Positions 1 through 64,000 of a stretch of DNA of 64,000 nt are shown in pieces (position 1 is the stretch's first letter; each line of letters starts with the position of its first letter). The translations under genes were made by a program, and so were the position numbers. Source of the DNA: Melioribacteraceae bacterium. Its GTDB lineage: Bacteria > Bacteroidota > Ignavibacteria > Ignavibacteriales > Melioribacteraceae. Location of the stretch: positions 31,563 through 95,562 of the forward strand of contig JAIOZI010000011.1 in assembly GCA_021740785.1 (NCBI GenBank). The letters run 5' to 3'. The notes beneath the pieces are model-generated. The model had not been told where the DNA came from. It made no database searches and saw only the letters and a list, made by a program, of their open reading frames with translations.

Positions 1-1077
1 GTTGAGTTCGTAAATAAAAAAAGAAAAAAACACGGGAAAAATTTATTCGAACCTCTCTATACGGATGAAGATGCGCATAAAGCTTTAAAATTATTTGTGG
101 GTGTTAACTATAATCACGAATTCCCTGTGGCGGAAGGTATTGTCTTAACTTTTTTTGATGCCGGACATATACTGGGCTCTGCATCTGTATTTTTACAAAT
201 TAATGAAAATGGAAGAATTATACATTTTGGCTTTACCGGAGATCTCGGAAGACCAAATTTGCCGATACTAAAAGATCCCGTTAAAATTCCTGATGTGGAA
301 TACTTAATAAGCGAAAGTACTTACGGCGGCAGATTTCATGATAATCCGATCGATACGGAAAAACGGTTAGTTGAGATTATAAAAAAAGCAATTGAGCGTA
401 GGGCGAAAATAATTGTACCGGCGTTCAGCGTCGGAAGAACTCAAGAAATAGTTTTTGCGTTGAATTCAATTTTTGACGAAGGGAAAGTTGAAAGGATTCC
501 GATTTATGTCGATAGTCCCCTTTCGGTTAATGCGACTGAAGTATTTAGACTTCACCCTGAATGTTTTGATAATGACACAGCCCAATTTTTGATTAAACAT
601 CAGGACCCGTTCGGGTTTTACAAGCTTACCTACATCAGTGATGTAGAGGATTCAAAGAGATTAAACGAAGTTAAAGGTCCGCTGATGATCATTTCATCTT
701 CTGGCATGTGCGAAGCCGGGCGAATTCTTCATCATCTTAGAAACAACATAGAAGATCCGAACAATATAATTTTAATTGTAGGTTATTCAGCCGAACATAC
801 ACTTGGTCGGCGCATTGTTGAACGAGATGAATTTGTTAAAATTTTTGGTGAGGAATTCAAACTCAATGCAGAAGTAATAGTTATGAATTCATTTAGTGCC
901 CATGCGGATTCCAATGAACTCGTAGATTATCTGAATAAGTTTGATAAGAGCAGGATGCAAAATTTATTCTTAGTGCACGGCGATTTTGATCAACAGGAAA
1001 AATTAAAAAATCGTTTAACTGAAATAGGATTCAATAAAATTACAATACCTGAAAGAGGTGATGAGGTTGAGATATAA
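1..1077 (+). CDS. MBL-fold beta-CASP RNA-processing exonuclease, 5' end missing
   Basis: The frame is open from base 1, so the gene begins left of the window; 358 codons are present. The part holding the HxHxDH metal motif is missing. What remains shows the MBL motif DAGHILGSA, the metal-ligand motif GDLGR, then beta-CASP motifs: an acidic residue in ESTYGG, PAFSVGRTQE, SSSGMCEAGR and the C-terminal SAHAD with LVHGD. This is the CPSF73/YSH1-like family of zinc-dependent RNA nucleases. It is presumably cytoplasmic; the RNA substrate cannot be told. The first in-frame GTG, at 97, is internal and not the start, because the residues before it (EPLYTDEDAHKAL) are conserved in the family. Confidence 0.9.
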   Translation, partial: VEFVNKKRKKHGKNLFEPLYTDEDAHKALKLFVGVNYNHEFPVAEGIVLTFFDAGHILGSASVFLQINENGRIIHFGFTGDLGRPNLPILKDPVKIPDVEYLISESTYGGRFHDNPIDTEKRLVEIIKKAIERRAKIIVPAFSVGRTQEIVFALNSIFDEGKVERIPIYVDSPLSVNATEVFRLHPECFDNDTAQFLIKHQDPFGFYKLTYISDVEDSKRLNEVKGPLMIISSSGMCEAGRILHHLRNNIEDPNNIILIVGYSAEHTLGRRIVERDEFVKIFGEEFKLNAEVIVMNSFSAHADSNELVDYLNKFDKSRMQNLFLVHGDFDQQEKLKNRLTEIGFNKITIPERGDEVEI

Positions 1078-2053
1078 AATAATCGCAGTCTGTTTATTAT
1101 CGACTTTCTTACTAACAAACTGCGATAGAAATGATCCGGGTATTGCCGAAGACGACGGACTGCCTCCGCTGGCTCCTGCAAATCTCTCGGTTTACCTTTC
1201 CCGTGATGGTGAGGTTGGAATTGAATGGGCAAAGAATATTGAATATGATTTGAAAGGTTACAACATTTACAGAAGCGTTAATGATACAAGCAATTTTGAG
1301 TTTAGAAAATTCACAGCATCAAATTTCTATTACGAATTATACCTGGCGTATGACAGCACTTATTACTATAAAATTTCTGCAATCGATAAACAAGAGAGGG
1401 AGAGTAATTATTCGGGAATTGTTTGGGCAAAACCAATGAACGTTTATCCTCCTTATCCCCCTCAGGGTGTTTCAATCAATGCTAGGAATTGGTACGATAC
1501 ATTATCTATAAGACTGAACTGGTATGCTTCTTACGATGCCGATATAAAACATTATGAAATTCATAAAAGTACAGTTGCCGGATTTTTCCCGGACTCGTTA
1601 ACGCTTCTTGCATCCACAACTCAATTCAATTGGATTGATAAAGATAGTCTGCAGCTTAACACAGATTATTCCTACAAAATAGTCGCAGTTGATAAAGGTG
1701 GTTTGAAAAGCAAACCATCTGCTGAAGTTAGCGATAAATTATTGTCTGAACCGGTGCCGGTCTTCCCTGAAAATAATCAATCCTTGGATTTCTTTTATGA
1801 ATTCCGGTTTCGTGCTGTGACATCAGCCGCAAAGTACAAAATTATTATTAAAACTGATGAAAGGTTTGGAACAGTTGATGAAATTGAATTTGAGACTTCG
1901 CAAATAAACACAGTCGTTTCTGTATATTATAATACCAGGGCATTGGAACCGTATCGAAAATATTATTGGCAGATTTTAACTTTTACTCAAAATATTGAGC
2001 CGAATTCTTTTTCAGATATTTATTCATTTACCATTTTGCCGGAATTTAATTGA
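1061..2053 (+). CDS. Lipoprotein with fibronectin type III-like domains
   Basis: The N-terminus has a basic start, a hydrophobic stretch and the lipobox LLTNC, so it is a predicted lipoprotein. Two FnIII-like modules follow, seen as PPLAPANLSV...GYNIYRS and YPPQGVSIN...HYEIHKS, with typical YYYKISAIDK and DYSYKIVAVDK strand ends. A third beta-rich region has YRKYYWQIL. The start overlaps the upstream nuclease gene by 17 bases; GTG at 1058 directly precedes ATG 1061 and TTG 1067 is also possible. The stop overlaps the next gene's TTG. Probable role: cell-surface or periplasmic binding or structure. The ligand is unknown. Confidence 0.75.
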   Translation: MRLRYKIIAVCLLSTFLLTNCDRNDPGIAEDDGLPPLAPANLSVYLSRDGEVGIEWAKNIEYDLKGYNIYRSVNDTSNFEFRKFTASNFYYELYLAYDSTYYYKISAIDKQERESNYSGIVWAKPMNVYPPYPPQGVSINARNWYDTLSIRLNWYASYDADIKHYEIHKSTVAGFFPDSLTLLASTTQFNWIDKDSLQLNTDYSYKIVAVDKGGLKSKPSAEVSDKLLSEPVPVFPENNQSLDFFYEFRFRAVTSAAKYKIIIKTDERFGTVDEIEFETSQINTVVSVYYNTRALEPYRKYYWQILTFTQNIEPNSFSDIYSFTILPEFN

Positions 2054-3966
2054 GATTGGGAAAAAAATTCTTTTATATCGTTATAATTGTTTTGTTGAGT
2101 TATCTGTCAGTTAATGCTCAATCAACACGGGATAGTCTTAGTTTTATGCTGAATAAATATTCGCATAACAATCTTTTTACTTATTTCAATAAAGAATTGA
2201 ATACCTATTCGCTTAACTCCGGAATCAGATACTCAACATCATTCAATAAATTATTTGTAGGAGTTGATGAAAATTACAAATCAACATTTATCAGATCCGG
2301 TATTAATAATAAAAAGGATGAACAGTATTTATCATTCATTAGCGAATATGAAATTCTACCCGTACTGAAATTTGGTTTATTGTTGAACAACTCCATTTAT
2401 TCCGATGACCGTAAAATTGCAATCAATCAGGCATCCAACTTTAACTCATCCATCTTCACAAAATTTTCCCCTGTTGATAAGATTAAAATTGTTCCGTTTG
2501 GAGGTATATCTAAAGACATACAAATTGGGGAAGATGATCAAGGATATATTTACGGTTCAGAAGCAAGTGTTGATAAATTTAAAACAAGTGATTTGATGAT
2601 CAGTTCTTCGATGAGATTTCAGAATGAGGATATTTCACCGAGGAAAAATTCATTGAGACTGGTTAAACTTAATGTTGATAGTGAAATTGACGAATCCATA
2701 ATAAATAGGGTAAGCGGTCATTATTCCGAACAAAGAAAGGACTTCTATTTTGAAGCCGATACATTAACGGCTACAAACTTCGGCGTCACTAATAATATTC
2801 AAAGCAGGACAGAATCCAATTATACTTTACAGAATCAATTTTTGGTTGGCGTTCCGAATTCAAATTTTCGATTTGACGTAAATGGTAGAATAGGATGGCG
2901 AGACATTGAACGCGACACACGCTATATATTACTTGATAATATCTCCTCATCAACTTTTGATACTAAGATAGAAGAATTCAAGCTTGATTTCAGTGCATTG
3001 ACTTTATATAATTTTAGAGATTTTTCGGGTAACATAAGAATTTCATTTTCCGAAAGAGAAGAAAAACACCTGGCAAAAAGAATTGAAGGAGTGAATGAAA
3101 TATTTTTTAACGAACGGGAAAAAATTGAGAGTCAAAAAAATAATAAATCACAGCAGACGGCAATTTCAGCAAGCAGCATAATCGATATTACAAATAAAGA
3201 CAAAATTAATTTAAGTCTGCTTCACAGAAAATTAAGGTACGATACACAAAGTGATGAAAACTATGACGACCGGGATGAATTGCTTACAATGTTTAGAGCT
3301 GCATACTTAAGATCGATTAACCCATTCTTTGACTTCTTTGTAAACTTGGAAGGAAGCTTCCATCATATTGTTTATATTTTTGCAGAAAGAAGTTCGAATA
3401 ACAATATAAAAAGAGTACTAAAACTTTCTTCCGGAGGAACGTACAGGGGAAAGAATATTTCATCCAGTAATTCCGTTGAAGTATCCGCGAATTATACAGT
3501 TTATGATTTCGAGGAATTTAATGCTTCCTTTAAAAGCTTTGCTTTTCGTCAATTCCAATTCAAAGACTCAACAAAAATTAATTTAACAAGAAGTATGTTT
3601 TTTGCCGTAACCGCTCACTTAAAACTTTCGGAACAGGGAGATTTTAAGTGGTCTCAATTCTCAAGTAAACCGGTGAGATTTTTGGCGGAAGGATACGGGG
3701 AGCCGAAATTATTTTACACATACAGAAATCTGAAAATGGGGGTTGGTATAAGATACTTCAGACTTACCACTTACGGCTATTCCGATAAAAATGTAAAACG
3801 GTTGGAAACCGATTACTCAAGTATCGGTCCGGTTTCCGAAATATCATTTAACATTATTAATAGGCTTCGGTTAAGAATTTACGGTTATTATGAGTTTATT
3901 AACAACGAAGAAAATGTTTCAAAGGAACTTGCAAATATGAATCTTCGGCTGGACTGGCAGTTTTAG
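2050..3966 (+). CDS. Predicted secreted beta-strand-rich envelope protein, function unknown
   Basis: This 638-residue protein starts at a TTG that overlaps the stop of the preceding lipoprotein (TTGA), suggesting translational coupling. Residues 1-23 look like a signal peptide ending VNAQ. The rest alternates aromatic and polar residues in short strands and ends with an aromatic residue (LRLDWQF), as outer-membrane beta-barrel proteins do. No enzymatic motif was seen. It probably works with the FnIII lipoprotein as an envelope pair. I do not recognise a named family; barrel topology is inference. Confidence 0.6.
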   Translation: MRLGKKFFYIVIIVLLSYLSVNAQSTRDSLSFMLNKYSHNNLFTYFNKELNTYSLNSGIRYSTSFNKLFVGVDENYKSTFIRSGINNKKDEQYLSFISEYEILPVLKFGLLLNNSIYSDDRKIAINQASNFNSSIFTKFSPVDKIKIVPFGGISKDIQIGEDDQGYIYGSEASVDKFKTSDLMISSSMRFQNEDISPRKNSLRLVKLNVDSEIDESIINRVSGHYSEQRKDFYFEADTLTATNFGVTNNIQSRTESNYTLQNQFLVGVPNSNFRFDVNGRIGWRDIERDTRYILLDNISSSTFDTKIEEFKLDFSALTLYNFRDFSGNIRISFSEREEKHLAKRIEGVNEIFFNEREKIESQKNNKSQQTAISASSIIDITNKDKINLSLLHRKLRYDTQSDENYDDRDELLTMFRAAYLRSINPFFDFFVNLEGSFHHIVYIFAERSSNNNIKRVLKLSSGGTYRGKNISSSNSVEVSANYTVYDFEEFNASFKSFAFRQFQFKDSTKINLTRSMFFAVTAHLKLSEQGDFKWSQFSSKPVRFLAEGYGEPKLFYTYRNLKMGVGIRYFRLTTYGYSDKNVKRLETDYSSIGPVSEISFNIINRLRLRIYGYYEFINNEENVSKELANMNLRLDWQF

Positions 3967-3992
3967 ACTTTACCGCTTGCAAAAATATTTAC

Positions 3993-4021
3993 TTGCATTG
4001 CTTTATCTGTAATTATATTTT
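3993..4021 (+). promoter_or_regulatory. Putative sigma70 promoter for the RsbW-like gene
   Basis: TTGCAT (3993-3998), a 17-base spacer, then TATTTT (4016-4021), about 45 bases before the TTG start at 4068. The match is moderate and AT-rich DNA gives such hits by chance. Confidence 0.35.
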
Positions 4022-4067
4022 ATTTCATTGATTCTGAATCTAATCTATCAACATTGGAGATTTACTC

Positions 4068-4484
4068 TTGGCAAAGCAAGTCATTCAAAAAGTCATTCCA
4101 AGTGACCCGGATTTGATGCCGGATATAGAAGAATTCGTGTTGGAAAGCGTAAAACACCTGAACCTTTCTGATGATAAATTAAATAATCTAACTCTCTCAG
4201 TAGCCGAAGCCTCATCCAATAGTATCGTACATGGCAACAAAGGTGATCTAAATAAAAAAGTATATATAACAATTGAAATTGATGAAGAATTTTTAACCAT
4301 CAAATTAAAAGATGAAGGAGAGGGATTCGATCCGAAAAAAATTCCCGATCCCACCGCGCCTGAAAATATATTAAAAGACAGCGGTAGAGGTATTCATATT
4401 ATGAAATCTTTTTTAGAAGATCTTAGATTTGATTTTTCAAAAAGTGGAACCGAAATAACATTGGTTCTGAGAATAAATGACTAA
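4068..4484 (+). CDS. RsbW-like anti-sigma / serine-protein kinase ATPase
   Basis: A 138-residue single-domain GHKL ATPase (HATPase_c_2). The N-box is EASSNSIVHGN (E47, N51), the G1 box is DEGEGFDP (D82) and the G2 box is SGRGIHIMK (106-113). Members bind ATP and either phosphorylate an STAS anti-anti-sigma protein or sequester a sigma factor. No STAS, PP2C or sigma gene is nearby, so the partner is elsewhere. TTG start chosen: GGAGA sits 7 bases upstream (4056-4060) and no ATG fits. Confidence 0.85.
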   Translation: MAKQVIQKVIPSDPDLMPDIEEFVLESVKHLNLSDDKLNNLTLSVAEASSNSIVHGNKGDLNKKVYITIEIDEEFLTIKLKDEGEGFDPKKIPDPTAPENILKDSGRGIHIMKSFLEDLRFDFSKSGTEITLVLRIND

Positions 4485-4519
4485 CTATCAAAATTATTTT
4501 TTCGATACTATCACTTCAT

Positions 4520-4549
4520 TTGACCATTTACCTTCCTATTTGGTATTTT
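4520..4549 (+). promoter_or_regulatory. Putative promoter of mdh
   Basis: TTGACC (4520-4525) and TATTTT (4544-4549) separated by 18 bases, about 65 bases before the mdh start. The -35 box is good and the -10 box moderate. Confidence 0.4.
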
Positions 4550-4612
4550 GTAAATATCATTTTTATTCAATAAATATGTTCAATAATTTCATAAATCAAT
4601 CAAGGAGTTAAA

Positions 4613-5578
4613 ATGGCACGAAAAAGAATCGCATTGATTGGCGGTGGTCAAATTGGTGGAGTTCTCGCACAATTGATCGCACAAAAAGAGTTGGCTGACG
4701 TTGTATTGTTTGATATCGTTGAAGACATGCCTCAAGGTAAGACTTTAGACATTGCAGAAGCATCAAGAATTGACGGCTTTGATATTAAGCTAAAAGGTAC
4801 GAACGAGTATAAAGATATCGAAGGTTCGGATTTAGTAATAATTACCGCCGGGTTACCGAGAAAACCTGGAATGAGCCGGGATGATCTTTTAACTACCAAT
4901 GCTAAGATCATGAAATCAGTTGCCGAAGGTGTAAAAGAATTTGCGCCCGATTCAATTGTAATAATTATCTCTAATCCTTTGGATGCGATGGTTACATTAT
5001 TCCAGAAAGTTAGCGGTATTCCGCATAGTCGTGTCATGGGTCAAGCCGGCGTTCTTGATTCATCAAGATTTTCGACTTTTATATCTTGGGAATTGGATAT
5101 ATCCGTTAAAGATGTAAATGCAATGGTTCTGGGCGGTCATGGAGATACTATGGTTCCGTTGGTAAGATATGCAAATGTTAACGGTGTACCTGTAATGGAA
5201 CTTCTTGAAAGAAAATACGGCGATGCTGCAAAAGCTAAAGAAGTAATGGAAGCAATGGTTAAACATACAAAAATGGCTGGCGGTGAAGTTGTTAAATTAT
5301 TGAAGACCGGTTCTGCATTTTACTCTCCTGCTGCATCAGCAATTGCAATGGCAAAAGCAATATTAAATGATGAAAACCGGGTATTACCGACTTGTGCATT
5401 CTTACAAGGTGAGTTCGGTGTAGATGGTTATTATGTCGGTGTACCGGCTGTACTTGGCTCAGAAGGAGTTGTAAGAATTCTTGAATTATCTCTTAATGAA
5501 GAAGAAAAAAGTTCATTAGATAATTCAATTAATGCGGTTAAAAATTTAGTTGAAGATATGGAAAGACTAGGGTTTTAA
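4613..5578 (+). CDS. mdh: Malate dehydrogenase (LDH-like type)
   Basis: A 321-residue NAD-dependent dehydrogenase that interconverts malate and oxaloacetate in the TCA cycle. The Rossmann motif GGGQIGG is at 10-16, with D34 ending strand 2 (NAD preference). The mobile loop [14 protein letters not shown] carries R83 and R89; the first marks malate rather than lactate use. D149, R152 (GVLDSSR) and H176 (GGHGDTM) are the catalytic set. AAGGAG lies just before the ATG. The gene is monocistronic, with a terminator after it and a probable promoter before it. Confidence 0.97.
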
Positions 5579-5601
5579 CTCTATGTGAAATATACTGCAT
5601 A

Positions 5602-5631
5602 AAAAAACCCTCTTGAACAAGAGGGTTTTTT
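5602..5631. terminator. Bidirectional rho-independent terminator between mdh and rpmA
   Basis: The stem AAACCCTCT / AGAGGGTTT with a short TGAACA-type loop is flanked by A-run and T-run on both sides. It can end mdh (+) and rplU-rpmA (-), which converge here. Confidence 0.9.
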
Positions 5632-5649
5632 AATTTCTATGTAAAAGAA

Positions 5650-5904
5650 TTAGTTTGGCAGAACGCTGACAAATTTTCTGTTATTTCTTTTAGTTTCAAA
5701 TTTTACGAATCCGTCTGTAGTAGCAAACAATGAATCATCACCGGCTTTTTTAACATTTACACCTGGATGAAACTTTGTACCTCTTTGACGAACAATGATA
5801 GAACCGGCATTCACCTTCTGACCACCAAATGTCTTCACACCTAAATACTGCGGGTTACTATCTCTACCGTTTCGCGATGAACCTTGACCTTTTTTATGAG
5901 CCAT
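5650..5904 (-). CDS. rpmA: 50S ribosomal protein L27
   Basis: 84 residues, starting [16 protein letters not shown], the conserved flexible N-terminus that reaches the peptidyl-transferase centre, followed by [27 protein letters not shown]. Length is normal. The N-terminus begins directly with the mature AHKKG sequence, with no cleaved extension of the Firmicutes type. It lies 14 bases after rplU, the usual order. Confidence 0.98.
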
Positions 5905-5918
5905 AATATCCTCCGGTT

Positions 5919-6227
5919 TTATCCTATACTTGTTACTTCAATTTTTGTTAACTGCTGACGATGACCCTTAAATTTTCTATACGATTTTCTTCTTTTCTTT
6001 TTGAAGACAATCACTTTATCGTCTTTTGTATGTTCCAATACTTTTGCGGTAACTGAAACGCCGTCTAAATTTGGCGCACCTACCTGAGTCTTCTTACTGT
6101 CCGATAATAATAATACTGATTCAAATTTTACTTCAGAATCAACTTCCTGTGATAACTTCGGCACATAGTAATGACCATTTTTTTCTACCTTAAACTGTTG
6201 ACCAGCTATATCAACAACTGCAAACAT
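5919..6227 (-). CDS. rplU: 50S ribosomal protein L21
   Basis: 102 residues starting [15 protein letters not shown], with the L21 signature near the C-terminus ([22 protein letters not shown]). L21 binds 23S rRNA in the large subunit. ATG 6227 is preferred over the TTG one codon upstream because GGAGG ends 6 bases before it. It forms an operon with rpmA from the promoter at 6262-6290. Confidence 0.98.
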
Positions 6228-6261
6228 CAAAATCCTCCAATTGATCTGAATTAGACTAGTA

Positions 6262-6290
6262 AATATAAGAATTGAATTTTATTATGTCAA
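6262..6290 (-). promoter_or_regulatory. Strong sigma70-type promoter of rplU-rpmA
   Basis: On the minus strand: a perfect TTGACA (6290-6285), a 17-base spacer, and TATATT (6267-6262). The start point should fall near 6255, giving a leader of about 28 bases. This is the best promoter in the window and shows that the host uses classical -35/-10 boxes. Confidence 0.8.
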
Positions 6291-6345
6291 TAAAGATATT
6301 GGGAAAGAATTGGATTCGTAAAATAGTGAAAAAGTTCGATTTTTT

Positions 6346-7374
6346 CTATTTTTTTAGCAAAAATGAAAATTCCGAACCTTTCCCCAGTTCACTTTTTACT
6401 TCAATTCGCGTTTTGTGAGCTTCTAATATATGTTTTACAATAGCCAGCCCCAGACCGGTTCCTCCCACTGTTCTGGATCTGTCTTTATCAACACGATAAA
6501 ATCTTTCGAAGATTCGATCAAGATTATCTTCCGAAATTCCCAATCCTGTATCCCTAACAATAATTCTACCGTGGTTTTTCTCCTCTTCAACAATTATCTC
6601 TACCTTACCCTTTTCGGTATACTTAATTGCATTGGAAATTAGATTAGTCATAACTTGTTTCAAACGAATTTTGTCACCAAAGATTTGAAGATCTTTCCGC
6701 ACTTTGTGTAAAATCAATTCTATATTCTTTAACTCTGCATGCGGTTTCAAATCGTTTACAATTACTTGAAGATATTCGGCAATATTAAAATACCTAAAAC
6801 TCATTCTCATTTGACCCGATTCGATCATTGATATATCAATTAAATCATTCAGCAGGTTATTTAAATTTTGCGTGTGATGACTCGCCTTTTGAAGAAAGTT
6901 TTTATTGACCTTAGAATCATTAATCGCCCCGTCAAGCAGTGTTTCCAGATAACCTTGAATTGCAAAAATGGGTGTCCTCAATTCATGCGATACATTTCCT
7001 AAAAATTCAGTTCGAACCTGTTCCAATTTTTTTAGATTCTCAATATCATTCTGTGATCTTAAAAACATTGCTTTAATGTTGCCTTCTAGTTCTACAAGTG
7101 TATTCGATAATTTTATTTCATCCGGGGAGGTAAATTTATTTTTTTGAATTGAGTTAATGATATTTTTAATGTCCTCTATTTCTTTTTTTCTTTTATCACC
7201 AATCAGATACAGTATTATTATATCAATCAAAAAAAACGTAATGGTATAAACGATTAAATTTGAGAGTGTGAAATGAAAGAAAAGTGAAGTAAGTATTACC
7301 ATCACCAAACTGAGGAATATAATTTCTCTTAAATAGATTTTGGAATTTGAGAGATTATCCCAGAAACTATTCAA
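6346..7374 (-). CDS. phoR: PhoR-like sensor histidine kinase
   Basis: 342 residues. Two hydrophobic helices at about 17-34 and 38-58 anchor it in the inner membrane with almost no periplasmic loop. A short linker leads to HisKA with phospho-acceptor H130 in NVSHELRTP, then HATPase_c with the N-box NLISNAIKY, DTGLGI and GGTGLGLAI. It lacks the PAS domain of many PhoR proteins. The TTG start overlaps the stop of the response regulator by 8 bases. It pairs with the neighbouring PhoB-like regulator; phosphate as signal is inference, since no pst/phoU gene is here. Confidence 0.88.
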   Translation of the reverse strand: MNSFWDNLSNSKIYLREIIFLSLVMVILTSLFFHFTLSNLIVYTITFFLIDIIILYLIGDKRKKEIEDIKNIINSIQKNKFTSPDEIKLSNTLVELEGNIKAMFLRSQNDIENLKKLEQVRTEFLGNVSHELRTPIFAIQGYLETLLDGAINDSKVNKNFLQKASHHTQNLNNLLNDLIDISMIESGQMRMSFRYFNIAEYLQVIVNDLKPHAELKNIELILHKVRKDLQIFGDKIRLKQVMTNLISNAIKYTEKGKVEIIVEEEKNHGRIIVRDTGLGISEDNLDRIFERFYRVDKDRSRTVGGTGLGLAIVKHILEAHKTRIEVKSELGKGSEFSFLLKK

Positions 7375-8056
7375 TAGATTTGAAGCGATATCCTACTCCC
7401 TTAACAGTTTCAATAAGATTGGAATGCTGTTCGAACTTCTCTCTGATTTTTCTAACATGAACGTCGATAGTTCTTTCAACAACAAAAACATCGGTGCCCC
7501 AAACATCCGTAAGTATTTGTTCCCGCGGAAATACTTTCCCGGGGTGAGAAGCCAGGTATGCTAAAATTTCGAATTCTTTTTTAGGCAGTATTAATGGTTT
7601 TCCAGCCAATGTTATTTCGTATCTGTCGTGATCTATTTCGAGCGGACCGACAACCAGCTTACCGCTTAGTTTTTTGCTTTTGCCTTTTTCGGATTTTCTT
7701 AAATTAGATTTTACTCTTGCAACCAATACTTTTGGTGAAATCGGCTTTTGTATGAAATCGCTGGCTCCGAGATTAAGTCCGTGTATTTCATCAATCTCAC
7801 TTGATTTTGCTGTTAAGAAAATAATTGGGATACTTTCAAATCCGGGAGTTTCGCGAATTCGTTCAAAAGCTTTATAGCCATCTATTTTCGGCATCATCAC
7901 ATCAAGAATAATAATATCAGGCTTTTCAACTAATTTTCGAATCGCCTCTTCGCCGTCACCGGCGGTTATTACATTGAAATTTTCCTGCTCTAAATTATAC
8001 TGTAAAAATTCAATTATATCTTTCTCGTCATCGACTAATAAAATTCGTGATTTCAT
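7367..8056 (-). CDS. phoB: PhoB-like OmpR-family response regulator
   Basis: 229 residues. The receiver domain (1-120) carries acidic D9/D10, phospho-acceptor D52 (IILDVMMPKIDG), the LTAK switch and K in FIQKPI. A winged-helix DNA-binding domain follows (LPKKEFEILAYLASHPGKVFPREQIL, VDVHVRKIREK, GVGYRFKS). It activates or represses target promoters when phosphorylated by the overlapping kinase. It lies 6 bases after the Gfo/Idh/MocA gene, so it may be co-transcribed with that and dxs. Confidence 0.93.
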   Translation of the reverse strand: MKSRILLVDDEKDIIEFLQYNLEQENFNVITAGDGEEAIRKLVEKPDIIILDVMMPKIDGYKAFERIRETPGFESIPIIFLTAKSSEIDEIHGLNLGASDFIQKPISPKVLVARVKSNLRKSEKGKSKKLSGKLVVGPLEIDHDRYEITLAGKPLILPKKEFEILAYLASHPGKVFPREQILTDVWGTDVFVVERTIDVHVRKIREKFEQHSNLIETVKGVGYRFKSIE

Positions 8057-8062
8057 TTTATC

Positions 8063-9064
8063 CTAAAATATTATTTCTCTGTTTTCTTCTGCCGATTTAT
8101 AAATATTATCAAGTATCTCCATCTGGGCTTTAACTTCCTGCTCGGAGGATAGCAAATGAACATTTCCAAGAATAGCGCCGACAAAATGTTTCAATTCATT
8201 TTCGTATGATTTTTTATAAAGATTTTTTGTGCTGAATGTCTGGACCGGTGTATAATCCAATTGTGAGGATTCAATTCTTTTGAAAGCTCTTAAAGGATTT
8301 AAATGCCCTGTTCCTTCTTTACCGAATGTTGTTAGGGATAAACTATCCCTATCAGAATGAAGAGACCAGCTTACTTCCAAATTAATTGCGCTGTTGTTTT
8401 TTAATTTTATAAAGATTACCGCAGAATCTTCAACGCTCTTTGTGTATGTGGAAAAAGTTTTAACGGTAACGCTGTAAATTTTGGGATAGTTATTCAACCA
8501 AAGTGAGAGATCAAGAAGTCCGATGCCGAGATCAGTAATTACTCCCCCGCCTGCTTCACTTTTTTTCGTAAACCATTTTTGACTGCTGCTCTGTCTTCTA
8601 AGCCAGCTTCCTTTTATGTAAAATATTTCACCTAATTCGTTGCTGTTTATCAAACTCTTTAAGATCATACTGTCGGGTCTGAAACGTGAATTCATACCAA
8701 CCATAACACGCTTATTATTTTTTGCCGCAGTTTGATAAATTGAATTAGATTCCTTGGAATTTAGCGCAATGGGTTTTTCAATTAAAAGATCTTTCTTAGC
8801 TTCGAGCAAATCGACTGCTATTGGAAGGTGTGTATTCGTAGGGGTTGCAATTACGGCGGCATCAAAGTCAGATCGTTTTATCATTTCTCTATAATCCGTA
8901 AAATGATTTTCGATCTTAAATTTTTCAGCCACAGAATTAAGCCTGCTTTTGTTTAATTCAGCTACTGCACTTAGTTCAACATTTTTCATCTTTGATAAAA
9001 TAGGAAGATGAACAACTTGTGCAATACCACCCAGCCCAACAATTGCAATTTTCAGTTTATTCAT
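8063..9064 (-). CDS. Gfo/Idh/MocA-family oxidoreductase
   Basis: 333 residues. The N-terminal Rossmann fold (IVGLGGIAQVVHLP) binds NAD(P). The EKPIALN motif carries the family's catalytic-region lysine. A C-terminal alpha/beta domain begins GSWLRRQ and includes GGGVITDLGIGLLDL. It probably oxidises or reduces a sugar or cyclitol; the substrate cannot be read from sequence. Its ATG overlaps the dxs stop by one base (TAATG), so it is translationally coupled to dxs. Confidence 0.85.
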   Translation of the reverse strand: MNKLKIAIVGLGGIAQVVHLPILSKMKNVELSAVAELNKSRLNSVAEKFKIENHFTDYREMIKRSDFDAAVIATPTNTHLPIAVDLLEAKKDLLIEKPIALNSKESNSIYQTAAKNNKRVMVGMNSRFRPDSMILKSLINSNELGEIFYIKGSWLRRQSSSQKWFTKKSEAGGGVITDLGIGLLDLSLWLNNYPKIYSVTVKTFSTYTKSVEDSAVIFIKLKNNSAINLEVSWSLHSDRDSLSLTTFGKEGTGHLNPLRAFKRIESSQLDYTPVQTFSTKNLYKKSYENELKHFVGAILGNVHLLSSEQEVKAQMEILDNIYKSAEENREIIF

Positions 9065-10980
9065 TACGCATGAACCTCTTGAGCAATTCCTTTATCTCTA
9101 ATAAAGATTTCAACTTTTTCAACAATTCCTTCCGGATCAATGCCCAGCATCCTGTGCAGTTCAGTCTGTGTACCATGATCAACAAAAGCATCAGGTATTC
9201 CTATCCGTAATATATCATTTTTATATTTTTTGTCTGAAAAATATTCTAATACTCCGGTTCCAAAACCGCCTACAAGAGTATTTTCTTCAAGAGTAATAAT
9301 CTTCTCATACTTAGCCGCAACATCCTCAAGAACTTCTGTATCCAAAGGTTTTGCGTATCTCATATTAATCACTTTACAATCTATACCCTTAGAGTAAAGA
9401 ATTTCTGCAGCTGCTTTTGAATATTCAACCATTGAACCGACTGCAAGAAGCGCCACATCCTCACCATCACGAATGACTTCACTTTTTCCGATTTCCAATA
9501 GATCAAATCCTTCCTTTAACTCAACACCTAGCGCTGAACCACGTGGATATCGAATAGCAACCGGACCATCTTTATAATTAACCGCAGTATATAACATGTT
9601 CCGTAATTCAGCTTCATCTTTCGGAGCCATGATTACCATACCGGGTATCATACGGAGATATGTGAGGTCAAGCGTACCGTGATGAGTGGGACCATCAGCG
9701 CCAACTAAACCGGCACGATCCAATACAAATACAACATGAAGTTTCTGTAATGCAACGTCATGTACAATTTGATCGAAACCTCTCTGTAGAAAAGTTGAAT
9801 AAATTGCAACTACCGGTACGATTCCCTGTGTTGCCATTCCGGCTGCAAATGTTACAGCATGTTCTTCTGCAATCCCAACGTCAAAATATTTTTCAGGAAC
9901 TTCATTCTGCAAAATATTCAGTCCTGTTCCATCGGGCATTGCAGCAGTAACGCCGACAACATCATCAGTATTTTTAATAATTTCAACAAGAGCTTCCCCG
10001 AATATTTTCGTATATGCAGGCGGACCGGCCTTTTTATGAGCTTTGCCGGTAAGTTTATCGAAAGGAGTTGATGCATGAAGTTTTTGAACATCCCCTTCGG
10101 CAGGTTTGTAACCTTTCCCTTTTTCTGTTAAAGCGTGCACTAAAATTGGTCCGTTAAGATCTTTAATATATTCAAATAATTTTACGAGCTGGTTTACATT
10201 ATGTCCATTTACAGGTCCGAAATATCTAAAACCAAGAGCTTCGAAAAGCATGCCTGGGGTGATAACGGCTTTAATTCCGGATTCCAACCTAGCGGCAACC
10301 TTTCTCAACCTGTCGCCGAAAGAATCGAGTTTTCCTGTAAGATCCCAAATGGCGCCCTTGAATTTATTATACTCCGGGTGAGAGATCATTTCCGTAAAAT
10401 AGTTTGATATTTGCCAAACATTTGGGGCAATCGACATTTGGTTATCATTGAGAACGACAGTGACATTGGTTTTGATTATTCCAGAATTATTCATTGCCTC
10501 GTAAGCCATGCCGCCGGTCATAGCTCCATCCCCGATAACCGCAATTACCTTCTGATCTGTTTTATTTGCGTCACGTGCAACAGCCATACCCAGCGCTGCT
10601 GATATAGATGTAGAAGCGTGACCGGCACCAAATGCATCATATTCACTTTCATTTCTCTTCAGAAATCCGCTCAATCCACCTAATCTTCTAATCGTTGGCA
10701 GTCTGTCTCTTCTTCCTGTGATAATTTTATGTGGATAAGCCTGATGCCCGGTATCCCAAACGATTAAGTCTTTCGGTGTGTTAAATACTTTGTTCAATGC
10801 AACGGTTAACTCAACCGTACCTAATCCTCCGCCGAAATGACCGCCGATCTGTGATATTACATCCACCATGTACTGTCGAATTTCTTCGCACAAATCTTTT
10901 AACTGCTGACCGTGTAATTTCTTTATGTCGGCAGGAGAATCAATTTCGAACAAATATTTATAATTTTCTTTATCAACCAT
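9064..10980 (-). CDS. dxs: 1-deoxy-D-xylulose-5-phosphate synthase
   Basis: 638 residues, normal length. It condenses pyruvate and glyceraldehyde-3-phosphate with thiamine diphosphate, the first step of the MEP isoprenoid pathway. Seen: GHQAYPHKIITGR, the ThDP motif GDGAMTGGMAYEAMNNSG, the GPVNGHN region, the pyrimidine-domain glutamate in DVGIAEEHAVT, DRAGLVGADGPTHHG, and the transketolase C-domain with EENTLVGGFG. A strong Shine-Dalgarno (AGGTAGGA) precedes the ATG. It follows xseB by 17 bases, an arrangement common in bacteria. Confidence 0.98.
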   Translation of the reverse strand: MVDKENYKYLFEIDSPADIKKLHGQQLKDLCEEIRQYMVDVISQIGGHFGGGLGTVELTVALNKVFNTPKDLIVWDTGHQAYPHKIITGRRDRLPTIRRLGGLSGFLKRNESEYDAFGAGHASTSISAALGMAVARDANKTDQKVIAVIGDGAMTGGMAYEAMNNSGIIKTNVTVVLNDNQMSIAPNVWQISNYFTEMISHPEYNKFKGAIWDLTGKLDSFGDRLRKVAARLESGIKAVITPGMLFEALGFRYFGPVNGHNVNQLVKLFEYIKDLNGPILVHALTEKGKGYKPAEGDVQKLHASTPFDKLTGKAHKKAGPPAYTKIFGEALVEIIKNTDDVVGVTAAMPDGTGLNILQNEVPEKYFDVGIAEEHAVTFAAGMATQGIVPVVAIYSTFLQRGFDQIVHDVALQKLHVVFVLDRAGLVGADGPTHHGTLDLTYLRMIPGMVIMAPKDEAELRNMLYTAVNYKDGPVAIRYPRGSALGVELKEGFDLLEIGKSEVIRDGEDVALLAVGSMVEYSKAAAEILYSKGIDCKVINMRYAKPLDTEVLEDVAAKYEKIITLEENTLVGGFGTGVLEYFSDKKYKNDILRIGIPDAFVDHGTQTELHRMLGIDPEGIVEKVEIFIRDKGIAQEVHA

Positions 10981-10997
10981 CTTAAATCCTACCTTTA

Positions 10998-11228
10998 TTA
11001 ATCTTCCGCATCAATTGAATCTACTTCATCATCCAATTGTGCTTTTAATTCTGTAATTTTTAGTTCGGCTTCTTTCAATCTCTTATAACAACTTTTGGAT
11101 AAATTAATTCCTTCTTCATAGAGAGCTATTGATTCATCCAATCCAATATCCTCCGAATCGAGTAAATCCGATATTTCTTGAAGCCTGATTAACAATTCCT
11201 CAAACGATTTTGTTTTCTTTTTTACCAT
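10998..11228 (-). CDS. xseB: Exodeoxyribonuclease VII small subunit
   Basis: 76 residues with the XseB pattern SFEELLIRLQEISDLLDSEDIGLDESIALYEEGI and an acidic tail. Several small subunits wrap the large XseA subunit to form the nuclease that degrades single-stranded DNA. The ATG lies inside the end of xseA (29-base overlap), which fits fixed stoichiometric translation. Confidence 0.95.
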   Translation of the reverse strand: MVKKKTKSFEELLIRLQEISDLLDSEDIGLDESIALYEEGINLSKSCYKRLKEAELKITELKAQLDDEVDSIDAED

Positions 11229-12402
11229 TTGATTTTATTCCCACTTCATCATCGTAAAATTTTATTTTGAAACTATCTGATAGACTAAGTTGTGATGCTC
11301 GCGTTACATATTGATTATTCTGTTTAACGATTGCAAAACCCTTTGATAGAATTTTATCAATATTATGTGCTGCAAGTCCACTCTTTAACAGTTCTAATTT
11401 ACTAATATTTTTTTGGAAATGATTATTGATATTTTTTTGAATTCTGTAAGCAATATTATCAAGCAACTGGAATTTAGTTTTAACCGAATCTTGCGGCAAT
11501 CTAAATCCATAGGAACTAAGAACTTGATCGATCAACTCTTTTTTCTCAAAAACAGTCTCGCCCAACTTTTTAGAAGATGTAGATAAAAATTCGTCAATAA
11601 AGGTAAAAAAATCGTTTACATCAGGGGTGGCTAACTCCATTGCGGCAGTCGGTGTAGGCGCTCTGAGATCAGCTACAAAGTCGGCAATTGTGAAATCAAC
11701 TTCGTGACCTACACCACTAATTACCGGTATTTTTGAATTAAAGATTGCTCTTGCAACAATTTCTTCATTAAACGCCCATAGATCTTCCAGTGAACCCCCA
11801 CCGCGTGCAACAATTATTAAATCAATATCATCTCGTTTATTCAATTTTTTAATTGAACTTACTATCGATTCGGCGGCACCATCACCCTGGACCTTTGAAG
11901 CAGCAATTACAAGTTCGCCTATCGGGTAACGGCGTTCGGCAACACTGATTATATCCTTAATTGCGGCGCCGTCAATTGCTGTTACAACACCGATTTTTTC
12001 AGGTAATTGCGGTATCTCTTTTTTGAATTCGGGATTGAACAATCCTTCGTCGGATAATTTTCTTTTCAATTTTTCGAATGCAGCTTGAAGTTCACCTTCT
12101 CCAGCAGGCTTCATTGATCTTACATCAATCTGATAATTACCCCGCGGTGGATATACAGTTATCTTACCACGCACAATTACTTTTATTCCATCCTGGGGAG
12201 TGAAGAATACATAATCATTTAAACCTCTCCACATAACGGCATTAATCTGAGCTCCGGAATCTTTCAAAGTAAAATACCAGTGACCCGAAAAATGTGCCTT
12301 AAAATTCGAGATTTCCCCTATTAACGTTATCTCAGAAAATTCGTTTTCAACAATTCTTTTTATTTGTCCCGTAAGTTCAGAGACTGTTAAAAATTCACTC
12401 AA
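11200..12402 (-). CDS. xseA: Exodeoxyribonuclease VII large subunit
   Basis: 400 residues. The N-terminal OB fold ([20 protein letters not shown]) is followed by the catalytic core, with [30 protein letters not shown] and [27 protein letters not shown]-like motifs (here TPTAAMELA). A helical region and a short C-terminal domain (LSKGFAIV) complete it. It acts in the cytoplasm in DNA repair. TTG start at 12402 chosen; AGAGG lies about 9 bases upstream. It starts 6 bases after the methyltransferase stop. Confidence 0.96.
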   Translation of the reverse strand: [400 protein letters not shown]

Positions 12403-12408
12403 TTTTAA

Positions 12409-13296
12409 TTAAACCTCTTTTCTAAAAATAAGGCAATACTGATGATGACGGTTTCCTACCCATGCATTATTAACTCCGAGTGCAATAAGTGGTTTATCAT
12501 CCTGAAGCCAAATTTTTTCATCTTTCAACGTCCAGCTAAATTCACCTCTTTTAGTAAGCGAAACCGCAGTATCAAATGCCAGCGGGTATAATTTACTCTG
12601 CCAATAAATATTATTTGTAATAATCGTAAGATAACCATTCGGCTTTGTTAACTGAAAAACTTGATCAAATATTTTTGCTTGAATTTCAATGAACTCTTCG
12701 TAAGAATCCAGGTTACCGATATCATCTTTACTCTTCGAATATTTCGTATCCAGACCTTTCTGCTTTCGATCTTTCTGCCGGATAGAATTTCGTTCCAATT
12801 GATTCCAGTAAGGAGGTGATGTGATTGTATAATCAAATTGAATATCTTCTAATAATTTTTCTTTACGCAGCAATTTTAACATATCCAAAGATGAACCGCA
12901 AACCGGAATAATTTTATTTTCATAGTTTCCGTTTTTAATTCTTTCCAAAGATATTTGATAATATTTTTTATTTATTTCTATCCCGGCAGCATTTCTATTC
13001 AACTTTCCTGCTGCAATTAACGTGCTAGCCGTTCCAAGGAATGGATCTAAAATCCAATCATTCTTTTTCGAAAAAAATCCAATAAACTCTTCAACCAAAG
13101 ATTCAGGGAATTTTGCAGGATGAAGTATTTCGTTCTCTTTTCTTCTGGGCGGGCGATGAACAAACCAAGATTTTGAAAATTTGATCCACTCTTTGCCTGT
13201 TAAATCATTCAGTTTATTATTGAGATTGAGTTTTCCTCTCTCTCCCAGATCAATGTATTTATTTTTGTTAGATTCCTTCAAATTAAAATCTCGCAT
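12409..13296 (-). CDS. Orphan DNA methyltransferase (N4-cytosine or N6-adenine)
   Basis: About 295 residues. It shows AdoMet motif I DPFLGTAST at about 84-92, preceded by a motif-X-like HPAKFPESLVEEFI, with an acidic loop GIEINKKYY, and catalytic motif IV TSPPYW at about 159-164. The order X-I-IV is permuted relative to the beta class, where IV comes first. TSPPYW favours m4C but does not exclude m6A. No restriction gene is adjacent, so it looks like a solitary methylase in a housekeeping operon. ATG 13296 and TTG 13305 are both possible starts; both overlap the TonB-receptor gene. Confidence 0.85.
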   Translation of the reverse strand: MRDFNLKESNKNKYIDLGERGKLNLNNKLNDLTGKEWIKFSKSWFVHRPPRRKENEILHPAKFPESLVEEFIGFFSKKNDWILDPFLGTASTLIAAGKLNRNAAGIEINKKYYQISLERIKNGNYENKIIPVCGSSLDMLKLLRKEKLLEDIQFDYTITSPPYWNQLERNSIRQKDRKQKGLDTKYSKSKDDIGNLDSYEEFIEIQAKIFDQVFQLTKPNGYLTIITNNIYWQSKLYPLAFDTAVSLTKRGEFSWTLKDEKIWLQDDKPLIALGVNNAWVGNRHHQYCLIFRKEV

Positions 13297-15844
13297 TAAA
13301 TCCAATCGTTGGAAGAATTGGAAACATCGAAGTCGATTCCCTCTTCAGCGACAGATCATCGTCAATAAAATAATCATAACCAACAATATTTGATCGATTA
13401 TATATGTTAATAACATCGAGATAAAAAGTCCAGTCAAAATCCCAGAATTGTGTGAATGCAGACAATCTGAGATCAAGCCTGTGATAAGCCGGTTTGCGTG
13501 ATTGATAACGGTTTGTGCGGTCACCAAAATCAACATCATAGATTACCTCGGAGCCTCGTGATGAAATAATTGGAGAATCCGGTTCAAAATCTCCGTCAGT
13601 ATCAATCAATGCAATTCTTGGTTTTATACCTTTTGCTTCGGTAATGGGGAACCCGGAACCATATTGAAATCGGACTCCCAAATCGAGCCAGTTATTTATC
13701 TTGTAATTCATTATAAAATTAAATGTATGTCTCTGGTCAAATCTAAAGGGTAGTTTAAGTCCCTCCTCAAAACGGTTTGCAAATGCATACGAATATGAAA
13801 CCCAGCCATCAAATTTATTATTTCCGTCGATGTTTCTTTTCTCAAGTAAAAACTCCAAACCATAAGCTTCACCGAAAGAGTTGTTAACCGGAATTTGTGT
13901 TGCCGAATCAATCTTTGTCGGCACGGGGCGGGTCAAACTTTCTGCATACTTTGGATCTTTACCGGGAATTGCTTCGGAATAATAACCGGTTCCGGCAACT
14001 AACCGCTGAACAATTAAATCGTCGAATTTCTTATAGTAACCTTCGATTTTTGCAAACCATTCACTCGTCAGCCATCTTTCAAAACTCAGAACATAATGTA
14101 CAGCCTTTTCTGCTTCAAGCGGATCGGTATATTGCGGAGAAAAATTCAAGAAGAGATTTCTGTCCCGCAGTTTTTCATATCCCGGTGATTGGTAATACAT
14201 ACCCCATGTTCCTCTGATTGTAGTTATTTCATTAAGAGCATACGACACGGACAAACGCGGAGCAACATATGATTTGTTAAGAATGTCGTAATGATCAAAC
14301 CTAACACCCGGATTAATATACAGACTATTACCTATTCGGAAATTATTACTTAAGTAAGCATGATATCTTTTATATTCTTTTACTTCGCTCAAATCATCTA
14401 TTGATGATCTTACATTAGAATTTGAATTCAAAAAAGCCTGGAGTTGTGGATCGAGATCGAAATCAAAATCAATAGTAGTCTTCATAAAATCGACACCTAT
14501 ACCGGCTTCGAGTTTGTAGTCATTACCCCATACATAAAGGAGTTCGTCACTTATAGATGATTTAGCAAATTTATAATTTGAGTTAAGTGAAAAACCTAAT
14601 AAGTATGGTTTGAGTGTATCAGGCGCTACTTCTTCAAAATTATCACGGTTCAATGAAGGATCAAGAAATTTAGAATCGAAATCAGAATCGCCGCTATTTC
14701 TATACCATGATACAATAACTTTATTAAGTAATTTATTATTTGGTGCATAATGCCATGCAAAGCTGGCTAAATCATTTTTTGTCAGATCAAAAACTCCTAT
14801 GCTATCGGGATTTGTTCTATTTTTTGCACTTACAATTTCCACTCCGTCCCTCGAGTAAATCCCATTAATAAAAAATTTATTCCCGCTGAAAGGACCGAAT
14901 ACCAGCTTAGTTTGGACATCATAAAAATTTGGGAAACTTACATTGTCTTCAACTAGTCCGGTGTTTTTAACAAATGGTTCAATGATAAGATCATAGTAAG
15001 TACGACGAGAATTAATCAGCCAACTTCCCGGAATATTTAATGGATTCTTACCTTCCAATACAACATTAGCGCTAACAATACTAGCATTAATATTTCCCGT
15101 AAAATTTTTAGAAATATTTCCCTGTCGATTAGTTATATCCAAAACAGCCGACAGCCGGTCGCCGTATTTTGCAGGAAAACCACCGGTAATTAAATTTATA
15201 TCCGCAACCGCTTCGGGATTAAACATGCTTATAACACCATACAAACGATATGGATTAAAAATTTCGACGTCATCCATAACGATTAAATTCTGATCCGGAC
15301 CGCTTCCCCTGACGATCAATTGCGAAGAGAAATCATTCGGCGCCAAAACACCCGGCATTGCCTGAAGAGTTCTGAAAACATCCGTAACCGCTCCCGGCAG
15401 CACCCTGGCGCTTGCCGGTTTTACATTCAGCAAACTCGCCCGGGTATCACTCTGTTCTTGAATTTTTCTGTCGGTTACTTTCACTTCTTCAACTTCGATA
15501 ATATCGAGATCAAGAGTTATATCAATCCTTACGGTTTTATTATCAAAAATCTTTTGCGTAATAAATATGGATTTATAACCTACGGCGCTGTATCGAATTT
15601 CATATTCACCAGCGGGAATATTGGTAATTTTGTAAAAACCTTCAGACCCGGATATTCCCCCGATTGATGTATTCATTAAAAATACGTTCACACCCGGGAT
15701 GGGTCCGTTATCATCGGTAATTATTCCCTCGATACTTCCTTTTTGAGCGAATGAATGTGATGTGATGACTAAAAAAATAATACTTGTGTAATAAATAATT
15801 TTTCTCAATGTAATCGACTTTTTATTGTGTTTCAAATAGAACAC
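13283..15844 (-). CDS. TonB-dependent receptor with carboxypeptidase-regulatory N-domain
   Basis: 853 residues. Signal peptide up to SHSFAQ (about residue 34), then a CarboxypepD_reg-like domain (GSIEGIITDDNGPIPGVNVFLMNTS...). The plug follows, with VTDRKIQEQSDT and LRTLQAMPGV-like text (FRTLQAMPGVLAPNDFSSQLIVRGSG), then a 22-strand-type barrel ending FNARF with an aromatic last residue. It imports an unidentified ligand across the outer membrane with TonB energy. There is no SusD partner adjacent, so a polysaccharide-uptake pair is not shown. GTG start with GAAAGG 5 bases before; a TTG 15 codons later is an alternative. Confidence 0.9.
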   Translation of the reverse strand: MFYLKHNKKSITLRKIIYYTSIIFLVITSHSFAQKGSIEGIITDDNGPIPGVNVFLMNTSIGGISGSEGFYKITNIPAGEYEIRYSAVGYKSIFITQKIFDNKTVRIDITLDLDIIEVEEVKVTDRKIQEQSDTRASLLNVKPASARVLPGAVTDVFRTLQAMPGVLAPNDFSSQLIVRGSGPDQNLIVMDDVEIFNPYRLYGVISMFNPEAVADINLITGGFPAKYGDRLSAVLDITNRQGNISKNFTGNINASIVSANVVLEGKNPLNIPGSWLINSRRTYYDLIIEPFVKNTGLVEDNVSFPNFYDVQTKLVFGPFSGNKFFINGIYSRDGVEIVSAKNRTNPDSIGVFDLTKNDLASFAWHYAPNNKLLNKVIVSWYRNSGDSDFDSKFLDPSLNRDNFEEVAPDTLKPYLLGFSLNSNYKFAKSSISDELLYVWGNDYKLEAGIGVDFMKTTIDFDFDLDPQLQAFLNSNSNVRSSIDDLSEVKEYKRYHAYLSNNFRIGNSLYINPGVRFDHYDILNKSYVAPRLSVSYALNEITTIRGTWGMYYQSPGYEKLRDRNLFLNFSPQYTDPLEAEKAVHYVLSFERWLTSEWFAKIEGYYKKFDDLIVQRLVAGTGYYSEAIPGKDPKYAESLTRPVPTKIDSATQIPVNNSFGEAYGLEFLLEKRNIDGNNKFDGWVSYSYAFANRFEEGLKLPFRFDQRHTFNFIMNYKINNWLDLGVRFQYGSGFPITEAKGIKPRIALIDTDGDFEPDSPIISSRGSEVIYDVDFGDRTNRYQSRKPAYHRLDLRLSAFTQFWDFDWTFYLDVINIYNRSNIVGYDYFIDDDLSLKRESTSMFPILPTIGFNARF

Positions 15845-15879
15845 AAAACCTTTCGAAAAAATTTCTTGTTTATGAAATT

Positions 15880-16710
15880 TTATAAATTGATTGAGAAAAA
15901 TGTTGAATACAACCCGATTGAAATTTCATGAAAATCCGGATTTCCGCCGCTAGGTTTAATATTATATCGATATCTGCTGTAAACCGTGAATACATTGTAT
16001 ACCTTAAACCAACCAATTGATAATTCCGGACTGATACCGTTGAACCCATTGAAATCAGTAAAAACATTTAACCCGGGAGCAATATATTCAAGAGCATCAA
16101 TTTGGAATATTTTTTTTCCGCCCAATCTTAAAAAATGCTCACTTGACGAATTGAAAATATATGAGTATTCAAGTGAGAAATAAAAATTAGGATAATTATA
16201 ACCACCTGAGTAATAATTAAAAAGGGGTATCTCTTTCGAAAGTCCGAAATAATTTTCGCCGTCTGCATAAATATAAGTTGGTGACGGAAGACCAAAAATT
16301 ACACCTCCCACACAGCACATAGTGAATAAACTAGAACCGCCGTCTTTACTAACAATCGTTCCAGACGGCAGCATAACTTCATACAGTTCACTTTGGACTA
16401 TCGTACCCTCTTCATTTTCTACGGTTAAATAAAACGGTACATAGAGGGAATCAAACTCAAAGTCTGTGAAATCAATCTCGCTACGATGATCTTCGGTGAA
16501 ATCATCGGAAATCACGAGCTCATAATCATCAGCGATTAATACTTTTGATTTACAGGAATCGCTGGTGAAAAAGGTCAGTTTGAATTTATGAGGCTTTTCC
16601 GGTGTTATGTATGAATCGATTAAAAATATTTCAATCTCGGGTTCTTCATAATCGACCTGCCCAAAATTGACGGTTACCGTCAGTAACATTATAATGAAAA
16701 GTATTCGCAT
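15880..16710 (-). CDS. Hypothetical secreted protein with Ig-like and barrel-like parts
   Basis: 276 residues, not recognised. A signal peptide is likely (residues 1-17, TVNFG). Residues about 20-115 look like a single beta-sandwich (HKFKLTFFTSDSC...VPFYLTVENEEG). Next comes an odd short hydrophobic stretch with a Cys-Cys pair (LFTMCCVGGVIFGLPSP). The C-terminal half has alternating strands (FYFSLEYSYIF, HFLRLGGKKIF, VYSRYRYNI) as in a small outer-membrane barrel. It precedes the TonB receptor on the same strand by 35 bases, so it may be co-expressed. Confidence 0.55.
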   Translation of the reverse strand: MRILFIIMLLTVTVNFGQVDYEEPEIEIFLIDSYITPEKPHKFKLTFFTSDSCKSKVLIADDYELVISDDFTEDHRSEIDFTDFEFDSLYVPFYLTVENEEGTIVQSELYEVMLPSGTIVSKDGGSSLFTMCCVGGVIFGLPSPTYIYADGENYFGLSKEIPLFNYYSGGYNYPNFYFSLEYSYIFNSSSEHFLRLGGKKIFQIDALEYIAPGLNVFTDFNGFNGISPELSIGWFKVYNVFTVYSRYRYNIKPSGGNPDFHEISIGLYSTFFSINL

Positions 16711-16878
16711 ATCTCATTCGTTTATAAGTAAAATATAAAGTTACTAGAATTTACGGAAAAATGATAAACTATAAATTAGATAAAAAATTTTATGATGTAT
16801 ATTTGAGAGATACTTTTTAATGATAGACTTAATTAATTATATTTGTTGTTTAGGTAAAATTGAAAAAGCGGAGAAAAA

Positions 16879-17640
16879 TTGAAAATACTGGTTAGTAATG
16901 ATGACGGAATAACTTCACCCGGAATATATGAATTAGCAAAAGCATTAAGTGAAATCGGGGAGGTTACTGTAATTGCTCCTCATACCGAGCAAAGCGCTGT
17001 CGGACACGCAATTACAATGAAAATACCTTTGAGAATAATTAAGCATTATATAAACGGCGAGTTTTTCGGATATGCTGTTGACGGAACACCCGCTGATTGT
17101 ATAAAAATCGGTATCAGAAATATTTTAAAAGAATCCCCCGATATAGTTGTATCGGGAATAAATAACGGGGCAAATACTGCAATTAATATTATTTACTCCG
17201 GTACGGTTTCTGCCGCAAGAGAAGCAGCAATAATGGATGTGCCGTCAATTGCAATTTCAGTTACTTCGCACGATGTGATGGATTTCAAATACGCAGGCAA
17301 GGTAGCTAAATCAATAGTTAAACTAGTTGCGGAAAATGGTTTGGAAACCGGAACACTTCTTAACGTAAATGTCCCGAACGTTCCGGAAGAAGAAATAAAA
17401 GGTATACTTCTGACTAAACAAGGCAAATCAAAATGGGATGATGTTTACGAGGAAAGAACGGATCCTTACAGAAAAAATTATTACTGGCTTACCGGAAATT
17501 TAATTGACGTTGACGAGGATTTGGAAACCGATCATTTTGCAGTGAAAAACAAATATGTATCAGTAACACCGATTCATTTCGACCTCACTGATTATAAAAC
17601 TTATGAAAAAATTAAATCATGGAAACTAGATACTGATTAA
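16879..17640 (+). CDS. surE: 5'/3'-nucleotidase SurE
   Basis: 253 residues. The metal-binding N-terminus ILVSNDDGITSPGI (Asp-Asp pair) is followed by PHTEQSAVGHAIT, DGTPADC and VVSGINNGANTAINIIYSGTVSAAREA, all SurE signatures. It dephosphorylates nucleoside monophosphates in the cytoplasm and is linked to stationary-phase survival. The TTG start has GCGGAG 6-7 bases before it. First gene of a four-gene plus-strand run. Confidence 0.96.
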   Translation: MKILVSNDDGITSPGIYELAKALSEIGEVTVIAPHTEQSAVGHAITMKIPLRIIKHYINGEFFGYAVDGTPADCIKIGIRNILKESPDIVVSGINNGANTAINIIYSGTVSAAREAAIMDVPSIAISVTSHDVMDFKYAGKVAKSIVKLVAENGLETGTLLNVNVPNVPEEEIKGILLTKQGKSKWDDVYEERTDPYRKNYYWLTGNLIDVDEDLETDHFAVKNKYVSVTPIHFDLTDYKTYEKIKSWKLDTD

Positions 17641-17687
17641 AGTGTACAAAAGAGAAATTGTTTTTCGTTCATATTCCAATCTAATCT

Positions 17688-19817
17688 ATGCCTGATATCA
17701 ATAGTATTGACCTAAATTTATCATTCAACCTCTGGTATTTTATTATTGGGATTGCTGCGATTATCACTTATACGATTTTTTCGTACCGGGTTACTATTCC
17801 CGTTATATCTAGATCACTGAAAATATTTTTAATTTTTACCCGGACTCTAGCTGTTTCGCTGATATTATTTTTGATTTTCGAACCGGTCGTGACTATTACA
17901 TCAGAAAAAATTGATTTACCTGTAAACATGGTCTTCGTTGACAACTCTAATTCCATAACAGCAAAAGACAGTATCGAAAGAATGAATGATAGGAATAATT
18001 TGCTTGACGAATTAAATTCTTCCGGAGTTAATAACAGGTATTTTGTTTTCGGCAATCGAATTGATTCTATTCAAAACAGAGATTTGGAAAATCTTGGAAC
18101 AACCGAACCTATTTCAAATTATCAATCGATTTTCGATTTTGTATCCGAAAGCAAATTGAACATTTCCTCAATCACAGTTATCGGCGACGGTATATTTAAT
18201 ACCGGAATTAACCCTTTGCATACAGCAGAAAAACTAGGCATCCCCGTTTATACTGTTGGTATTGGCGATACTGCGATTCGAAAAGATATCGGGATTAATA
18301 AAGCTATTTACAATCAGTACATGTACACAGGAAAGCCAGCTAAAATTACTGCAAGAATTTTTAATTACGGATTTGAAAATGAGCGAGTAAGAGTTTCTTT
18401 ATTTGTAGATAACCGGCTGAACAAACAATCCGATCTAACGCTAACTAACACCGGTTTGTCGGAAGTAGATTTTAATTTTATCCCGGATGAAAAAGGTGAA
18501 CGGAAGATTTCAATTCAAGTTTCTCAGATTGATGGTGAATCGACTTTTGAGAATAATTCAAAAATATTCTTTGTTGATGTCCTAGACAATAGGTTAAACG
18601 TTCTGGTAATTGGTACGCCCTCGCCTGATTTCTCATTTATTAAAAACAGCCTGGCAATTGATAAAGATATTGATGTGAATGCATTTGCACAAATTTCTGA
18701 GGATATTTTCACACCGGGCGATAATTACATGTCTCTAATTGACAGTGCGGATATTTTATTTCTTGTAGGATTTCCAAATTCCAACACACCGAATTCAATA
18801 ATTGAAAGAGTTAAATCGAAGATAAGTAATGCTGCTCCTTTTTTCATAATCACCGCTGACGGTATCGACCTAAACCTGCTTTCAAATTTTGAAAATTACC
18901 TCCCAATGAAAACCGGAATGATTGATTATGGTTTTACCGAGGTTCAGCCTTGGATGGATGATTTCGGTTCAACGATATTTAATTCCGGTTCGTTTGATGA
19001 AAGTGTAATTAAAAATTTGCCTCCGTTGCTCAAATCAAATTCCGAATTTATCCCAAAAGTTGAATCTGAAATTTGGATGAGAACTAAAATCAAAAATGTA
19101 AACTTTGAGGATCCGTTGATTTTGTCAAGAGCTGCCGGTAAATTCAGATCTGCTGCAGTTCTGGCTAAAAATATTTGGCGGTGGAAACTTGCGTATAACC
19201 CGGAAGGAGATAATGTTTATGATAATCTATTTTCATCCATAACAAAATGGTTGAATATAAAATCCGATCAGAAACAGGTAAACGCTGCCGCCACTAAAAG
19301 AATTTATACGCAAGGTGAAAACATTGAATTTACCGGTCAGGTTTATGATCAAACTTTTAACCCGGTAGATAATGCCGATATGGTAATTAAGATAAAGTCC
19401 GATGGCAACAGCTATAATGTACCAATGAATTCTATTGGGAATGGAAACTATGAAGGGAAACTAGATATTAATAAACCCGGTGACTATACATTTATTGCAG
19501 CAGCTGAATTGGATGGATTTCAGCTAGGAAAAGATAATGGTTCATTTACCATTACTGAAATTGATCTTGAGCAAACAGATTTAAGAATGAATAAAGATTT
19601 TTTACAGACACTCGCTAATGTAACTGCTGGAGATTTTTATTATATTAATTACTCTGATGATCTTATACCAAAATTAGAAAAGAGAATAAACCAGTCTGAA
19701 GTAATCAAAATAAATAAAAGTGAATTCGAAATACTCAATTCCGACTATATTTTAATAATCATAATTACTCTACTCGGAATCGAGTGGTTTTTACGTAAAA
19801 GAGCCGGCATGTTATAA
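17688..19817 (+). CDS. Membrane protein with von Willebrand A-like domain
   Basis: 709 residues. Two N-terminal membrane helices (about 14-30 and 41-60) lead into a VWA-like domain. VFVDNSNSI fits the DxSxS metal-site pattern and ITVIGDGIFNTG follows. After an Ig-like region comes a long beta-rich part with GPxxD-like text (VLVIGTPSPDFSFIKNSL), and a final helix near 685-703 before the RKRAGML tail. It resembles the large VWA-like membrane proteins found beside MoxR/DUF58 gene sets in Bacteroidota, but none of those partners is here. Function unknown. Confidence 0.7.
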   Translation: MPDINSIDLNLSFNLWYFIIGIAAIITYTIFSYRVTIPVISRSLKIFLIFTRTLAVSLILFLIFEPVVTITSEKIDLPVNMVFVDNSNSITAKDSIERMNDRNNLLDELNSSGVNNRYFVFGNRIDSIQNRDLENLGTTEPISNYQSIFDFVSESKLNISSITVIGDGIFNTGINPLHTAEKLGIPVYTVGIGDTAIRKDIGINKAIYNQYMYTGKPAKITARIFNYGFENERVRVSLFVDNRLNKQSDLTLTNTGLSEVDFNFIPDEKGERKISIQVSQIDGESTFENNSKIFFVDVLDNRLNVLVIGTPSPDFSFIKNSLAIDKDIDVNAFAQISEDIFTPGDNYMSLIDSADILFLVGFPNSNTPNSIIERVKSKISNAAPFFIITADGIDLNLLSNFENYLPMKTGMIDYGFTEVQPWMDDFGSTIFNSGSFDESVIKNLPPLLKSNSEFIPKVESEIWMRTKIKNVNFEDPLILSRAAGKFRSAAVLAKNIWRWKLAYNPEGDNVYDNLFSSITKWLNIKSDQKQVNAAATKRIYTQGENIEFTGQVYDQTFNPVDNADMVIKIKSDGNSYNVPMNSIGNGNYEGKLDINKPGDYTFIAAAELDGFQLGKDNGSFTITEIDLEQTDLRMNKDFLQTLANVTAGDFYYINYSDDLIPKLEKRINQSEVIKINKSEFEILNSDYILIIIITLLGIEWFLRKRAGML

Positions 19818-19838
19818 TTTAATTTTTGGAGATTTCTT

Positions 19839-20243
19839 ATGACATTTATTGAATGGACAGAAAATGAAAGCGTGAGAATAAAAGAGATTGATGTCCAGCA
19901 TAAAAATATTGCTGATATCATTAATCGACTTTACTTTACAATTGGAACGAATAGAACGAATGAAGCCATAAGCTTAATGAAAGAACTGATGGAAGAATTG
20001 GAAGTACACTTTGAAACAGAAGAAAGACTGATGAAAGAAAAGAAATATGTAAACTTCTTTTCTCATAAAATGGAACACGATAGATTACTAAAAAAAGTAT
20101 ACGATTTTTATGATCAAATGACCGGCAGCAAAGTAATGCTGAATCTTGAATTTGCCAAGTCACTTAAGAATTGGTTCTTTAATCACATCGAATTGAATGA
20201 CAAAAAATGCGGTGAGTATCTCTATTCGCACGGACTGAGATAG
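19839..20243 (+). CDS. Bacteriohemerythrin
   Basis: 134 residues with the full di-iron ligand set of hemerythrin: H21 (DVQH), H57 and E61 (HFETEE), H76 and H80 (HKMEH), H116 and D121 (HIELND). It binds O2 reversibly in the cytoplasm, as store, carrier or sensor. No other domain is attached. It starts 21 bases after the VWA-like gene with GGAG before the ATG. Together with the bd oxidase elsewhere in the window it fits low-oxygen life. Confidence 0.94.
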   Translation: MTFIEWTENESVRIKEIDVQHKNIADIINRLYFTIGTNRTNEAISLMKELMEELEVHFETEERLMKEKKYVNFFSHKMEHDRLLKKVYDFYDQMTGSKVMLNLEFAKSLKNWFFNHIELNDKKCGEYLYSHGLR

Positions 20244-20265
20244 TATAAATCAATCTGAGGGATTT

Positions 20266-20955
20266 ATCAGTAAACAACTATTAAAATCTTTTTCCGTTTT
20301 TTTTCTTCCGAGAATTTGTGTTGCGTGTGATTCGAAATTAAATATCACCGAACACATCATCTGCACAAAATGTAACGATGAGATTGAAACCGCACCAGCC
20401 GATCTGATAAACTCCGAATTTGAAAGAAAATTTAAGGTAGAGAAAATTGTAAGTGATTTTCGAAGTCTATACATTTTTCATAAAGAGGGCGTGCTTCAAA
20501 ATATTATTCATACTTTAAAGTACAATGGCAAATTTAAAGTGGGACTATATCTAGGCGGTTTGCTCTCACAAGAATTTTCCGATACGATTACTGAATGGAA
20601 GATCGACTATATCATTCCGGTTCCACTACATACATTGAAAAAGAGTGAGAGAGGATACAATCAATCATATTATATCTCGAAAGGTCTTTCTAAAAAAACA
20701 GGTATCCCGGTTGTTAAAAATTTATTAAGCAGAAATCGATATACATCTACTCAAACAACACTCAATAAACAAGATAGAAAATTAAACATTGAAGGAGCTT
20801 TCAGGGTAAAATCAAAAAGAAATTTGAAATCAAAAAACATATTAATCTTAGATGACGTTGTAACAACCGGGGCAACCACACTGGAATGTGCGCGTCAGAT
20901 TAAAAAACTCGGGGCAGATAAAATATTTGTAATATCAGTTGCTTTAGCCGAATAG
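20266..20955 (+). CDS. comF: ComF-family phosphoribosyltransferase-like protein, rare start codon
   Basis: About 229 residues. The C-terminal PRTase domain has the loop LDDVVTTGATTLE and the YNQS motif (RGYNQSYYISKGL). Upstream in the same frame lies the typical ComF zinc finger: CVAC then, 15 residues on, CTKC. No ATG, GTG or TTG exists in frame between the stop at 20236-20238 and GTG 20491, which would cut off the finger. The best start is ATC 20266, with TGAGGGA (20256-20262) about 5 bases before it. ComF acts in the cytoplasm in DNA uptake in competent bacteria; here the role is inferred. An undetected base change is the alternative. Confidence 0.85.
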   Translation: MSKQLLKSFSVFFLPRICVACDSKLNITEHIICTKCNDEIETAPADLINSEFERKFKVEKIVSDFRSLYIFHKEGVLQNIIHTLKYNGKFKVGLYLGGLLSQEFSDTITEWKIDYIIPVPLHTLKKSERGYNQSYYISKGLSKKTGIPVVKNLLSRNRYTSTQTTLNKQDRKLNIEGAFRVKSKRNLKSKNILILDDVVTTGATTLECARQIKKLGADKIFVISVALAE

Positions 20956-22584
20956 TTACATTCTTTCCGGTGCGGTTAATCCTAAAATTGTTAGTCCGTT
21001 TTTAATAACTATTTTAACAGCCTTTACTAATGCAATCCTAGCTTCAGCCAGTTCCTTTCCTGAACCTATAATTCGGCAGTCGGTATAAAATTTATGAAAT
21101 GCTGCGGCAAGTTCTTCAAGATAGTTTGCTAAACGCTGTGGTTCATATTGATCGATCGCAACATTTAATTCATCCTTAAATTGATGCATCTTTTTAATGA
21201 GATTCTGTTCGGAAGGATGAGTTAACAATTCCAGATTTTGAAAAGAACTCTTCAATCCTTCTTCTTCTGTCATTCGTAAAATAGAACAAATTCTTGCATG
21301 AGCATATTGAAGATAGAAAACCGGGTTTTCATCGGACTGTTTTCTTGCCAGGTCAATATCAAAATTCAAATGGCTGGAGATATTCCTCATAATAAAAAAG
21401 TACCTTACAACATCACTGCCAACCTTCTCAATTAATTCATCCAGAGTAATGAAGTTTGCTTTTCTTGTAGACATTTTAACAACTTCACCGTTTTCCAAAA
21501 CCGTAACAAATTGATGAATCAACACTTTCACTTTTTGCTCATCATAACCCAATGCCTTCACTCCTGCTAATACATCCGGATATGTTGCCGCATGATCAGA
21601 CCCGAATAAATCAACAATTATATCATATCCCCTTTCAAATTTCGTAAGATGATATGCAATATCCGGGAGCCTGTATGTCGGCTCCCCTGTCGATTTAACA
21701 ATTACTTTATCATTCTCTTGCTCAAGCTCACTGAGCCTGAACCATATTGCGTTATCTTTCTCATAAGAAAGATTTGATTCTTTTAACCTATTGAGAACAT
21801 CATCAATTTTTTTATCTTCATATAGTGTATGTTCGTTGAAGTAATTGTCAAATCTAATTCCAATTCCTTTCAATGTATTTTGAATTTCCGTAAAAATTTC
21901 TTTTTCTGCAAAATCTTTGAAAAATTCGATTGAGCTTTGTCCTGTATCAACAGATTTATTTTCAGCATATAATTTTTTTGCGATATCAATTAAATATTGA
22001 CCTTGATAATAATCTTCCGGGAAATCAATATCTTCACCCTTTAATTGTAGATAACGAAGCCGCAATGAATCGCCAAGAACCCGCATTTGACGACCCGCAT
22101 TATTAAAATAATATTCACGTTCAACATCGTAACCAGCCCATTCCAGAAGGTTTGCAACCGTATCACCAATAACTGCATTCCTACCATGACCAACTGTTAA
22201 AGGTCCGGTTGGATTTGCTGATACAAATTCAACTAATGCTTTTTTTCCCTTGAAGCGGTCGGATTTACCGAATGATTCATCTTCTTCATTAATTCTATTA
22301 ATTATATTTGCCAGGAATTCCGGTTTAAAAAGAAAATTAATAAAACCCGGTCCGGCAATTTCAATCTTATCGATAATATTTTTATCGACTTCAAAATTAT
22401 CAACAATTTCTTGGGCAATTTCTCTCGGATTTCTTTTAAGTTTTTTTGCCAGCAGCATTGCCGCATTCAAAGCTAGATCACCATGACTAGCAATATTCGG
22501 AACGGAAAATGTCAACTCTATTTCTTTCAGGTAAGGTAATTTTGAGGCAAGCTTATCAAATGAATTTTCTAAATACTCTTTCAA
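20956..22584 (-). CDS. argS: Arginyl-tRNA synthetase
   Basis: 542 residues, class I. N-terminal Add-1 domain, then the HIGH-like motif NPTGPLTVGHGRN, the catalytic core with YYFNNAGRQ, and KMSTR in place of KMSK, as in many ArgRS. The C-terminal anticodon domain includes LQYAHARICSI and ends GLTAPERM. It charges tRNA-Arg. TTG start with GGAG 7 bases upstream. Its stop abuts the comF stop (convergent, no gap). Confidence 0.97.
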   Translation of the reverse strand: MKEYLENSFDKLASKLPYLKEIELTFSVPNIASHGDLALNAAMLLAKKLKRNPREIAQEIVDNFEVDKNIIDKIEIAGPGFINFLFKPEFLANIINRINEEDESFGKSDRFKGKKALVEFVSANPTGPLTVGHGRNAVIGDTVANLLEWAGYDVEREYYFNNAGRQMRVLGDSLRLRYLQLKGEDIDFPEDYYQGQYLIDIAKKLYAENKSVDTGQSSIEFFKDFAEKEIFTEIQNTLKGIGIRFDNYFNEHTLYEDKKIDDVLNRLKESNLSYEKDNAIWFRLSELEQENDKVIVKSTGEPTYRLPDIAYHLTKFERGYDIIVDLFGSDHAATYPDVLAGVKALGYDEQKVKVLIHQFVTVLENGEVVKMSTRKANFITLDELIEKVGSDVVRYFFIMRNISSHLNFDIDLARKQSDENPVFYLQYAHARICSILRMTEEEGLKSSFQNLELLTHPSEQNLIKKMHQFKDELNVAIDQYEPQRLANYLEELAAAFHKFYTDCRIIGSGKELAEARIALVKAVKIVIKNGLTILGLTAPERM

Positions 22585-22608
22585 TCTTTGTCTCCGTAAA
22601 TTATTCTG

Positions 22609-22959
22609 TTATTCATCATCTTTTACTTCTGTAATTGTAGCATCGCCCCAAAGCTTTTCGAGGTTATAATACATCCTGGATTCATTTCTGAATATATGCA
22701 CAACTACATCGAAGTAATCCATTAGTACCCAATTATTTGTTTCGGTACCTTCTTTGTGATAACACTTAATTCCTTCATCTCTCAATTTTTTATCCACTTC
22801 GTCAGAAATTGCTTTCACCTGTGTGTTTGAATCGGCAGAACAAATCACAAAATAGTCGGCGAGAGTTGTAAGTTTTCTCAGTCCTAAGATTTTAATATCA
22901 TAACCTTTTTTTGATAAAATTAATTGAGAGATTTTTTCTGCAAGTTCAATAGCTTCCAT
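22609..22959 (-). CDS. rsfS: Ribosomal silencing factor RsfS
   Basis: 116 residues of the Iojap/RsfS family: LADYFVICSADSNTQVKAISDEV, then NNWVLMDYFDVVVHIFRNESRMYYNLEKLWGDA. It binds L14 and blocks subunit joining during starvation. It overlaps the upstream LytR_C-domain gene by one base and lies 24 bases before argS, so the three form an operon. Confidence 0.96.
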   Translation of the reverse strand: MEAIELAEKISQLILSKKGYDIKILGLRKLTTLADYFVICSADSNTQVKAISDEVDKKLRDEGIKCYHKEGTETNNWVLMDYFDVVVHIFRNESRMYYNLEKLWGDATITEVKDDE

Positions 22960-23453
22960 TATCTTCCTGTTTTTAATGGTTGTAATTTGTGATAATCTTT
23001 ACCGATAATAATCGAAACATCTAAGAAATAATCATCATTCAATTGTTCAACAACATTCGTGTGCTTAACACCAAGTAAATCGGCAATTTTAATTGCATTT
23101 GCTTTTCTATCAATTCTATCGATTACAATTGTTTCATCAATATTAAATGAAGAATAATTATCGGATTTTACAACATCTACTTTATTGGATCGAAGATAGT
23201 CGGTAAATCTATCGGCAACACCTGAAACTCCGCAGCCGTTCAAAACTTCCACTTGAATAATTTCCGAAGCCGCCCCATAATTATTGTTAATAACTACCTC
23301 TTCACTTTTACCGCTTAACTTTATAAAAATCGAATACGTCATGTAGATAATTACCGCAGCAAGAATAAAGATTAGGATGTTGTAAAAGATATTTGCTGTG
23401 GAGGCTTTTATACTTTCGTCAGGATTATTTTTCTTAACTTTCTTTGTACTCAA
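22959..23453 (-). CDS. Membrane-anchored LytR C-terminal-domain protein
   Basis: 164 residues. A basic N-terminus, one membrane helix (about 22-42), and a LytR_C domain from about 66 (IIQVEVLNGCGVSGVADRFTDYLRSN...). Orientation should place the domain in the periplasm. The LytR catalytic domain is absent. Stand-alone LytR_C proteins beside rsfS are common in several phyla; their role, perhaps in envelope assembly, is not known. TTG start chosen; no Shine-Dalgarno is clear. Confidence 0.8.
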   Translation of the reverse strand: MSTKKVKKNNPDESIKASTANIFYNILIFILAAVIIYMTYSIFIKLSGKSEEVVINNNYGAASEIIQVEVLNGCGVSGVADRFTDYLRSNKVDVVKSDNYSSFNIDETIVIDRIDRKANAIKIADLLGVKHTNVVEQLNDDYFLDVSIIIGKDYHKLQPLKTGR

Positions 23454-23479
23454 TGATTCGCATGTATTTAAATAAAAAA

Positions 23480-23503
23480 ATAACCGAGTGAAAACCCGGT
23501 TAT
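23480..23503 (-). terminator. Rho-independent terminator after the 23.5-24.0 kb gene
   Basis: ATAACCG / CGGTTAT arms (23480-23486, 23497-23503). Read on the minus strand they are followed by seven T. Confidence 0.8.
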
Positions 23504-23525
23504 CAAAATTAATAAAAATTAGGAA

Positions 23526-24026
23526 TTATTTCTGCCAGGGTGTATCCTCAAATAGGAAGTTGCTTCCTCTGGATGAATAATCATACATTCCGAAAGGAGA
23601 ATAACCTCCCGGAACCTGTCTGAATTGTAAAATCAAATTCCAATTTTCTGCCGGTTTATAATTTATTTGCGCGCGGCTTAAGTAAAATCCATTTATCTGA
23701 TCTGAAAATTCCCTTCCGAATGAACTATACGGTGAGTTAACCAGACTCGCATCCACTTCAACATTCAACTTATCCGAAATTTTGTAAGCCATACTGTTAG
23801 TATAAGTTCCCAGCGCAATTCCATTACCGCCGAATGATGAATAAGACATTCCCACGGAATGATGCATACTGAAGTTCTGCGGATTGAAAAAACCGAATAT
23901 TGAGCTGTTTGGTGTTGAGGATAAAATACCGCTTTTTATATCAACTTTTTTGTTGTAATCCTCTTTAAACTGACCGTTTACCGTAACGAATGAGATAATA
24001 AATATTACTAACAATAATTTTTTCAT
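23526..24026 (-). CDS. Small predicted secreted protein, hypothetical
   Basis: 166 residues. Signal peptide MKKLLLVIFIISFVTVNG then QFKEDY. It contains NPQNFSMHHSVGMSYSSFGGNGIALGTYTNSMAYKISDKLNVEV, a pattern like one end of an outer-membrane barrel, and ends without an aromatic strand. No family is recognised. It stands alone between two intergenic gaps, with its own terminator. Confidence 0.6.
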   Translation of the reverse strand: MKKLLLVIFIISFVTVNGQFKEDYNKKVDIKSGILSSTPNSSIFGFFNPQNFSMHHSVGMSYSSFGGNGIALGTYTNSMAYKISDKLNVEVDASLVNSPYSSFGREFSDQINGFYLSRAQINYKPAENWNLILQFRQVPGGYSPFGMYDYSSRGSNFLFEDTPWQK

Positions 24027-24108
24027 AATCGCTTTTTGTGCTTTTTTTATAATCAGATAAATAATACACTTTTTATGATAATTTTACAAGTACAATCCGA
24101 ATAAGTTT

Positions 24109-24567
24109 CTACCTGATTCGTGCGATCATCTCTATTTCAACAGCAGAATCTATCGGCAGTTCGCTTACTCCAACTGCACTTCTAACGTGTTTGCCTGCTT
24201 CGCCAAAAACTTCAACTAAAAACTCCGAAGCGCCATTCGCTACTTTAGGCTGATCAGTAAATCCTTCCGCACTATTTACAAAAACGGTTACTTTTACTAT
24301 CCTCTGAATCTTATCGAGATCACCAATGACAGATTTAACTACACTTAGACAATTGATTACACACAATTCAGCCGCAGATATTCCTTCTTCCAAAGTTAAA
24401 TCTTTTCCAACTTTCCCTTTGTACTTCAGCGTTCCGTTAAGCATTGCAATTTGACCTGCAGTATAAACCAATTTTCCTTCAATTGTTGCAGGGATATAAG
24501 CTGCTAATGGTTTAGGAGCTTCTGGTATTTCACGTCCAAGTTGATTAATTTTGTCTTCGATTTTCAT
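24109..24567 (-). CDS. RidA/YjgF-family protein
   Basis: 152 residues of the YjgF fold with an N-terminal extension as in the Atu1372-like subgroup: [29 protein letters not shown], then a C-terminal [23 protein letters not shown]. The arginine of [10 protein letters not shown] corresponds to the active-site arginine of RidA deaminases that clear 2-aminoacrylate-type enamines, but this subgroup's substrate is uncertain. Transcribed divergently from mazG. Confidence 0.88.
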
Positions 24568-24642
24568 TTAAGTACCTTAAATATAGTTTACAAATTAAGC
24601 AGATCAATAAAACAAAAATACCAAATAAAAGATTGGAATGAG

Positions 24643-25404
24643 ATGAGCGGAGAAAAATTTTCGAAATTGATGGAAATAATGAGACGGCTGCGAGAAGAAT
24701 GCCCATGGGATAAAGAACAAACCCACGATTCAATAAAAGCTGCTACTTTGGAAGAGGCTTATGAAGTAGTTGAAGCAATTGATGAAAATGATTATGACGA
24801 ATTAAAAGGTGAACTCGGTGATTTACTGCTTCATATTGTATTTCACTCTACAATAGCTGAAGACAACAAGACTTTTACTATTGATGATGTAATTGACTCA
24901 ATAACCGATAAACTGATTAGACGCCATCCTCATGTATTTGGTGACGTTAAAGTTAACGGCTCAGAAGATATTGTGAGGAATTGGGAATCAATTAAACTTT
25001 CTGAGGGAAGGAAGTCTTTGATGGAAGGTGTACCTAAAGCATTATCCGGGCTGCATCGTGCACACCGTCTGCAGGAAAAAGCATCAAAGGTAGGATTTGA
25101 TTGGGAAAAGAAGGAAGACGTATGGGAAAAAGTGCTTGAAGAAATTAAGGAAATGCATGAGATGGAGGCTTCCGGTAATAAAGAAAAACTGGAAGATGAA
25201 CTTGGAGATGTTTTTTTCTCACTTATAAATTATTCTCGTTTTCTTGGAATTAATCCAGAAAATGCCTTGCGTAAGACAAATGAAAAATTTATAAAACGAT
25301 TCCAATACATTGAACAAAAACTAATAGAAAACGGAATTGATATTACGAAGACAACATTAACCGAGATGGATAAATACTGGGAAGAGAGCAAACAAGTTCT
25401 TTAA
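24643..25404 (+). CDS. mazG: Nucleoside triphosphate pyrophosphohydrolase MazG
   Basis: 253 residues with two MazG repeats. Repeat 1 has CPWDKEQTHDSI, EEAYEVVEAID and GDLLLHIVFHS; repeat 2 has EEIKEM and DELGDVFFSLINYSR. The ExxE...ExxD acidic residues bind Mg. It hydrolyses NTPs to NMP and PPi (house-cleaning). ATG 24643 is chosen; the open frame extends upstream to 24541 but that part overlaps the RidA gene. Its stop overlaps the end of the PhoH-like gene by 4 bases, convergent. Confidence 0.95.
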   Translation: MSGEKFSKLMEIMRRLREECPWDKEQTHDSIKAATLEEAYEVVEAIDENDYDELKGELGDLLLHIVFHSTIAEDNKTFTIDDVIDSITDKLIRRHPHVFGDVKVNGSEDIVRNWESIKLSEGRKSLMEGVPKALSGLHRAHRLQEKASKVGFDWEKKEDVWEKVLEEIKEMHEMEASGNKEKLEDELGDVFFSLINYSRFLGINPENALRKTNEKFIKRFQYIEQKLIENGIDITKTTLTEMDKYWEESKQVL

Positions 25405-26381
25405 GTCTCTCCACCGTTATCACCATTCTGGAATTTTTCGTATGCATCAATTATATCTTTTACAAGTTTATGCCTAACTACGTCATCACGGTCAAAATAA
25501 ACGAATCCAACCCCGTCAACATTTTTTAGAATTTCCCGGGCTTGAATCAACCCGCTTTTAGTGTTACGTGGCAAATCAATTTGAGTTATATCACCTGTTA
25601 TTACGGATTTGGAATTTGGACCCAGCCGCGTTAGAAACATCTTCATCTGAAGCGCAGTTGCATTCTGGGCTTCATCAAGAATAACATATGCATTGTTCAA
25701 TGTTCGTCCCCGCATATAAGCCAGAGGAACAATTTCAATTACACCTTTTTCGATATGTGAACGCAACTGATCACTCGGAAGCATTTCCTGTAATGCATCG
25801 TACAGGGGACGGAGATACGGATCGATTTTCTCGCGGAAGTCCCCAGGTAAAAATCCTAAACTCTCTCCTGCTTCTACTGCAGGGCGGGCTAAAATAATTT
25901 TTCTAACAAGTCCTTTTTTTAATGCGGAAACAGCAAAAGCAACGGCGAGAAAAGTTTTTCCGGTGCCTGCAGGACCTATGGCAAAACAGATATCATTTCT
26001 CTGAGCAATTTCCAAATATTTAATCTGGGTCGGTGTTTTCGCTTTAATAACATCTTTCTTTGTATAAAGCACAATATTATCTAATTCTTTTTCAGGAATT
26101 ATATCGGTGCCATGAATGGCTAAGTCAATAATTGTTGAGACATCGCCTGAATTTAATTTACCGCTTGTGTTCAGAACATACATCATTTCCTTTATCACTT
26201 TCTCAACAACTGCAACTTCCTCGTTAACGCCTTTAATATAAACGACATCACCGCGCACTGTTATTGAAGTGCTAAAACTTTCTTCGAGTGGTTTTAAATT
26301 GACATCATTAAAACCGAGAAATGATAATAAATCAACACCATCCAACTTAATAATTTTTTCTACTTGCGTAATTACCTCCAA
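25401..26381 (-). CDS. PhoH-family ATPase, start codon uncertain
   Basis: About 320 residues. The Walker A motif GPAGTGKT and Walker B ILDEAQNA lie in a PhoH domain with RPAVEAGESLGFLPGDFREKIDPYLRP and GDITQIDLP. An N-terminal KH-like region precedes it. These are cytoplasmic ATPases or RNA helicase-like proteins, often near ybeY, which is not here. The furthest start, TTG 26381, lies inside the GGAGG itself (26379-26375), so it is an unlikely initiator. In-frame codons at ribosomal spacing are ATT 26372 and ACG 26369. The next TTG is far downstream. Confidence 0.9.
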   Translation of the reverse strand: MEVITQVEKIIKLDGVDLLSFLGFNDVNLKPLEESFSTSITVRGDVVYIKGVNEEVAVVEKVIKEMMYVLNTSGKLNSGDVSTIIDLAIHGTDIIPEKELDNIVLYTKKDVIKAKTPTQIKYLEIAQRNDICFAIGPAGTGKTFLAVAFAVSALKKGLVRKIILARPAVEAGESLGFLPGDFREKIDPYLRPLYDALQEMLPSDQLRSHIEKGVIEIVPLAYMRGRTLNNAYVILDEAQNATALQMKMFLTRLGPNSKSVITGDITQIDLPRNTKSGLIQAREILKNVDGVGFVYFDRDDVVRHKLVKDIIDAYEKFQNGDNGGET

Positions 26382-26394
26382 AAATAAAAAGAAA

Positions 26395-26426
26395 GAGCCC
26401 TAAACCGTAATAACGGAAAAGGGCTC
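26395..26426 (-). terminator. Rho-independent terminator after the LysM gene
   Basis: GAGCCC (26395-26400) pairs with GGGCTC (26421-26426), and an inner CCGT/ACGG pair extends the stem. On the minus strand a T-rich run (TTTCTTTTT) follows. It separates the LysM gene from the PhoH-like gene. Confidence 0.88.
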
Positions 26427-26472
26427 AAAATTTAATTTACTAATAAGAATAAAGCAAGACTGATAAAACGAA

Positions 26473-27156
26473 TTATTGTTTTGGACCAGCTTTGTAATTT
26501 TTCATTGCTTTATCATATTTAGCTTTTTCTTCTTCGGTTAAATTAGGAATCTTGAAAATTTGTTTTGGATAAATCAAATCCGGGTTTTTAATTTGATCTC
26601 TGTTTGCATTGTAAATTTTTGGCCATGCAAATGGATTTGCATAATGCTCTTTTTTCTTAGCAATGTTCCACAGGCAGTCACCCTTTACAACTGTATAAAG
26701 AATTTCAGTCGGTTTTTCCTGCCATGCATCTAATTTTCTTTGAAGTTGATTATGAACTTTATCAAAAAATTCAGGTAATGCGCTAATTTTATTCGCTTTT
26801 AACTGATCCAATTCAGCTTGTCGATCATCTTTAGGTGAAACGCGATTATCGATTTTGCTGCTTAGTTCGTCAACTTTTTTTCTAAAATTCATGATATCAG
26901 CTTTAGTTGCACCAACCATTGCGTATAATTCATCCATACATTCTTCATATGTCTGAAGTTCGGCATTGGTTTTTCTCAAATTTTCTACATCACTTTTTAA
27001 CTGATCTAATTCAGTACTCAGAGAAGCTTTCTTTTCTGTTAATTGGTTAATTTGCTTCTGCCATTCTTCTTCCGTTAATTCTTCCTGCGCGAAAATACTA
27101 ACTGAGAAGAGTAAAAGCAGTGTAAGCAATCCAGCAAAATATTTATTGAATTTCAT
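26473..27156 (-). CDS. Secreted coiled-coil LysM protein
   Basis: 227 residues. Signal peptide ending SIFAQ (about 24), a long charged coiled coil (about 28-110), a linker, then one LysM domain near 158-210 (YTVVKGDCLWNIAKK...NPDLIYPKQIFKIP). LysM binds peptidoglycan, so the protein probably bridges the wall to another envelope component. It lies 31 bases downstream of a coiled-coil lipoprotein and is likely co-transcribed with it. Confidence 0.85.
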   Translation of the reverse strand: MKFNKYFAGLLTLLLLFSVSIFAQEELTEEEWQKQINQLTEKKASLSTELDQLKSDVENLRKTNAELQTYEECMDELYAMVGATKADIMNFRKKVDELSSKIDNRVSPKDDRQAELDQLKANKISALPEFFDKVHNQLQRKLDAWQEKPTEILYTVVKGDCLWNIAKKKEHYANPFAWPKIYNANRDQIKNPDLIYPKQIFKIPNLTEEEKAKYDKAMKNYKAGPKQ

Positions 27157-27187
27157 TGAAATCCTCCATTAAATTTAATTAAACTTT

Positions 27188-27463
27188 TTACTTATTCATT
27201 TTTTCTAAATTTGCTTTTGTTTGCTCTTTTTGACTGTTGCACTCATCAAGTTTAGCATTTTTCTCAGAAATTTGTCTTTCCAGTTTCGCTTTTTCATCTT
27301 TGAGAGACATAACTTCATTTTCGAGAGCGCTTACTTCTGCTTTCAAGGCTTCGAGTTCCGCCATTTGTTCTTCGCTTATCCCGCTACATCCGGTAAGCCC
27401 GGCAGAACCTGCTATTAAAATTGCTGCTAGACCTATGCCGAACCACTTTTTCATTTTGGTCAT
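27188..27463 (-). CDS. Lpp-like coiled-coil lipoprotein
   Basis: 91 residues. Signal sequence with lipobox LTGC (Cys about 26), then an uninterrupted heptad coil (MAELEALKAEVSALENEV...) rich in Glu and Lys, ending MNK. It recalls Braun-type lipoproteins in form, with a C-terminal lysine, but homology is not shown. Downstream comes the LysM protein; the two could tether outer membrane and peptidoglycan together. ATG 27463 or ATG 27454 may be used. Confidence 0.8.
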   Translation of the reverse strand: MTKMKKWFGIGLAAILIAGSAGLTGCSGISEEQMAELEALKAEVSALENEVMSLKDEKAKLERQISEKNAKLDECNSQKEQTKANLEKMNK

Positions 27464-27500
27464 TGAATCCTCCCTAATTAATTTGATTTTTAGTTAACAA

Positions 27501-27540
27501 CGAAATATTACTGTAATATAAGCATTTTTTTTATATTTCG
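27501..27540 (-). promoter_or_regulatory. Nested palindromes upstream of the lipoprotein-LysM operon
   Basis: CGAAATAT (27501-27508) and ATATTTCG (27533-27540) are inverted. Inside, ATATTAC-T-GTAATAT (27505-27519) is a perfect palindrome whose minus-strand reading contains a TATATT -10-like hexamer. It lies 40-80 bases before the lipoprotein start. It may be an operator, or a weak radC terminator. Confidence 0.35.
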
Positions 27541-27560
27541 GAATAATTGAGTCGGGAATC

Positions 27561-28238
27561 TTAAATTATTTTCTTTTCAACAAAACTCGTATATCCATTA
27601 TCCGCAATAATTATATGATCGAAAATAGCAATATCGAGAATTTTTCCCGCTTCAACAAGCTTTTTCGTAATTGAAATATCTTCATTACTCGGTTCCGGAT
27701 TGCCGCTGGGATGATTATGAATTATAATTATATTTGCAGAATTATTATCGATTGCAACTTTGAATACCTCACGCGGATGAACAATGCTGGCGTTCAAACT
27801 TCCGATTGAAATCACTTCATATTTAATTATCTTATTAGCTGAGTTCAAACATACAACCATGAAGTGTTCCTTTATTTCGTCTCTTAACCTGGGGATGAAA
27901 ATCTCTGCAACGTCCTGCGGCGATGTGATCTTTACATTTGAAAACCACTTACCCGTCAACCCAATTCGTCTTCCTAATTCGAATGCAGCAACAATTGTGG
28001 CTGCTTTATCTTTTCCAATTCCCGAATCCTTCGTTAATGCAGGAACCGACAAAGTTGACATCAATGCAAGATTTTGATGTTTTATTAAAATTTCCTGTGC
28101 AAGTTCAACCACAGATTTTCCTTTCCTGCCTGTTCTTAAAAGAATCGCTATTAATTCCGCATCACTCAAACTCTGAGGACCACGTAAGATTAATTTTTCT
28201 CTTGGTCTATCGTCAAGAGGTAGATCTTTAACTTTCAG
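27561..28238 (-). CDS. radC: RadC/JAMM-domain DNA repair protein, CTG start
   Basis: 225 residues. The conserved N-terminus (KVKDLPLDDRPREKLILRGPQSLSDAELI) lies in frame upstream of TTG 28169, so that TTG is not the start. The only plausible initiator is CTG 28238, 5 bases after AGAGGG, which itself follows the upstream TPR gene's stop. A helix-hairpin-helix region (residues about 50-80) and the metalloprotease-like JAMM motif (IIIIHNHPSGNPEPSNED) follow. Despite its name its role in repair is unsettled. Confidence 0.9.
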   Translation of the reverse strand: MKVKDLPLDDRPREKLILRGPQSLSDAELIAILLRTGRKGKSVVELAQEILIKHQNLALMSTLSVPALTKDSGIGKDKAATIVAAFELGRRIGLTGKWFSNVKITSPQDVAEIFIPRLRDEIKEHFMVVCLNSANKIIKYEVISIGSLNASIVHPREVFKVAIDNNSANIIIIHNHPSGNPEPSNEDISITKKLVEAGKILDIAIFDHIIIADNGYTSFVEKKII

Positions 28239-28248
28239 TTTATCCCTC

Positions 28249-29124
28249 TTATTTTTTTTCTGCTTTTAATTTACGTTCTAATGCTACCGGTTCATTTGGA
28301 TTTAATTTTAATGCGCTCTCAAAATATTTTTCCGCTTCATCCTGCATTTTCTGGTTTAACTTAATCAAACCCATTAGTGAATATAATTCTGCAATGGGCT
28401 GACCAAGTTGTAAATAATCATTAAAGTGCTGCTCTGCTTTGTTGAACTCACCGACTTTCATCAAAATTTTTCCCGCCCAAAAGTGCAGCGGCGGTTCGGC
28501 GGCATTCAATTTAATAGCACGTAAAATTGAATCGAACGCATTGTAATACATTTGCTTAAGATAATAAACAACAGCTTTTAAATGATGCACTTCATAATTG
28601 GCTTCAAATATTTTTTCAGACTGCTTTGCATACTCTAAAGCTGCATCTAAATTTTTTGTTTCTGCATAACTCTTTGCAAGATACAAATTAGCTTCATTCA
28701 GTAATTCCGACTTAGGATTCCTATCAATAAAATCTTTAAAGTTGATTATCGCAATTTCATGATCACCCAAATTGAAATTGGCTAATCCTAGCAGAAAATC
28801 AATATCACAGTTTTCCTTGATGCTGATGGTCCGTAATAAACCCAAAGCTTTTTCATAATATTTATACCGAAGCAGAAAATGTGCGTAAAGTTTTTTCACA
28901 TCATTATCGTCATTGAATTGATTTACGTAATTTTCTAATACATTTATAGAAGAATCAATTCTATCAACTCTTTCATATATTGACGCTAGTTTAATTGTAA
29001 CCTTTCGTTTGTATGATGGCTCTTCCAACAGTTGTGAATAAATTTGTATTGCGTGAAGATGCTGATTTGCTTTTTCGAAAGATTCAGCTTCTTCAAATTT
29101 TATTTTTAATTTCTCATCCAGCAT
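28249..29124 (-). CDS. Cytoplasmic TPR protein
   Basis: 291 residues, made almost wholly of tetratricopeptide repeats (for example ALGLLRTISIKENCDIDFLLGLANFNLGDHE..., EKYFESALKLNPNEPVALERK). No signal peptide, so it is probably cytoplasmic. A protein-binding scaffold; partner unknown. ATG 29124 with GGGA 5-6 bases before it is preferred over TTG 29139, which would overlap guaA. It lies between guaA and radC in one transcript. Confidence 0.75.
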   Translation of the reverse strand: MLDEKLKIKFEEAESFEKANQHLHAIQIYSQLLEEPSYKRKVTIKLASIYERVDRIDSSINVLENYVNQFNDDNDVKKLYAHFLLRYKYYEKALGLLRTISIKENCDIDFLLGLANFNLGDHEIAIINFKDFIDRNPKSELLNEANLYLAKSYAETKNLDAALEYAKQSEKIFEANYEVHHLKAVVYYLKQMYYNAFDSILRAIKLNAAEPPLHFWAGKILMKVGEFNKAEQHFNDYLQLGQPIAELYSLMGLIKLNQKMQDEAEKYFESALKLNPNEPVALERKLKAEKK

Positions 29125-29125
29125 A

Positions 29126-30667
29126 TTATTCCCATTCAATAGTAGAGGGCGGTTTTGAGCTTATATCGTAAACCACTCGATTAACTCCACGGACATTTCT
29201 AATTATTTTATTTGATACAATTTCTAAAAAGTCGCCATCGAACCTATACCAATCTGCAGTCATTCCATCTGTTGATGTAACGGCACGAAGTGCAATTACA
29301 TTTTCATAAGTTCTTGAATCTCCCATTACTCCTACTGTCTGTACCGGGAGCAATACGGCGAAGGCTTGCCAAATTTCATCATATAATCCGAAAGATTCAA
29401 TTTCATTTGTGAAAATATGATCGGCTTCACGAAGAATGTCGAGTCTCTCTTTTGTTATTTCACCGAGAACACGCACCGCAAGTCCGGGTCCCGGAAACGG
29501 ATGCCGCCGAATAAAGTTCACAGGCAATCCAAGATCTCTCCCGATATTTCTAACTTCGTCCTTAAATAATTCACGAAAAGGTTCCAGTAACTTCATGTGC
29601 ATTTTTTCCGGTAATCCGCCCACATTGTGGTGAGTTTTAATGGTAACAGATTTACCTTTCACGGAAACAGATTCAATTACATCGGGGTAAAGAGTTCCCT
29701 GCACCAAATAATCAAACTGTCCTAATTTCTTTGCCTCACTTTCAAAAATTTCAATGAATGCTTTCCCGATTATTTTTCTTTTTTCCTCTGGGTCTATTAC
29801 TCCTTTTAATCTTTCAAGGAAAAGATCTTCTGCGTCGACATGGATAATTTGCAAATTATAATCATCTTCAAACATTTTTTTAATATTTGCACTTTCATTT
29901 TTTCTCATCATCCCGGTATCCACATGTACGCAGACCAAATTTTCCTTTACAGCTTCATTAACAAGTACTGCAGCAACTGATGAATCAACACCGCCGCTCA
30001 GCGCACAGAGAGCTTTGCTTTCTCCTAATTTTTCTTTTATTTCGATTATGCTTGATTCAATAAAATTTTGTGAAGTCCAGCTTGCACTGCAGCCGCAAAT
30101 TTCAAAAAGGAAATTATTAATAATTTGTTTCCCGTACTCGGTGTGTGCAACTTCGGGATGAAATTGAACTCCAAATATTTTTTTATGTGGATTAGAAATT
30201 GCACAAACAGGAGAATTTTCTGTTTTTGCTATCACGTGAAAATCCCGAGGGGTTTTTGTGATGTAGTCACCATGACTCATCCATACAATCGAATTATCTT
30301 TGATATGGTTTAAGAGAGAATTGGAATTTTCAATAATTATTTTTGCCTTTCCGTATTCTCTATTTTCAGCGGGCTCAACAATACCGTCAAAATTTTTCGC
30401 AATTAATTGTAAACCATAGCAAATCCCTAAAACAGGAATACCGAGTTCAAAAATTTCTTTCGATATTGAAGGGGCATCTTCATCGTAAATTGACATTGGA
30501 CCGCCGGATAATATTATCCCCGACGGATTTATTTTTTTAATTTCATCAATTGAAAAATTATGGAGATGAATTTCGGAATAGACTTTTGCTTCACGAATTC
30601 TTCTGGCAATTAGCTGAGTATACTGCGATCCGAAATCAAGTATTAGAATTAATTCTTTGTGTTCCAT
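29126..30667 (-). CDS. guaA: GMP synthase (glutamine-hydrolysing)
   Basis: 513 residues. The N-terminal class I amidotransferase carries the nucleophile in GICYGLQ and the His/Glu pair in FHPEVAHTEYG. The ATP-pyrophosphatase domain has the P-loop ALSGGVDSSVAA. The dimerisation domain ends KPPSTIEWE. It makes GMP from XMP with glutamine and ATP in the cytoplasm. No base separates it from the upstream glycosyltransferase stop. Confidence 0.98.
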   Translation of the reverse strand: MEHKELILILDFGSQYTQLIARRIREAKVYSEIHLHNFSIDEIKKINPSGIILSGGPMSIYDEDAPSISKEIFELGIPVLGICYGLQLIAKNFDGIVEPAENREYGKAKIIIENSNSLLNHIKDNSIVWMSHGDYITKTPRDFHVIAKTENSPVCAISNPHKKIFGVQFHPEVAHTEYGKQIINNFLFEICGCSASWTSQNFIESSIIEIKEKLGESKALCALSGGVDSSVAAVLVNEAVKENLVCVHVDTGMMRKNESANIKKMFEDDYNLQIIHVDAEDLFLERLKGVIDPEEKRKIIGKAFIEIFESEAKKLGQFDYLVQGTLYPDVIESVSVKGKSVTIKTHHNVGGLPEKMHMKLLEPFRELFKDEVRNIGRDLGLPVNFIRRHPFPGPGLAVRVLGEITKERLDILREADHIFTNEIESFGLYDEIWQAFAVLLPVQTVGVMGDSRTYENVIALRAVTSTDGMTADWYRFDGDFLEIVSNKIIRNVRGVNRVVYDISSKPPSTIEWE

Positions 30668-31666
30668 TTAATTACCAATCATCGACATCATTTCTTTCAT
30701 ACGGGTTTCCATTTTATGATCCTTCAAACATCTCTCATATGAATTTCTCCCAATATTTTGCCGCTCTTCATTTTTATTGAGATAATATTCAATCTGTTCA
30801 ACAGCTTCATTCCAATTTTCAAAGGCTGCAATCTCCTTCCCGATTTCAAAACGATTTTTCAAATCCGCCTGATTGTTTGTTATCTGAAAAGCTCCGCATG
30901 CGGCTCCTTCAATAACTCTCAAGTTCAATCCATTTCCGGATTCCTCAACACCCTCTTCAAAACCCTTATGAATATTCAATAATATTTTCACGGATTTCAT
31001 TGCCTTCAACATATCAATACCATAAAGAGCGCTTCCTTGGTAAACATCCGAACATGATGAATTTTTCCAGCCTCTGCCCCATATTTTCAAATCGAACTTA
31101 TCTTTAATTTGCTTCAGTAATTCTTCCCTTTTTGGATAATGACTTCCAATAAATGCTACCTCGCTTGAGTATTTTTTCCTGTCAGTATCATTCAATTTAA
31201 GTTGTGATGTCAACTCCATATCATAAGCATAACAGAGATGATGTGCATTCATCTGACCTATTTCATTATAGAGTTTGATTGAATAAGGATCGTATGTAAA
31301 AAAGTGATCGTAAAAATTGGCAACCTTTCCTGAGAAAACCGGGAACTCCCATGGATCATCACCAAACCAATTAAACATTACCGCACCGGTAGATTTCTTA
31401 ATTTCACTAAGAGTCTCAGTAAATATCGGCTCACCTTTTAAAATAAAAACAAAATCCGGTTTAACTGATTTTGCCTTTTTTAGTAATTCATGATTAATCT
31501 TTTGGTTAACCTTTTCGGACGAAAAGACTTTTACGACTTTGTTAAATGAATAAATTGTATTCCAATCAAATTCAATAACTTCATAACCAATCTTTCGTAA
31601 CGCATTTGGAATGAGTTTATTGAATAAGACCATCCGGGAATATCCCGAAACATACAGTATTTTCAT
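30668..31666 (-). CDS. CgeB-like glycosyltransferase
   Basis: 332 residues with a GT-B layout: N-terminal MKILYVSGYSRM, middle NWFGDDPWEFPVF, and a C-terminal GT1-like part with VAFIGSHYPKREELL, IWGRGW, LNIHKGFEEGVEESGNGLNLRVIEGAACGAFQITNN. This matches the CgeB/DUF3880-type glycosyl transferases of spore coats and cell-surface glycans. Donor and acceptor are unknown. Its start overlaps the gcvH stop by 4 bases; sitting between gcvH and guaA it has no functional neighbours. Confidence 0.8.
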   Translation of the reverse strand: MKILYVSGYSRMVLFNKLIPNALRKIGYEVIEFDWNTIYSFNKVVKVFSSEKVNQKINHELLKKAKSVKPDFVFILKGEPIFTETLSEIKKSTGAVMFNWFGDDPWEFPVFSGKVANFYDHFFTYDPYSIKLYNEIGQMNAHHLCYAYDMELTSQLKLNDTDRKKYSSEVAFIGSHYPKREELLKQIKDKFDLKIWGRGWKNSSCSDVYQGSALYGIDMLKAMKSVKILLNIHKGFEEGVEESGNGLNLRVIEGAACGAFQITNNQADLKNRFEIGKEIAAFENWNEAVEQIEYYLNKNEERQNIGRNSYERCLKDHKMETRMKEMMSMIGN

Positions 31667-32043
31667 TGTCCAATTTGATCTTTGTAAGCGCCGGCATCCA
31701 TAAGGTTCTTCAATTCATCTAAATTGGTAAGTTCAAATTTTGCAATCCAGCCGTCTCCATACGGATCCGAATTTACAAGTTGAGGCTCATCTTGTAATTT
31801 TTCATTTACTTCAACAAGCTTTCCTGAAACAGGTGCGAATAAATCACTTACTGTTTTAACAGCTTCAATTGTTCCAAACGTATCACCTGATCCAACTTCA
31901 CCTTGATCCGGATCGATATCAATAAACACAATATCTCCAAGTTCACCCTGTGCAAAATCAGTAATCCCAATTATCCCTGTACTGCCTTCAACTTTAATCC
32001 ATTCATGATCATTAGTATACTTCAAATCTTCGGGAATATTCAT
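31663..32043 (-). CDS. gcvH: Glycine cleavage system H protein
   Basis: 126 residues. LKYTNDHEWIKVEG opens it, and the lipoylation site is the Lys in GTIEAVKTVSDLFAP. It shuttles the aminomethyl group between the P, T and L proteins. No gcvT, gcvP or lipoyl ligase lies adjacent; instead it follows accC by 12 bases. GcvH can also serve lipoate assembly and transfer, which might explain the acc neighbourhood (inference). Confidence 0.95.
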   Translation of the reverse strand: MNIPEDLKYTNDHEWIKVEGSTGIIGITDFAQGELGDIVFIDIDPDQGEVGSGDTFGTIEAVKTVSDLFAPVSGKLVEVNEKLQDEPQLVNSDPYGDGWIAKFELTNLDELKNLMDAGAYKDQIGQ

Positions 32044-32055
32044 ATTTACCTCTGC

Positions 32056-33393
32056 TTATTTTTTTAATAGTTTGTCGATAAATGATGTATCGTAATTTGA
32101 ATTAATAAAATCTTCGTTTTCAAGGACCTTCATGTGAAAAGGAACTGTTGTTTTAATTCCTTCTATTGAGAATTCTTCGAACGCTCTTTTCGCTCTTGCT
32201 ATAGCATGCTGCCTATCGGTTCCCCAAACAATTAATTTCGCAATTAATGAATCATAAAAAGGTGGAATAACATAATCATTGTAGACATGAGAATCGATTC
32301 TTACACCAAATCCACCCGGAAAGTGGAGGTATTCAATTCTACCGGGAGATGGTCTGAAATTAAAATCAGGATCTTCAGCGTTGATTCTAAATTCAAAGCT
32401 GTGACCCACAGGTTTTCTCGGTTTATTCTCAACTTCGAGTCCGGCAGCAACCAAAATCTGCTGTTTAATCAAGTCTAGGTTTTGAACCATTTCAGTAACA
32501 GGATGTTCGACTTGAATTCTCGTATTCATTTCGATAAAATAAAAGTTCATGTATTTATCAACGAGAAATTCAATTGTACCCGCACCTTCATAATTTACCG
32601 AACTGGCTCCAAGTACAGCCGCTTCACCCATTTTATTTCGAACTTCTTCGGTGATAAATGCGGATGGAGCTTCTTCTATTAATTTTTGATGCCTTCTTTG
32701 AATTGAGCAATCTCTCTCATAATAATGGTATACGTTTCCTTTTTGATCACCCATTACTTGTATTTCAACGTGACGGGGATTTTCAATAAATTTTTCAAGA
32801 TATAATTCGGGATTTCCAAATGATGCTTCAGCTTCCGAACTGGCTGTCTGGTATGCTTTTTCGAGTAAGTCCTCTGAACCGACAATCCTCATCCCTTTTC
32901 CGCCACCGCCTGCGGATGCTTTAAGCATAACAGGGTAACCAATTTCAGCAGCAATTCTTTTTGCTTCATCAACTGAATGAACAGCGCCGTCGCTGCCGGG
33001 AACAACAGGAACTCCGACCTTACTCATCGTTGCCTTGGCAAGTGCTTTATCTCCCATTCGATTGATCATATCGGGTGAAGGACCAATAAATTTTATGCCT
33101 GAATCAGAACAAATTTCTGAAAAGTCTGCATTTTCTGCTAAAAATCCATAACCCGGATGTATTGCTTCAGCGCCCGTTATCTGGGCTGCAGACATAATAT
33201 TAGCGATTTTCAAATAACTATCTTTACTTGATGATGGACCAATGCAAACAGCTTCATCAGCAAATATCACATGCAAACTATCTCGATCTGCTTCGGAATA
33301 AACTGCGACAGTTTTAATTCCTAATTCTTTGCATGTTCTGATAATTCTTAGAGCTATTTCGCCTCGATTTGCGATAAGAATTTTTTTGAACAA
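32056..33393 (-). CDS. accC: Acetyl-CoA carboxylase, biotin carboxylase subunit
   Basis: 445 residues. N-domain [25 protein letters not shown], an ATP-grasp with the glycine-rich loop [14 protein letters not shown], the [14 protein letters not shown] strand, and the active-site region [15 protein letters not shown] text ([20 protein letters not shown]). It carboxylates the biotin on AccB with ATP and bicarbonate for fatty-acid synthesis. TTG start with AGGGGC before it. In operon with accB (24-base gap). Confidence 0.97.
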
Positions 33394-33417
33394 AAGAGCC
33401 CCTTGTTTTTTGTAGAA

Positions 33418-33900
33418 TCAATCCTTTTGGATTAAGAATAGAGGTTGGTTGTATTCAACTGGCGTAGCATTATCAACCAAAATTTTAATAATTTTGCCGG
33501 CAACATCACATTCAATTTCATTCATTAATTTCATTGCTTCAACGATGCATAAAACCGACCCTTGTGTAACTTGATCACCGATTTGAATATACGGATCGGC
33601 ATCGGGAGCGGGTGCGCGGTAAAATGTACCAACAATCGGAGACCTTACTTCATGAATATTTTGATCCCCTGTCGGTTCAACCGGTTTAACTTCTTTCTGC
33701 TCTTTAGGCGCTTCCTGTGTTGAAGGCGAGGAAGCTGCTTGTGCCGAGCCCTGCTGAGTATAAATTACATTACTCATGGGCTGAGCAAATGAATTGTTTT
33801 TGGATATTCGAAGTTTTAGATCTCCCTCTTGAACTGAGAAATCAGTTATTTCACTTTTTTCAACTATCCTGATAAGTCGTTTTATTAGATTTATATCCAT
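33418..33900 (-). CDS. accB: Biotin carboxyl carrier protein of acetyl-CoA carboxylase
   Basis: 160 residues. Short N-terminal helical part, a flexible Ala/Pro/Ser/Glu-rich linker (about 45-80), then the biotinyl domain with the biotinylated Lys in VEAMKLMNEI and the thumb-containing YRAPAPDADPYIQIG. It carries CO2 from AccC to the carboxyltransferase. Nine bases after efp. Confidence 0.97.
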   Translation of the reverse strand: MDINLIKRLIRIVEKSEITDFSVQEGDLKLRISKNNSFAQPMSNVIYTQQGSAQAASSPSTQEAPKEQKEVKPVEPTGDQNIHEVRSPIVGTFYRAPAPDADPYIQIGDQVTQGSVLCIVEAMKLMNEIECDVAGKIIKILVDNATPVEYNQPLFLIQKD

Positions 33901-33909
33901 GGCTCTCTT

Positions 33910-34476
33910 CTAGTTTTTTACTCTTTCTACGTATTCGCCTGTTCGTGTATCTATCTTTAATAGTTCGCCTTCGTCAACAAAAAGTGGGACTTGAATTTCA
34001 GCTCCAGTTTCCAATGTTGCAGGTTTCATAACATTTGTTGCTGTGTCTCCCCTAAATCCAGGTTCTGTTTGTGTTACTTTCAACTTAACAAAAATCGGTA
34101 TTTCAACAGTAACAATCTGGTCTTTATCATCAAGCAGTAATTCAACCGCTTCACTTTCTTTTAGAAATCTCTGACCGTCGCCGAACATATCCACGGGAAC
34201 GGTGAACTGCTCATAGGTTTCGTTATCCATTAAGACAAGTCCTGCTGTATCTCTGTATAAATACTGGTATTTTCTTCTTTCAACTCTAACCTCTTCAATA
34301 CTTTCACCGGAACGGAAGGTATTATCAAGCACTCTTCCCGTTTTCAAATTTTTCAGAGTAGTTCTAACAAAAGCTCCGCCTTTACCCGGTTTCACATGTT
34401 GAAATTCAACAATGCTGTAGAGATCATTTTTGAACTTAATGATAAGTCCATTTCTAAAATCAGATGTATCTGCCAT
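33910..34476 (-). CDS. efp: Elongation factor P
   Basis: 188 residues with three beta-barrel domains. The modification loop reads HVKPGKGGAFV with Lys at the tip. The C-terminal signature GFRGDTATNVMKPATLETGAEIQVPLFVDEGE is intact. It relieves ribosome stalling at polyproline. The Lys tip fits beta-lysylation by EpmA, but no epmA/epmB is in the window. First of efp-accB-accC-gcvH. Confidence 0.97.
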   Translation of the reverse strand: MADTSDFRNGLIIKFKNDLYSIVEFQHVKPGKGGAFVRTTLKNLKTGRVLDNTFRSGESIEEVRVERRKYQYLYRDTAGLVLMDNETYEQFTVPVDMFGDGQRFLKESEAVELLLDDKDQIVTVEIPIFVKLKVTQTEPGFRGDTATNVMKPATLETGAEIQVPLFVDEGELLKIDTRTGEYVERVKN

Positions 34477-34566
34477 TTTTCTTTCTCAATTATTCGTATC
34501 AAAAAATATAATTACGGATATATCCAAAAGCAAGCGTGCTATTTACTGAAAGTTACTATAAAATTA

Positions 34567-35250
34567 TTAAAGTTGAGCTAAATATCTGTCAACTTCTTTA
34601 GCAGCAGGCGTTCCGGAGTAATCTTTTTGAATTTTTTCCAAGAGGAATTTTGCTTCTTCACTATCGCCGGTTTTAATAAAATTCCTACTTGCATCAAGCA
34701 GGTATTGTGCATTCTGGGGATTAGTTTCAGTAACAAACGCAGCTTCTTTAAAATAATCTGCAGCTTCCTCTAAATTGCCTTTCGCTTCATAACAAGCTGC
34801 TTTCCCGGCAATCGAAGTTGCTTTGAAAAGATCAAGTGAACCGGAATAATCATCATAATATTTCAAGGCTTCATCATAATTTTGAAGAAAATAATAGGAA
34901 TTAGCCATGTAAATTTTTGCGATTTGTCCTTGCTCTGTGCTGCCATATTCATCAATTATCTTTTTAAATCCGAGAACTTTAGTCCCCGGTTTTCCATCGA
35001 TGGCTTCTTGGTACGAACCGGCATCATACAACGGAATTACCCTCGACATCTCTGTTGTTGCAAGCCTGTTGTCCTCTTCCATTTTATTTGAATATAAAAT
35101 AAAGGCAACAATAAGAACAGCCACAACTCCAACACCGATAAAAATTTTCGATTGATAATCTTCATAAAAGGTAAGAGCTTCGCTATAAAATTGTACCAGC
35201 TTATCTTCCTTCATCTGCTTTTTCGAAATTCTTTTTCTTTTTTGTATCAA
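34567..35250 (-). CDS. Membrane-anchored TPR protein
   Basis: 227 residues. Basic N-terminus, one membrane helix at about 36-53 (IFIGVGVVAVLIVAFILY), then TPR-like repeats (AKIYMANSYYFLQNYDEALKYYDDY, GKAACYEAKGNLEEAADYFKEA). The pattern resembles the YfgM-type ancillary proteins of the SecYEG/BamB region, with the TPRs outside the cytoplasm. TTG start with GGAG 9 bases upstream. The 90-base gap to efp has no clear terminator. Confidence 0.75.
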   Translation of the reverse strand: MIQKRKRISKKQMKEDKLVQFYSEALTFYEDYQSKIFIGVGVVAVLIVAFILYSNKMEEDNRLATTEMSRVIPLYDAGSYQEAIDGKPGTKVLGFKKIIDEYGSTEQGQIAKIYMANSYYFLQNYDEALKYYDDYSGSLDLFKATSIAGKAACYEAKGNLEEAADYFKEAAFVTETNPQNAQYLLDASRNFIKTGDSEEAKFLLEKIQKDYSGTPAAKEVDRYLAQL

Positions 35251-35317
35251 TTTAAATATTCTCCGAACTTATTACTCATAATCTGTGAAATTTTTCAAGC
35301 CTTAAATTTAGTAAATA

Positions 35318-36367
35318 TCAGATTCCAATCCTAATATGATTTGAAAAAATCCAAGCTGACCCGTCAAGTGAAACTTCAATTCTGTAAGCGCCTTTATCTT
35401 TTACGATAAATTCAGCATCAATATTCTCAACGGAATCAATTACCTTTCCGTTTTTTAATAATTTTATTGTACTGGTGATATTCGGTAAAATAACTCTTAA
35501 TCTAACACTTTCAATTAACGGTACTTTATCACCCATGTGGTAAATGTTATTATTTGCCTCCGCAAAAAATCTGAACCCGCGGGCATCTCCATGATAGTAA
35601 TTTGCCACAAAACAGTTTCCCTTTCTTAATGCATTGTAAATCACTTTTTTTGCAGTCTCTAAATTTTTATTGGAACCGTCAACTTCAAATTTTTCATTAG
35701 TAAGAATATGAGTTCTGATAGATTTGAACAGGACTTTATACGGGAAAACTTCCACTTCAAAAAATCCGAGTAAGTTAACTTTATGTGCGTGTGCATCAAC
35801 GCCACCAATTCCAACCACCTTGCGATGTAAATTTAATTCATCCCATTTAGTTAAAGTTTCTTGAGGCGGTGCAACTATTGAACGCAATGGATGCATAAAA
35901 TAGTTGTACTTATTTTCTTCTGTTAAACCTTCCATCCATTCCGACATATGATTCCATATTTCAATACCGTCAAAGTCTTCAATATCCCAATCAAGCCATG
36001 GATACGGCGGATGCTCTTTCATGGAAGATCTTTTTTCATGCGGATGTGCAATGAAACCGACTCCGCCCTGCTCTTTAACACTTTTAACATATTCTTTTGC
36101 AGGAAGCCTGGTAGATGGATTCTCCTTGATACCGAATGCCAGGTAATGATTTTTATTTTCGCGGTCATTAATTTCACAACCGACCAAAAGTAAAGTTTTA
36201 CCGTACCATCCTTCATATCCTTCTTTTAATGCTCTTAAAGTATTATGATCGGAAAGTATTATATAATCTAATCCTACCTCATCGGCAATTTCAGCAATTT
36301 CGGTAACTTCCCCTGACCCGTCGGAAAAATTGGAATGCATATGTAATGCGCCAACATATTCGTACAT
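35318..36367 (-). CDS. PHP-domain (CehA/McbA-like) metallohydrolase
   Basis: 349 residues. The PHP metal motifs are GALHMHSNFSDGSG (HxH), LSDHNTL, FIAHPHEKR and GGVDAHAH. A C-terminal beta-sandwich follows (VRLRVILPNITSTIKLLKNGK). There is no signal peptide, so it is cytoplasmic. It is a likely phosphoesterase or amidohydrolase; the substrate is not deducible. Start ATG 36367, 11 bases after the ABM-like gene. Confidence 0.85.
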   Translation of the reverse strand: MYEYVGALHMHSNFSDGSGEVTEIAEIADEVGLDYIILSDHNTLRALKEGYEGWYGKTLLLVGCEINDRENKNHYLAFGIKENPSTRLPAKEYVKSVKEQGGVGFIAHPHEKRSSMKEHPPYPWLDWDIEDFDGIEIWNHMSEWMEGLTEENKYNYFMHPLRSIVAPPQETLTKWDELNLHRKVVGIGGVDAHAHKVNLLGFFEVEVFPYKVLFKSIRTHILTNEKFEVDGSNKNLETAKKVIYNALRKGNCFVANYYHGDARGFRFFAEANNNIYHMGDKVPLIESVRLRVILPNITSTIKLLKNGKVIDSVENIDAEFIVKDKGAYRIEVSLDGSAWIFSNHIRIGI

Positions 36368-36378
36368 CGGAAACCTAA

Positions 36379-36681
36379 CTATTCCCCAACTTCAAAAAGA
36401 GTAGAATAATGCGTGGATTGCTGTTTAATCATATCGGAAAGTTTTGTCATAAGTATATCAACTCTTTCATCTTCATTATCGTCAAATTCTTCATACGCTT
36501 CATTTGAACCGAAAATATAAACCTCTTCAAAATGATTTGATTTGTTCTTAGATTCAAAAACTGAATAACTATCCAGCCCCTCGGCTTTAACCAGGTTTTT
36601 CAATTCTCTAATTACATCAAGATATTCGTCCCTTTTTTCGGGAATAATATCGTACTTAATAGAAAAAATAACACGTGCCAT
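36379..36681 (-). CDS. Small dimeric alpha/beta-barrel (ABM-like) protein
   Basis: 100 residues from ATG 36681, with GAGGA 5 bases upstream; the frame also has an earlier start at 36693 that lacks one. The pattern VIFSIKYDIIPEKRDEYLDVIRELKNLV... then SYSVFESKNKSNHFEEVYIFGSNEAYEEFD fits antibiotic-biosynthesis-monooxygenase-like ferredoxin folds. Role unknown. It sits in a run dapF, this gene, PHP hydrolase. Confidence 0.7.
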   Translation of the reverse strand: MARVIFSIKYDIIPEKRDEYLDVIRELKNLVKAEGLDSYSVFESKNKSNHFEEVYIFGSNEAYEEFDDNEDERVDILMTKLSDMIKQQSTHYSTLFEVGE

Positions 36682-36697
36682 AAAGTTCCTCAAAATG

Positions 36698-37549
36698 TTA
36701 ATATGAATAAATTCCGCTAAAAATTTCTTTAGCCGGACCTGTCAATGATATTTCAGTAAAAATATTATTGCTCTGTTGAAAATCAACCAAAAGTTTATCT
36801 CCTCCTCGAGTTATAAATTCACAAGGGGGATTTAAAATGTTTTTAAGTGACAAAATAATTGCGGCTGCAACCGTGCCCGTGCCGCATGCAAGAGTCTCGT
36901 CTTCAACTCCTTTTTCGAATGTACGAATATAGGCTTTATCTTTCTTTATTTGTATAAAATTTGCATTAACTCCGTTTGGTTTAAATTCCGGCAAGCGGCG
37001 AATTTCTTTACCGAAATTGAAAACGTCCACCTTATTTATATCCGAATAATTACTGAACGGATTATTTGGATCGCTTAAAATATCATTCACAAAAACTACT
37101 ACGTGTTCCGATCCTGTATCTGCATAAAATGCATTCACCAATTGATTGTGAAAATTAATATTGAAATCCAGCTTTATTTTTCCAGGCGGATTCAAATTAA
37201 ATTTTATCAGATCAGCATCTAGAACTTCGCCCGAATATTCAGCGCCGTTGGCAAAAAACGAAGCGTGTTTTTCGATCCATTTATTTGTCGATGCATAAGC
37301 GATTGAACATCTTGCTCCGTTTGCGCATAAATTGCCCGAGCTTCCGTCGGAATTAAAATATTCCAGTGAATAATCAAATCCGGCAATTTTATTAATCACC
37401 AGAACACCATCCGAACCCACACCTGTTCGTCTCTGGGCTATTGCTTTTATTAAATCTCGATCAACATCAATATTTTCATTTTTTGTCTTATCGATCAATA
37501 CAAAATCGTTGCCCGCTCCGCTGTATTTATTGAATGTTAGTTTTTTCAT
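36698..37549 (-). CDS. dapF: Diaminopimelate epimerase
   Basis: 283 residues. NKYSGAGNDFVLID opens it; the two catalytic cysteines are in GNLCANGARC and ACGTGTVAA. It converts LL- to meso-diaminopimelate for lysine and peptidoglycan. The bases just before the ATG (37549) hold no Shine-Dalgarno, and the best promoter ends only about 10 bases away, so a nearly leaderless mRNA is possible. Confidence 0.97.
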   Translation of the reverse strand: MKKLTFNKYSGAGNDFVLIDKTKNENIDVDRDLIKAIAQRRTGVGSDGVLVINKIAGFDYSLEYFNSDGSSGNLCANGARCSIAYASTNKWIEKHASFFANGAEYSGEVLDADLIKFNLNPPGKIKLDFNINFHNQLVNAFYADTGSEHVVVFVNDILSDPNNPFSNYSDINKVDVFNFGKEIRRLPEFKPNGVNANFIQIKKDKAYIRTFEKGVEDETLACGTGTVAAAIILSLKNILNPPCEFITRGGDKLLVDFQQSNNIFTEISLTGPAKEIFSGIYSY

Positions 37550-37559
37550 ATAAGATGTT

Positions 37560-37588
37560 AATTTAAGCTATTAACAAAAGGTATGCAA
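37560..37588 (-). promoter_or_regulatory. Putative dapF promoter
   Basis: On the minus strand, TTGCAT (37588-37583), a 17-base spacer and TAAATT (37565-37560). Transcription would begin near 37553, about 4 bases before the dapF ATG. Confidence 0.4.
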
Positions 37589-37674
37589 CGAAAAATGAAA
37601 ATTACCGGTTAAATTCGAACTTTGCTATTAGAAAGAATTTTAAATCATGTCATCTACTGCATATGAAATTAGTT

Positions 37675-38703
37675 CTAATAACTTGTTGAATCAATTTTTA
37701 CTTTTCCTCTAAAAACCCAATATATTGCAAAAGTATAGGCAAGTACAAAAGGAATACCAATTATTGCTATAGTTAACATGATTCCCAATGTCTTCTGTGA
37801 TGAGGCTGCATTATAGAGATTCAAACTATATTCAGGATTGGGATTGGATAGAACTAAATTTGGAAATATACCGATTGCAAATAAGATCATTAAGGAAATA
37901 ATCGTTGCTCCTGATGAAAGGAATGCTAGAAAATCACGGTTGTGATGAATCTCCCTCGGTATGTTTGCAATAGCCAGCATATTTAGTATTGCAACTCCAA
38001 ACAAAAATGGATTATCGACAAAGTGTTTGGTCATATTCGGATAATAAATCAGCGTAGCCATTGTTACAGTTGTATACATTATAACAAAGAAAATTATTGC
38101 ATTGTTAATCCAACCGCGTACTGTTTCGTGCAATTCATTTTCTGTTTTCATCGTAAGGTAAATTGATCCGTGCATCATAAAGAGAGCGACTGTTGTAACG
38201 CCAACCATCAGTGTGTAAGGTGAAATCAAATCCCAAAAAGTTCCGATAAATTCTTTATCCGGTCCTAATGGAATTCCGGCAACAATATTCCCCAAGGCAA
38301 CACCCATTAAAAAAGCAATTAATATACTTGCAATGCTGAATGCCGAATCCCAAAATTTTCTCCACCAAAGCATCGGCTGCTTGCTGCGAAACTCAATTGC
38401 TACGGCTCTGAAAATAAGCATGAAAATCAATAACATAAAAGCAGTATAAAACCCGCTGAATACCGTAGCATAAACATGTGGAAATGCAGCGAACAAAGCT
38501 CCGCCTCCTGTTACAAGCCATACTTCGTTACCATCCCAAACCGGTCCTATTGAATTTAGAGCAAGTCGCCTGTTGGTATCGCCTTTAATAAAAAGGTAGA
38601 TTGCTCCAACTCCTAAATCAAAACCATCTAGAATTGCATAACCGCTTAATAGAACCCCGATTAGAATAAACCAAATTGTATTGAGATCAAATGTAAATTC
38701 CAC
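37675..38703 (-). CDS. cydB: Cytochrome bd oxidase subunit II
   Basis: 342 residues, about eight to nine membrane helices. The N-terminus has the CydB features IWFILIGVLLSGYAILDGFDLGVG and GPVWDGNEVWLVTGGGALFAAFPHVYA. With CydA it forms the high-affinity quinol:O2 oxidoreductase of the inner membrane. GTG start. Eight bases after cydA. No small CydX-like ORF was noticed after it. Confidence 0.97.
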   Translation of the reverse strand: MEFTFDLNTIWFILIGVLLSGYAILDGFDLGVGAIYLFIKGDTNRRLALNSIGPVWDGNEVWLVTGGGALFAAFPHVYATVFSGFYTAFMLLIFMLIFRAVAIEFRSKQPMLWWRKFWDSAFSIASILIAFLMGVALGNIVAGIPLGPDKEFIGTFWDLISPYTLMVGVTTVALFMMHGSIYLTMKTENELHETVRGWINNAIIFFVIMYTTVTMATLIYYPNMTKHFVDNPFLFGVAILNMLAIANIPREIHHNRDFLAFLSSGATIISLMILFAIGIFPNLVLSNPNPEYSLNLYNAASSQKTLGIMLTIAIIGIPFVLAYTFAIYWVFRGKVKIDSTSY

Positions 38704-38711
38704 TTTTAACT

Positions 38712-40088
38712 CTAGTTTGTTTTATCAAATAAATGTTTTTGTTGTGAATATAATCTTGAAGATTGTTCTGCTTCTTCCGGTCCGTGCTTAATTTTTTCAT
38801 TCAACAGATAAAGGAAAAGCACGAATAGGAATGCATAAATTATTATGAACAAAATAAGAGAAAACAAAACCTGCTCAGCGGAAACAGCTTTTGATAATGC
38901 TTCCGATGTCCTGAGTAAACCATAAACAATCCATGGCTGTCTGCCAACTTCGGCGGAGATCCAGCCTATTTGATTTGCAACTTGAGGCAGCAGTACAGAA
39001 AAGACCAATATGTAAAGGAACCACCTGTAATGAGTGATTTTATTTCTAAACCAGAGAAATCCTCCGAGTAAACTTATCACGATTAGAGTGAATCCGATAG
39101 CAACCATCAAATGATAAGATTGAAAAACAATATTAACCGGAGGTCTATCACTTTCGGGGAAAGCATTAAGACCGGTTACCGGGGCTTCCGAATCACCGTA
39201 AACCAAGTAACTTAATAAACCCGGTACTTCAATTCCAAAGTCCACCTTTTGATTTTCTTCATCTACCCAGCCAAATAAATAAACTGATGCATGCGCAGAG
39301 GAATCAAAATGAGCTTCATAAGCAGCCAATTTCGCCGGCTGAGTTTCACTAACACCTACAGCACTTTGATGCCCCGTAAATAATTGGAACAACGAAGCAA
39401 GTATTGCCAATGAAAGAGCAATTTTTATCGCCTTGGTTGACATTTCAACATGTCTATTTTTTAGTATATAATAAGCGCTGACACTTAGGACTAGAAATGC
39501 TCCGGCTAACCATGCCCCGGATAATACATGCGACAATCTTTCAATAGAAGAGGGATTGAATATCATTTCCCAAAAATCAGTAATTTCTGCTCTCGCATTA
39601 AGTCCCTCACCAACAATATGATAACCTGCAGGAGTTTGCTGCCATGAATTTGCAACTACAATCCAGACTGCACTCATCATAGAACCGAGTGAAACCATAA
39701 GTGTTGAGAAAAAATGTACTTTAGGAGAAACCTTATTCCATCCAAAAACAAGAATTGCTAAAAAGCCTGATTCCAGAAAGAAAGCAAAAATTCCTTCTGC
39801 TGCTAATGCGCTTCCGAATATATCGCCGACGTACCTTGAGTAAGTTGCCCAGTTGGTTCCGAATTCAAACTCCATTACAATACCCGTTGCAACTCCAATT
39901 GCGAAAGTTAGAGCAAAGACCTTTACCCAAAATTTGGTCATTCTTTCATATACTTTATCGCCGGTCTTTAAGTATAATCCTTCCATCACGACTAAGAGAA
40001 CGCCAATACCGATACTTAACGGTGGATAGATATAATGGAAAGCGATTGTAAAAGCGAATTGTAGGCGGGCTAATATTTCAACATCCAT
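38712..40088 (-). CDS. cydA: Cytochrome bd oxidase subunit I
   Basis: 458 residues, shorter than the about 520 of E. coli, which means a short Q-loop. Heme b595 ligand His is in [17 protein letters not shown] (about residue 18), the Q-loop begins near LLSYLVYG, and [15 protein letters not shown] is the CydA signature. It reduces O2 to water with quinol under low oxygen. Confidence 0.97.
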
Positions 40089-40208
40089 GTCGGACCTTAA
40101 TTGAAATTTTTAAACAAATTTGATGAAAATGTTTCTCTAAAACTTATTCAAGGAAACTAAAATTATTATCAATAATTAACTTACAAAATTATCGAGTATA
40201 AAAAAAAA

Positions 40209-40226
40209 GGAGCCGAATATAGCTCC
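40209..40226 (-). terminator. Rho-independent terminator after the symporter
   Basis: GGAGC (40209-40213) and GCTCC (40222-40226). On the minus strand a run of eight T follows the stem. Confidence 0.85.
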
Positions 40227-40249
40227 CTTTTTGTTTCATTGAAAAATGA

Positions 40250-41887
40250 TTACCAAAAAATTGTGTACAGAAATACTAATACAATTAATATTGCATAAGC
40301 GCCAACATTGAATGAACTATCTGTTCTAAACAATTTTGCTGTAAGTATCAATCCCTTTGGATCATCGTCATTTTCAGAAGTCGTTAAGCTGATACCAAAA
40401 ACAATAGCCATTGTTATGAGCATTGTATAAAGCATTTGATCCATCCAAGGTAAATCGACAATAGCCGCTTTTAATGCAAATGCAATAAGTATTGATGAAA
40501 TTGCTCCTATTATGGCAGCGCTATTAGTTGTCTTTTTCCAGAACAGTCCCATCAAAAATATTGCAAGAATACCTGGGCTGACTAAACCTGTATATTCTTG
40601 AATGTACTGAAACATTTGAGGAATATTTCCCATAACAGGTGCGAGAGCAATTGCAATCACTAAAGCAACTGCTGCAGTAATTCTTCCGATTTTAACCACA
40701 ATTCTTTCAGATGCGTTTTTATTAATGTAAGGTTTGTAAATGTCCATCGTAAAAATAGTTGATGTTGAATTTAACATCGAAGCAAGTGAAGAAACTATAG
40801 CTGCAGTAAGTGCTGCAAGTACCAATCCCTGGAAACCGTTAGGGATGAACGTACTTATTAACCATGGGTAAGCTTTATCAAAATTAACGCTTCCATCGGC
40901 TTTTGTGAAAGACTCTTGAACTCCAGGTATAAGAGCAGTTCCCTCCGGTTGAGTAAACATTACATAAACAACAATTCCTGGAATTACAACTATCAGAGGG
41001 ATGATCAACTTTAGCCCGGCAGCAAACACAATGCCTTTTTGAGCTTCTTTGATTGACTTCGCGGCGAGTGTCCGTTGAATAATATACTGGTTAAATCCCC
41101 AGTAATAGAGATTAGCAACCCACAATCCGCCAATTAAAACAGCAATTCCGGGAAGATTAAAATACTCGGGATTTTCACGAGACAAAATCATGTGAAATTT
41201 TTCGGGAGCTTTATCAAAAACATGAGCAAGACCGTTGAAGATGCCTCCCTCGGGTGTTACGGCATTCAGCGCTAAAATAGTAGTTATCAATCCACCGATA
41301 ATCAACAATCCTACCTGTAAAGCATCCGTCCAAGCAACAGCAGATAATCCACCATAAAGTGAATATGCCGCGGCTATAAATGCAAGTCCTAAAATTGCAT
41401 AAAAGATCAAACTACCGTCGCCATTACCGATTATGGTATCAATTGCCTTACCTCCTAAAAATAGGACTGAGGTAAGATTTACAAATATGAAGAGTGCGAC
41501 CCAGAATATCGCAAGAATTGTTTTAAGATTGGTGCTGAATCTTTGTTCAATAAATTCAGGAATTGTGTACAACCCTTTCTCAATAAAAATAGGCAGAAAA
41601 AATTTACCTACAATAATTAGAGTGATAGCAGCCATCCATTCATAAGATGCAATTGCTAAACCAATTGCAAAACCCGATCCGGACATTCCAATGAATTGTT
41701 CGGCAGAAATATTTGCTGCGATTAGTGAAGCACCTATTGCCCACCATGGTAAAGATTTTCCGGCAAGAAAATAATCTTTTGAATCTTTTTCATGACCTTT
41801 TTTATCCCTAGAAACCCAAAGACCTAGAAAAACAATAAAAACGATATAGCCCACAAATATTCCGTAATCAAGCGCAGAAAAACTCAT
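40250..41887 (-). CDS. Sodium:solute symporter (SSS/SGLT family)
   Basis: 545 residues, about 13-14 membrane helices. GKSLPWWAIGASLIAANISAEQFIGMSG is the SSS N-terminal signature and YSLYGGLSAVAWTDALQ the middle one. It resembles the SGLT/vSGLT branch more than proline or pantothenate carriers, so a sugar or polyol is the likely substrate (inference). ATG 41887 is chosen; GGAG lies 5 bases before it. Transcribed alone, with its own promoter and terminator. Confidence 0.93.
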   Translation of the reverse strand: MSFSALDYGIFVGYIVFIVFLGLWVSRDKKGHEKDSKDYFLAGKSLPWWAIGASLIAANISAEQFIGMSGSGFAIGLAIASYEWMAAITLIIVGKFFLPIFIEKGLYTIPEFIEQRFSTNLKTILAIFWVALFIFVNLTSVLFLGGKAIDTIIGNGDGSLIFYAILGLAFIAAAYSLYGGLSAVAWTDALQVGLLIIGGLITTILALNAVTPEGGIFNGLAHVFDKAPEKFHMILSRENPEYFNLPGIAVLIGGLWVANLYYWGFNQYIIQRTLAAKSIKEAQKGIVFAAGLKLIIPLIVVIPGIVVYVMFTQPEGTALIPGVQESFTKADGSVNFDKAYPWLISTFIPNGFQGLVLAALTAAIVSSLASMLNSTSTIFTMDIYKPYINKNASERIVVKIGRITAAVALVIAIALAPVMGNIPQMFQYIQEYTGLVSPGILAIFLMGLFWKKTTNSAAIIGAISSILIAFALKAAIVDLPWMDQMLYTMLITMAIVFGISLTTSENDDDPKGLILTAKLFRTDSSFNVGAYAILIVLVFLYTIFW

Positions 41888-41950
41888 ATTCACTCCAGAT
41901 TAAAAATTCACACAACAATAAGTTCTTTTTTAGAATCAATTGAGAACACA

Positions 41951-41979
41951 ATTATAGTCAGATAAATAAATTGAATCAA
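41951..41979 (-). promoter_or_regulatory. Sigma70-type promoter of the symporter gene
   Basis: On the minus strand, TTGATT (41979-41974), 17 bases, and a perfect TATAAT (41956-41951). The predicted start near 41944 leaves a leader of about 57 bases with GGAG. Confidence 0.7.
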
Positions 41980-42352
41980 ACAAAAATGTTATCGTATGAG
42001 ATTATTATATTAGAGAGAAAATCTTAATTTGAATTAGATTCATAAGATGAGAGTGATAAAGTAGATGAGAATTATAATGATATCAACTCCCTCTAATTAT
42101 TTGAATAATTTGGAATGTGATCCGAGTCTGAGAGAATCAATTGTTGATTTTCGATTTGATAGTTATTAATAATAACTACGGTTTTATAACACTCAATGTA
42201 GCTTATATAATTGCACTTTAACTGCTAGTCTTGAAACTTCTTTGGCAGTTTAGTGCCGTTAAATATCATTTTTAGTAAGTCGACTTCTCAATTTTTCTAA
42301 GTATGTGTTTTTTCTCATTTTCTACCTAAATGATTCCGATTTCTTGAAAACA
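41980..42352. other. Intergenic stretch between the symporter promoter and the toxin gene
   Basis: No convincing gene. It contains a perfect AT-rich palindrome TAGTTATT-AAT-AATAACTA (42160-42178) and a small GGCA/TGCC hairpin near 42244-42257. A 34-codon open frame starts at ATG 42065 but has no Shine-Dalgarno. On the minus strand this region is the toxin's 3' untranslated part. Confidence 0.4.
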
Positions 42353-42634
42353 TTATTCATAAACACTTCCTCGATAATCAATATTTACAACTGTTACTAT
42401 AATTGTTTTCCCTGAGTCTGAATAATTAAAAATAATTCGAAGGTCACCTCTGCGAATTCTAAACAGTCCTAAAAGTTTCCCTCGCAACATTTTGAGATCG
42501 ATATTCTCTTCTTTTCCGTTAATCTTTCTTACTGCTTTTTTGATTAAATCGAAAATTTCTTCAGAGGGAATGTTGTTCTTGGCTAAAAACTTATCTGCCC
42601 TTTTTTCGTAATCTATCTGGAGTATCTTTCCCAT
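42353..42634 (-). CDS. RelE/ParE-type toxin
   Basis: 93 residues. The order KRADKFLAKN...KAVRKINGKEENIDLKMLRGKLLGLFRIRRGDLRIIFNYSD...VVNIDYRGSVYE is that of RelE/ParE toxins: a basic patch with LFRIRRGDLRIIF and the terminal (D/H)RxxVY motif. RelE cuts mRNA in the ribosome and ParE poisons gyrase; which applies is undetermined. Its ATG overlaps the antitoxin stop by one base (TAATG). Confidence 0.9.
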   Translation of the reverse strand: MGKILQIDYEKRADKFLAKNNIPSEEIFDLIKKAVRKINGKEENIDLKMLRGKLLGLFRIRRGDLRIIFNYSDSGKTIIVTVVNIDYRGSVYE

Positions 42635-42915
42635 TATAAATCGATAGTGTGAGTTTCCGATCTTGATATTTTTTTATCTGCTCCGGTGCGTTCATCGAGA
42701 ATAGATTCAATGTCTTTTTGTTCTGCTTCGCTTACCGGTGGAATTCTAAGTTCAATAGGAAATTCTTTTCGATTAACGAGATTACGGAAAAAGATTCTCA
42801 CTGCTTCAGATTCACTGATTCCAATTTTATCGAGAATCTTCCTTGATTTTTTCTTTAAAGACGGCTCCAGTAAAACTCTGATTTCTGCAGTTTTTCTTTC
42901 TACTGTTTTTCTCAT
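42634..42915 (-). CDS. RelB/DinJ-like antitoxin
   Basis: 93 residues. The N-terminal ribbon-helix-helix part (AEIRVLLEPSLKKKSRKILDKIGISESEAVRIFFRNLVNR) should bind the operator; the acidic C-terminal part (SEAEQKDIESILDE) wraps the toxin. First gene of the pair, as usual. The Shine-Dalgarno GGAG lies inside the palindrome at 42922-42943. Confidence 0.88.
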   Translation of the reverse strand: MRKTVERKTAEIRVLLEPSLKKKSRKILDKIGISESEAVRIFFRNLVNRKEFPIELRIPPVSEAEQKDIESILDERTGADKKISRSETHTIDL

Positions 42916-42921
42916 TTTTCA

Positions 42922-42943
42922 TTACTCCATTTTTATGGAGTAA
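42922..42943 (-). promoter_or_regulatory. Toxin-antitoxin operator palindrome
   Basis: Perfect arms TTACTCCAT (42922-42930) and ATGGAGTAA (42935-42943) around a 4-base centre. It overlaps the end of the -10 box and contains the antitoxin's GGAG. Thus the DNA can be bound by the RHH antitoxin, and the RNA could fold over its own ribosome site. Confidence 0.75.
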
Positions 42944-42970
42944 GATAAGGGCTAACTTTTATTGAATCAA
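42942..42970 (-). promoter_or_regulatory. Promoter of the toxin-antitoxin operon
   Basis: On the minus strand, TTGATT (42970-42965), a 17-base spacer and TATCTT (42947-42942). The operator begins at its last bases. Confidence 0.6.
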
Positions 42971-43096
42971 GATAATTTTTTACTTTGCTGTGGATTCAGA
43001 GAATTGTTAAAAAGCGAGTGGTCTTTATATGCGGATTTTCCAAGAGTCCGAATTAGTGTTACGAAACTTTGTAAGTTATTATTTTAAGTTGTATTG

Positions 43097-43448
43097 TGGA
43101 GGTGGCGGGAGTTGAACCCGCGTCCGAAATTACCCATCAAGAAACGTCTACATGCATAGTTTGTTATTTAAATTCGCTTTTACAACTCCAACAAACAAGA
43201 TTTGTAAAAACTATCCCAATAAAATTTCGCATCACCTACTTGGGAAATCGGATCAGCTATCATACCTAAGCGGCGTTCTTCTAAATTTCAGTATGAGAAA
43301 ATTCAGAGAACGGCTGCGTATTTATTTACGCAGCTAAAGCGTAATCGTAGTTGTCGATTATTTTTGTTCCCACTGTTTAACGTGTCTTTGGGGAACACGG
43401 CACGCAGTTTCAAGACCAAATAATCCCGTCGAAGCCAAAGTCACCCCC
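43097..43448 (-). ncRNA. ssrA: Transfer-messenger RNA (tmRNA)
   Basis: The 5' part (43448 downward) reads GGGGGTGACTTTGGCTTCGA and the 3' part ends GGTTCAACTCCCGCCACCTCC plus discriminator A (43097). The two ends pair as a 7-bp tRNA-like acceptor stem GGGGGTG/CACCTCC. CCA is not encoded. The tag frame ends DYALAA then TAA at 43328-43326. With resume codon GGA 43370 the tag is GTKIIDNYDYALAA. A perfect hairpin GCTGCGTA/TACGCAGC spans the tag stop. It frees stalled ribosomes together with SmpB, which is not in the window. About 352 nt; one-piece form. Confidence 0.95.
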
Positions 43449-43457
43449 AATTTGGAA

Positions 43458-43479
43458 GCAACGCTTTAACGAGCGCTGC
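43458..43479 (-). other. Hairpin just upstream of the tmRNA 5' end
   Basis: GCAACGCT (43458-43465) and AGCGCTGC (43472-43479) pair with one G-U. No T-run follows, so it is more likely a leader structure for 5' processing of pre-tmRNA than a terminator of the adenosyltransferase gene. Confidence 0.35.
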
Positions 43480-43481
43480 AA

Positions 43482-43510
43482 TATTTAAAGAACATGAAAT
43501 ACTTATACAA
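43482..43510 (-). promoter_or_regulatory. Putative ssrA promoter
   Basis: On the minus strand, TTGTAT (43510-43505), 17 bases, TAAATA (43487-43482), starting just after the adenosyltransferase stop. It would give a leader of about 25 bases before the mature 5' end. Confidence 0.4.
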
Positions 43511-43513
43511 TCA

Positions 43514-44071
43514 TTATGGGGCGATTCGTTCCCATTTTATATCAGGAATATCCATAATAAAATTTGCATACCTTGCTAAAACAAACAGTAGATCAGAAAG
43601 GCGGTTTAGATAAGGCTCAATATAATTTCCGAGATTCTCAGAATGTGAAAGTTCAACTACTTCCCTCTCGGCTCTCCTGCATACTGTTCTTGCGTAATGT
43701 AACAATCCTGCAGATTTTGAGCCACCGGGCAGAATAAAAGATTTTAACTCCGGCAGTTTCGAATCATACTTGTCGATACTCTTCTCAGTTTTTTCGATCA
43801 ATGTATAATCAATCCTAGGTACGGAAAAATTTTTCTTTTCCTTTGATAATGGTGTAGCCAAATCCGAACCAAGTGTAAATAAATCATTTTGTATTGATTT
43901 TAACTCACCCGCCAATTCATCGTCATTAACTTCAGTAATTGCTAAACCAATAACAGCATTCAGTTCATCAATGGTTCCGTAAGCATTAATTCGCTTATCC
44001 GATTTCCAAACTCTTTCGCCGCCGAATAAAGCAGTCTTTCCATTATCCCCGGTTTTTGTATAAATTTTCAT
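43514..44071 (-). CDS. pduO: PduO-type cob(I)alamin adenosyltransferase
   Basis: 185 residues. KIYTKTGDNGKTALFGGERVWKSDKRINAYGTIDELNAVIG is the ATP-binding N-terminus, and LLHYARTVCRRAEREVVEL...YLNRLSDLLFVLARYAN the C-terminal part. It transfers the adenosyl group of ATP to reduced cobalamin to make coenzyme B12. It lies 3 bases after the YgfZ-like gene. No cobalamin riboswitch was seen. Confidence 0.95.
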   Translation of the reverse strand: MKIYTKTGDNGKTALFGGERVWKSDKRINAYGTIDELNAVIGLAITEVNDDELAGELKSIQNDLFTLGSDLATPLSKEKKNFSVPRIDYTLIEKTEKSIDKYDSKLPELKSFILPGGSKSAGLLHYARTVCRRAEREVVELSHSENLGNYIEPYLNRLSDLLFVLARYANFIMDIPDIKWERIAP

Positions 44072-44074
44072 TTC

Positions 44075-45157
44075 CTAGGTTATTTCCTTCACTTTAACCG
44101 AATGCAGCTCATCATTAATTTTGAGTAATATATTTCCATCCGGATCGACATACTTTGTTTTGATTAAACCCAGACCTAGATATTTATCAATTTCATTAAA
44201 ATATAGTCTTGAAGTCAATTCTCCAACAACAGTTTCATTATCATTAATTAATGACGAAGGTATTTCAAACGAATTCAGATCGAATTGAAGCCGGTAGACT
44301 TTCTTTTGCACCTTGTCGTATGTATCTAACCTGGCAATAACTTCCTGACCAATATAGCAGCCTTTTGTAAAATCAACATAGTCAATTAAACCAACTTCAT
44401 GCGGGTTGTATTGATCATTGATTTCATTCGGCACAGTTGGAATTCCCTTCTCTACTCTAAATTTTTCCCAAGCGTTTTTACCAACAAAATTTAGATTGAA
44501 CACAGACTTCGATTCTATAATTAAATCAATCATTTTTTCAAGATTATATGAATCGAATATAAGGAAGTAAGATTCGCCGAATACTTTGTGCGAATTATAA
44601 TATAAAAAATAATTTGACTCATCACCCATCACCGGGAAAACTCTATTCATGTTATGACTATCAATTTGTCTTTCACTGAGCATGTTCAAATAAGATTTAG
44701 CCTGCGGACCACTCAACTCAATGATGCTGTATTCACTCGATTGATCTTCAATCTTAACATCTTCGGTGATTATAAACTTATTAATCCAACTCATCAATTT
44801 TGATCTGAAGAAAGAATTACCAACAAGCAGTTGATAACCCTCAAAATTTATTAGTGTTGTACAATCAATAATTCTGCCCTTTTCATTTAGAAAAAGAGTA
44901 TTGGTTTTATCCAAGGGTCGCAGATTATTTGTTTTATTGGTGGAAATTCTGTTTAGGAATTCCAGAACATCATTGCCTTCCAATTTATATACTGCCCGGT
45001 CAAAATGAATCCGAATACCAACACCGTGTTTCAACGAATCATATTCATCATCGGTATTTACAAATGAAATAATAGAATCATTTTCAAGATTGATTTCTGG
45101 AAATTTATTTCTGATAATATCTACTGTTTCGATATGGTTCAAATTACCATACTGCAT
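44075..45157 (-). CDS. ygfZ: YgfZ/GcvT-fold folate-binding protein
   Basis: 360 residues. The GcvT-like fold is seen from RIHFDRAVYKLEGNDVLEFLNRISTN, and the YgfZ signature KGCYIGQEVIARLDTYDKVQKKVYRL is complete, with its reactive Cys. YgfZ proteins use tetrahydrofolate to help maintain Fe-S enzymes such as MiaB. It differs from true GcvT by that motif. Position next to the B12 adenosyltransferase is probably only operon sharing. Confidence 0.88.
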   Translation of the reverse strand: MQYGNLNHIETVDIIRNKFPEINLENDSIISFVNTDDEYDSLKHGVGIRIHFDRAVYKLEGNDVLEFLNRISTNKTNNLRPLDKTNTLFLNEKGRIIDCTTLINFEGYQLLVGNSFFRSKLMSWINKFIITEDVKIEDQSSEYSIIELSGPQAKSYLNMLSERQIDSHNMNRVFPVMGDESNYFLYYNSHKVFGESYFLIFDSYNLEKMIDLIIESKSVFNLNFVGKNAWEKFRVEKGIPTVPNEINDQYNPHEVGLIDYVDFTKGCYIGQEVIARLDTYDKVQKKVYRLQFDLNSFEIPSSLINDNETVVGELTSRLYFNEIDKYLGLGLIKTKYVDPDGNILLKINDELHSVKVKEIT

Positions 45158-45176
45158 ATACTTTCCTTTCTAATGA

Positions 45177-46022
45177 CTAATATTGTCTGAACCACCTGGA
45201 GTTTACCTTTGTAACATATAGACTTTTTGTTGTATCCCAATAAAAAGGTATTGAGTCATAAGGAGCAATTCTTAATGAATCTTCAATAAACCTATACTCG
45301 TAATAATCCGGGTAAAAATCATTATTAACATTTGCCATTGTTCTTTTATGTACTAATCCAACATATGTCTCCATTAGATGCGGCGGATTATTTATGCCGT
45401 CAACTAAATAAAAATTATAGTTTCTATGACCGGAAATAATTCCATCTTCATAATTTAATTCAATGTACCGTATTTTCTTCGGTTTCCATGTTTTTAATGC
45501 CATAGAATTGAAACCTCCGTGAATAGGAACTTCGGATTCCCAAACAAAAGAAAATCCTTCATCTTTATCACATGTAAATAACGTAAGCCAAAAGAATGCA
45601 GTTCCCAATTTTGTACTGTCGAGATTAATAAAACTCGATTCATATCCAATAACGTTCTTCTTTTCAATAAACCTTTCACCCGGTTTTGATTTTGCAATAA
45701 CCGCAAAAATATATTGTTCATTTTTCGACTTATAATAAATAACCGCAGATTTGGGAATGTTAGAAGTGTATGTCTTATCAAATTCCACGAGATAAGTTCC
45801 TTCCGGATAATTCTCAAGTATATAAGACTTCAGCGCCAGAGTATCACACGGAGTTCTTTTTGCAGCTTGTTCTTCTGCAACTTCTAGGTTATACTCTTGA
45901 ATCGATTCGTCCTTAACTGCCGAGTGTGCTGCATCCCCACCGTCAACTTTATCTTCTTCACAAGAACAGCTTACGAGCAGCGAAGCAACGCCAAATACTA
46001 TTAATAAAATTAAACGTTTCAT
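45177..46022 (-). CDS. Lipoprotein of unknown function
   Basis: 281 residues. ATG 46022 is preferred, with GGGA 6 bases upstream, over TTG 46034. Lipobox LLVSC, then CSCEEDKVDGG. The rest is a compact alpha/beta domain with YILENYPEGTYLVEFDKTYT and GFSFVWESEVPIHGGFNSMALKTWK. No family recognised. The HGGFN...W region recurs in no other gene here. Ends 19 bases before the YgfZ start, so it may be the operon's first gene. Confidence 0.6.
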   Translation of the reverse strand: MKRLILLIVFGVASLLVSCSCEEDKVDGGDAAHSAVKDESIQEYNLEVAEEQAAKRTPCDTLALKSYILENYPEGTYLVEFDKTYTSNIPKSAVIYYKSKNEQYIFAVIAKSKPGERFIEKKNVIGYESSFINLDSTKLGTAFFWLTLFTCDKDEGFSFVWESEVPIHGGFNSMALKTWKPKKIRYIELNYEDGIISGHRNYNFYLVDGINNPPHLMETYVGLVHKRTMANVNNDFYPDYYEYRFIEDSLRIAPYDSIPFYWDTTKSLYVTKVNSRWFRQY

Positions 46023-46084
46023 TTTCTTTCCCAATGTTTTAATGATTACCTAAAACAATAAAAAGGTAATAAATTCAAATACTG

Positions 46085-47452
46085 CTACAAGCCGGAAGCC
46101 TCATTAAGGAAATAAATTGAACTGAGTATTCCTAATTCAAAACTCTTTAATGAAAAATGTTCATTAGGTGAATGAATGTTATCTGTGTCTAATCCTAATC
46201 CCATCAGTATTGCAGGAGCATTCAACTGTTTTACGAATTCCACAACAATCGGAATTGATCCGCCTTCGCGTGTGAAGACAGTCTTTTTACCGAACGCTTT
46301 CGATGTTGCCTTTTCGGCTGCTTTTAAATATTTATTTTCCAAAGGAATTACTACTGGATACCCGCCGTGCATTTCTCTAACTTCAATTTTTACACTTTTC
46401 GGTGCAATTGATTTTACATATTTCGAAAACTCTCTAGCAATTGTTTTAGGATCCTGATCAGGAACAAGACGCATACTAATTTTTGCCGCCGCCTTTGATG
46501 GCAAAACTGTTTTCGCCCCTTTTTCTGTATAGCCGCCAATGATTCCGTTGCAGTCTAATGATGGTCTAGTCCATAATCGTTCTAGTGTTGAATAACCTTT
46601 CTCGCCGTAAAGTTCTTTAACATTGAGTTCCTTGGCGTATTTTCTATTTGAAAATTTCAGCTTTGCAAAATTATCCTTCTCTTTCTTTGTCGGATTCTTT
46701 ACATCTTTATAAAAATTCGGAATTGTTATTTTCCCGTCGGGTCGTTGTAATTTAGCAATAAGTTTTGCTAATTCATTAATCGGGTTTGCAACCGAGCCTC
46801 CAAAACTTCCGCTGTGTAAATCACGGTTTGGCCCGGTTAATTCAATTTCCATATAGCATAACCCTCGCAAGCCGTAATTTATTGTTGGTATTCCTTCACC
46901 GTATAAACTGGTGTCAGAAATTAAAACTGCATCACACGAAAGCAGTTCATGATTATTCTTAAGAAAAGCGCTAAGACTGCTGCTCCCAATTTCTTCTTCA
47001 CCTTCAATAAGAAATTTTACGTTAACCGGTAAGCTTCCAATATTTTGAAGATATGCTTCAACACTTTTAATATGAACATAAACCTGACCTTTATTATCAT
47101 TTGCACCGCGCGCCCATATTTTCCCATCTTTTATTACAGGTTCAAACGGCGGGCTATCCCACAACTCTAACGGATCAACCGGCTGAACGTCATAATGACC
47201 ATAAATTAGTACCGTCGGTTTACCTTCGGCTTTTAACCATTCGCCATATACAAGTGAATGTCCCTCGGTTTTTATTATTTTAACTTTTTTCAGACCTGCT
47301 TCTTTTAACTTTTCGGAAACAAATTTTGCGCCGCGATTCATATCCTTTTTGTAATCCGATGATGTACTGATCGTAGGAATTCTAATAAAATCTTTTAGTT
47401 CTTCTATATAACGATTATTGTTCTCTTTAACATAGTTAAGAATTTTATCCAC
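46085..47452 (-). CDS. M20-family dipeptidase
   Basis: 455 residues. Zinc ligands are in VLIYGHYDVQPV, the acidic bridge in ARGANDNKG, the catalytic base in EGEEEIGSSSL, and further ligands in ISDTSLYG and the late HSPNEHFSL. A dimerisation (lid) domain is inserted, with GPNRDLHSGSFGG. No signal peptide, so cytoplasmic. Likely dipeptide or N-acyl amino acid cleavage. GTG start with GGAG 6 bases before. Confidence 0.93.
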   Translation of the reverse strand: MDKILNYVKENNNRYIEELKDFIRIPTISTSSDYKKDMNRGAKFVSEKLKEAGLKKVKIIKTEGHSLVYGEWLKAEGKPTVLIYGHYDVQPVDPLELWDSPPFEPVIKDGKIWARGANDNKGQVYVHIKSVEAYLQNIGSLPVNVKFLIEGEEEIGSSSLSAFLKNNHELLSCDAVLISDTSLYGEGIPTINYGLRGLCYMEIELTGPNRDLHSGSFGGSVANPINELAKLIAKLQRPDGKITIPNFYKDVKNPTKKEKDNFAKLKFSNRKYAKELNVKELYGEKGYSTLERLWTRPSLDCNGIIGGYTEKGAKTVLPSKAAAKISMRLVPDQDPKTIAREFSKYVKSIAPKSVKIEVREMHGGYPVVIPLENKYLKAAEKATSKAFGKKTVFTREGGSIPIVVEFVKQLNAPAILMGLGLDTDNIHSPNEHFSLKSFELGILSSIYFLNEASGL

Positions 47453-47631
47453 TTGGTTCTCCTGTTTTACTCGGTAAAAAATCGAAAATTTTTATTGAAT
47501 ACTAAAAATAGTCTTATTATATCCTATTTTCAATTACTTAATAAGAATATTATTGTAAAATTAGCTAGATTTGATTTTTACATGATGAATCATTTTGAAT
47601 ACATACTCATTATAACAGGTAAAAAAATTAG

Positions 47632-49005
47632 TTGATCCTCTTTAAATACATACTAAAAAATCATCTGGCGCCATTTGGTTTTTCAATGTTTACGTTGATG
47701 GCTGTATTTCTTCTTCAATTTTTGATGAAATTTGCAGATCGTCTGGTTGGAAAGGGACTTGGTACTTGGGTTATCTCAAAATTGATTGTTTACAATTTAG
47801 CATGGATGGTAGTGCTCGTCGGTCCGATGGCAGTTCTTGTGGCAACATTAATGGCATTTGGTTCGATGGCGCAGAACAACGAAGTTGCTATTTTAAAAGC
47901 TTCCGGTGTTAGTCTTTATAAAATGATGATTCCCCCGCTGCTCGGAAGTATTTTATTAATGTACGGTTTGATTCAGTTTAACAATAATATCTATCCGGAT
48001 GCAAATCATGCCGCACGTATTTTGATGCATGATATCTCAAGAAAGAAGCCCACACTCTCATTAGTGCCGGGAGTATTTTCACAAGAGGTTGTAAATTATG
48101 CAATACTCGTAAGGGCGATTGCTGAAACAACAAACGAACTCGATCAGGTTACGATTTATGACCGGTCTGATCCCGGTTATTTGAATGTAGTAACAGCCAA
48201 TCATGGAAAAATTTATTTTTCGAAAGATCAAAGAAAATTGGTAATGGATTTGCAAAACGGTGAAATACATCAAACAGAAATGGGGAATAATGAAACATAT
48301 CAAAAACTAATTTTTGATGAACATCGAATAGTTATGGATGCCGACCAATTCTCTTTTCAGCAGACTGCACTCGGCGGTCAGAGAGGAGATAGAGAATTAG
48401 GAGCAGGTGAAATGTTAGTGCGCGTTGATAGTCTCGGTTTGATAAGAGAAAAATACATAAATGAATTCGATCAAAAAATTGAAGAGAATTTTATCAGTGA
48501 TTCTTCTAAAGTTGTAAGCGTAAGAAAATTAAAGGAGAGTAAACTAAAGTATGCATTATTCACGGTTGATGATCAGATAAAGGTAACTAGGAATAGTATA
48601 AAATCGAATCTACAGCGAATAGAACACAACAAAAAAGAGATTAACCGTTACTGGGTCGAGATACATAAAAAGTATTCTCTTCCGGTAGCATGTATTGTAT
48701 TTATTCTTATCGGAGCGCCGCTGGGCACTATGGTCCGCAAGGGTGGTTTTGGTGTTGCTGCAGGAATAAGCCTGGTTTTCTTTTTGATATATTGGGCATT
48801 TCTGATCGGAGGTGAAAAACTTGCAGACCGTGGATTATTCTCTCCGTTTTGGGGAATGTGGAGCGCAAATATTTTTCTCGGTATTCTAGGAATTTATCTT
48901 ACAATTAAAAGTGCAAAAGAAAGAGTAACACTATCTTTTGATTTCTTAAAAAGACTGCTGCCGGAAAAGTTCAGACAAAGATTTGAGCATAATGAAAATA
49001 GTTGA
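47632..49005 (+). CDS. LptF/LptG-family lipopolysaccharide export permease (first)
   Basis: 457 residues. N-terminal helices at about 13-33 and 50-80, a periplasmic beta-jellyroll-like part, a charged helical insertion (about 270-345), then three C-terminal helices with IVFILIGAPLGTMVRKGGFGVAAGISLVFFL. The family forms the membrane half of the LptBFG transporter, which lifts LPS toward LptC-LptA. TTG start with weak upstream signal. The insertion makes it longer than the usual 350-380 residues. Confidence 0.88.
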   Translation: MILFKYILKNHLAPFGFSMFTLMAVFLLQFLMKFADRLVGKGLGTWVISKLIVYNLAWMVVLVGPMAVLVATLMAFGSMAQNNEVAILKASGVSLYKMMIPPLLGSILLMYGLIQFNNNIYPDANHAARILMHDISRKKPTLSLVPGVFSQEVVNYAILVRAIAETTNELDQVTIYDRSDPGYLNVVTANHGKIYFSKDQRKLVMDLQNGEIHQTEMGNNETYQKLIFDEHRIVMDADQFSFQQTALGGQRGDRELGAGEMLVRVDSLGLIREKYINEFDQKIEENFISDSSKVVSVRKLKESKLKYALFTVDDQIKVTRNSIKSNLQRIEHNKKEINRYWVEIHKKYSLPVACIVFILIGAPLGTMVRKGGFGVAAGISLVFFLIYWAFLIGGEKLADRGLFSPFWGMWSANIFLGILGIYLTIKSAKERVTLSFDFLKRLLPEKFRQRFEHNENS

Positions 49006-50074
49006 TAGATACCTCATAAAACAATTTCTACAGACAGTCCTCTTCGGATTACTGGCTTTCACATTAATCTTCGTGATAATAGATTTAATGGAAAACATGG
49101 ATGATTTCATTGATCAGGATGTTCCGAATAATATGATTTTGTTTTATTATTTTGTTTTTATACCGGAAATTATAAAGTTAATGATGCCTGTAGCTGTACT
49201 CTTGGCATGCTTGTTTACAGTCGGCAAAATGGTTAACCAAAACGAGTTTACTGCTCTTAAATCAGCAGGAATAAGTCTTTACAGATTTATGCTTCCGTTT
49301 ATTATAGCATCGATTTTTATAAGCATATTTTCAATTTATTTTGGCGGCTATGTTGTTCCCTATGCTAATAAAGAAAAGATTTTAATTGAACAGAAGCATA
49401 TGAGAAAAGGATTGGTGAATGCAGGAAGTAACATTTTTTTTCAGGATAGTAAAACGCGTATTGTTACAATAGCATATTATGATGTCACAAATTTATTAGC
49501 TAATAGAATCAGTATCCAGAGCTTTAACCCGGATGATTTAACTGAGATGATTGAAAGAATTGATGCATCACGAATGAAATACGATACCCTCACATCCGAA
49601 TGGATTGCTTACAATGGAGTAAAAAGAACTTTTGAAAAGAAATATGAAAATGCAGAAAAATTCAGTGAATATAAAATAGATAATCTGAATTTCACACCTG
49701 ACGATGTTATTCAAAAGCAAAGAAAACCGGAAGAATTAACAATAACCGAATTACAGGCATACGCCAAAGATCAATTGAGAACAGGAAATGATCCAACTCG
49801 AGTTTTAATTGAGTATCACTCAAGAATATCTTTTGCTTTTGCGAGTTTTGTTGTAGTGTTATTCGGATTGCCAATAGGGGCAAATAAAAGAGGAAGAAAT
49901 CTCGCTCTTCAATTCGGCTTAAATTTATTGATTACTTTCATATACTTGGTATTCATGAAAATAAGCCAGGCTTTCGGCAAAAACGGTGTTATGGAACCGA
50001 TGCTTACAGCCTGGTTTGCAAATATTATATTTTTCGGCGCTGCCATTTTCAATTTATTGAGAGTCCAAAAATAA
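48992..50074 (+). CDS. LptF/LptG-family permease (second)
   Basis: About 360 residues with the standard layout: IVDRYLIKQFLQTVLFGLLAFTLIFVIIDLMENMDDFID, a periplasmic domain, and C-terminal FVVVLFGLPIGANKRGRNLALQFGLNL. ATG 48992 overlaps the first permease gene by 14 bases, so they are co-translated as the LptFG pair. Which is LptF or LptG cannot be fixed by sequence alone. Confidence 0.9.
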   Translation: MKIVDRYLIKQFLQTVLFGLLAFTLIFVIIDLMENMDDFIDQDVPNNMILFYYFVFIPEIIKLMMPVAVLLACLFTVGKMVNQNEFTALKSAGISLYRFMLPFIIASIFISIFSIYFGGYVVPYANKEKILIEQKHMRKGLVNAGSNIFFQDSKTRIVTIAYYDVTNLLANRISIQSFNPDDLTEMIERIDASRMKYDTLTSEWIAYNGVKRTFEKKYENAEKFSEYKIDNLNFTPDDVIQKQRKPEELTITELQAYAKDQLRTGNDPTRVLIEYHSRISFAFASFVVVLFGLPIGANKRGRNLALQFGLNLLITFIYLVFMKISQAFGKNGVMEPMLTAWFANIIFFGAAIFNLLRVQK

Positions 50075-50076
50075 AC

Positions 50077-51519
50077 TTAGAATCTCCAGCGAGTACCTAA
50101 TGAAAGTGAAAACTGGGTTGCATTATTCGCTGCCAATAAATTAGAAAAATGGAATGCTCCAAAGTTAAATTCAAACATTCCGGCGTCAATACCCGTACCA
50201 AAAGCCCACGAAGCTCCGTCACGACCACCAAACGAAACGCCGGTTCTAATAGGCCAAATATCCCATGGTCTCCATTCTACACCCAAAGACACACGCGGTT
50301 TGGTACTATTCCTTGCACGGTTATTAAAGCCTTGGTTGTAATCAACTGACACAGCCATAGTTCCCGGAATGCCTTCAATCGCATTGTGTAATTGAAAAGT
50401 TGCTCCCATTCTCAATGTAGTGGGAAGTGTTGTTGAAATTTCATCAACAACTTTACCGGATCCTTTTAATTTGTCAACAATCGAATCTCGTGCAGCTTCA
50501 TCCGTAATATCCTCAAATCGGGATGTACCGCTTGAGGAGTATTCTGCAACGTTCGACGACCAAGTAATACTTCCGATTTCAGTCATAGCCAGTGCAACAG
50601 TCCATGATTCATCAACCTGAGCAGTAAAACCGAAACCAAAACCAACACCACTTCCTGCTGTTGAAGGGAAAGCGCCCATATTACTTTCTTTTTCAACTCC
50701 GGATGAATCAAAATCATAGTTAATTCCGAAATCGTCAGAGAAAGAGGCATGACCCAATGTATTCGATTCAACTTCGATGATATTTTTCTCCAATGTACGT
50801 ACGGTTGTGTTAATTTCATCATAATCAATCATAGCGATACCCGATAATATTTTCAACGTAACACCGGCTGAAAATTTTTCAAAAGTATCGCCGAACAGTT
50901 CATTAAAATCGCGCGCATAACTTAGAGAATATTCTCTAATCCAATTCCCCCTGAATACAGAGCCATCAAAACTATATTCTTCTCCAATGGGATTTCCTTC
51001 CAACATCAAATCAATGATTCCTTCAGGGAAATCTACGTACATTGAAAAATTATCACTTATACTGAATGCAAAAGCGCCGATATCAGGATCCGCTCTATAG
51101 AGAACCTGAAGATATGGAATGGAGGCTCCCATCGTGATAATACCACCGGATTCAAATAGAGATCTCAACCTATCCTTATCTGCCTGATCAAGATATCTGC
51201 CGACTGTATTGCCTGTTGCCGGATCTTCAACACCTCCAAAGAAATAATTGAAATCCCCGATTGTCATAAAATCAGCGCCGCCCAAAAAATAAAAATTCGG
51301 AACGGGTAAAACTGTAGCAAACTCTAATTCATAATTCTCACCAAACATAAGATTGGCAGGATTTTTACCTAATGCATACACACCGCGTGAATTTGATGTA
51401 TATGTATTTGCCATCCCGGCAGAGATAGGATCAACAACACCCGAAGAACCTACAACCTGACCAAAATTCACTTGAGTAAGAATTAAAAATATCGATATAA
51501 TAAATATTAGTTTTTTCAT
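50077..51519 (-). CDS. DUF5723-like outer-membrane barrel protein
   Basis: 480 residues. Signal peptide to VNFGQ (about 21). GMANTYTSNSRGVYALGKNPANLMF is the hallmark of FadL/PorV-like or DUF5723 barrels: an N-terminal run before a predicted barrel ending SLSLGTRWRF with a C-terminal aromatic. It may be an outer-membrane protein linked to the T9SS. It lies 9 bases after the lipoprotein gene, in the same operon. Confidence 0.75.
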   Translation of the reverse strand: MKKLIFIISIFLILTQVNFGQVVGSSGVVDPISAGMANTYTSNSRGVYALGKNPANLMFGENYELEFATVLPVPNFYFLGGADFMTIGDFNYFFGGVEDPATGNTVGRYLDQADKDRLRSLFESGGIITMGASIPYLQVLYRADPDIGAFAFSISDNFSMYVDFPEGIIDLMLEGNPIGEEYSFDGSVFRGNWIREYSLSYARDFNELFGDTFEKFSAGVTLKILSGIAMIDYDEINTTVRTLEKNIIEVESNTLGHASFSDDFGINYDFDSSGVEKESNMGAFPSTAGSGVGFGFGFTAQVDESWTVALAMTEIGSITWSSNVAEYSSSGTSRFEDITDEAARDSIVDKLKGSGKVVDEISTTLPTTLRMGATFQLHNAIEGIPGTMAVSVDYNQGFNNRARNSTKPRVSLGVEWRPWDIWPIRTGVSFGGRDGASWAFGTGIDAGMFEFNFGAFHFSNLLAANNATQFSLSLGTRWRF

Positions 51520-51528
51520 ATTTTCCTC

Positions 51529-53196
51529 CTACTCCCCGCCATCTTCTGATTCAACACGGTAATTAATTCCACCATAGATTCTATATTCTAGGTGATCCTT
51601 TGCTCTAATTCTTACATATGTATCACTCGAAGTTCCAACTCCGTAAGAATTAATTGCAACCTGTGTAATCAAATATTTGGCTTGAGCAAATTTTTCAATG
51701 TCAGGTTTATCCAGTACAAGCGTTACTGTACCGGCTGCTGCAGTAGTTGGTCTTCCTTCAGGTCCGACTGTTGCCGGTGGAATTGTTATAACAGAAGAAC
51801 CGTCATCAGTTTTCATCATGAAGAGTGTATTCATGTTTTCATCAACAAAAGTAACTGAAGAAAGCACTGACAACCCGATTTTATTTCGATATTCCAATGA
51901 TAAGTTGAAGCTGTTCATCTTAAGAATTTCAGATCGATTGTCATCCGAAATATCTATATCAGATGTATCAGCATATTGAGCGTCTTCTGCCCTGATGATA
52001 AGAGGCGCCGTTAAATCGGCATCGAAACGAATTGAATCCTGATCGGAAACAACCTGTAAAGAATCCGGGCTTGTTGTGCTCGGTGCGATTAAAATTTTAT
52101 TTGCAAGTCGTATAACATCCGGAAGCTCAAGTAAAAAATCATTGAGGTTGGTATTAACTTCATTAAACGACCTAATATAAAGCTCACCCGCAATAAGAGA
52201 ATCTTTGTACAAAGCAGCCCCATCAAATCTGAGCGGAAATCTATTTGTCAATGACCCGTCATTTCTTCTATCAAATGCGGTAACTGTCAAAGAATCCATT
52301 ACAACTTGAAGGTTTTCCATTTCACCGATTGTAATGCCCCTAATATTTAATTTTGCCTGCTTAAAATCTATTGCATCTTTAAAGTTCTGAATGTCGTTAC
52401 CGAATCCCGTTTCAAATTCCTGGCTAGCATACGGTAATTTAATCCTCGCAATTGATCCGACCATTCTAGTCATTGTTATTGTACTTGAATTAACCTGAGA
52501 TGTAAAATTAATATCAACGCTTCCTTCGGCTGATACACGTCCAATAACCAAAAATCCCTTTGCGTTCTGGAAATCGTATGGTTCAAACAGCGGAGCTCCT
52601 TCAAACACTTTAAGTTCGGCGTAGGTATAATCTTCAAGCGGCAATTCGATAGGCTGAGTAGAATTTGCAGAAGCAACACCTGTTGCCGCAAGTTTTTCTC
52701 CGGTTAACCTGCTTTTAAAACCTGGCAATTCAATTGTGTAATTAACAGGAATATCAGAATCATTAACCACTTGTAGAAGAAATGCGCCGGACTTAAATTC
52801 GGCAGTATCAACATGATATTCCGGATCAGGATTAAAAACTATTGCCGACGATATTGTACTTCCATCTGAGGGTCCACTAAGATCCAAATCAACACCGGCA
52901 AGCGGATCGAAAGGAATTTTTAATGAATCCTGCACTGGAGTTTGTGTTCCTAAATCTGTTACATAGATAAAATAAAGGCTGTCATAAACACCTGCAGAAT
53001 CAAGAAGACCTATGTTTGGATTTTTAGCTGTGTCTAAAATTTCACCAAGATAAATAAAATCCTTCTTTAACGGAACGTTAAGTTCAACATCCCAAGACGG
53101 CATTACAACTTCTTTTGGTGAATCGAAACAGCCGGAGAGATAAAAAACCATCAGTACTAGTGATGGAATAGTAAGCTTCCTTAATATTTTTATCAT
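51529..53196 (-). CDS. Large surface or periplasmic lipoprotein, beta-rich
   Basis: 555 residues from ATG 53196 (53202 also possible). A terminator of the upstream gene lies at 53222-53247, so the open frame before 53202 is not translated in this mRNA. Lipobox YLSGC, then FDSPKEVVMPSWDVELNVPLKKDF. The rest is rich in Asp, Ser and Thr beta strands, with several SDQDSIRFDADLTAPLIIR-like segments. Family not recognised. Co-transcribed with the DUF5723-like barrel, perhaps as a barrel-lipoprotein pair. Confidence 0.65.
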   Translation of the reverse strand: MIKILRKLTIPSLVLMVFYLSGCFDSPKEVVMPSWDVELNVPLKKDFIYLGEILDTAKNPNIGLLDSAGVYDSLYFIYVTDLGTQTPVQDSLKIPFDPLAGVDLDLSGPSDGSTISSAIVFNPDPEYHVDTAEFKSGAFLLQVVNDSDIPVNYTIELPGFKSRLTGEKLAATGVASANSTQPIELPLEDYTYAELKVFEGAPLFEPYDFQNAKGFLVIGRVSAEGSVDINFTSQVNSSTITMTRMVGSIARIKLPYASQEFETGFGNDIQNFKDAIDFKQAKLNIRGITIGEMENLQVVMDSLTVTAFDRRNDGSLTNRFPLRFDGAALYKDSLIAGELYIRSFNEVNTNLNDFLLELPDVIRLANKILIAPSTTSPDSLQVVSDQDSIRFDADLTAPLIIRAEDAQYADTSDIDISDDNRSEILKMNSFNLSLEYRNKIGLSVLSSVTFVDENMNTLFMMKTDDGSSVITIPPATVGPEGRPTTAAAGTVTLVLDKPDIEKFAQAKYLITQVAINSYGVGTSSDTYVRIRAKDHLEYRIYGGINYRVESEDGGE

Positions 53197-53221
53197 TGCC
53201 ATCCCTTGTTTGATTATATGA

Positions 53222-53247
53222 AAAGACCGCACCATAATGCGGTCTTT
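53222..53247 (-). terminator. Rho-independent terminator of the T9SS-substrate gene
   Basis: AAAGACCGC (53222-53230) pairs with GCGGTCTTT (53239-53247), an 8-base loop between. Shortness of the minus-strand T-run (TTTTC) is offset by the stable stem. Confidence 0.8.
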
Positions 53248-53282
53248 AATAATAAAATTTTTTTGATATACAAGCAAAACAT

Positions 53283-54212
53283 TTATTTGATTAGAAGCAT
53301 TTTCCTGGTTTCAACAGATGTTCCAGTCCGCAATTCATAAAAATATGCTCCAGCTCCGAGACCTTCTGCATTAAACAGAATTTCATAAGTGCCTGCTTCT
53401 TTTTGATCGGCAACTAATGATTTGACTTCTTGTCCCAAACTGTTATATACTTTCAATGTTACGAATCCGCTTTCAGGAAGGCTGTATCTAATCACTGTTG
53501 AAGGATTAAACGGGTTTGGATAATTTTGCGATAGTTTGAAAACTTCCGGAATTAAGTCCTCGACTTTCCTTTCTTCAACACCAACAGTAGTTCCGCGTCC
53601 TCCGCCAAACTTTGAAAAGTGAGAAAGTTCCACATGTATAACATTATTTGTGAAGTCTAATGAAAAATCGATGCCGTCTGAATCCCAAACTCCACCGATG
53701 TAATAAGCAAATCCAATATCTTCTAATAATAAGCCTATTCCATCCAAAACTTCGTCCAAATCATCATCAATTGGAATATCTAAAAAAGCACCATTTCCCT
53801 CATTGAAAAAATAGTACTGATCAAAACCGGTAAACCCGGATGTATCGCCAATAACTGTTACACCAAGGAACATAAATAAATCAGGATCCCAGTATTCATC
53901 CGGTATTGCGCAATTGAAATCCAGTACGTTTACACCTATTGTGATGTTCTCATTTAATGCACCTGATTCAATTCCGAAAGTAGAACCTTCGATTGCATCA
54001 TAAAGACTTTGCCAGTTCGACATTGAACTTGGTAAAGTGGCAGCAGGTACTACAAAACTTTCGCCGGTCATAAAACTTCCCCCTTCAACAGTTGTTGAAG
54101 TTCCGTTACACGGATCAATTACTATAACCTGGTAGTTGACGGTATGTTCCTGTGCAATAATGGTTCCTATAAAAAACAACATAAACATTAATGAAGTAAA
54201 TATTTTCTTCAT
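53283..54212 (-). CDS. Secreted protein with T9SS C-terminal sorting domain
   Basis: 309 residues. Signal peptide ending TIIAQ (about 20), a beta-rich middle with several acidic turns (PIDDDLDEVLDGIG), then a type A sorting domain from about 220: KLSQNYPNPFNPSTVIRYSLP, ...LKVYNSLGQEV, ending ETRKMLLIK. The protein should pass the inner membrane by Sec and the outer membrane by the T9SS. Cargo part unrecognised. GGAGG-containing Shine-Dalgarno. Confidence 0.85.
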   Translation of the reverse strand: MKKIFTSLMFMLFFIGTIIAQEHTVNYQVIVIDPCNGTSTTVEGGSFMTGESFVVPAATLPSSMSNWQSLYDAIEGSTFGIESGALNENITIGVNVLDFNCAIPDEYWDPDLFMFLGVTVIGDTSGFTGFDQYYFFNEGNGAFLDIPIDDDLDEVLDGIGLLLEDIGFAYYIGGVWDSDGIDFSLDFTNNVIHVELSHFSKFGGGRGTTVGVEERKVEDLIPEVFKLSQNYPNPFNPSTVIRYSLPESGFVTLKVYNSLGQEVKSLVADQKEAGTYEILFNAEGLGAGAYFYELRTGTSVETRKMLLIK

Positions 54213-54332
54213 TATCTCCTCCTTTTATTATTAAATATGATTCCACCTCAATTTGCGATACAATTTACAAGAAAATTTCTAAAATTCAATTATCGGGCGA
54301 CAATTATGTATCACAAATCACAATAAAATTAT

Positions 54333-54353
54333 AACTGAAATTGACTTTCAGTT
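54333..54353 (-). terminator. Possible weak terminator after the cyclase gene
   Basis: AACTGAAA (54333-54340) and TTTCAGTT (54346-54353) around TTGAC. On the minus strand it lies 40 bases after the cyclase stop and an AT-rich tract follows. The stem has only A-T-rich pairs. Confidence 0.4.
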
Positions 54354-54391
54354 TTTGTATAATCCAACAAATTATAATAGTAAATAAAACG

Positions 54392-57300
54392 TCAAACCAA
54401 TTCATTCGATGCAACGACTTCATATACCTTTTCTTTCACACCTTTTACTAGGTGCATATCCATTTTCCCTTTACCTTTAGCGTCAATCTTTCCCCGGTAT
54501 TCAAATTCGTAGTAGTCTTTAACCGACTCATAAGTAGCGGCAGAAATATTTACTTCACCGGGTATTCCCGAACTTTCCATACGGCTTGCTGTATTAACAG
54601 TATCTCCCCAAATATCGTAAGTAAATTTTTTACTTCCAACAACACCGGCAATAACTTGTCCCGTGTGTACTCCCGCTCTCATCTCCCATTTAAAGGTCGA
54701 CTTCTCCCTTCTAGTCTTCATAAACTCCTGCATTTTCAGAGCTGCATAAACCACCCTAATTGCATGATCAAAGTTTTCTTCCGGCAATCCGCATGCCGCC
54801 ATATATGCATCACCAATAGTTTTTAGTTTTTCCAATTGATAATCTTCAACTATCTTATCGAAAGCCAAAAATATTTCATTTAGTTCGTTTACTAATTCAC
54901 CAGGCGGCTTCTCAGAGGCTGAACTTGTAAATCCTTTAAAATCCGTAAATAAAATTGTGACATTCTTGAATAATCTCGGCTCAACAAAACCTTTGGATTT
55001 TAATTCCGCAACAGTTGTTGAAGGCAGAATGTTATGAATCAATTCATCCGTTTTATCTTTCTCAAGCTCAAGTTCCCGGGTTCTGTCTTTAACCATGTTT
55101 GCCAGCTCAATATTTCTTCTTCTTACTTGAGCTGTTTTAATCAAATACAATAAATAGGTAAGTGAAATACCTATGAGTATAATTACAGTAATAAACCACC
55201 ACGTCTGCCAGAAAGGCGGATTAATTCTAAAATTGAAAGATGCCGGTTCACTCCAAATTCCGTCATCGTTTTTTGTTCTTACTTCGAACGTAAAACTCCC
55301 GGAAGGAATAAACGGGTATGCAGCATTCTTTTCATTTCCGTTAATCCAATTATTTTCAATTCCGACCAACCTGTGTTGATAAACCAAACGTGAGCGCGAG
55401 GTAAATGATACGGCATTAAAAATAAACCGCATATTATTTTCGGTATAACTAAAATCCGTAAACTCGGAAGGAAGCGTGTCGATCTCAGTCTCATCATCAA
55501 TAATTTTGATATTATTCAGGTAGGTTTTTGCGGCAACAGAATTAGGCTGATATCTTAAATCGAACCGTGTTAATCCATTATGCGAACCAAAATATAAAAC
55601 ACCATTCTTACTTAGAAATACAGATCCCATATTCATTTCTGTTGCGGGAAGTCTATCAGCAGTATTATAAACTCGAAATGCCGATGCTTTCAGACTGTCG
55701 AATGCATCGTATTCAAATCTTGCAAGACCTTGATTAGTTCCGAAATAAATATATTTGTCATATACCTCCGCCCAATAAACGGTATTTCCCGGTAGACCAT
55801 CGGCACGGGTAATGTTGGTTATTGCGCCCGTCTGATCTAACTTCGATACTCCGCCGCCTTCAGTTGATAACCAGATATTTCCTTGTGGGTCTTCGGTTAT
55901 ATCCATTACTGAATTTGTTATAAGTCCCTTCTCTTTATCAAAAATTTCAATATTATCGGAGTATTTAATTGCACCGGCAATCTCTGAACCTATCCAAACA
56001 TTATTTTTTGAATCGACGAATACTTTATAAATCCAACCTTCACCGATATAATTATTAATCTCGTCAATTGGCGAAATGTTTTGTGTTCGGAAATCGAAAT
56101 AAACAACACCGCCCCCGGTTCCAAGCCAGATGCCGTTTTCATCTTCAGCCATACTTAGTACCGGATCGGGAATTCCCGTATCGTTATTAAAACTCACGAT
56201 TCCGTCTCTCCCGATTTTTGAAATTCCACCAAAACCTCCGGCCCAAATATCTTTATATTTATCTTCGATAATAACTGCAACTTGATCACCAAATAAACCA
56301 TCCTTTGAAGTAAGAATTTGAACTCCATTTTTTGTTATCTTGCAAATTCCTTCTCCAAAAAGCCCAACCCAAATGTTATGGTACGAATCCTCCAATACAC
56401 CGTAAACCTCATTACTCGGAATAGAATTTTCGGTATCAAAAATCAAGAATCTTTCAGCGGGTAATTGATTTAGTCCGCCTCCCCCGGTACCAAACCAAAT
56501 ATCCCCTCTTTGATTTTCCAGGGCACAATAAATAGTATTGCCGGCTAATCCTAAATTAGTACTGATATGCTGGGTGAAATTTTCGCCATCATAAAATAAT
56601 AGTCCGTTGCTGCTTGTGCCTATCCAAAGGTTATTGTATTGGTCTTCAAGAATTGTAAAAATTTTATCTCTGAGAGCCGGATGCCGATTAGTAAAATTTG
56701 TAAATCGTTTCCCATCGTAACGTGAAAGACCATTTTGTGTGCCGATCCAAATGTAATTGCGGCTGTCTTTGTAGATTGCCGTTACCGTATCATTTGCTAA
56801 TCCACGTACATTTCTTGTATGATAATAGTTATAGTCCTCATCTTCGATAGTCACAATTCCATACCCTAATGTTCCAATCCACAGCTTGTTCTCAGCGTTA
56901 AGAAATGCTCTTAGCGAATCGGTTGGAAGTTTATTTTTCGAAGTGATAGAAGTAAAGGATCCGTTTTCGAATTTATTTAATCCGCCGAAGCCAGTTGTTA
57001 TCCAATATTCGCCCGGGTTAGCCTCAGCTATTGCGTAAATAAATTCATCAGTTAGTCCATCTTCTTTTGTATAGTTTGTAAATTCATTTCCGTCTAATAC
57101 CGAGATTCCTTGATTTGTTCCAAACCAGAGTTTTCCCGAAGAATCTTCATAAATAGTTCTAACATGGTTATACACTAATCCGCTGACAACCGAATAATTC
57201 CGGAAAGTTTCTCCATCATATTTTGATAACCCGGCTTCTGTACCAATCCAAAGGTATCCTTTACTGTCTTGATAAAGTGAATATATAGAATTTTGCGGCA

Positions 57301-57409
57301 AGCCGTCATCGGTCGTAAATTTATACATCGATAACGTTTGCGAAAAACTTATTCCTTGAATAAGAAAGAAAAATATTACTAAAGAAATTTTTATTTCTCT
57401 ACCGTGCAC
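54392..57409 (-). CDS. Propeller-sensor adenylyl cyclase receptor
   Basis: 1005 residues. Signal peptide 1-24; then 14 Reg_prop repeats (WIGT...GL...YDG pattern), enough for two seven-bladed propellers, to about 640; a Y_Y_Y domain (about 665-735, VYQHRLVG...FEVRTKNDDG); one membrane helix 737-758; a coiled linker with the cyclase transducer element NILPSTTVAELKSKG; a class III cyclase from 818. Metal ligands D823 (FTDFKGF) and D867 (KTIGDAY). K863 and D932 (YDIWG) are ATP-selecting, N939 and R943 stabilise the transition state. So it should make cAMP on the inside when something binds outside. GTG start; no Shine-Dalgarno clear. Confidence 0.92.
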   Translation of the reverse strand: MHGREIKISLVIFFFLIQGISFSQTLSMYKFTTDDGLPQNSIYSLYQDSKGYLWIGTEAGLSKYDGETFRNYSVVSGLVYNHVRTIYEDSSGKLWFGTNQGISVLDGNEFTNYTKEDGLTDEFIYAIAEANPGEYWITTGFGGLNKFENGSFTSITSKNKLPTDSLRAFLNAENKLWIGTLGYGIVTIEDEDYNYYHTRNVRGLANDTVTAIYKDSRNYIWIGTQNGLSRYDGKRFTNFTNRHPALRDKIFTILEDQYNNLWIGTSSNGLLFYDGENFTQHISTNLGLAGNTIYCALENQRGDIWFGTGGGGLNQLPAERFLIFDTENSIPSNEVYGVLEDSYHNIWVGLFGEGICKITKNGVQILTSKDGLFGDQVAVIIEDKYKDIWAGGFGGISKIGRDGIVSFNNDTGIPDPVLSMAEDENGIWLGTGGGVVYFDFRTQNISPIDEINNYIGEGWIYKVFVDSKNNVWIGSEIAGAIKYSDNIEIFDKEKGLITNSVMDITEDPQGNIWLSTEGGGVSKLDQTGAITNITRADGLPGNTVYWAEVYDKYIYFGTNQGLARFEYDAFDSLKASAFRVYNTADRLPATEMNMGSVFLSKNGVLYFGSHNGLTRFDLRYQPNSVAAKTYLNNIKIIDDETEIDTLPSEFTDFSYTENNMRFIFNAVSFTSRSRLVYQHRLVGIENNWINGNEKNAAYPFIPSGSFTFEVRTKNDDGIWSEPASFNFRINPPFWQTWWFITVIILIGISLTYLLYLIKTAQVRRRNIELANMVKDRTRELELEKDKTDELIHNILPSTTVAELKSKGFVEPRLFKNVTILFTDFKGFTSSASEKPPGELVNELNEIFLAFDKIVEDYQLEKLKTIGDAYMAACGLPEENFDHAIRVVYAALKMQEFMKTRREKSTFKWEMRAGVHTGQVIAGVVGSKKFTYDIWGDTVNTASRMESSGIPGEVNISAATYESVKDYYEFEYRGKIDAKGKGKMDMHLVKGVKEKVYEVVASNELV

Positions 57410-57437
57410 TTTAGACTATTTTTGTAATAGAATCAAT

Positions 57438-57761
57438 TTAATTTATGGGTTCATCTTTATTCGGTCCAACAAATCCAAAATGCTGCTGTGGATGGTTATC
57501 TACTTTTATTTCACCGAAACGTGATTCATATTTATTGATGTTGTCTTGTAAAGCCTTCATTAACATTTTAGCATGCTGTGGGGTTGTAATAATTCTCGCA
57601 TGAACTTTTGCTTTTGGTACTCCCGGAACAACGCGAGTAAAATCAATTATAAATTCTGCCGGTGAATGAGTAATAATTGCTAAGTTCGAATAAATTCCTT
57701 CGGCTTCTTTTTCATTAAGCTCAATATTTATTTTCTGCGATTTCGATTGTTTATCATTCAT
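57438..57761 (-). CDS. DUF3467-family protein
   Basis: 107 residues from ATG 57761, with GGAG 8 bases before; an open frame reaches 57803 but overlaps a terminator. IELNEKEAEGIYSNLAIITHSPAEFIIDFTRVVPGVPKAKVHARIITTPQHAKMLMKAL is the DUF3467 pattern. Function unknown; small cytoplasmic protein. It precedes the cyclase gene by 28 bases, so the two may share a transcript. Confidence 0.85.
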   Translation of the reverse strand: MNDKQSKSQKINIELNEKEAEGIYSNLAIITHSPAEFIIDFTRVVPGVPKAKVHARIITTPQHAKMLMKALQDNINKYESRFGEIKVDNHPQQHFGFVGPNKDEPIN

Positions 57762-57793
57762 AATTTCTTCTCCGTGACCTAATATTAAAAAAA

Positions 57794-57828
57794 ATACCCA
57801 CAACTTGAAACAAGCAAATTGTGGGTAT
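57794..57828 (-). terminator. Rho-independent terminator of the TPR lipoprotein gene
   Basis: ATACCCACAA (57794-57803) and TTGTGGGTAT (57819-57828). On the minus strand it is followed by eight T. Confidence 0.88.
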
Positions 57829-57847
57829 CAATATCAATTAAAAACAA

Positions 57848-59236
57848 TTATCTTAATGTATCTGCTCTATCAAATGCATCCATTGATTCTGTTTCCATAC
57901 CTAAATTTGCATAAACTTTTCCCAACAATTCCCATACTGGGGCATCATCAGGTTCAAGTTCAACATATTTTTCTAAATGTGGTAAAGCAAGCTTGAATTT
58001 CTCAAGGTATTCGGTATTGTTTTCATCTTCAATATTTGCTTCACGTATGGCAGCGCCCCATTTAACATAGGTTGCGGCAAGATTATATATAGCATTCAAG
58101 TATTCAGGATCAAGCCTTACGGCTGCTTCAAATTGTTCTGCTGCGGCTTCGAACTGCTCGTCGCCCAATAAAAGGTAAGCGTAATTGTACCTGTAATATT
58201 TATTATCCGGTTCTTTTTCAACACCGGCTTTGAAAGCATCCATAGCTATATCAATTTTGTTCGAAGCTATATAAGCATTTGAAAGCAGCAACAAAATATC
58301 GCCGTCTTCCGGATAACTTGATCTTGCTTCTTCTAAAATCCCAACTGCTTTATTATAATATTTCATTGCGGTAACACTATCTTTTGCAACACCGGATATT
58401 TTATACTTATTCATTTCCAACTGACCTTTGTCAATGTAAATTTCACCCAACCTTAGGTAAACATCTGCAATATTACTTGCGATACAAGGGAACATATCAG
58501 AATCAATTTTTTTTTCGTCCAATATGGTATACCCAACTATCTTTCCTTCACTAACAAAAATCTCGAGACCTAAATTATTATAACTATATAATTTAGCTTC
58601 TGGCAAGCCTTTATATGCCGTAATCGATTTTGAATCAGGCTCCCCAAGACAGCTAATTATTCTACCTTCAGATGATCCAATGAAAGAACCTGGGCCCTTC
58701 TTTTTTTCAATTTCAATCAATTTTTCAAGCGGTATAATAGCTGATTCATAATCTCCCTTATTCATATATGCATAAGCAAGATTTTTATAAGTATCTGCTG
58801 AATCGGGTTGGCAAAGAATCGCATTTTCAAAAGTCTCGATAGCTTTATCAAAAAAGACTATGGTGCTGTCTTCATTTTGCTGCTGCGAAGCTTTATTAAA
58901 AAGTGCAACACCCTTGTTAAATCCCTGTGCCCAATGATATTTTTTCGAATCAATAATATTTTGTTCAAATTTGTTGCTGATGGCTAATGATTTGTCAAAA
59001 CTTTCAATCATTTTTTTAATTTTTCCCTGCTCGCCATAAACAAAACCTAAAAGGTAATAACCTTCATCGCTTTGTGGATTTTTTTCAATTTCTTTCAACA
59101 ATACTTCTTCGGCTTTAGGCAAATTCTTCTGTTGAATATAAAGTTTTGCGCTCGTAATCTCTGTTGATGAACATTGAAATGCAACTATTCCAAAAACCAT
59201 AGCGGTTAAGGACAATAATATAACTAGTCTTCTCAT
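57848..59236 (-). CDS. TPR lipoprotein with a BamE-like insertion
   Basis: 462 residues from ATG 59236, with GGGAG 5 bases upstream; an earlier ATG at 59266 lacks one. The signal sequence ends VAFQC, a nonstandard lipobox. TPRs cover most of the rest (SDEGYYLLGFVYGEQGKI, ADTYKNLAYAYMNKGDYESAI, EYLNAIYNLAATYVKWG). Between two TPR groups (about 180-235) lies SSEGRIISCLGEPDSKS...YNNLGLEIFVSEGKIVGYTI, with the pattern of SmpA/BamE folds. Monocistronic. Partner unknown. Confidence 0.75.
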   Translation of the reverse strand: MRRLVILLSLTAMVFGIVAFQCSSTEITSAKLYIQQKNLPKAEEVLLKEIEKNPQSDEGYYLLGFVYGEQGKIKKMIESFDKSLAISNKFEQNIIDSKKYHWAQGFNKGVALFNKASQQQNEDSTIVFFDKAIETFENAILCQPDSADTYKNLAYAYMNKGDYESAIIPLEKLIEIEKKKGPGSFIGSSEGRIISCLGEPDSKSITAYKGLPEAKLYSYNNLGLEIFVSEGKIVGYTILDEKKIDSDMFPCIASNIADVYLRLGEIYIDKGQLEMNKYKISGVAKDSVTAMKYYNKAVGILEEARSSYPEDGDILLLLSNAYIASNKIDIAMDAFKAGVEKEPDNKYYRYNYAYLLLGDEQFEAAAEQFEAAVRLDPEYLNAIYNLAATYVKWGAAIREANIEDENNTEYLEKFKLALPHLEKYVELEPDDAPVWELLGKVYANLGMETESMDAFDRADTLR

Positions 59237-59279
59237 CGAAACTCCCAATGTTATTAGTTTTCTCAATACTATTAACGAA

Positions 59280-59308
59280 AAATAACCAAATTAAGTCTCT
59301 TGTGTCAA
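59280..59308 (-). promoter_or_regulatory. Putative promoter of the TPR lipoprotein gene
   Basis: On the minus strand, a perfect TTGACA (59308-59303), 17 bases, and TTATTT (59285-59280). Confidence 0.5.
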
Positions 59309-59406
59309 GACATTTATGTACAATTTAGCTATTCGTAATAGCATAGAGTTAATTCTTTTATTAATTTATCACATTAAAAAGATTATTTTAATTAAAAAGG
59401 AAACTT

Positions 59407-60498
59407 ATGAAAACAGAAGATATAATTCGCGAAGTGCCGAAAGTTCAATTGCATGATCACCTTGACGGCGGTTTGAGACCCGAAACACTGATTGATTTAG
59501 CGAAAGAATTTAAATACAAAAAACTTCCCACAACAGATCCGGAGGAATTATCTAACTGGTTTTTTAGAGGGGCAAACAAAGGAAACCTGGTTGAATATTT
59601 GCAAGGTTTTGAACATACAATAGCAATGATGCAAACTAAAGAATCACTAGAAAGAATTGCTTATGAGATGATGGAGGATATGAAAAATGATGGTGTTTGC
59701 TATGTTGAAACCCGCTTTGCTCCTGTGTTTCATTTAGAAAAAGGTCTTTACTACGAAGATGTAGTGAATGCTGTTCTTGAAGGATTAGAAAAAGGTAAAA
59801 AAGATTTCGGTGTTGGTTACGGTTTAATTCTCTGCGGAATGAGAAATATGAAAAATACTCTGGAAATTGCTGAGCTTGCAGTTAATTTTAGAGAAAAAGG
59901 TGTTGTTGGTTTTGACCTTGCAGGCGAGGAAGGTGGTTACCCCCCTAAAAAACATCTTGAAGCTTTTCAATATATAAAGAAAGAAAATTTTAGTATCACA
60001 ATTCATGCAGGAGAAGCATTCGGGAAAGAATCGATTTGGCAGGCAATCCAATTTTGCGGGGCGCACAGAATTGGTCATGCAACCCGTTTAATGGAAGATA
60101 TACACGTAGATAGAGACGGCAATATTTCCGGTATGGGCGAACTAGCACAATATATATTGGATAAAAGAATTCCTTTGGAAATTTGTTTGTTGAGCAATGT
60201 ACATACCGGCGCGGTTGATAAACTCGAGAATCATCCTTTTTATAAACTCTATAAAGCAAAATTCAGAGTCTTCTTGAATACCGATGATAGACTTATGAGC
60301 GATACGACTTTAACAAAAGAGTATTCAACTGCGACAGATATGTTTGGAGTAAGTCTGGATGACATTGAAAAGTTGAACATAAATGCAATGAAATCGGCAT
60401 TTATTCCCTACAAAGATAGACTGCCCTATATTTATGATATCATAAAACCGGGCTACCAGAAAATGAGAGAAAAATTAACTTCACTTAAATACGATTAG
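59407..60498 (+). CDS. add: Adenosine deaminase family
   Basis: 363 residues, a TIM-barrel metalloenzyme. Zinc ligands HDHLDGGLRPETL (HxH), TIHAGEAFG (His), HRIGHATRL (catalytic His) and LNTDDRLMSDTTLTKEY (Asp pair, in the place of the usual NTDDP). It turns adenosine into inosine for purine salvage, though related enzymes act on other adenine compounds. GAAAC-type weak Shine-Dalgarno (AAGGAAACTT). First of a run of four plus genes. Confidence 0.92.
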   Translation: MKTEDIIREVPKVQLHDHLDGGLRPETLIDLAKEFKYKKLPTTDPEELSNWFFRGANKGNLVEYLQGFEHTIAMMQTKESLERIAYEMMEDMKNDGVCYVETRFAPVFHLEKGLYYEDVVNAVLEGLEKGKKDFGVGYGLILCGMRNMKNTLEIAELAVNFREKGVVGFDLAGEEGGYPPKKHLEAFQYIKKENFSITIHAGEAFGKESIWQAIQFCGAHRIGHATRLMEDIHVDRDGNISGMGELAQYILDKRIPLEICLLSNVHTGAVDKLENHPFYKLYKAKFRVFLNTDDRLMSDTTLTKEYSTATDMFGVSLDDIEKLNINAMKSAFIPYKDRLPYIYDIIKPGYQKMREKLTSLKYD

Positions 60499-60503
60499 GA
60501 ATT

Positions 60504-60842
60504 ATGGCAAAAAAATTATTTAAAAACTACAATTTCGAATTAGACAGTAACGAAAGAAAAGTACTGAGCAACTTTTGCAAAAAAGCTATTCAGCAGATGA
60601 GCGGTGATGAACGGTTTAATGCTGATGTAAAAAATTTCGAATCAATTTTACAAAAGCTTGCAGAACCCAGTGATGTTGTAAAACTTACCAAAGCTGAAAA
60701 AACAAAGCTGGTATTACAATTACGTGAAAACACCAAATTTATTAAAGAATCAATGAAGAAAAGCTGGTTCATAAAAAAATGGCTGTATAAAACGATGTAT
60801 AACCAATATAATAACTTATTAGAAAATCACTTTGAAGACTAA
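60504..60842 (+). CDS. Small cytoplasmic hypothetical protein
   Basis: 112 residues, helical, basic at both ends ([39 protein letters not shown]). No family recognised. Five bases after add and one base before hutU, so it is translated with both. The pattern of conserved neighbours, if it exists elsewhere, would be the only clue to its role. Confidence 0.65.
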
Positions 60843-60843
60843 T

Positions 60844-62505
60844 ATGACTGAAAACAAAAGAATAATAACCGCACCGAGAGGTAATGAATTAAGCACGAAA
60901 GGCTGGATTCAAGAGGCAGCTCTCAGAATGCTGATGAATAATTTAGATCCTGATGTTGCCGAAAACCCCGATGAGTTAATCGTGTACGGCGGCTCGGGAA
61001 AAGCTGCAAGAAATTGGGAATCATTTGATGCAATTGTTAATTCATTAAAAAATCTTGAATCCGATGAAACGCTTCTAGTCCAATCCGGGAAACCGGTTGC
61101 TGTTTTCAAAACACATTCGGATGCACCGCGAGTAATAATTTCCAATTCAATGCTTGTCCCCGACTGGGCAAATTGGGATGAATTTAGAAGGTTGGAACAT
61201 CTTGGTTTAACAATGTACGGACAAATGACAGCCGGCAGTTGGATTTATATCGGCACACAAGGAATTCTCCAGGGAACTTATGAAACTTTTGCAGCATGCG
61301 CAGACCGTGATTTTAACGGGAGTCTCTCAGGAAAATTTTTATTAACAGCCGGTCTCGGTGGTATGGGCGGAGCTCAACCTCTTGCCGCTACAATGAACGG
61401 AGCCGCCTGTCTCGGTATTGAGATTGATAAAGACCGGATAGAGAAAAGAATTAAAACCGGTTATCTTGATGTGCTCACAGAGGGTTTGGATGAAGCATTA
61501 AAATTGGTCTTGGATGCGAAAAAAAATGGGAAAGCTTTATCTGTAGGACTACTGGGAAATGCCGGGGAAATTCTTCCAAAAATTTTAGAGAGAAATATTA
61601 TCCCCGATGTTCTAACCGATCAAACTTCAGCGCATGATGTGTTAAACGGTTATGTTCCAATGGGAATGAGTTATCAAGAAGCTTTTAGACTCAGGAAAGA
61701 TAATCCGGAAAAGTACATTCAGCTTTCGCGTAAGACGATAGTTGAACATGTAAAAGCAATGTTGGAATTCCAAAAACGCGGCGCAGTTACATTTGATTAT
61801 GGAAACAACATCCGCGGAGAAGCTAAAGAAAACGGAGTGTCGAATGCATTTGATATTCCCGGATTCGTACCTGAGTTTATTCGTCCTTTGTTCTGTGACG
61901 GTAAAGGTCCTTTTAGATGGGCTGCATTATCAGGTGATCCGGAGGATATTTATGTAACAGATAAAGCAGTTATGGAAACATTCCCTGAAGATGAAGCGTT
62001 AATCAGATGGATTAAAATGGCGAGAGAAAAGGTTCACTTTCAAGGTTTACCGACCAGAATTTGTTGGTTGGGTTACGGCGAAAGAGCTAAGATGGGTAAA
62101 ATATTTAACGACTTGGTTTCATCAGGTAAAGTTAGTGCGCCGATTGTAATCGGAAGAGATCATCTCGACTGCGGATCTGTTGCTTCACCGTATAGAGAAA
62201 CCGAAGGTATGCTCGACGGTAGTGATGCAATTGCAGATTGGCCGATTTTGAATGCTCTATTAAATTCAATTGGAGGAGCAAGCTGGGTTTCGGTACACCA
62301 CGGCGGAGGAGTTGGTATTGGTAAATCTATTCATGCGGGAATGGTAATTGTTGCAGACGGAACTCCTGAAGCAGAAAAAAGATTGGAGCGGGTATTAACA
62401 TACGATCCGGGAATGGGAATCGCCAGGCATACTGATGCAGGCTATGAACGTGCAGTATCTAATGCAAAGAAATTTAAAATAAATATTCCAATGATGAAAT
62501 TATAA
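60844..62505 (+). CDS. hutU: Urocanate hydratase
   Basis: 553 residues, normal length. [41 protein letters not shown] (NAD+ binding), [23 protein letters not shown], and the active-site region [13 protein letters not shown] with its Cys. It hydrates urocanate to imidazolonepropionate in histidine breakdown. hutH, hutI and the later genes are not in the window. ATG 60844 is chosen; an upstream TTG (60832) lies inside the previous gene. Confidence 0.97.
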
Positions 62506-62526
62506 ATAAATAAGCGGAGTTAGAAA

Positions 62527-63711
62527 ATGAAAGTATTAATAGCAGATAAGTTTCCCGATAAATACGTCGAGAAGCTGAAAGAACATGAACTTGATGTAAT
62601 TTATGATCCGTCGCTTGGTGAGAATGATTTGGTGAATGCAGCTGAAGATGTTGACATGCTAGTGGTTAGATCTACCAAGGTTAATGAACAAGCTATACTT
62701 AACGCGAAAAAACTTAATTTAATTGTGAGAGCAGGAGCGGGAGTTAATAATATTAATATTGCGGCTGCAAATAAAAAAGGTATTTATGTTGCTAATTGTC
62801 CCGGCATGAATTCAATTGCAGTAGCAGAGCTGGCTATTGGTTTAATGATTTCTCTTGATAGAAAAATTCCTGACAATGTAATTGATTTCAGAAACGGCGT
62901 TTGGAACAAAGCAGGGTATTCGAAAGCGGAAGGACTGCATGGTAAAACAGTTGCAATAATCGGTTATGGTAATATTGGTAAAGAATTTGCTAAACGAGCT
63001 ATATCATTTGGTATGAATGTTTACGTAAAAGATATCACCCGTATTGAAGGTTACGGAGTGAAGGATTTCTCGGAATTTGATAAAATGCTTCCGATTGCAG
63101 ATGTGGTTTCTATTCATCTTCCCGCAACATCCCAAACCAAACATTTGTTCGATGACAAAATGTTTTCATATATGAAGGAAGGCGCATATTTAATAAATAC
63201 TTCACGGGCTGATATTATTGACGAAGATGCATTAATTAGAGCAGTGAAAGAAAAGAAAATTAGAGTTGCCCTTGATGTTTTTTCAGAAGAGCCCGAAGGT
63301 AAAAAAGGTGAAGTAAAATCAAAGCTGCAAGGTGTTGACGGAATATACATAACACATCACATTGGCGCCTCAACCGAACAAGCTCAGAATGCAGTTGCAG
63401 AAGAAACAGTAAGGATAATATTAGACTATATTGAAAGCGGTGTGATTGCTCATTGGGTAAATAAAGCTAAAAAAACCGATTCACACTATCAACTCGTTGT
63501 TAAACATTATGATAAACCCGGTGTTCTTGCCTCCGTTCTTGATGTAATTAAACAAGACGATATAAATATTGAGGAAGTTGAGAATACAATATTTGACGGC
63601 GGATTAGTTGCTACATGTACAATGAAACTAAAGCAGCCATGCAAAGATGAAATGTTGAACCTTATTAAAAATAATCCAAACGTTATTACAATTTCACACG
63701 TAGGTCTTTAA
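62527..63711 (+). CDS. serA: D-3-phosphoglycerate dehydrogenase-like protein with ACT domain
   Basis: 394 residues. The N-terminal catalytic domain with VRSTKVNEQAILNAKKLNLIVRAGAGVNNI; the NAD domain has GYGNIGKEFAKRA; catalytic Arg/Glu/His are in NTSRADIIDEDAL, DVFSEEP and HHIGASTEQAQ. A C-terminal ACT domain (VVKHYDKPGVLASVLDVIKQDDINIEEVE) allows serine feedback. It makes the first step from 3-phosphoglycerate to serine; some relatives act on other 2-hydroxy acids. 21 bases after hutU. Confidence 0.93.
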   Translation: MKVLIADKFPDKYVEKLKEHELDVIYDPSLGENDLVNAAEDVDMLVVRSTKVNEQAILNAKKLNLIVRAGAGVNNINIAAANKKGIYVANCPGMNSIAVAELAIGLMISLDRKIPDNVIDFRNGVWNKAGYSKAEGLHGKTVAIIGYGNIGKEFAKRAISFGMNVYVKDITRIEGYGVKDFSEFDKMLPIADVVSIHLPATSQTKHLFDDKMFSYMKEGAYLINTSRADIIDEDALIRAVKEKKIRVALDVFSEEPEGKKGEVKSKLQGVDGIYITHHIGASTEQAQNAVAEETVRIILDYIESGVIAHWVNKAKKTDSHYQLVVKHYDKPGVLASVLDVIKQDDINIEEVENTIFDGGLVATCTMKLKQPCKDEMLNLIKNNPNVITISHVGL

Positions 63712-63754
63712 GAAATTCTTTGAATAATATGAAAGGATTTTAAATTATCATTCC

Positions 63755-63784
63755 GGTCAAGCTTGTCTGCAGACAGGCTTGACC
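63755..63784 (+). repeat. Long palindrome after serA (terminator or REP-like element)
   Basis: GGTCAAGCTTGTCTG (63755-63769) and CAGACAGGCTTGACC (63770-63784) pair over 15 bases with one G-U, no loop, then CGTTTTC. It lies 43 bases after the serA stop and could stop its transcript. Its loopless, G+C-rich form, unlike the other terminators here, suggests a dispersed palindromic element. Confidence 0.65.
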
Positions 63785-63873
63785 CGTTTTCAAACTTTCA
63801 GTTTATAACACAAATTAAAAATTTACCGACGGAAAATTTCAAATCAGCATAACATTTATAGACTCAGAACACC

Positions 63874-64000
63874 TTACCCCCCGCAAAATGAAAGTGCAGT
63901 GGTTTTGAAAATTAAGCGTAAATTTGTACCCGGAAATATTGTGTGAGTTTCATTTAATAATTCGGCCAATCGTTTTGCCGCTCTGTTAAACCTAGGAGCA
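63874..64000 (-). CDS. C-terminal part of an unidentified protein, runs off the window
   Basis: The minus-strand frame is open from the right edge to TAA at 63876-63874 (42 codons). It reads APRFNRAAKRLAELLNETHT then IFPGTNLRLIFKTTALSFCGG, which looks like real protein. The ending recalls the C-termini of some DDE transposases, but that is only an impression. The run after TALSFCGG is odd and might be read-through past a lost stop. Confidence 0.4.
   Translation of the reverse strand, partial: APRFNRAAKRLAELLNETHTIFPGTNLRLIFKTTALSFCGG

Follow-up and report, generated by a model that had tools for sequence, protein, structure and literature searches.

A predicted double-propeller receptor joined to a class III cyclase, with linker lengths in steps of seven residues, in Melioribacteraceae and their relatives

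Introduction

Propeller sensors are the standard phosphorelay inputs in polysaccharide-eating Bacteroides. On the cyclase side, the closest described systems are the Rv1625c-type enzymes, the mammalian membrane adenylyl cyclases and GC-A, which have a catalytic domain, a preceding helix and an NILP region in common with the protein described here; we take its cyclase domain to belong, like theirs, to class IIIa. The relevant sections of PMC3243724 give the layout of the Bacteroides propeller sensors as two seven-bladed propellers, a YYY domain and a transmembrane segment. Linker lengths in sevens have been described for phytochrome-activated diguanylate cyclases and designed phytochrome adenylate cyclases, and such classes also occur in photoreceptor kinases, according to the passages concerned in PMC9587094, PMC5995499 and PMC6798134; the first of these, where it treats natural PadCs, gives 54% differing by multiples of seven and 38% by -4.

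Here we describe, in a window of 64,000 nucleotides (the whole stretch of DNA that was analysed), a gene that we call the propeller-cyclase. The double propeller and Y_Y_Y domain are common to this protein and to the Bacteroides hybrid two-component sensors (periplasmic domains of BT4663, BT3049 and BT4673); those end in a histidine kinase and a receiver, whereas the propeller-cyclase ends in a cyclase. The propeller sensor and the single membrane helix set it apart from the class IIIa receptor cyclases, and it is probably a homodimer. Compared with the phytochrome cyclases, which have a light sensor and another or an engineered output, the propeller-cyclases fit sevens in 137 of 140 cases. 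Its domain order, six catalytic residues, match to BT4663, linker spacing, re-pairing among relatives and conserved neighbourhood are reported below from sequence and computation.

Results

The propeller-cyclase gene (54392-57409, minus strand, as are all its parts) has a GTG start and 1005 codons plus stop. Residues 1-24 (57338-57409) form a predicted signal-peptide-like N terminus, with hydrophobic windows starting at residues 5-10, a model helix at 2-18 and homologues that start alike. Profiles, model and structure matches predict two seven-bladed propellers in residues 25-623 (55541-57337), where 14 blade motifs were located at residues 48, 88, 129, 171, 215, 255, 298, 341, 382, 422, 466, 506, 548 and 602. 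They are followed by a Y_Y_Y domain at 669-729 (55223-55405; 42 bits against a Pfam cut-off of 26.6), a membrane helix predicted from hydropathy at about 736-754 (55148-55204; model helix 737-779), a predicted coiled-coil linker at 755-796 (55022-55147) with V..RT and NILP landmarks and of length class 56, and a class III cyclase catalytic domain at 812-989 (54443-54976). Guanylate_cyc was the only domain after the membrane helix in a Pfam scan, histidine kinase and receiver being absent. This confirmed the domain order given in the original prediction, in which a Reg_prop propeller, Y_Y_Y and one membrane helix lead to a cyclase and not to a histidine kinase. BT4663 was the top structural match of the modelled sensor. 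Identity with the T9SS protein PorZ was considered separately and rejected, the match reaching 69.1 bits against an NCBIfam equivalog score of 260.

The catalytic domain carries the metal-binding pair D823 and D867, the ATP-selecting pair K863 and D932 and the transition-state pair N939 and R943, and therewith every residue required for cAMP synthesis as judged from the sequence. The claims that the metal Asp and Asn/Arg residues are intact and that the Lys/Asp pair is of the ATP type, as in adenylyl cyclases, were both borne out, and loss of the metal Asp residues in close homologues, which would have meant a dead cyclase, was not seen: none of the six residues varied across the 22 close sequences that were aligned. 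Among the best 120 of 7732 database relatives, 77 are propeller-cyclases, and 74 of these have the complete set; residues were read by alignment column in 69 (68 complete, P0038 having Gln for Lys) and by eye in eight (six complete, P0044 and P0049 without the Asn). By sequence, the top matches among solved structures were adenylate cyclases 5 and 8. In the part of PMC5967339 dealing with the exchange, E497K/C566D, which introduces the Lys/Asp pair, turned a guanylyl into an adenylyl cyclase. The product of the propeller-cyclase is likely cAMP. That the enzyme makes cGMP or is inactive would agree with the three of 77 relatives that have lost one catalytic residue; with the ATP-type pair, the metal residues and the Asn/Arg residues all present in our own protein, and adenylate cyclases as the best structural relatives by sequence, we consider this very improbable.

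The linker was measured with three ungapped landmark profiles (one where Y_Y_Y ends at the membrane, one on V..RT and one on the NILP before the cyclase) on 155 propeller-cyclases, and the 140 rows in which all three exceeded set thresholds were kept. The distance from first to last landmark was 56 in 80 rows, 63 in 23, 70 in 17, 77 in four, 84 in 11 and 98 in two, so that multiples of seven account for 137 of the 140 kept rows; the exceptions were 64 (twice) and 52 (once). Among the 15 rows dropped for weak landmarks, the distance was again 56 in six; the other nine lie outside the series (50, 66, 103, 104, 131, 135, 206 twice and 228), some of these holding a domain between the landmarks. 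As a control, seven other segments were measured in 139 of the 140 rows, with control landmarks taken without a score filter. Off-mode linker rows differed by multiples of seven in 57 of 60 cases, and the same count in the five control segments that varied gave 0/9, 0/75, 0/9, 0/68 and 21/112 (16 expected for the last); the two further segments showed no length variation. Since the rows share ancestry and some loci duplicate proteins from the database, length changes were counted on the cyclase tree; the minimum was 26, or 24 when only the multiple-of-seven classes are considered.

A similar spacing was met in cyclases with other or lost inputs. The distance from V..RT to NILP was 21 in 25 of the 34 such rows with a clear NILP (nine of 43 had none), and the remaining nine read 28, 105 and seven misfits, one of them incomplete. 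The rows with 21 include the receiver-cyclases of related Ignavibacteria (L068, L117, L118, L120, L122 and L123), whose cyclase is 51-58% identical to that of the propeller-cyclase and in which Response_reg (8/8 scanned) replaces the propellers and the membrane helix; the cyclase there is therefore likely driven by a phosphorelay. At L117, L118, L120 and L122, from another family of the order, Response_reg and cyclase proteins form tandem pairs (six of the eight proteins were domain-scanned). A corresponding heptad rule was tried on propeller proteins that have other outputs and dropped, as their distances to the phospho-His are spread over several phases, although the first landmark distance was 35 in 15 of the 35 rows (of 55) that had both landmarks. 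With several phases among the propeller kinases, the seven-residue rule is not general for the propeller sensor.

The linker spacing suggests a dimeric coiled coil whose phase matters. Against this, the helix is interrupted at 780-786 in the single-chain model, where pLDDT drops below 50 at 772-789. Spacing and motif are compatible with an S-helix, which PMC1592074 describes as a conserved helical stretch of some 40 residues joining sensor to output; the linker is at most a candidate S-helix. Among the papers listed by a literature search on linker periodicity, no propeller receptor was recognised.

These spacings bear on whether the propellers gate the enzyme at all. The cyclase could be controlled from inside or always on, the propellers serving as an anchor or adhesion part. 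One relative, G004, has in the slot after DUF3467 (L115, G004:C1, 1435-2577) a cyclase with a membrane helix and the same linker spacing behind a short exported-looking N terminus, without any Reg_prop or Y_Y_Y match, so the sensor is not always needed; L115 is also one of the rows with a V..RT-to-NILP distance of 21. Sensors moreover diverge fast: in 11 relatives the sensor is 33-38% identical to ours and the linker plus cyclase 63-73%, a pattern also to be expected of a constant output fed by differing inputs. A single seven-residue phase in nearly every kept row is, however, hard to square with a passive tether, and linker length matters for coupling in phytochrome cyclases according to PMC9587094 and PMC5995499. 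We regard control from inside or constant activity as rather unlikely.

The neighbouring genes lie on the minus strand in the order DUF3467 protein, propeller-cyclase, T9SS-sorted protein, lipoprotein-like protein and DUF5723 protein. The DUF3467 gene directly upstream (57438-57761; PF11950, 114.6 bits) was read from an ATG at 57761, its listed ORF beginning at a TTG at 57803. Downstream are a T9SS-sorted secreted protein of 309 aa (53283-54212; TIGR04183 40.8 bits, PF18962 33 bits), a lipoprotein-like protein of 582 aa without a Pfam or NCBIfam family (51529-53277), whose LSGC is presumably a lipobox, and a DUF5723 protein (50077-51519; PF18990, 128 bits). The last is probably a barrel, and its match to the PorV family (NF033709) was 24.6 of 90 bits, far under the cut-off. 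A terminator-like hairpin of 15 pairs with a T tail (57793-57829, minus strand) sets off the TPR gene upstream of DUF3467; it is suggestive only, since promoter-like matches number 31 against 34.3 and terminator-like ones five against 6.9, chance level for both classes.

A DUF3467 match occurs in all 77 genomes of the order, our own included. In these 77 genomes, with up to ten candidates scored in each, at least 18 relatives have a propeller-cyclase, whole or in fragments. Among the 18 listed, the cyclase lies directly downstream of DUF3467 in 15, of which 13 were read on the contig that carries the main match and two, G019 and G036, from N-terminal fragments; it does not in G058 and G063, and G029 was counted neither way. 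In 13 of the same 18, out of the at least 18, a homologue of the T9SS-sorted protein follows within 800 bp on the same strand. Among genomes without the cyclase, DUF3467 adjoins the T9SS protein in G055, G056, G061 and G062 and the lipoprotein in G050, G072 and G074, and G064, G067, G068, G070 and G071, among others, have these locus genes on separate contigs. The cyclase gene has thus been inserted into, or lost from, an envelope-type locus.

Such a setting raises the question of the signal. The propellers might sense the state of the cell envelope, through for instance the T9SS-sorted protein, the lipoprotein or the DUF5723 protein, and not a diffusible food molecule. The closeness of the T9SS-protein homologue in most listed relatives speaks for this, as does the finding that no SusD, glycoside-hydrolase or lyase family was present among 43 scanned window proteins (these include few of the ORFs below 200 aa, and some of the 43 were scanned at E 1e-6). 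Against it, adjacency of genes shows no binding, and cargo and lipoprotein occur in genomes without the cyclase, so these neighbours do not need it. Envelope sensing of this kind seems to us improbable. No polysaccharide-utilisation genes were found among the 43 proteins, unlike the situation of the Bacteroides hybrid sensors, and none of their loci was seen beside the gene in a window that reaches only 6.6 kb on one side. The window holds one TonB receptor about 40 kb off and a Rha78A-type immunoglobulin domain at 1058-2053.

Some further features of the neighbours were recorded. The N-terminal part of the T9SS-sorted protein is conserved, with an H.S(K/R)..GG motif and no named family, and at least 87% of the protein is covered by 100 of its 120 listed relatives, its own copy included. 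No fold is claimed for it, the best Foldseek match having an E value of 1.7e-5 and a TM-score of 0.23 (model pLDDT 83.6). For the 582-aa lipoprotein-like protein, 50 of the 77 genomes of the order gave a match, in many cases a partial one. A long inverted repeat lies in the 179 nt that separate the cyclase and T9SS genes (54213-54391; fold z -2.3, equalled by 1 of 200 shuffles), and its arms are two-mismatch CRP-like matches (54254-54269 and 54307-54322).

The same genome offers both other propeller outputs and candidate cAMP receptors. It has 14 Y_Y_Y places, 13 of them above the Pfam cut-off; the fourteenth, below it, has no Y_Y_Y in Pfam. Eleven of the 13 proteins are of histidine-kinase type, in line with the expectation that propellers usually feed His-Asp relays, one has SpoIIE and one is the propeller-cyclase. 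The SpoIIE-type phosphatase is C-terminal in the Reg_prop/Y_Y_Y protein L143 (G000:C70), another unusual output. Of six cyclase-domain places only the propeller-cyclase has Reg_prop; the others are a cyclase domain alone (with a hydrophobic N-terminal half by eye), two with CHASE2 (L003 and L004), one with TPR and a short one.

The original prediction had called for a search for Crp-like cAMP receptors, and this yielded candidates among nine cNMP-binding places. L007 has a CRP layout, and among the solved sequences closest to it are 3r6s, 4byy and 4cyd, which we take to be GlxR, a protein that binds cAMP. The alignment of L008 with SthK, whose entry names it a cyclic nucleotide-gated potassium channel, spans almost the whole of L008 (E 9.5e-85). 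By sequence, either could read cAMP, and nothing ties either to the propeller-cyclase gene. CRP sites had also been proposed near polysaccharide or T9SS genes. A T9SS-sorted protein does adjoin the gene, but CRP-like sites are not enriched: with a CRP consensus and up to two mismatches, the window holds 34 against 27.9 +/- 5.0 expected, and 15 of 100 shuffles reach 34.

The domain trio turned out to be widespread. From 7997 candidates sharing most words, which were scored, 7732 database relatives passed, and Reg_prop, Y_Y_Y and Guanylate_cyc occur together in 77 of the best 120, our own copy included, with 43 lacking the full trio. Some already bear the name 'ligand-binding sensor domain-containing protein/class 3 adenylate cyclase'. 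In the best 80 of 582 confirmed loci on genome contigs, propeller-cyclases were found in Melioribacteraceae, Flavobacteriales, Saprospiraceae, Kapaibacterium, Treponema and other Spirochaetota, hence in Bacteroidota, Ignavibacteriota and Spirochaetota. The proposed search for cyclase-ended Reg_prop/Y_Y_Y proteins was therefore productive, and the idea of a different output for the same sensor held as to the output, not as to its rarity. Among the open-licence PMC papers listed, we recognised none that describes an adenylate or guanylate cyclase fused to a Reg_prop or propeller sensor, and the word propeller is absent from PMC1183210 and PMC1592074. The propeller-cyclase interpretation is plausible, yet less unusual than first proposed; its interest is raised by the seven-residue rule, the repeated re-pairing and the conserved locus.

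Re-pairing was examined on two trees, in both of which sampling follows similarity to our own protein, propellers may be missed at contig ends, and gain and loss are indistinguishable. On a cyclase tree of 196 domains made by a quick method (154 with a propeller label, that is, a propeller or Y_Y_Y profile match, 41 without and one unlabelled), the label switches at least 15 times, seven of the switches being forced by well-supported branches. On a FastTree sensor tree of 132 rows (77 with cyclase, 55 with other output), which met uneven composition and long branches, the output switches at least 16 times, ten of them forced. No single event joining sensor and cyclase is visible on these trees, which suggests that propeller and cyclase were joined or separated on many occasions. 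On the sensor tree, the smallest well-supported set holding our own protein comprises 21 rows, all cyclases, so the pairing looks stable in its own group.

Discussion

We think it probable that the propeller-cyclase is a dimeric double-propeller/Y_Y_Y receptor in which an outside molecule shifts a coiled-coil rod, likely changing the amount of cAMP made from ATP. The propellers would be exported and lie outside the cell, joined to the cyclase by one predicted membrane helix and a linker in heptad multiples, and the receptor would dimerise. Binding of an outside molecule to the propellers would move the putative rod, and this movement may alter cAMP output; the candidate readers of the cAMP are the genome's own CRP-like protein and SthK-like channel. 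Given the complete cAMP-making residues and the outside-type sensor, an outside signal is likely converted straight to cAMP, bypassing the usual phosphate relay.

A more specific version has the receptor report envelope status by reading an exported surface protein of its own operon, within the conserved locus from DUF3467 to the T9SS cargo, with a coiled-coil rod that changes in evolution only by seven residues at a time and cAMP passing to both the SthK-like channel and the CRP-like regulator; we hold this to be quite unlikely.

In the general form that we favour, the propeller input that elsewhere feeds phosphorelays is here plugged into a cAMP enzyme. The seven-residue rule provides a natural set of linkers with which to probe the coupling of a membrane receptor to its cyclase, and candidate signals for the propeller come from the conserved locus. 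Together, linkers and locus make the message from propeller to cyclase directly testable.
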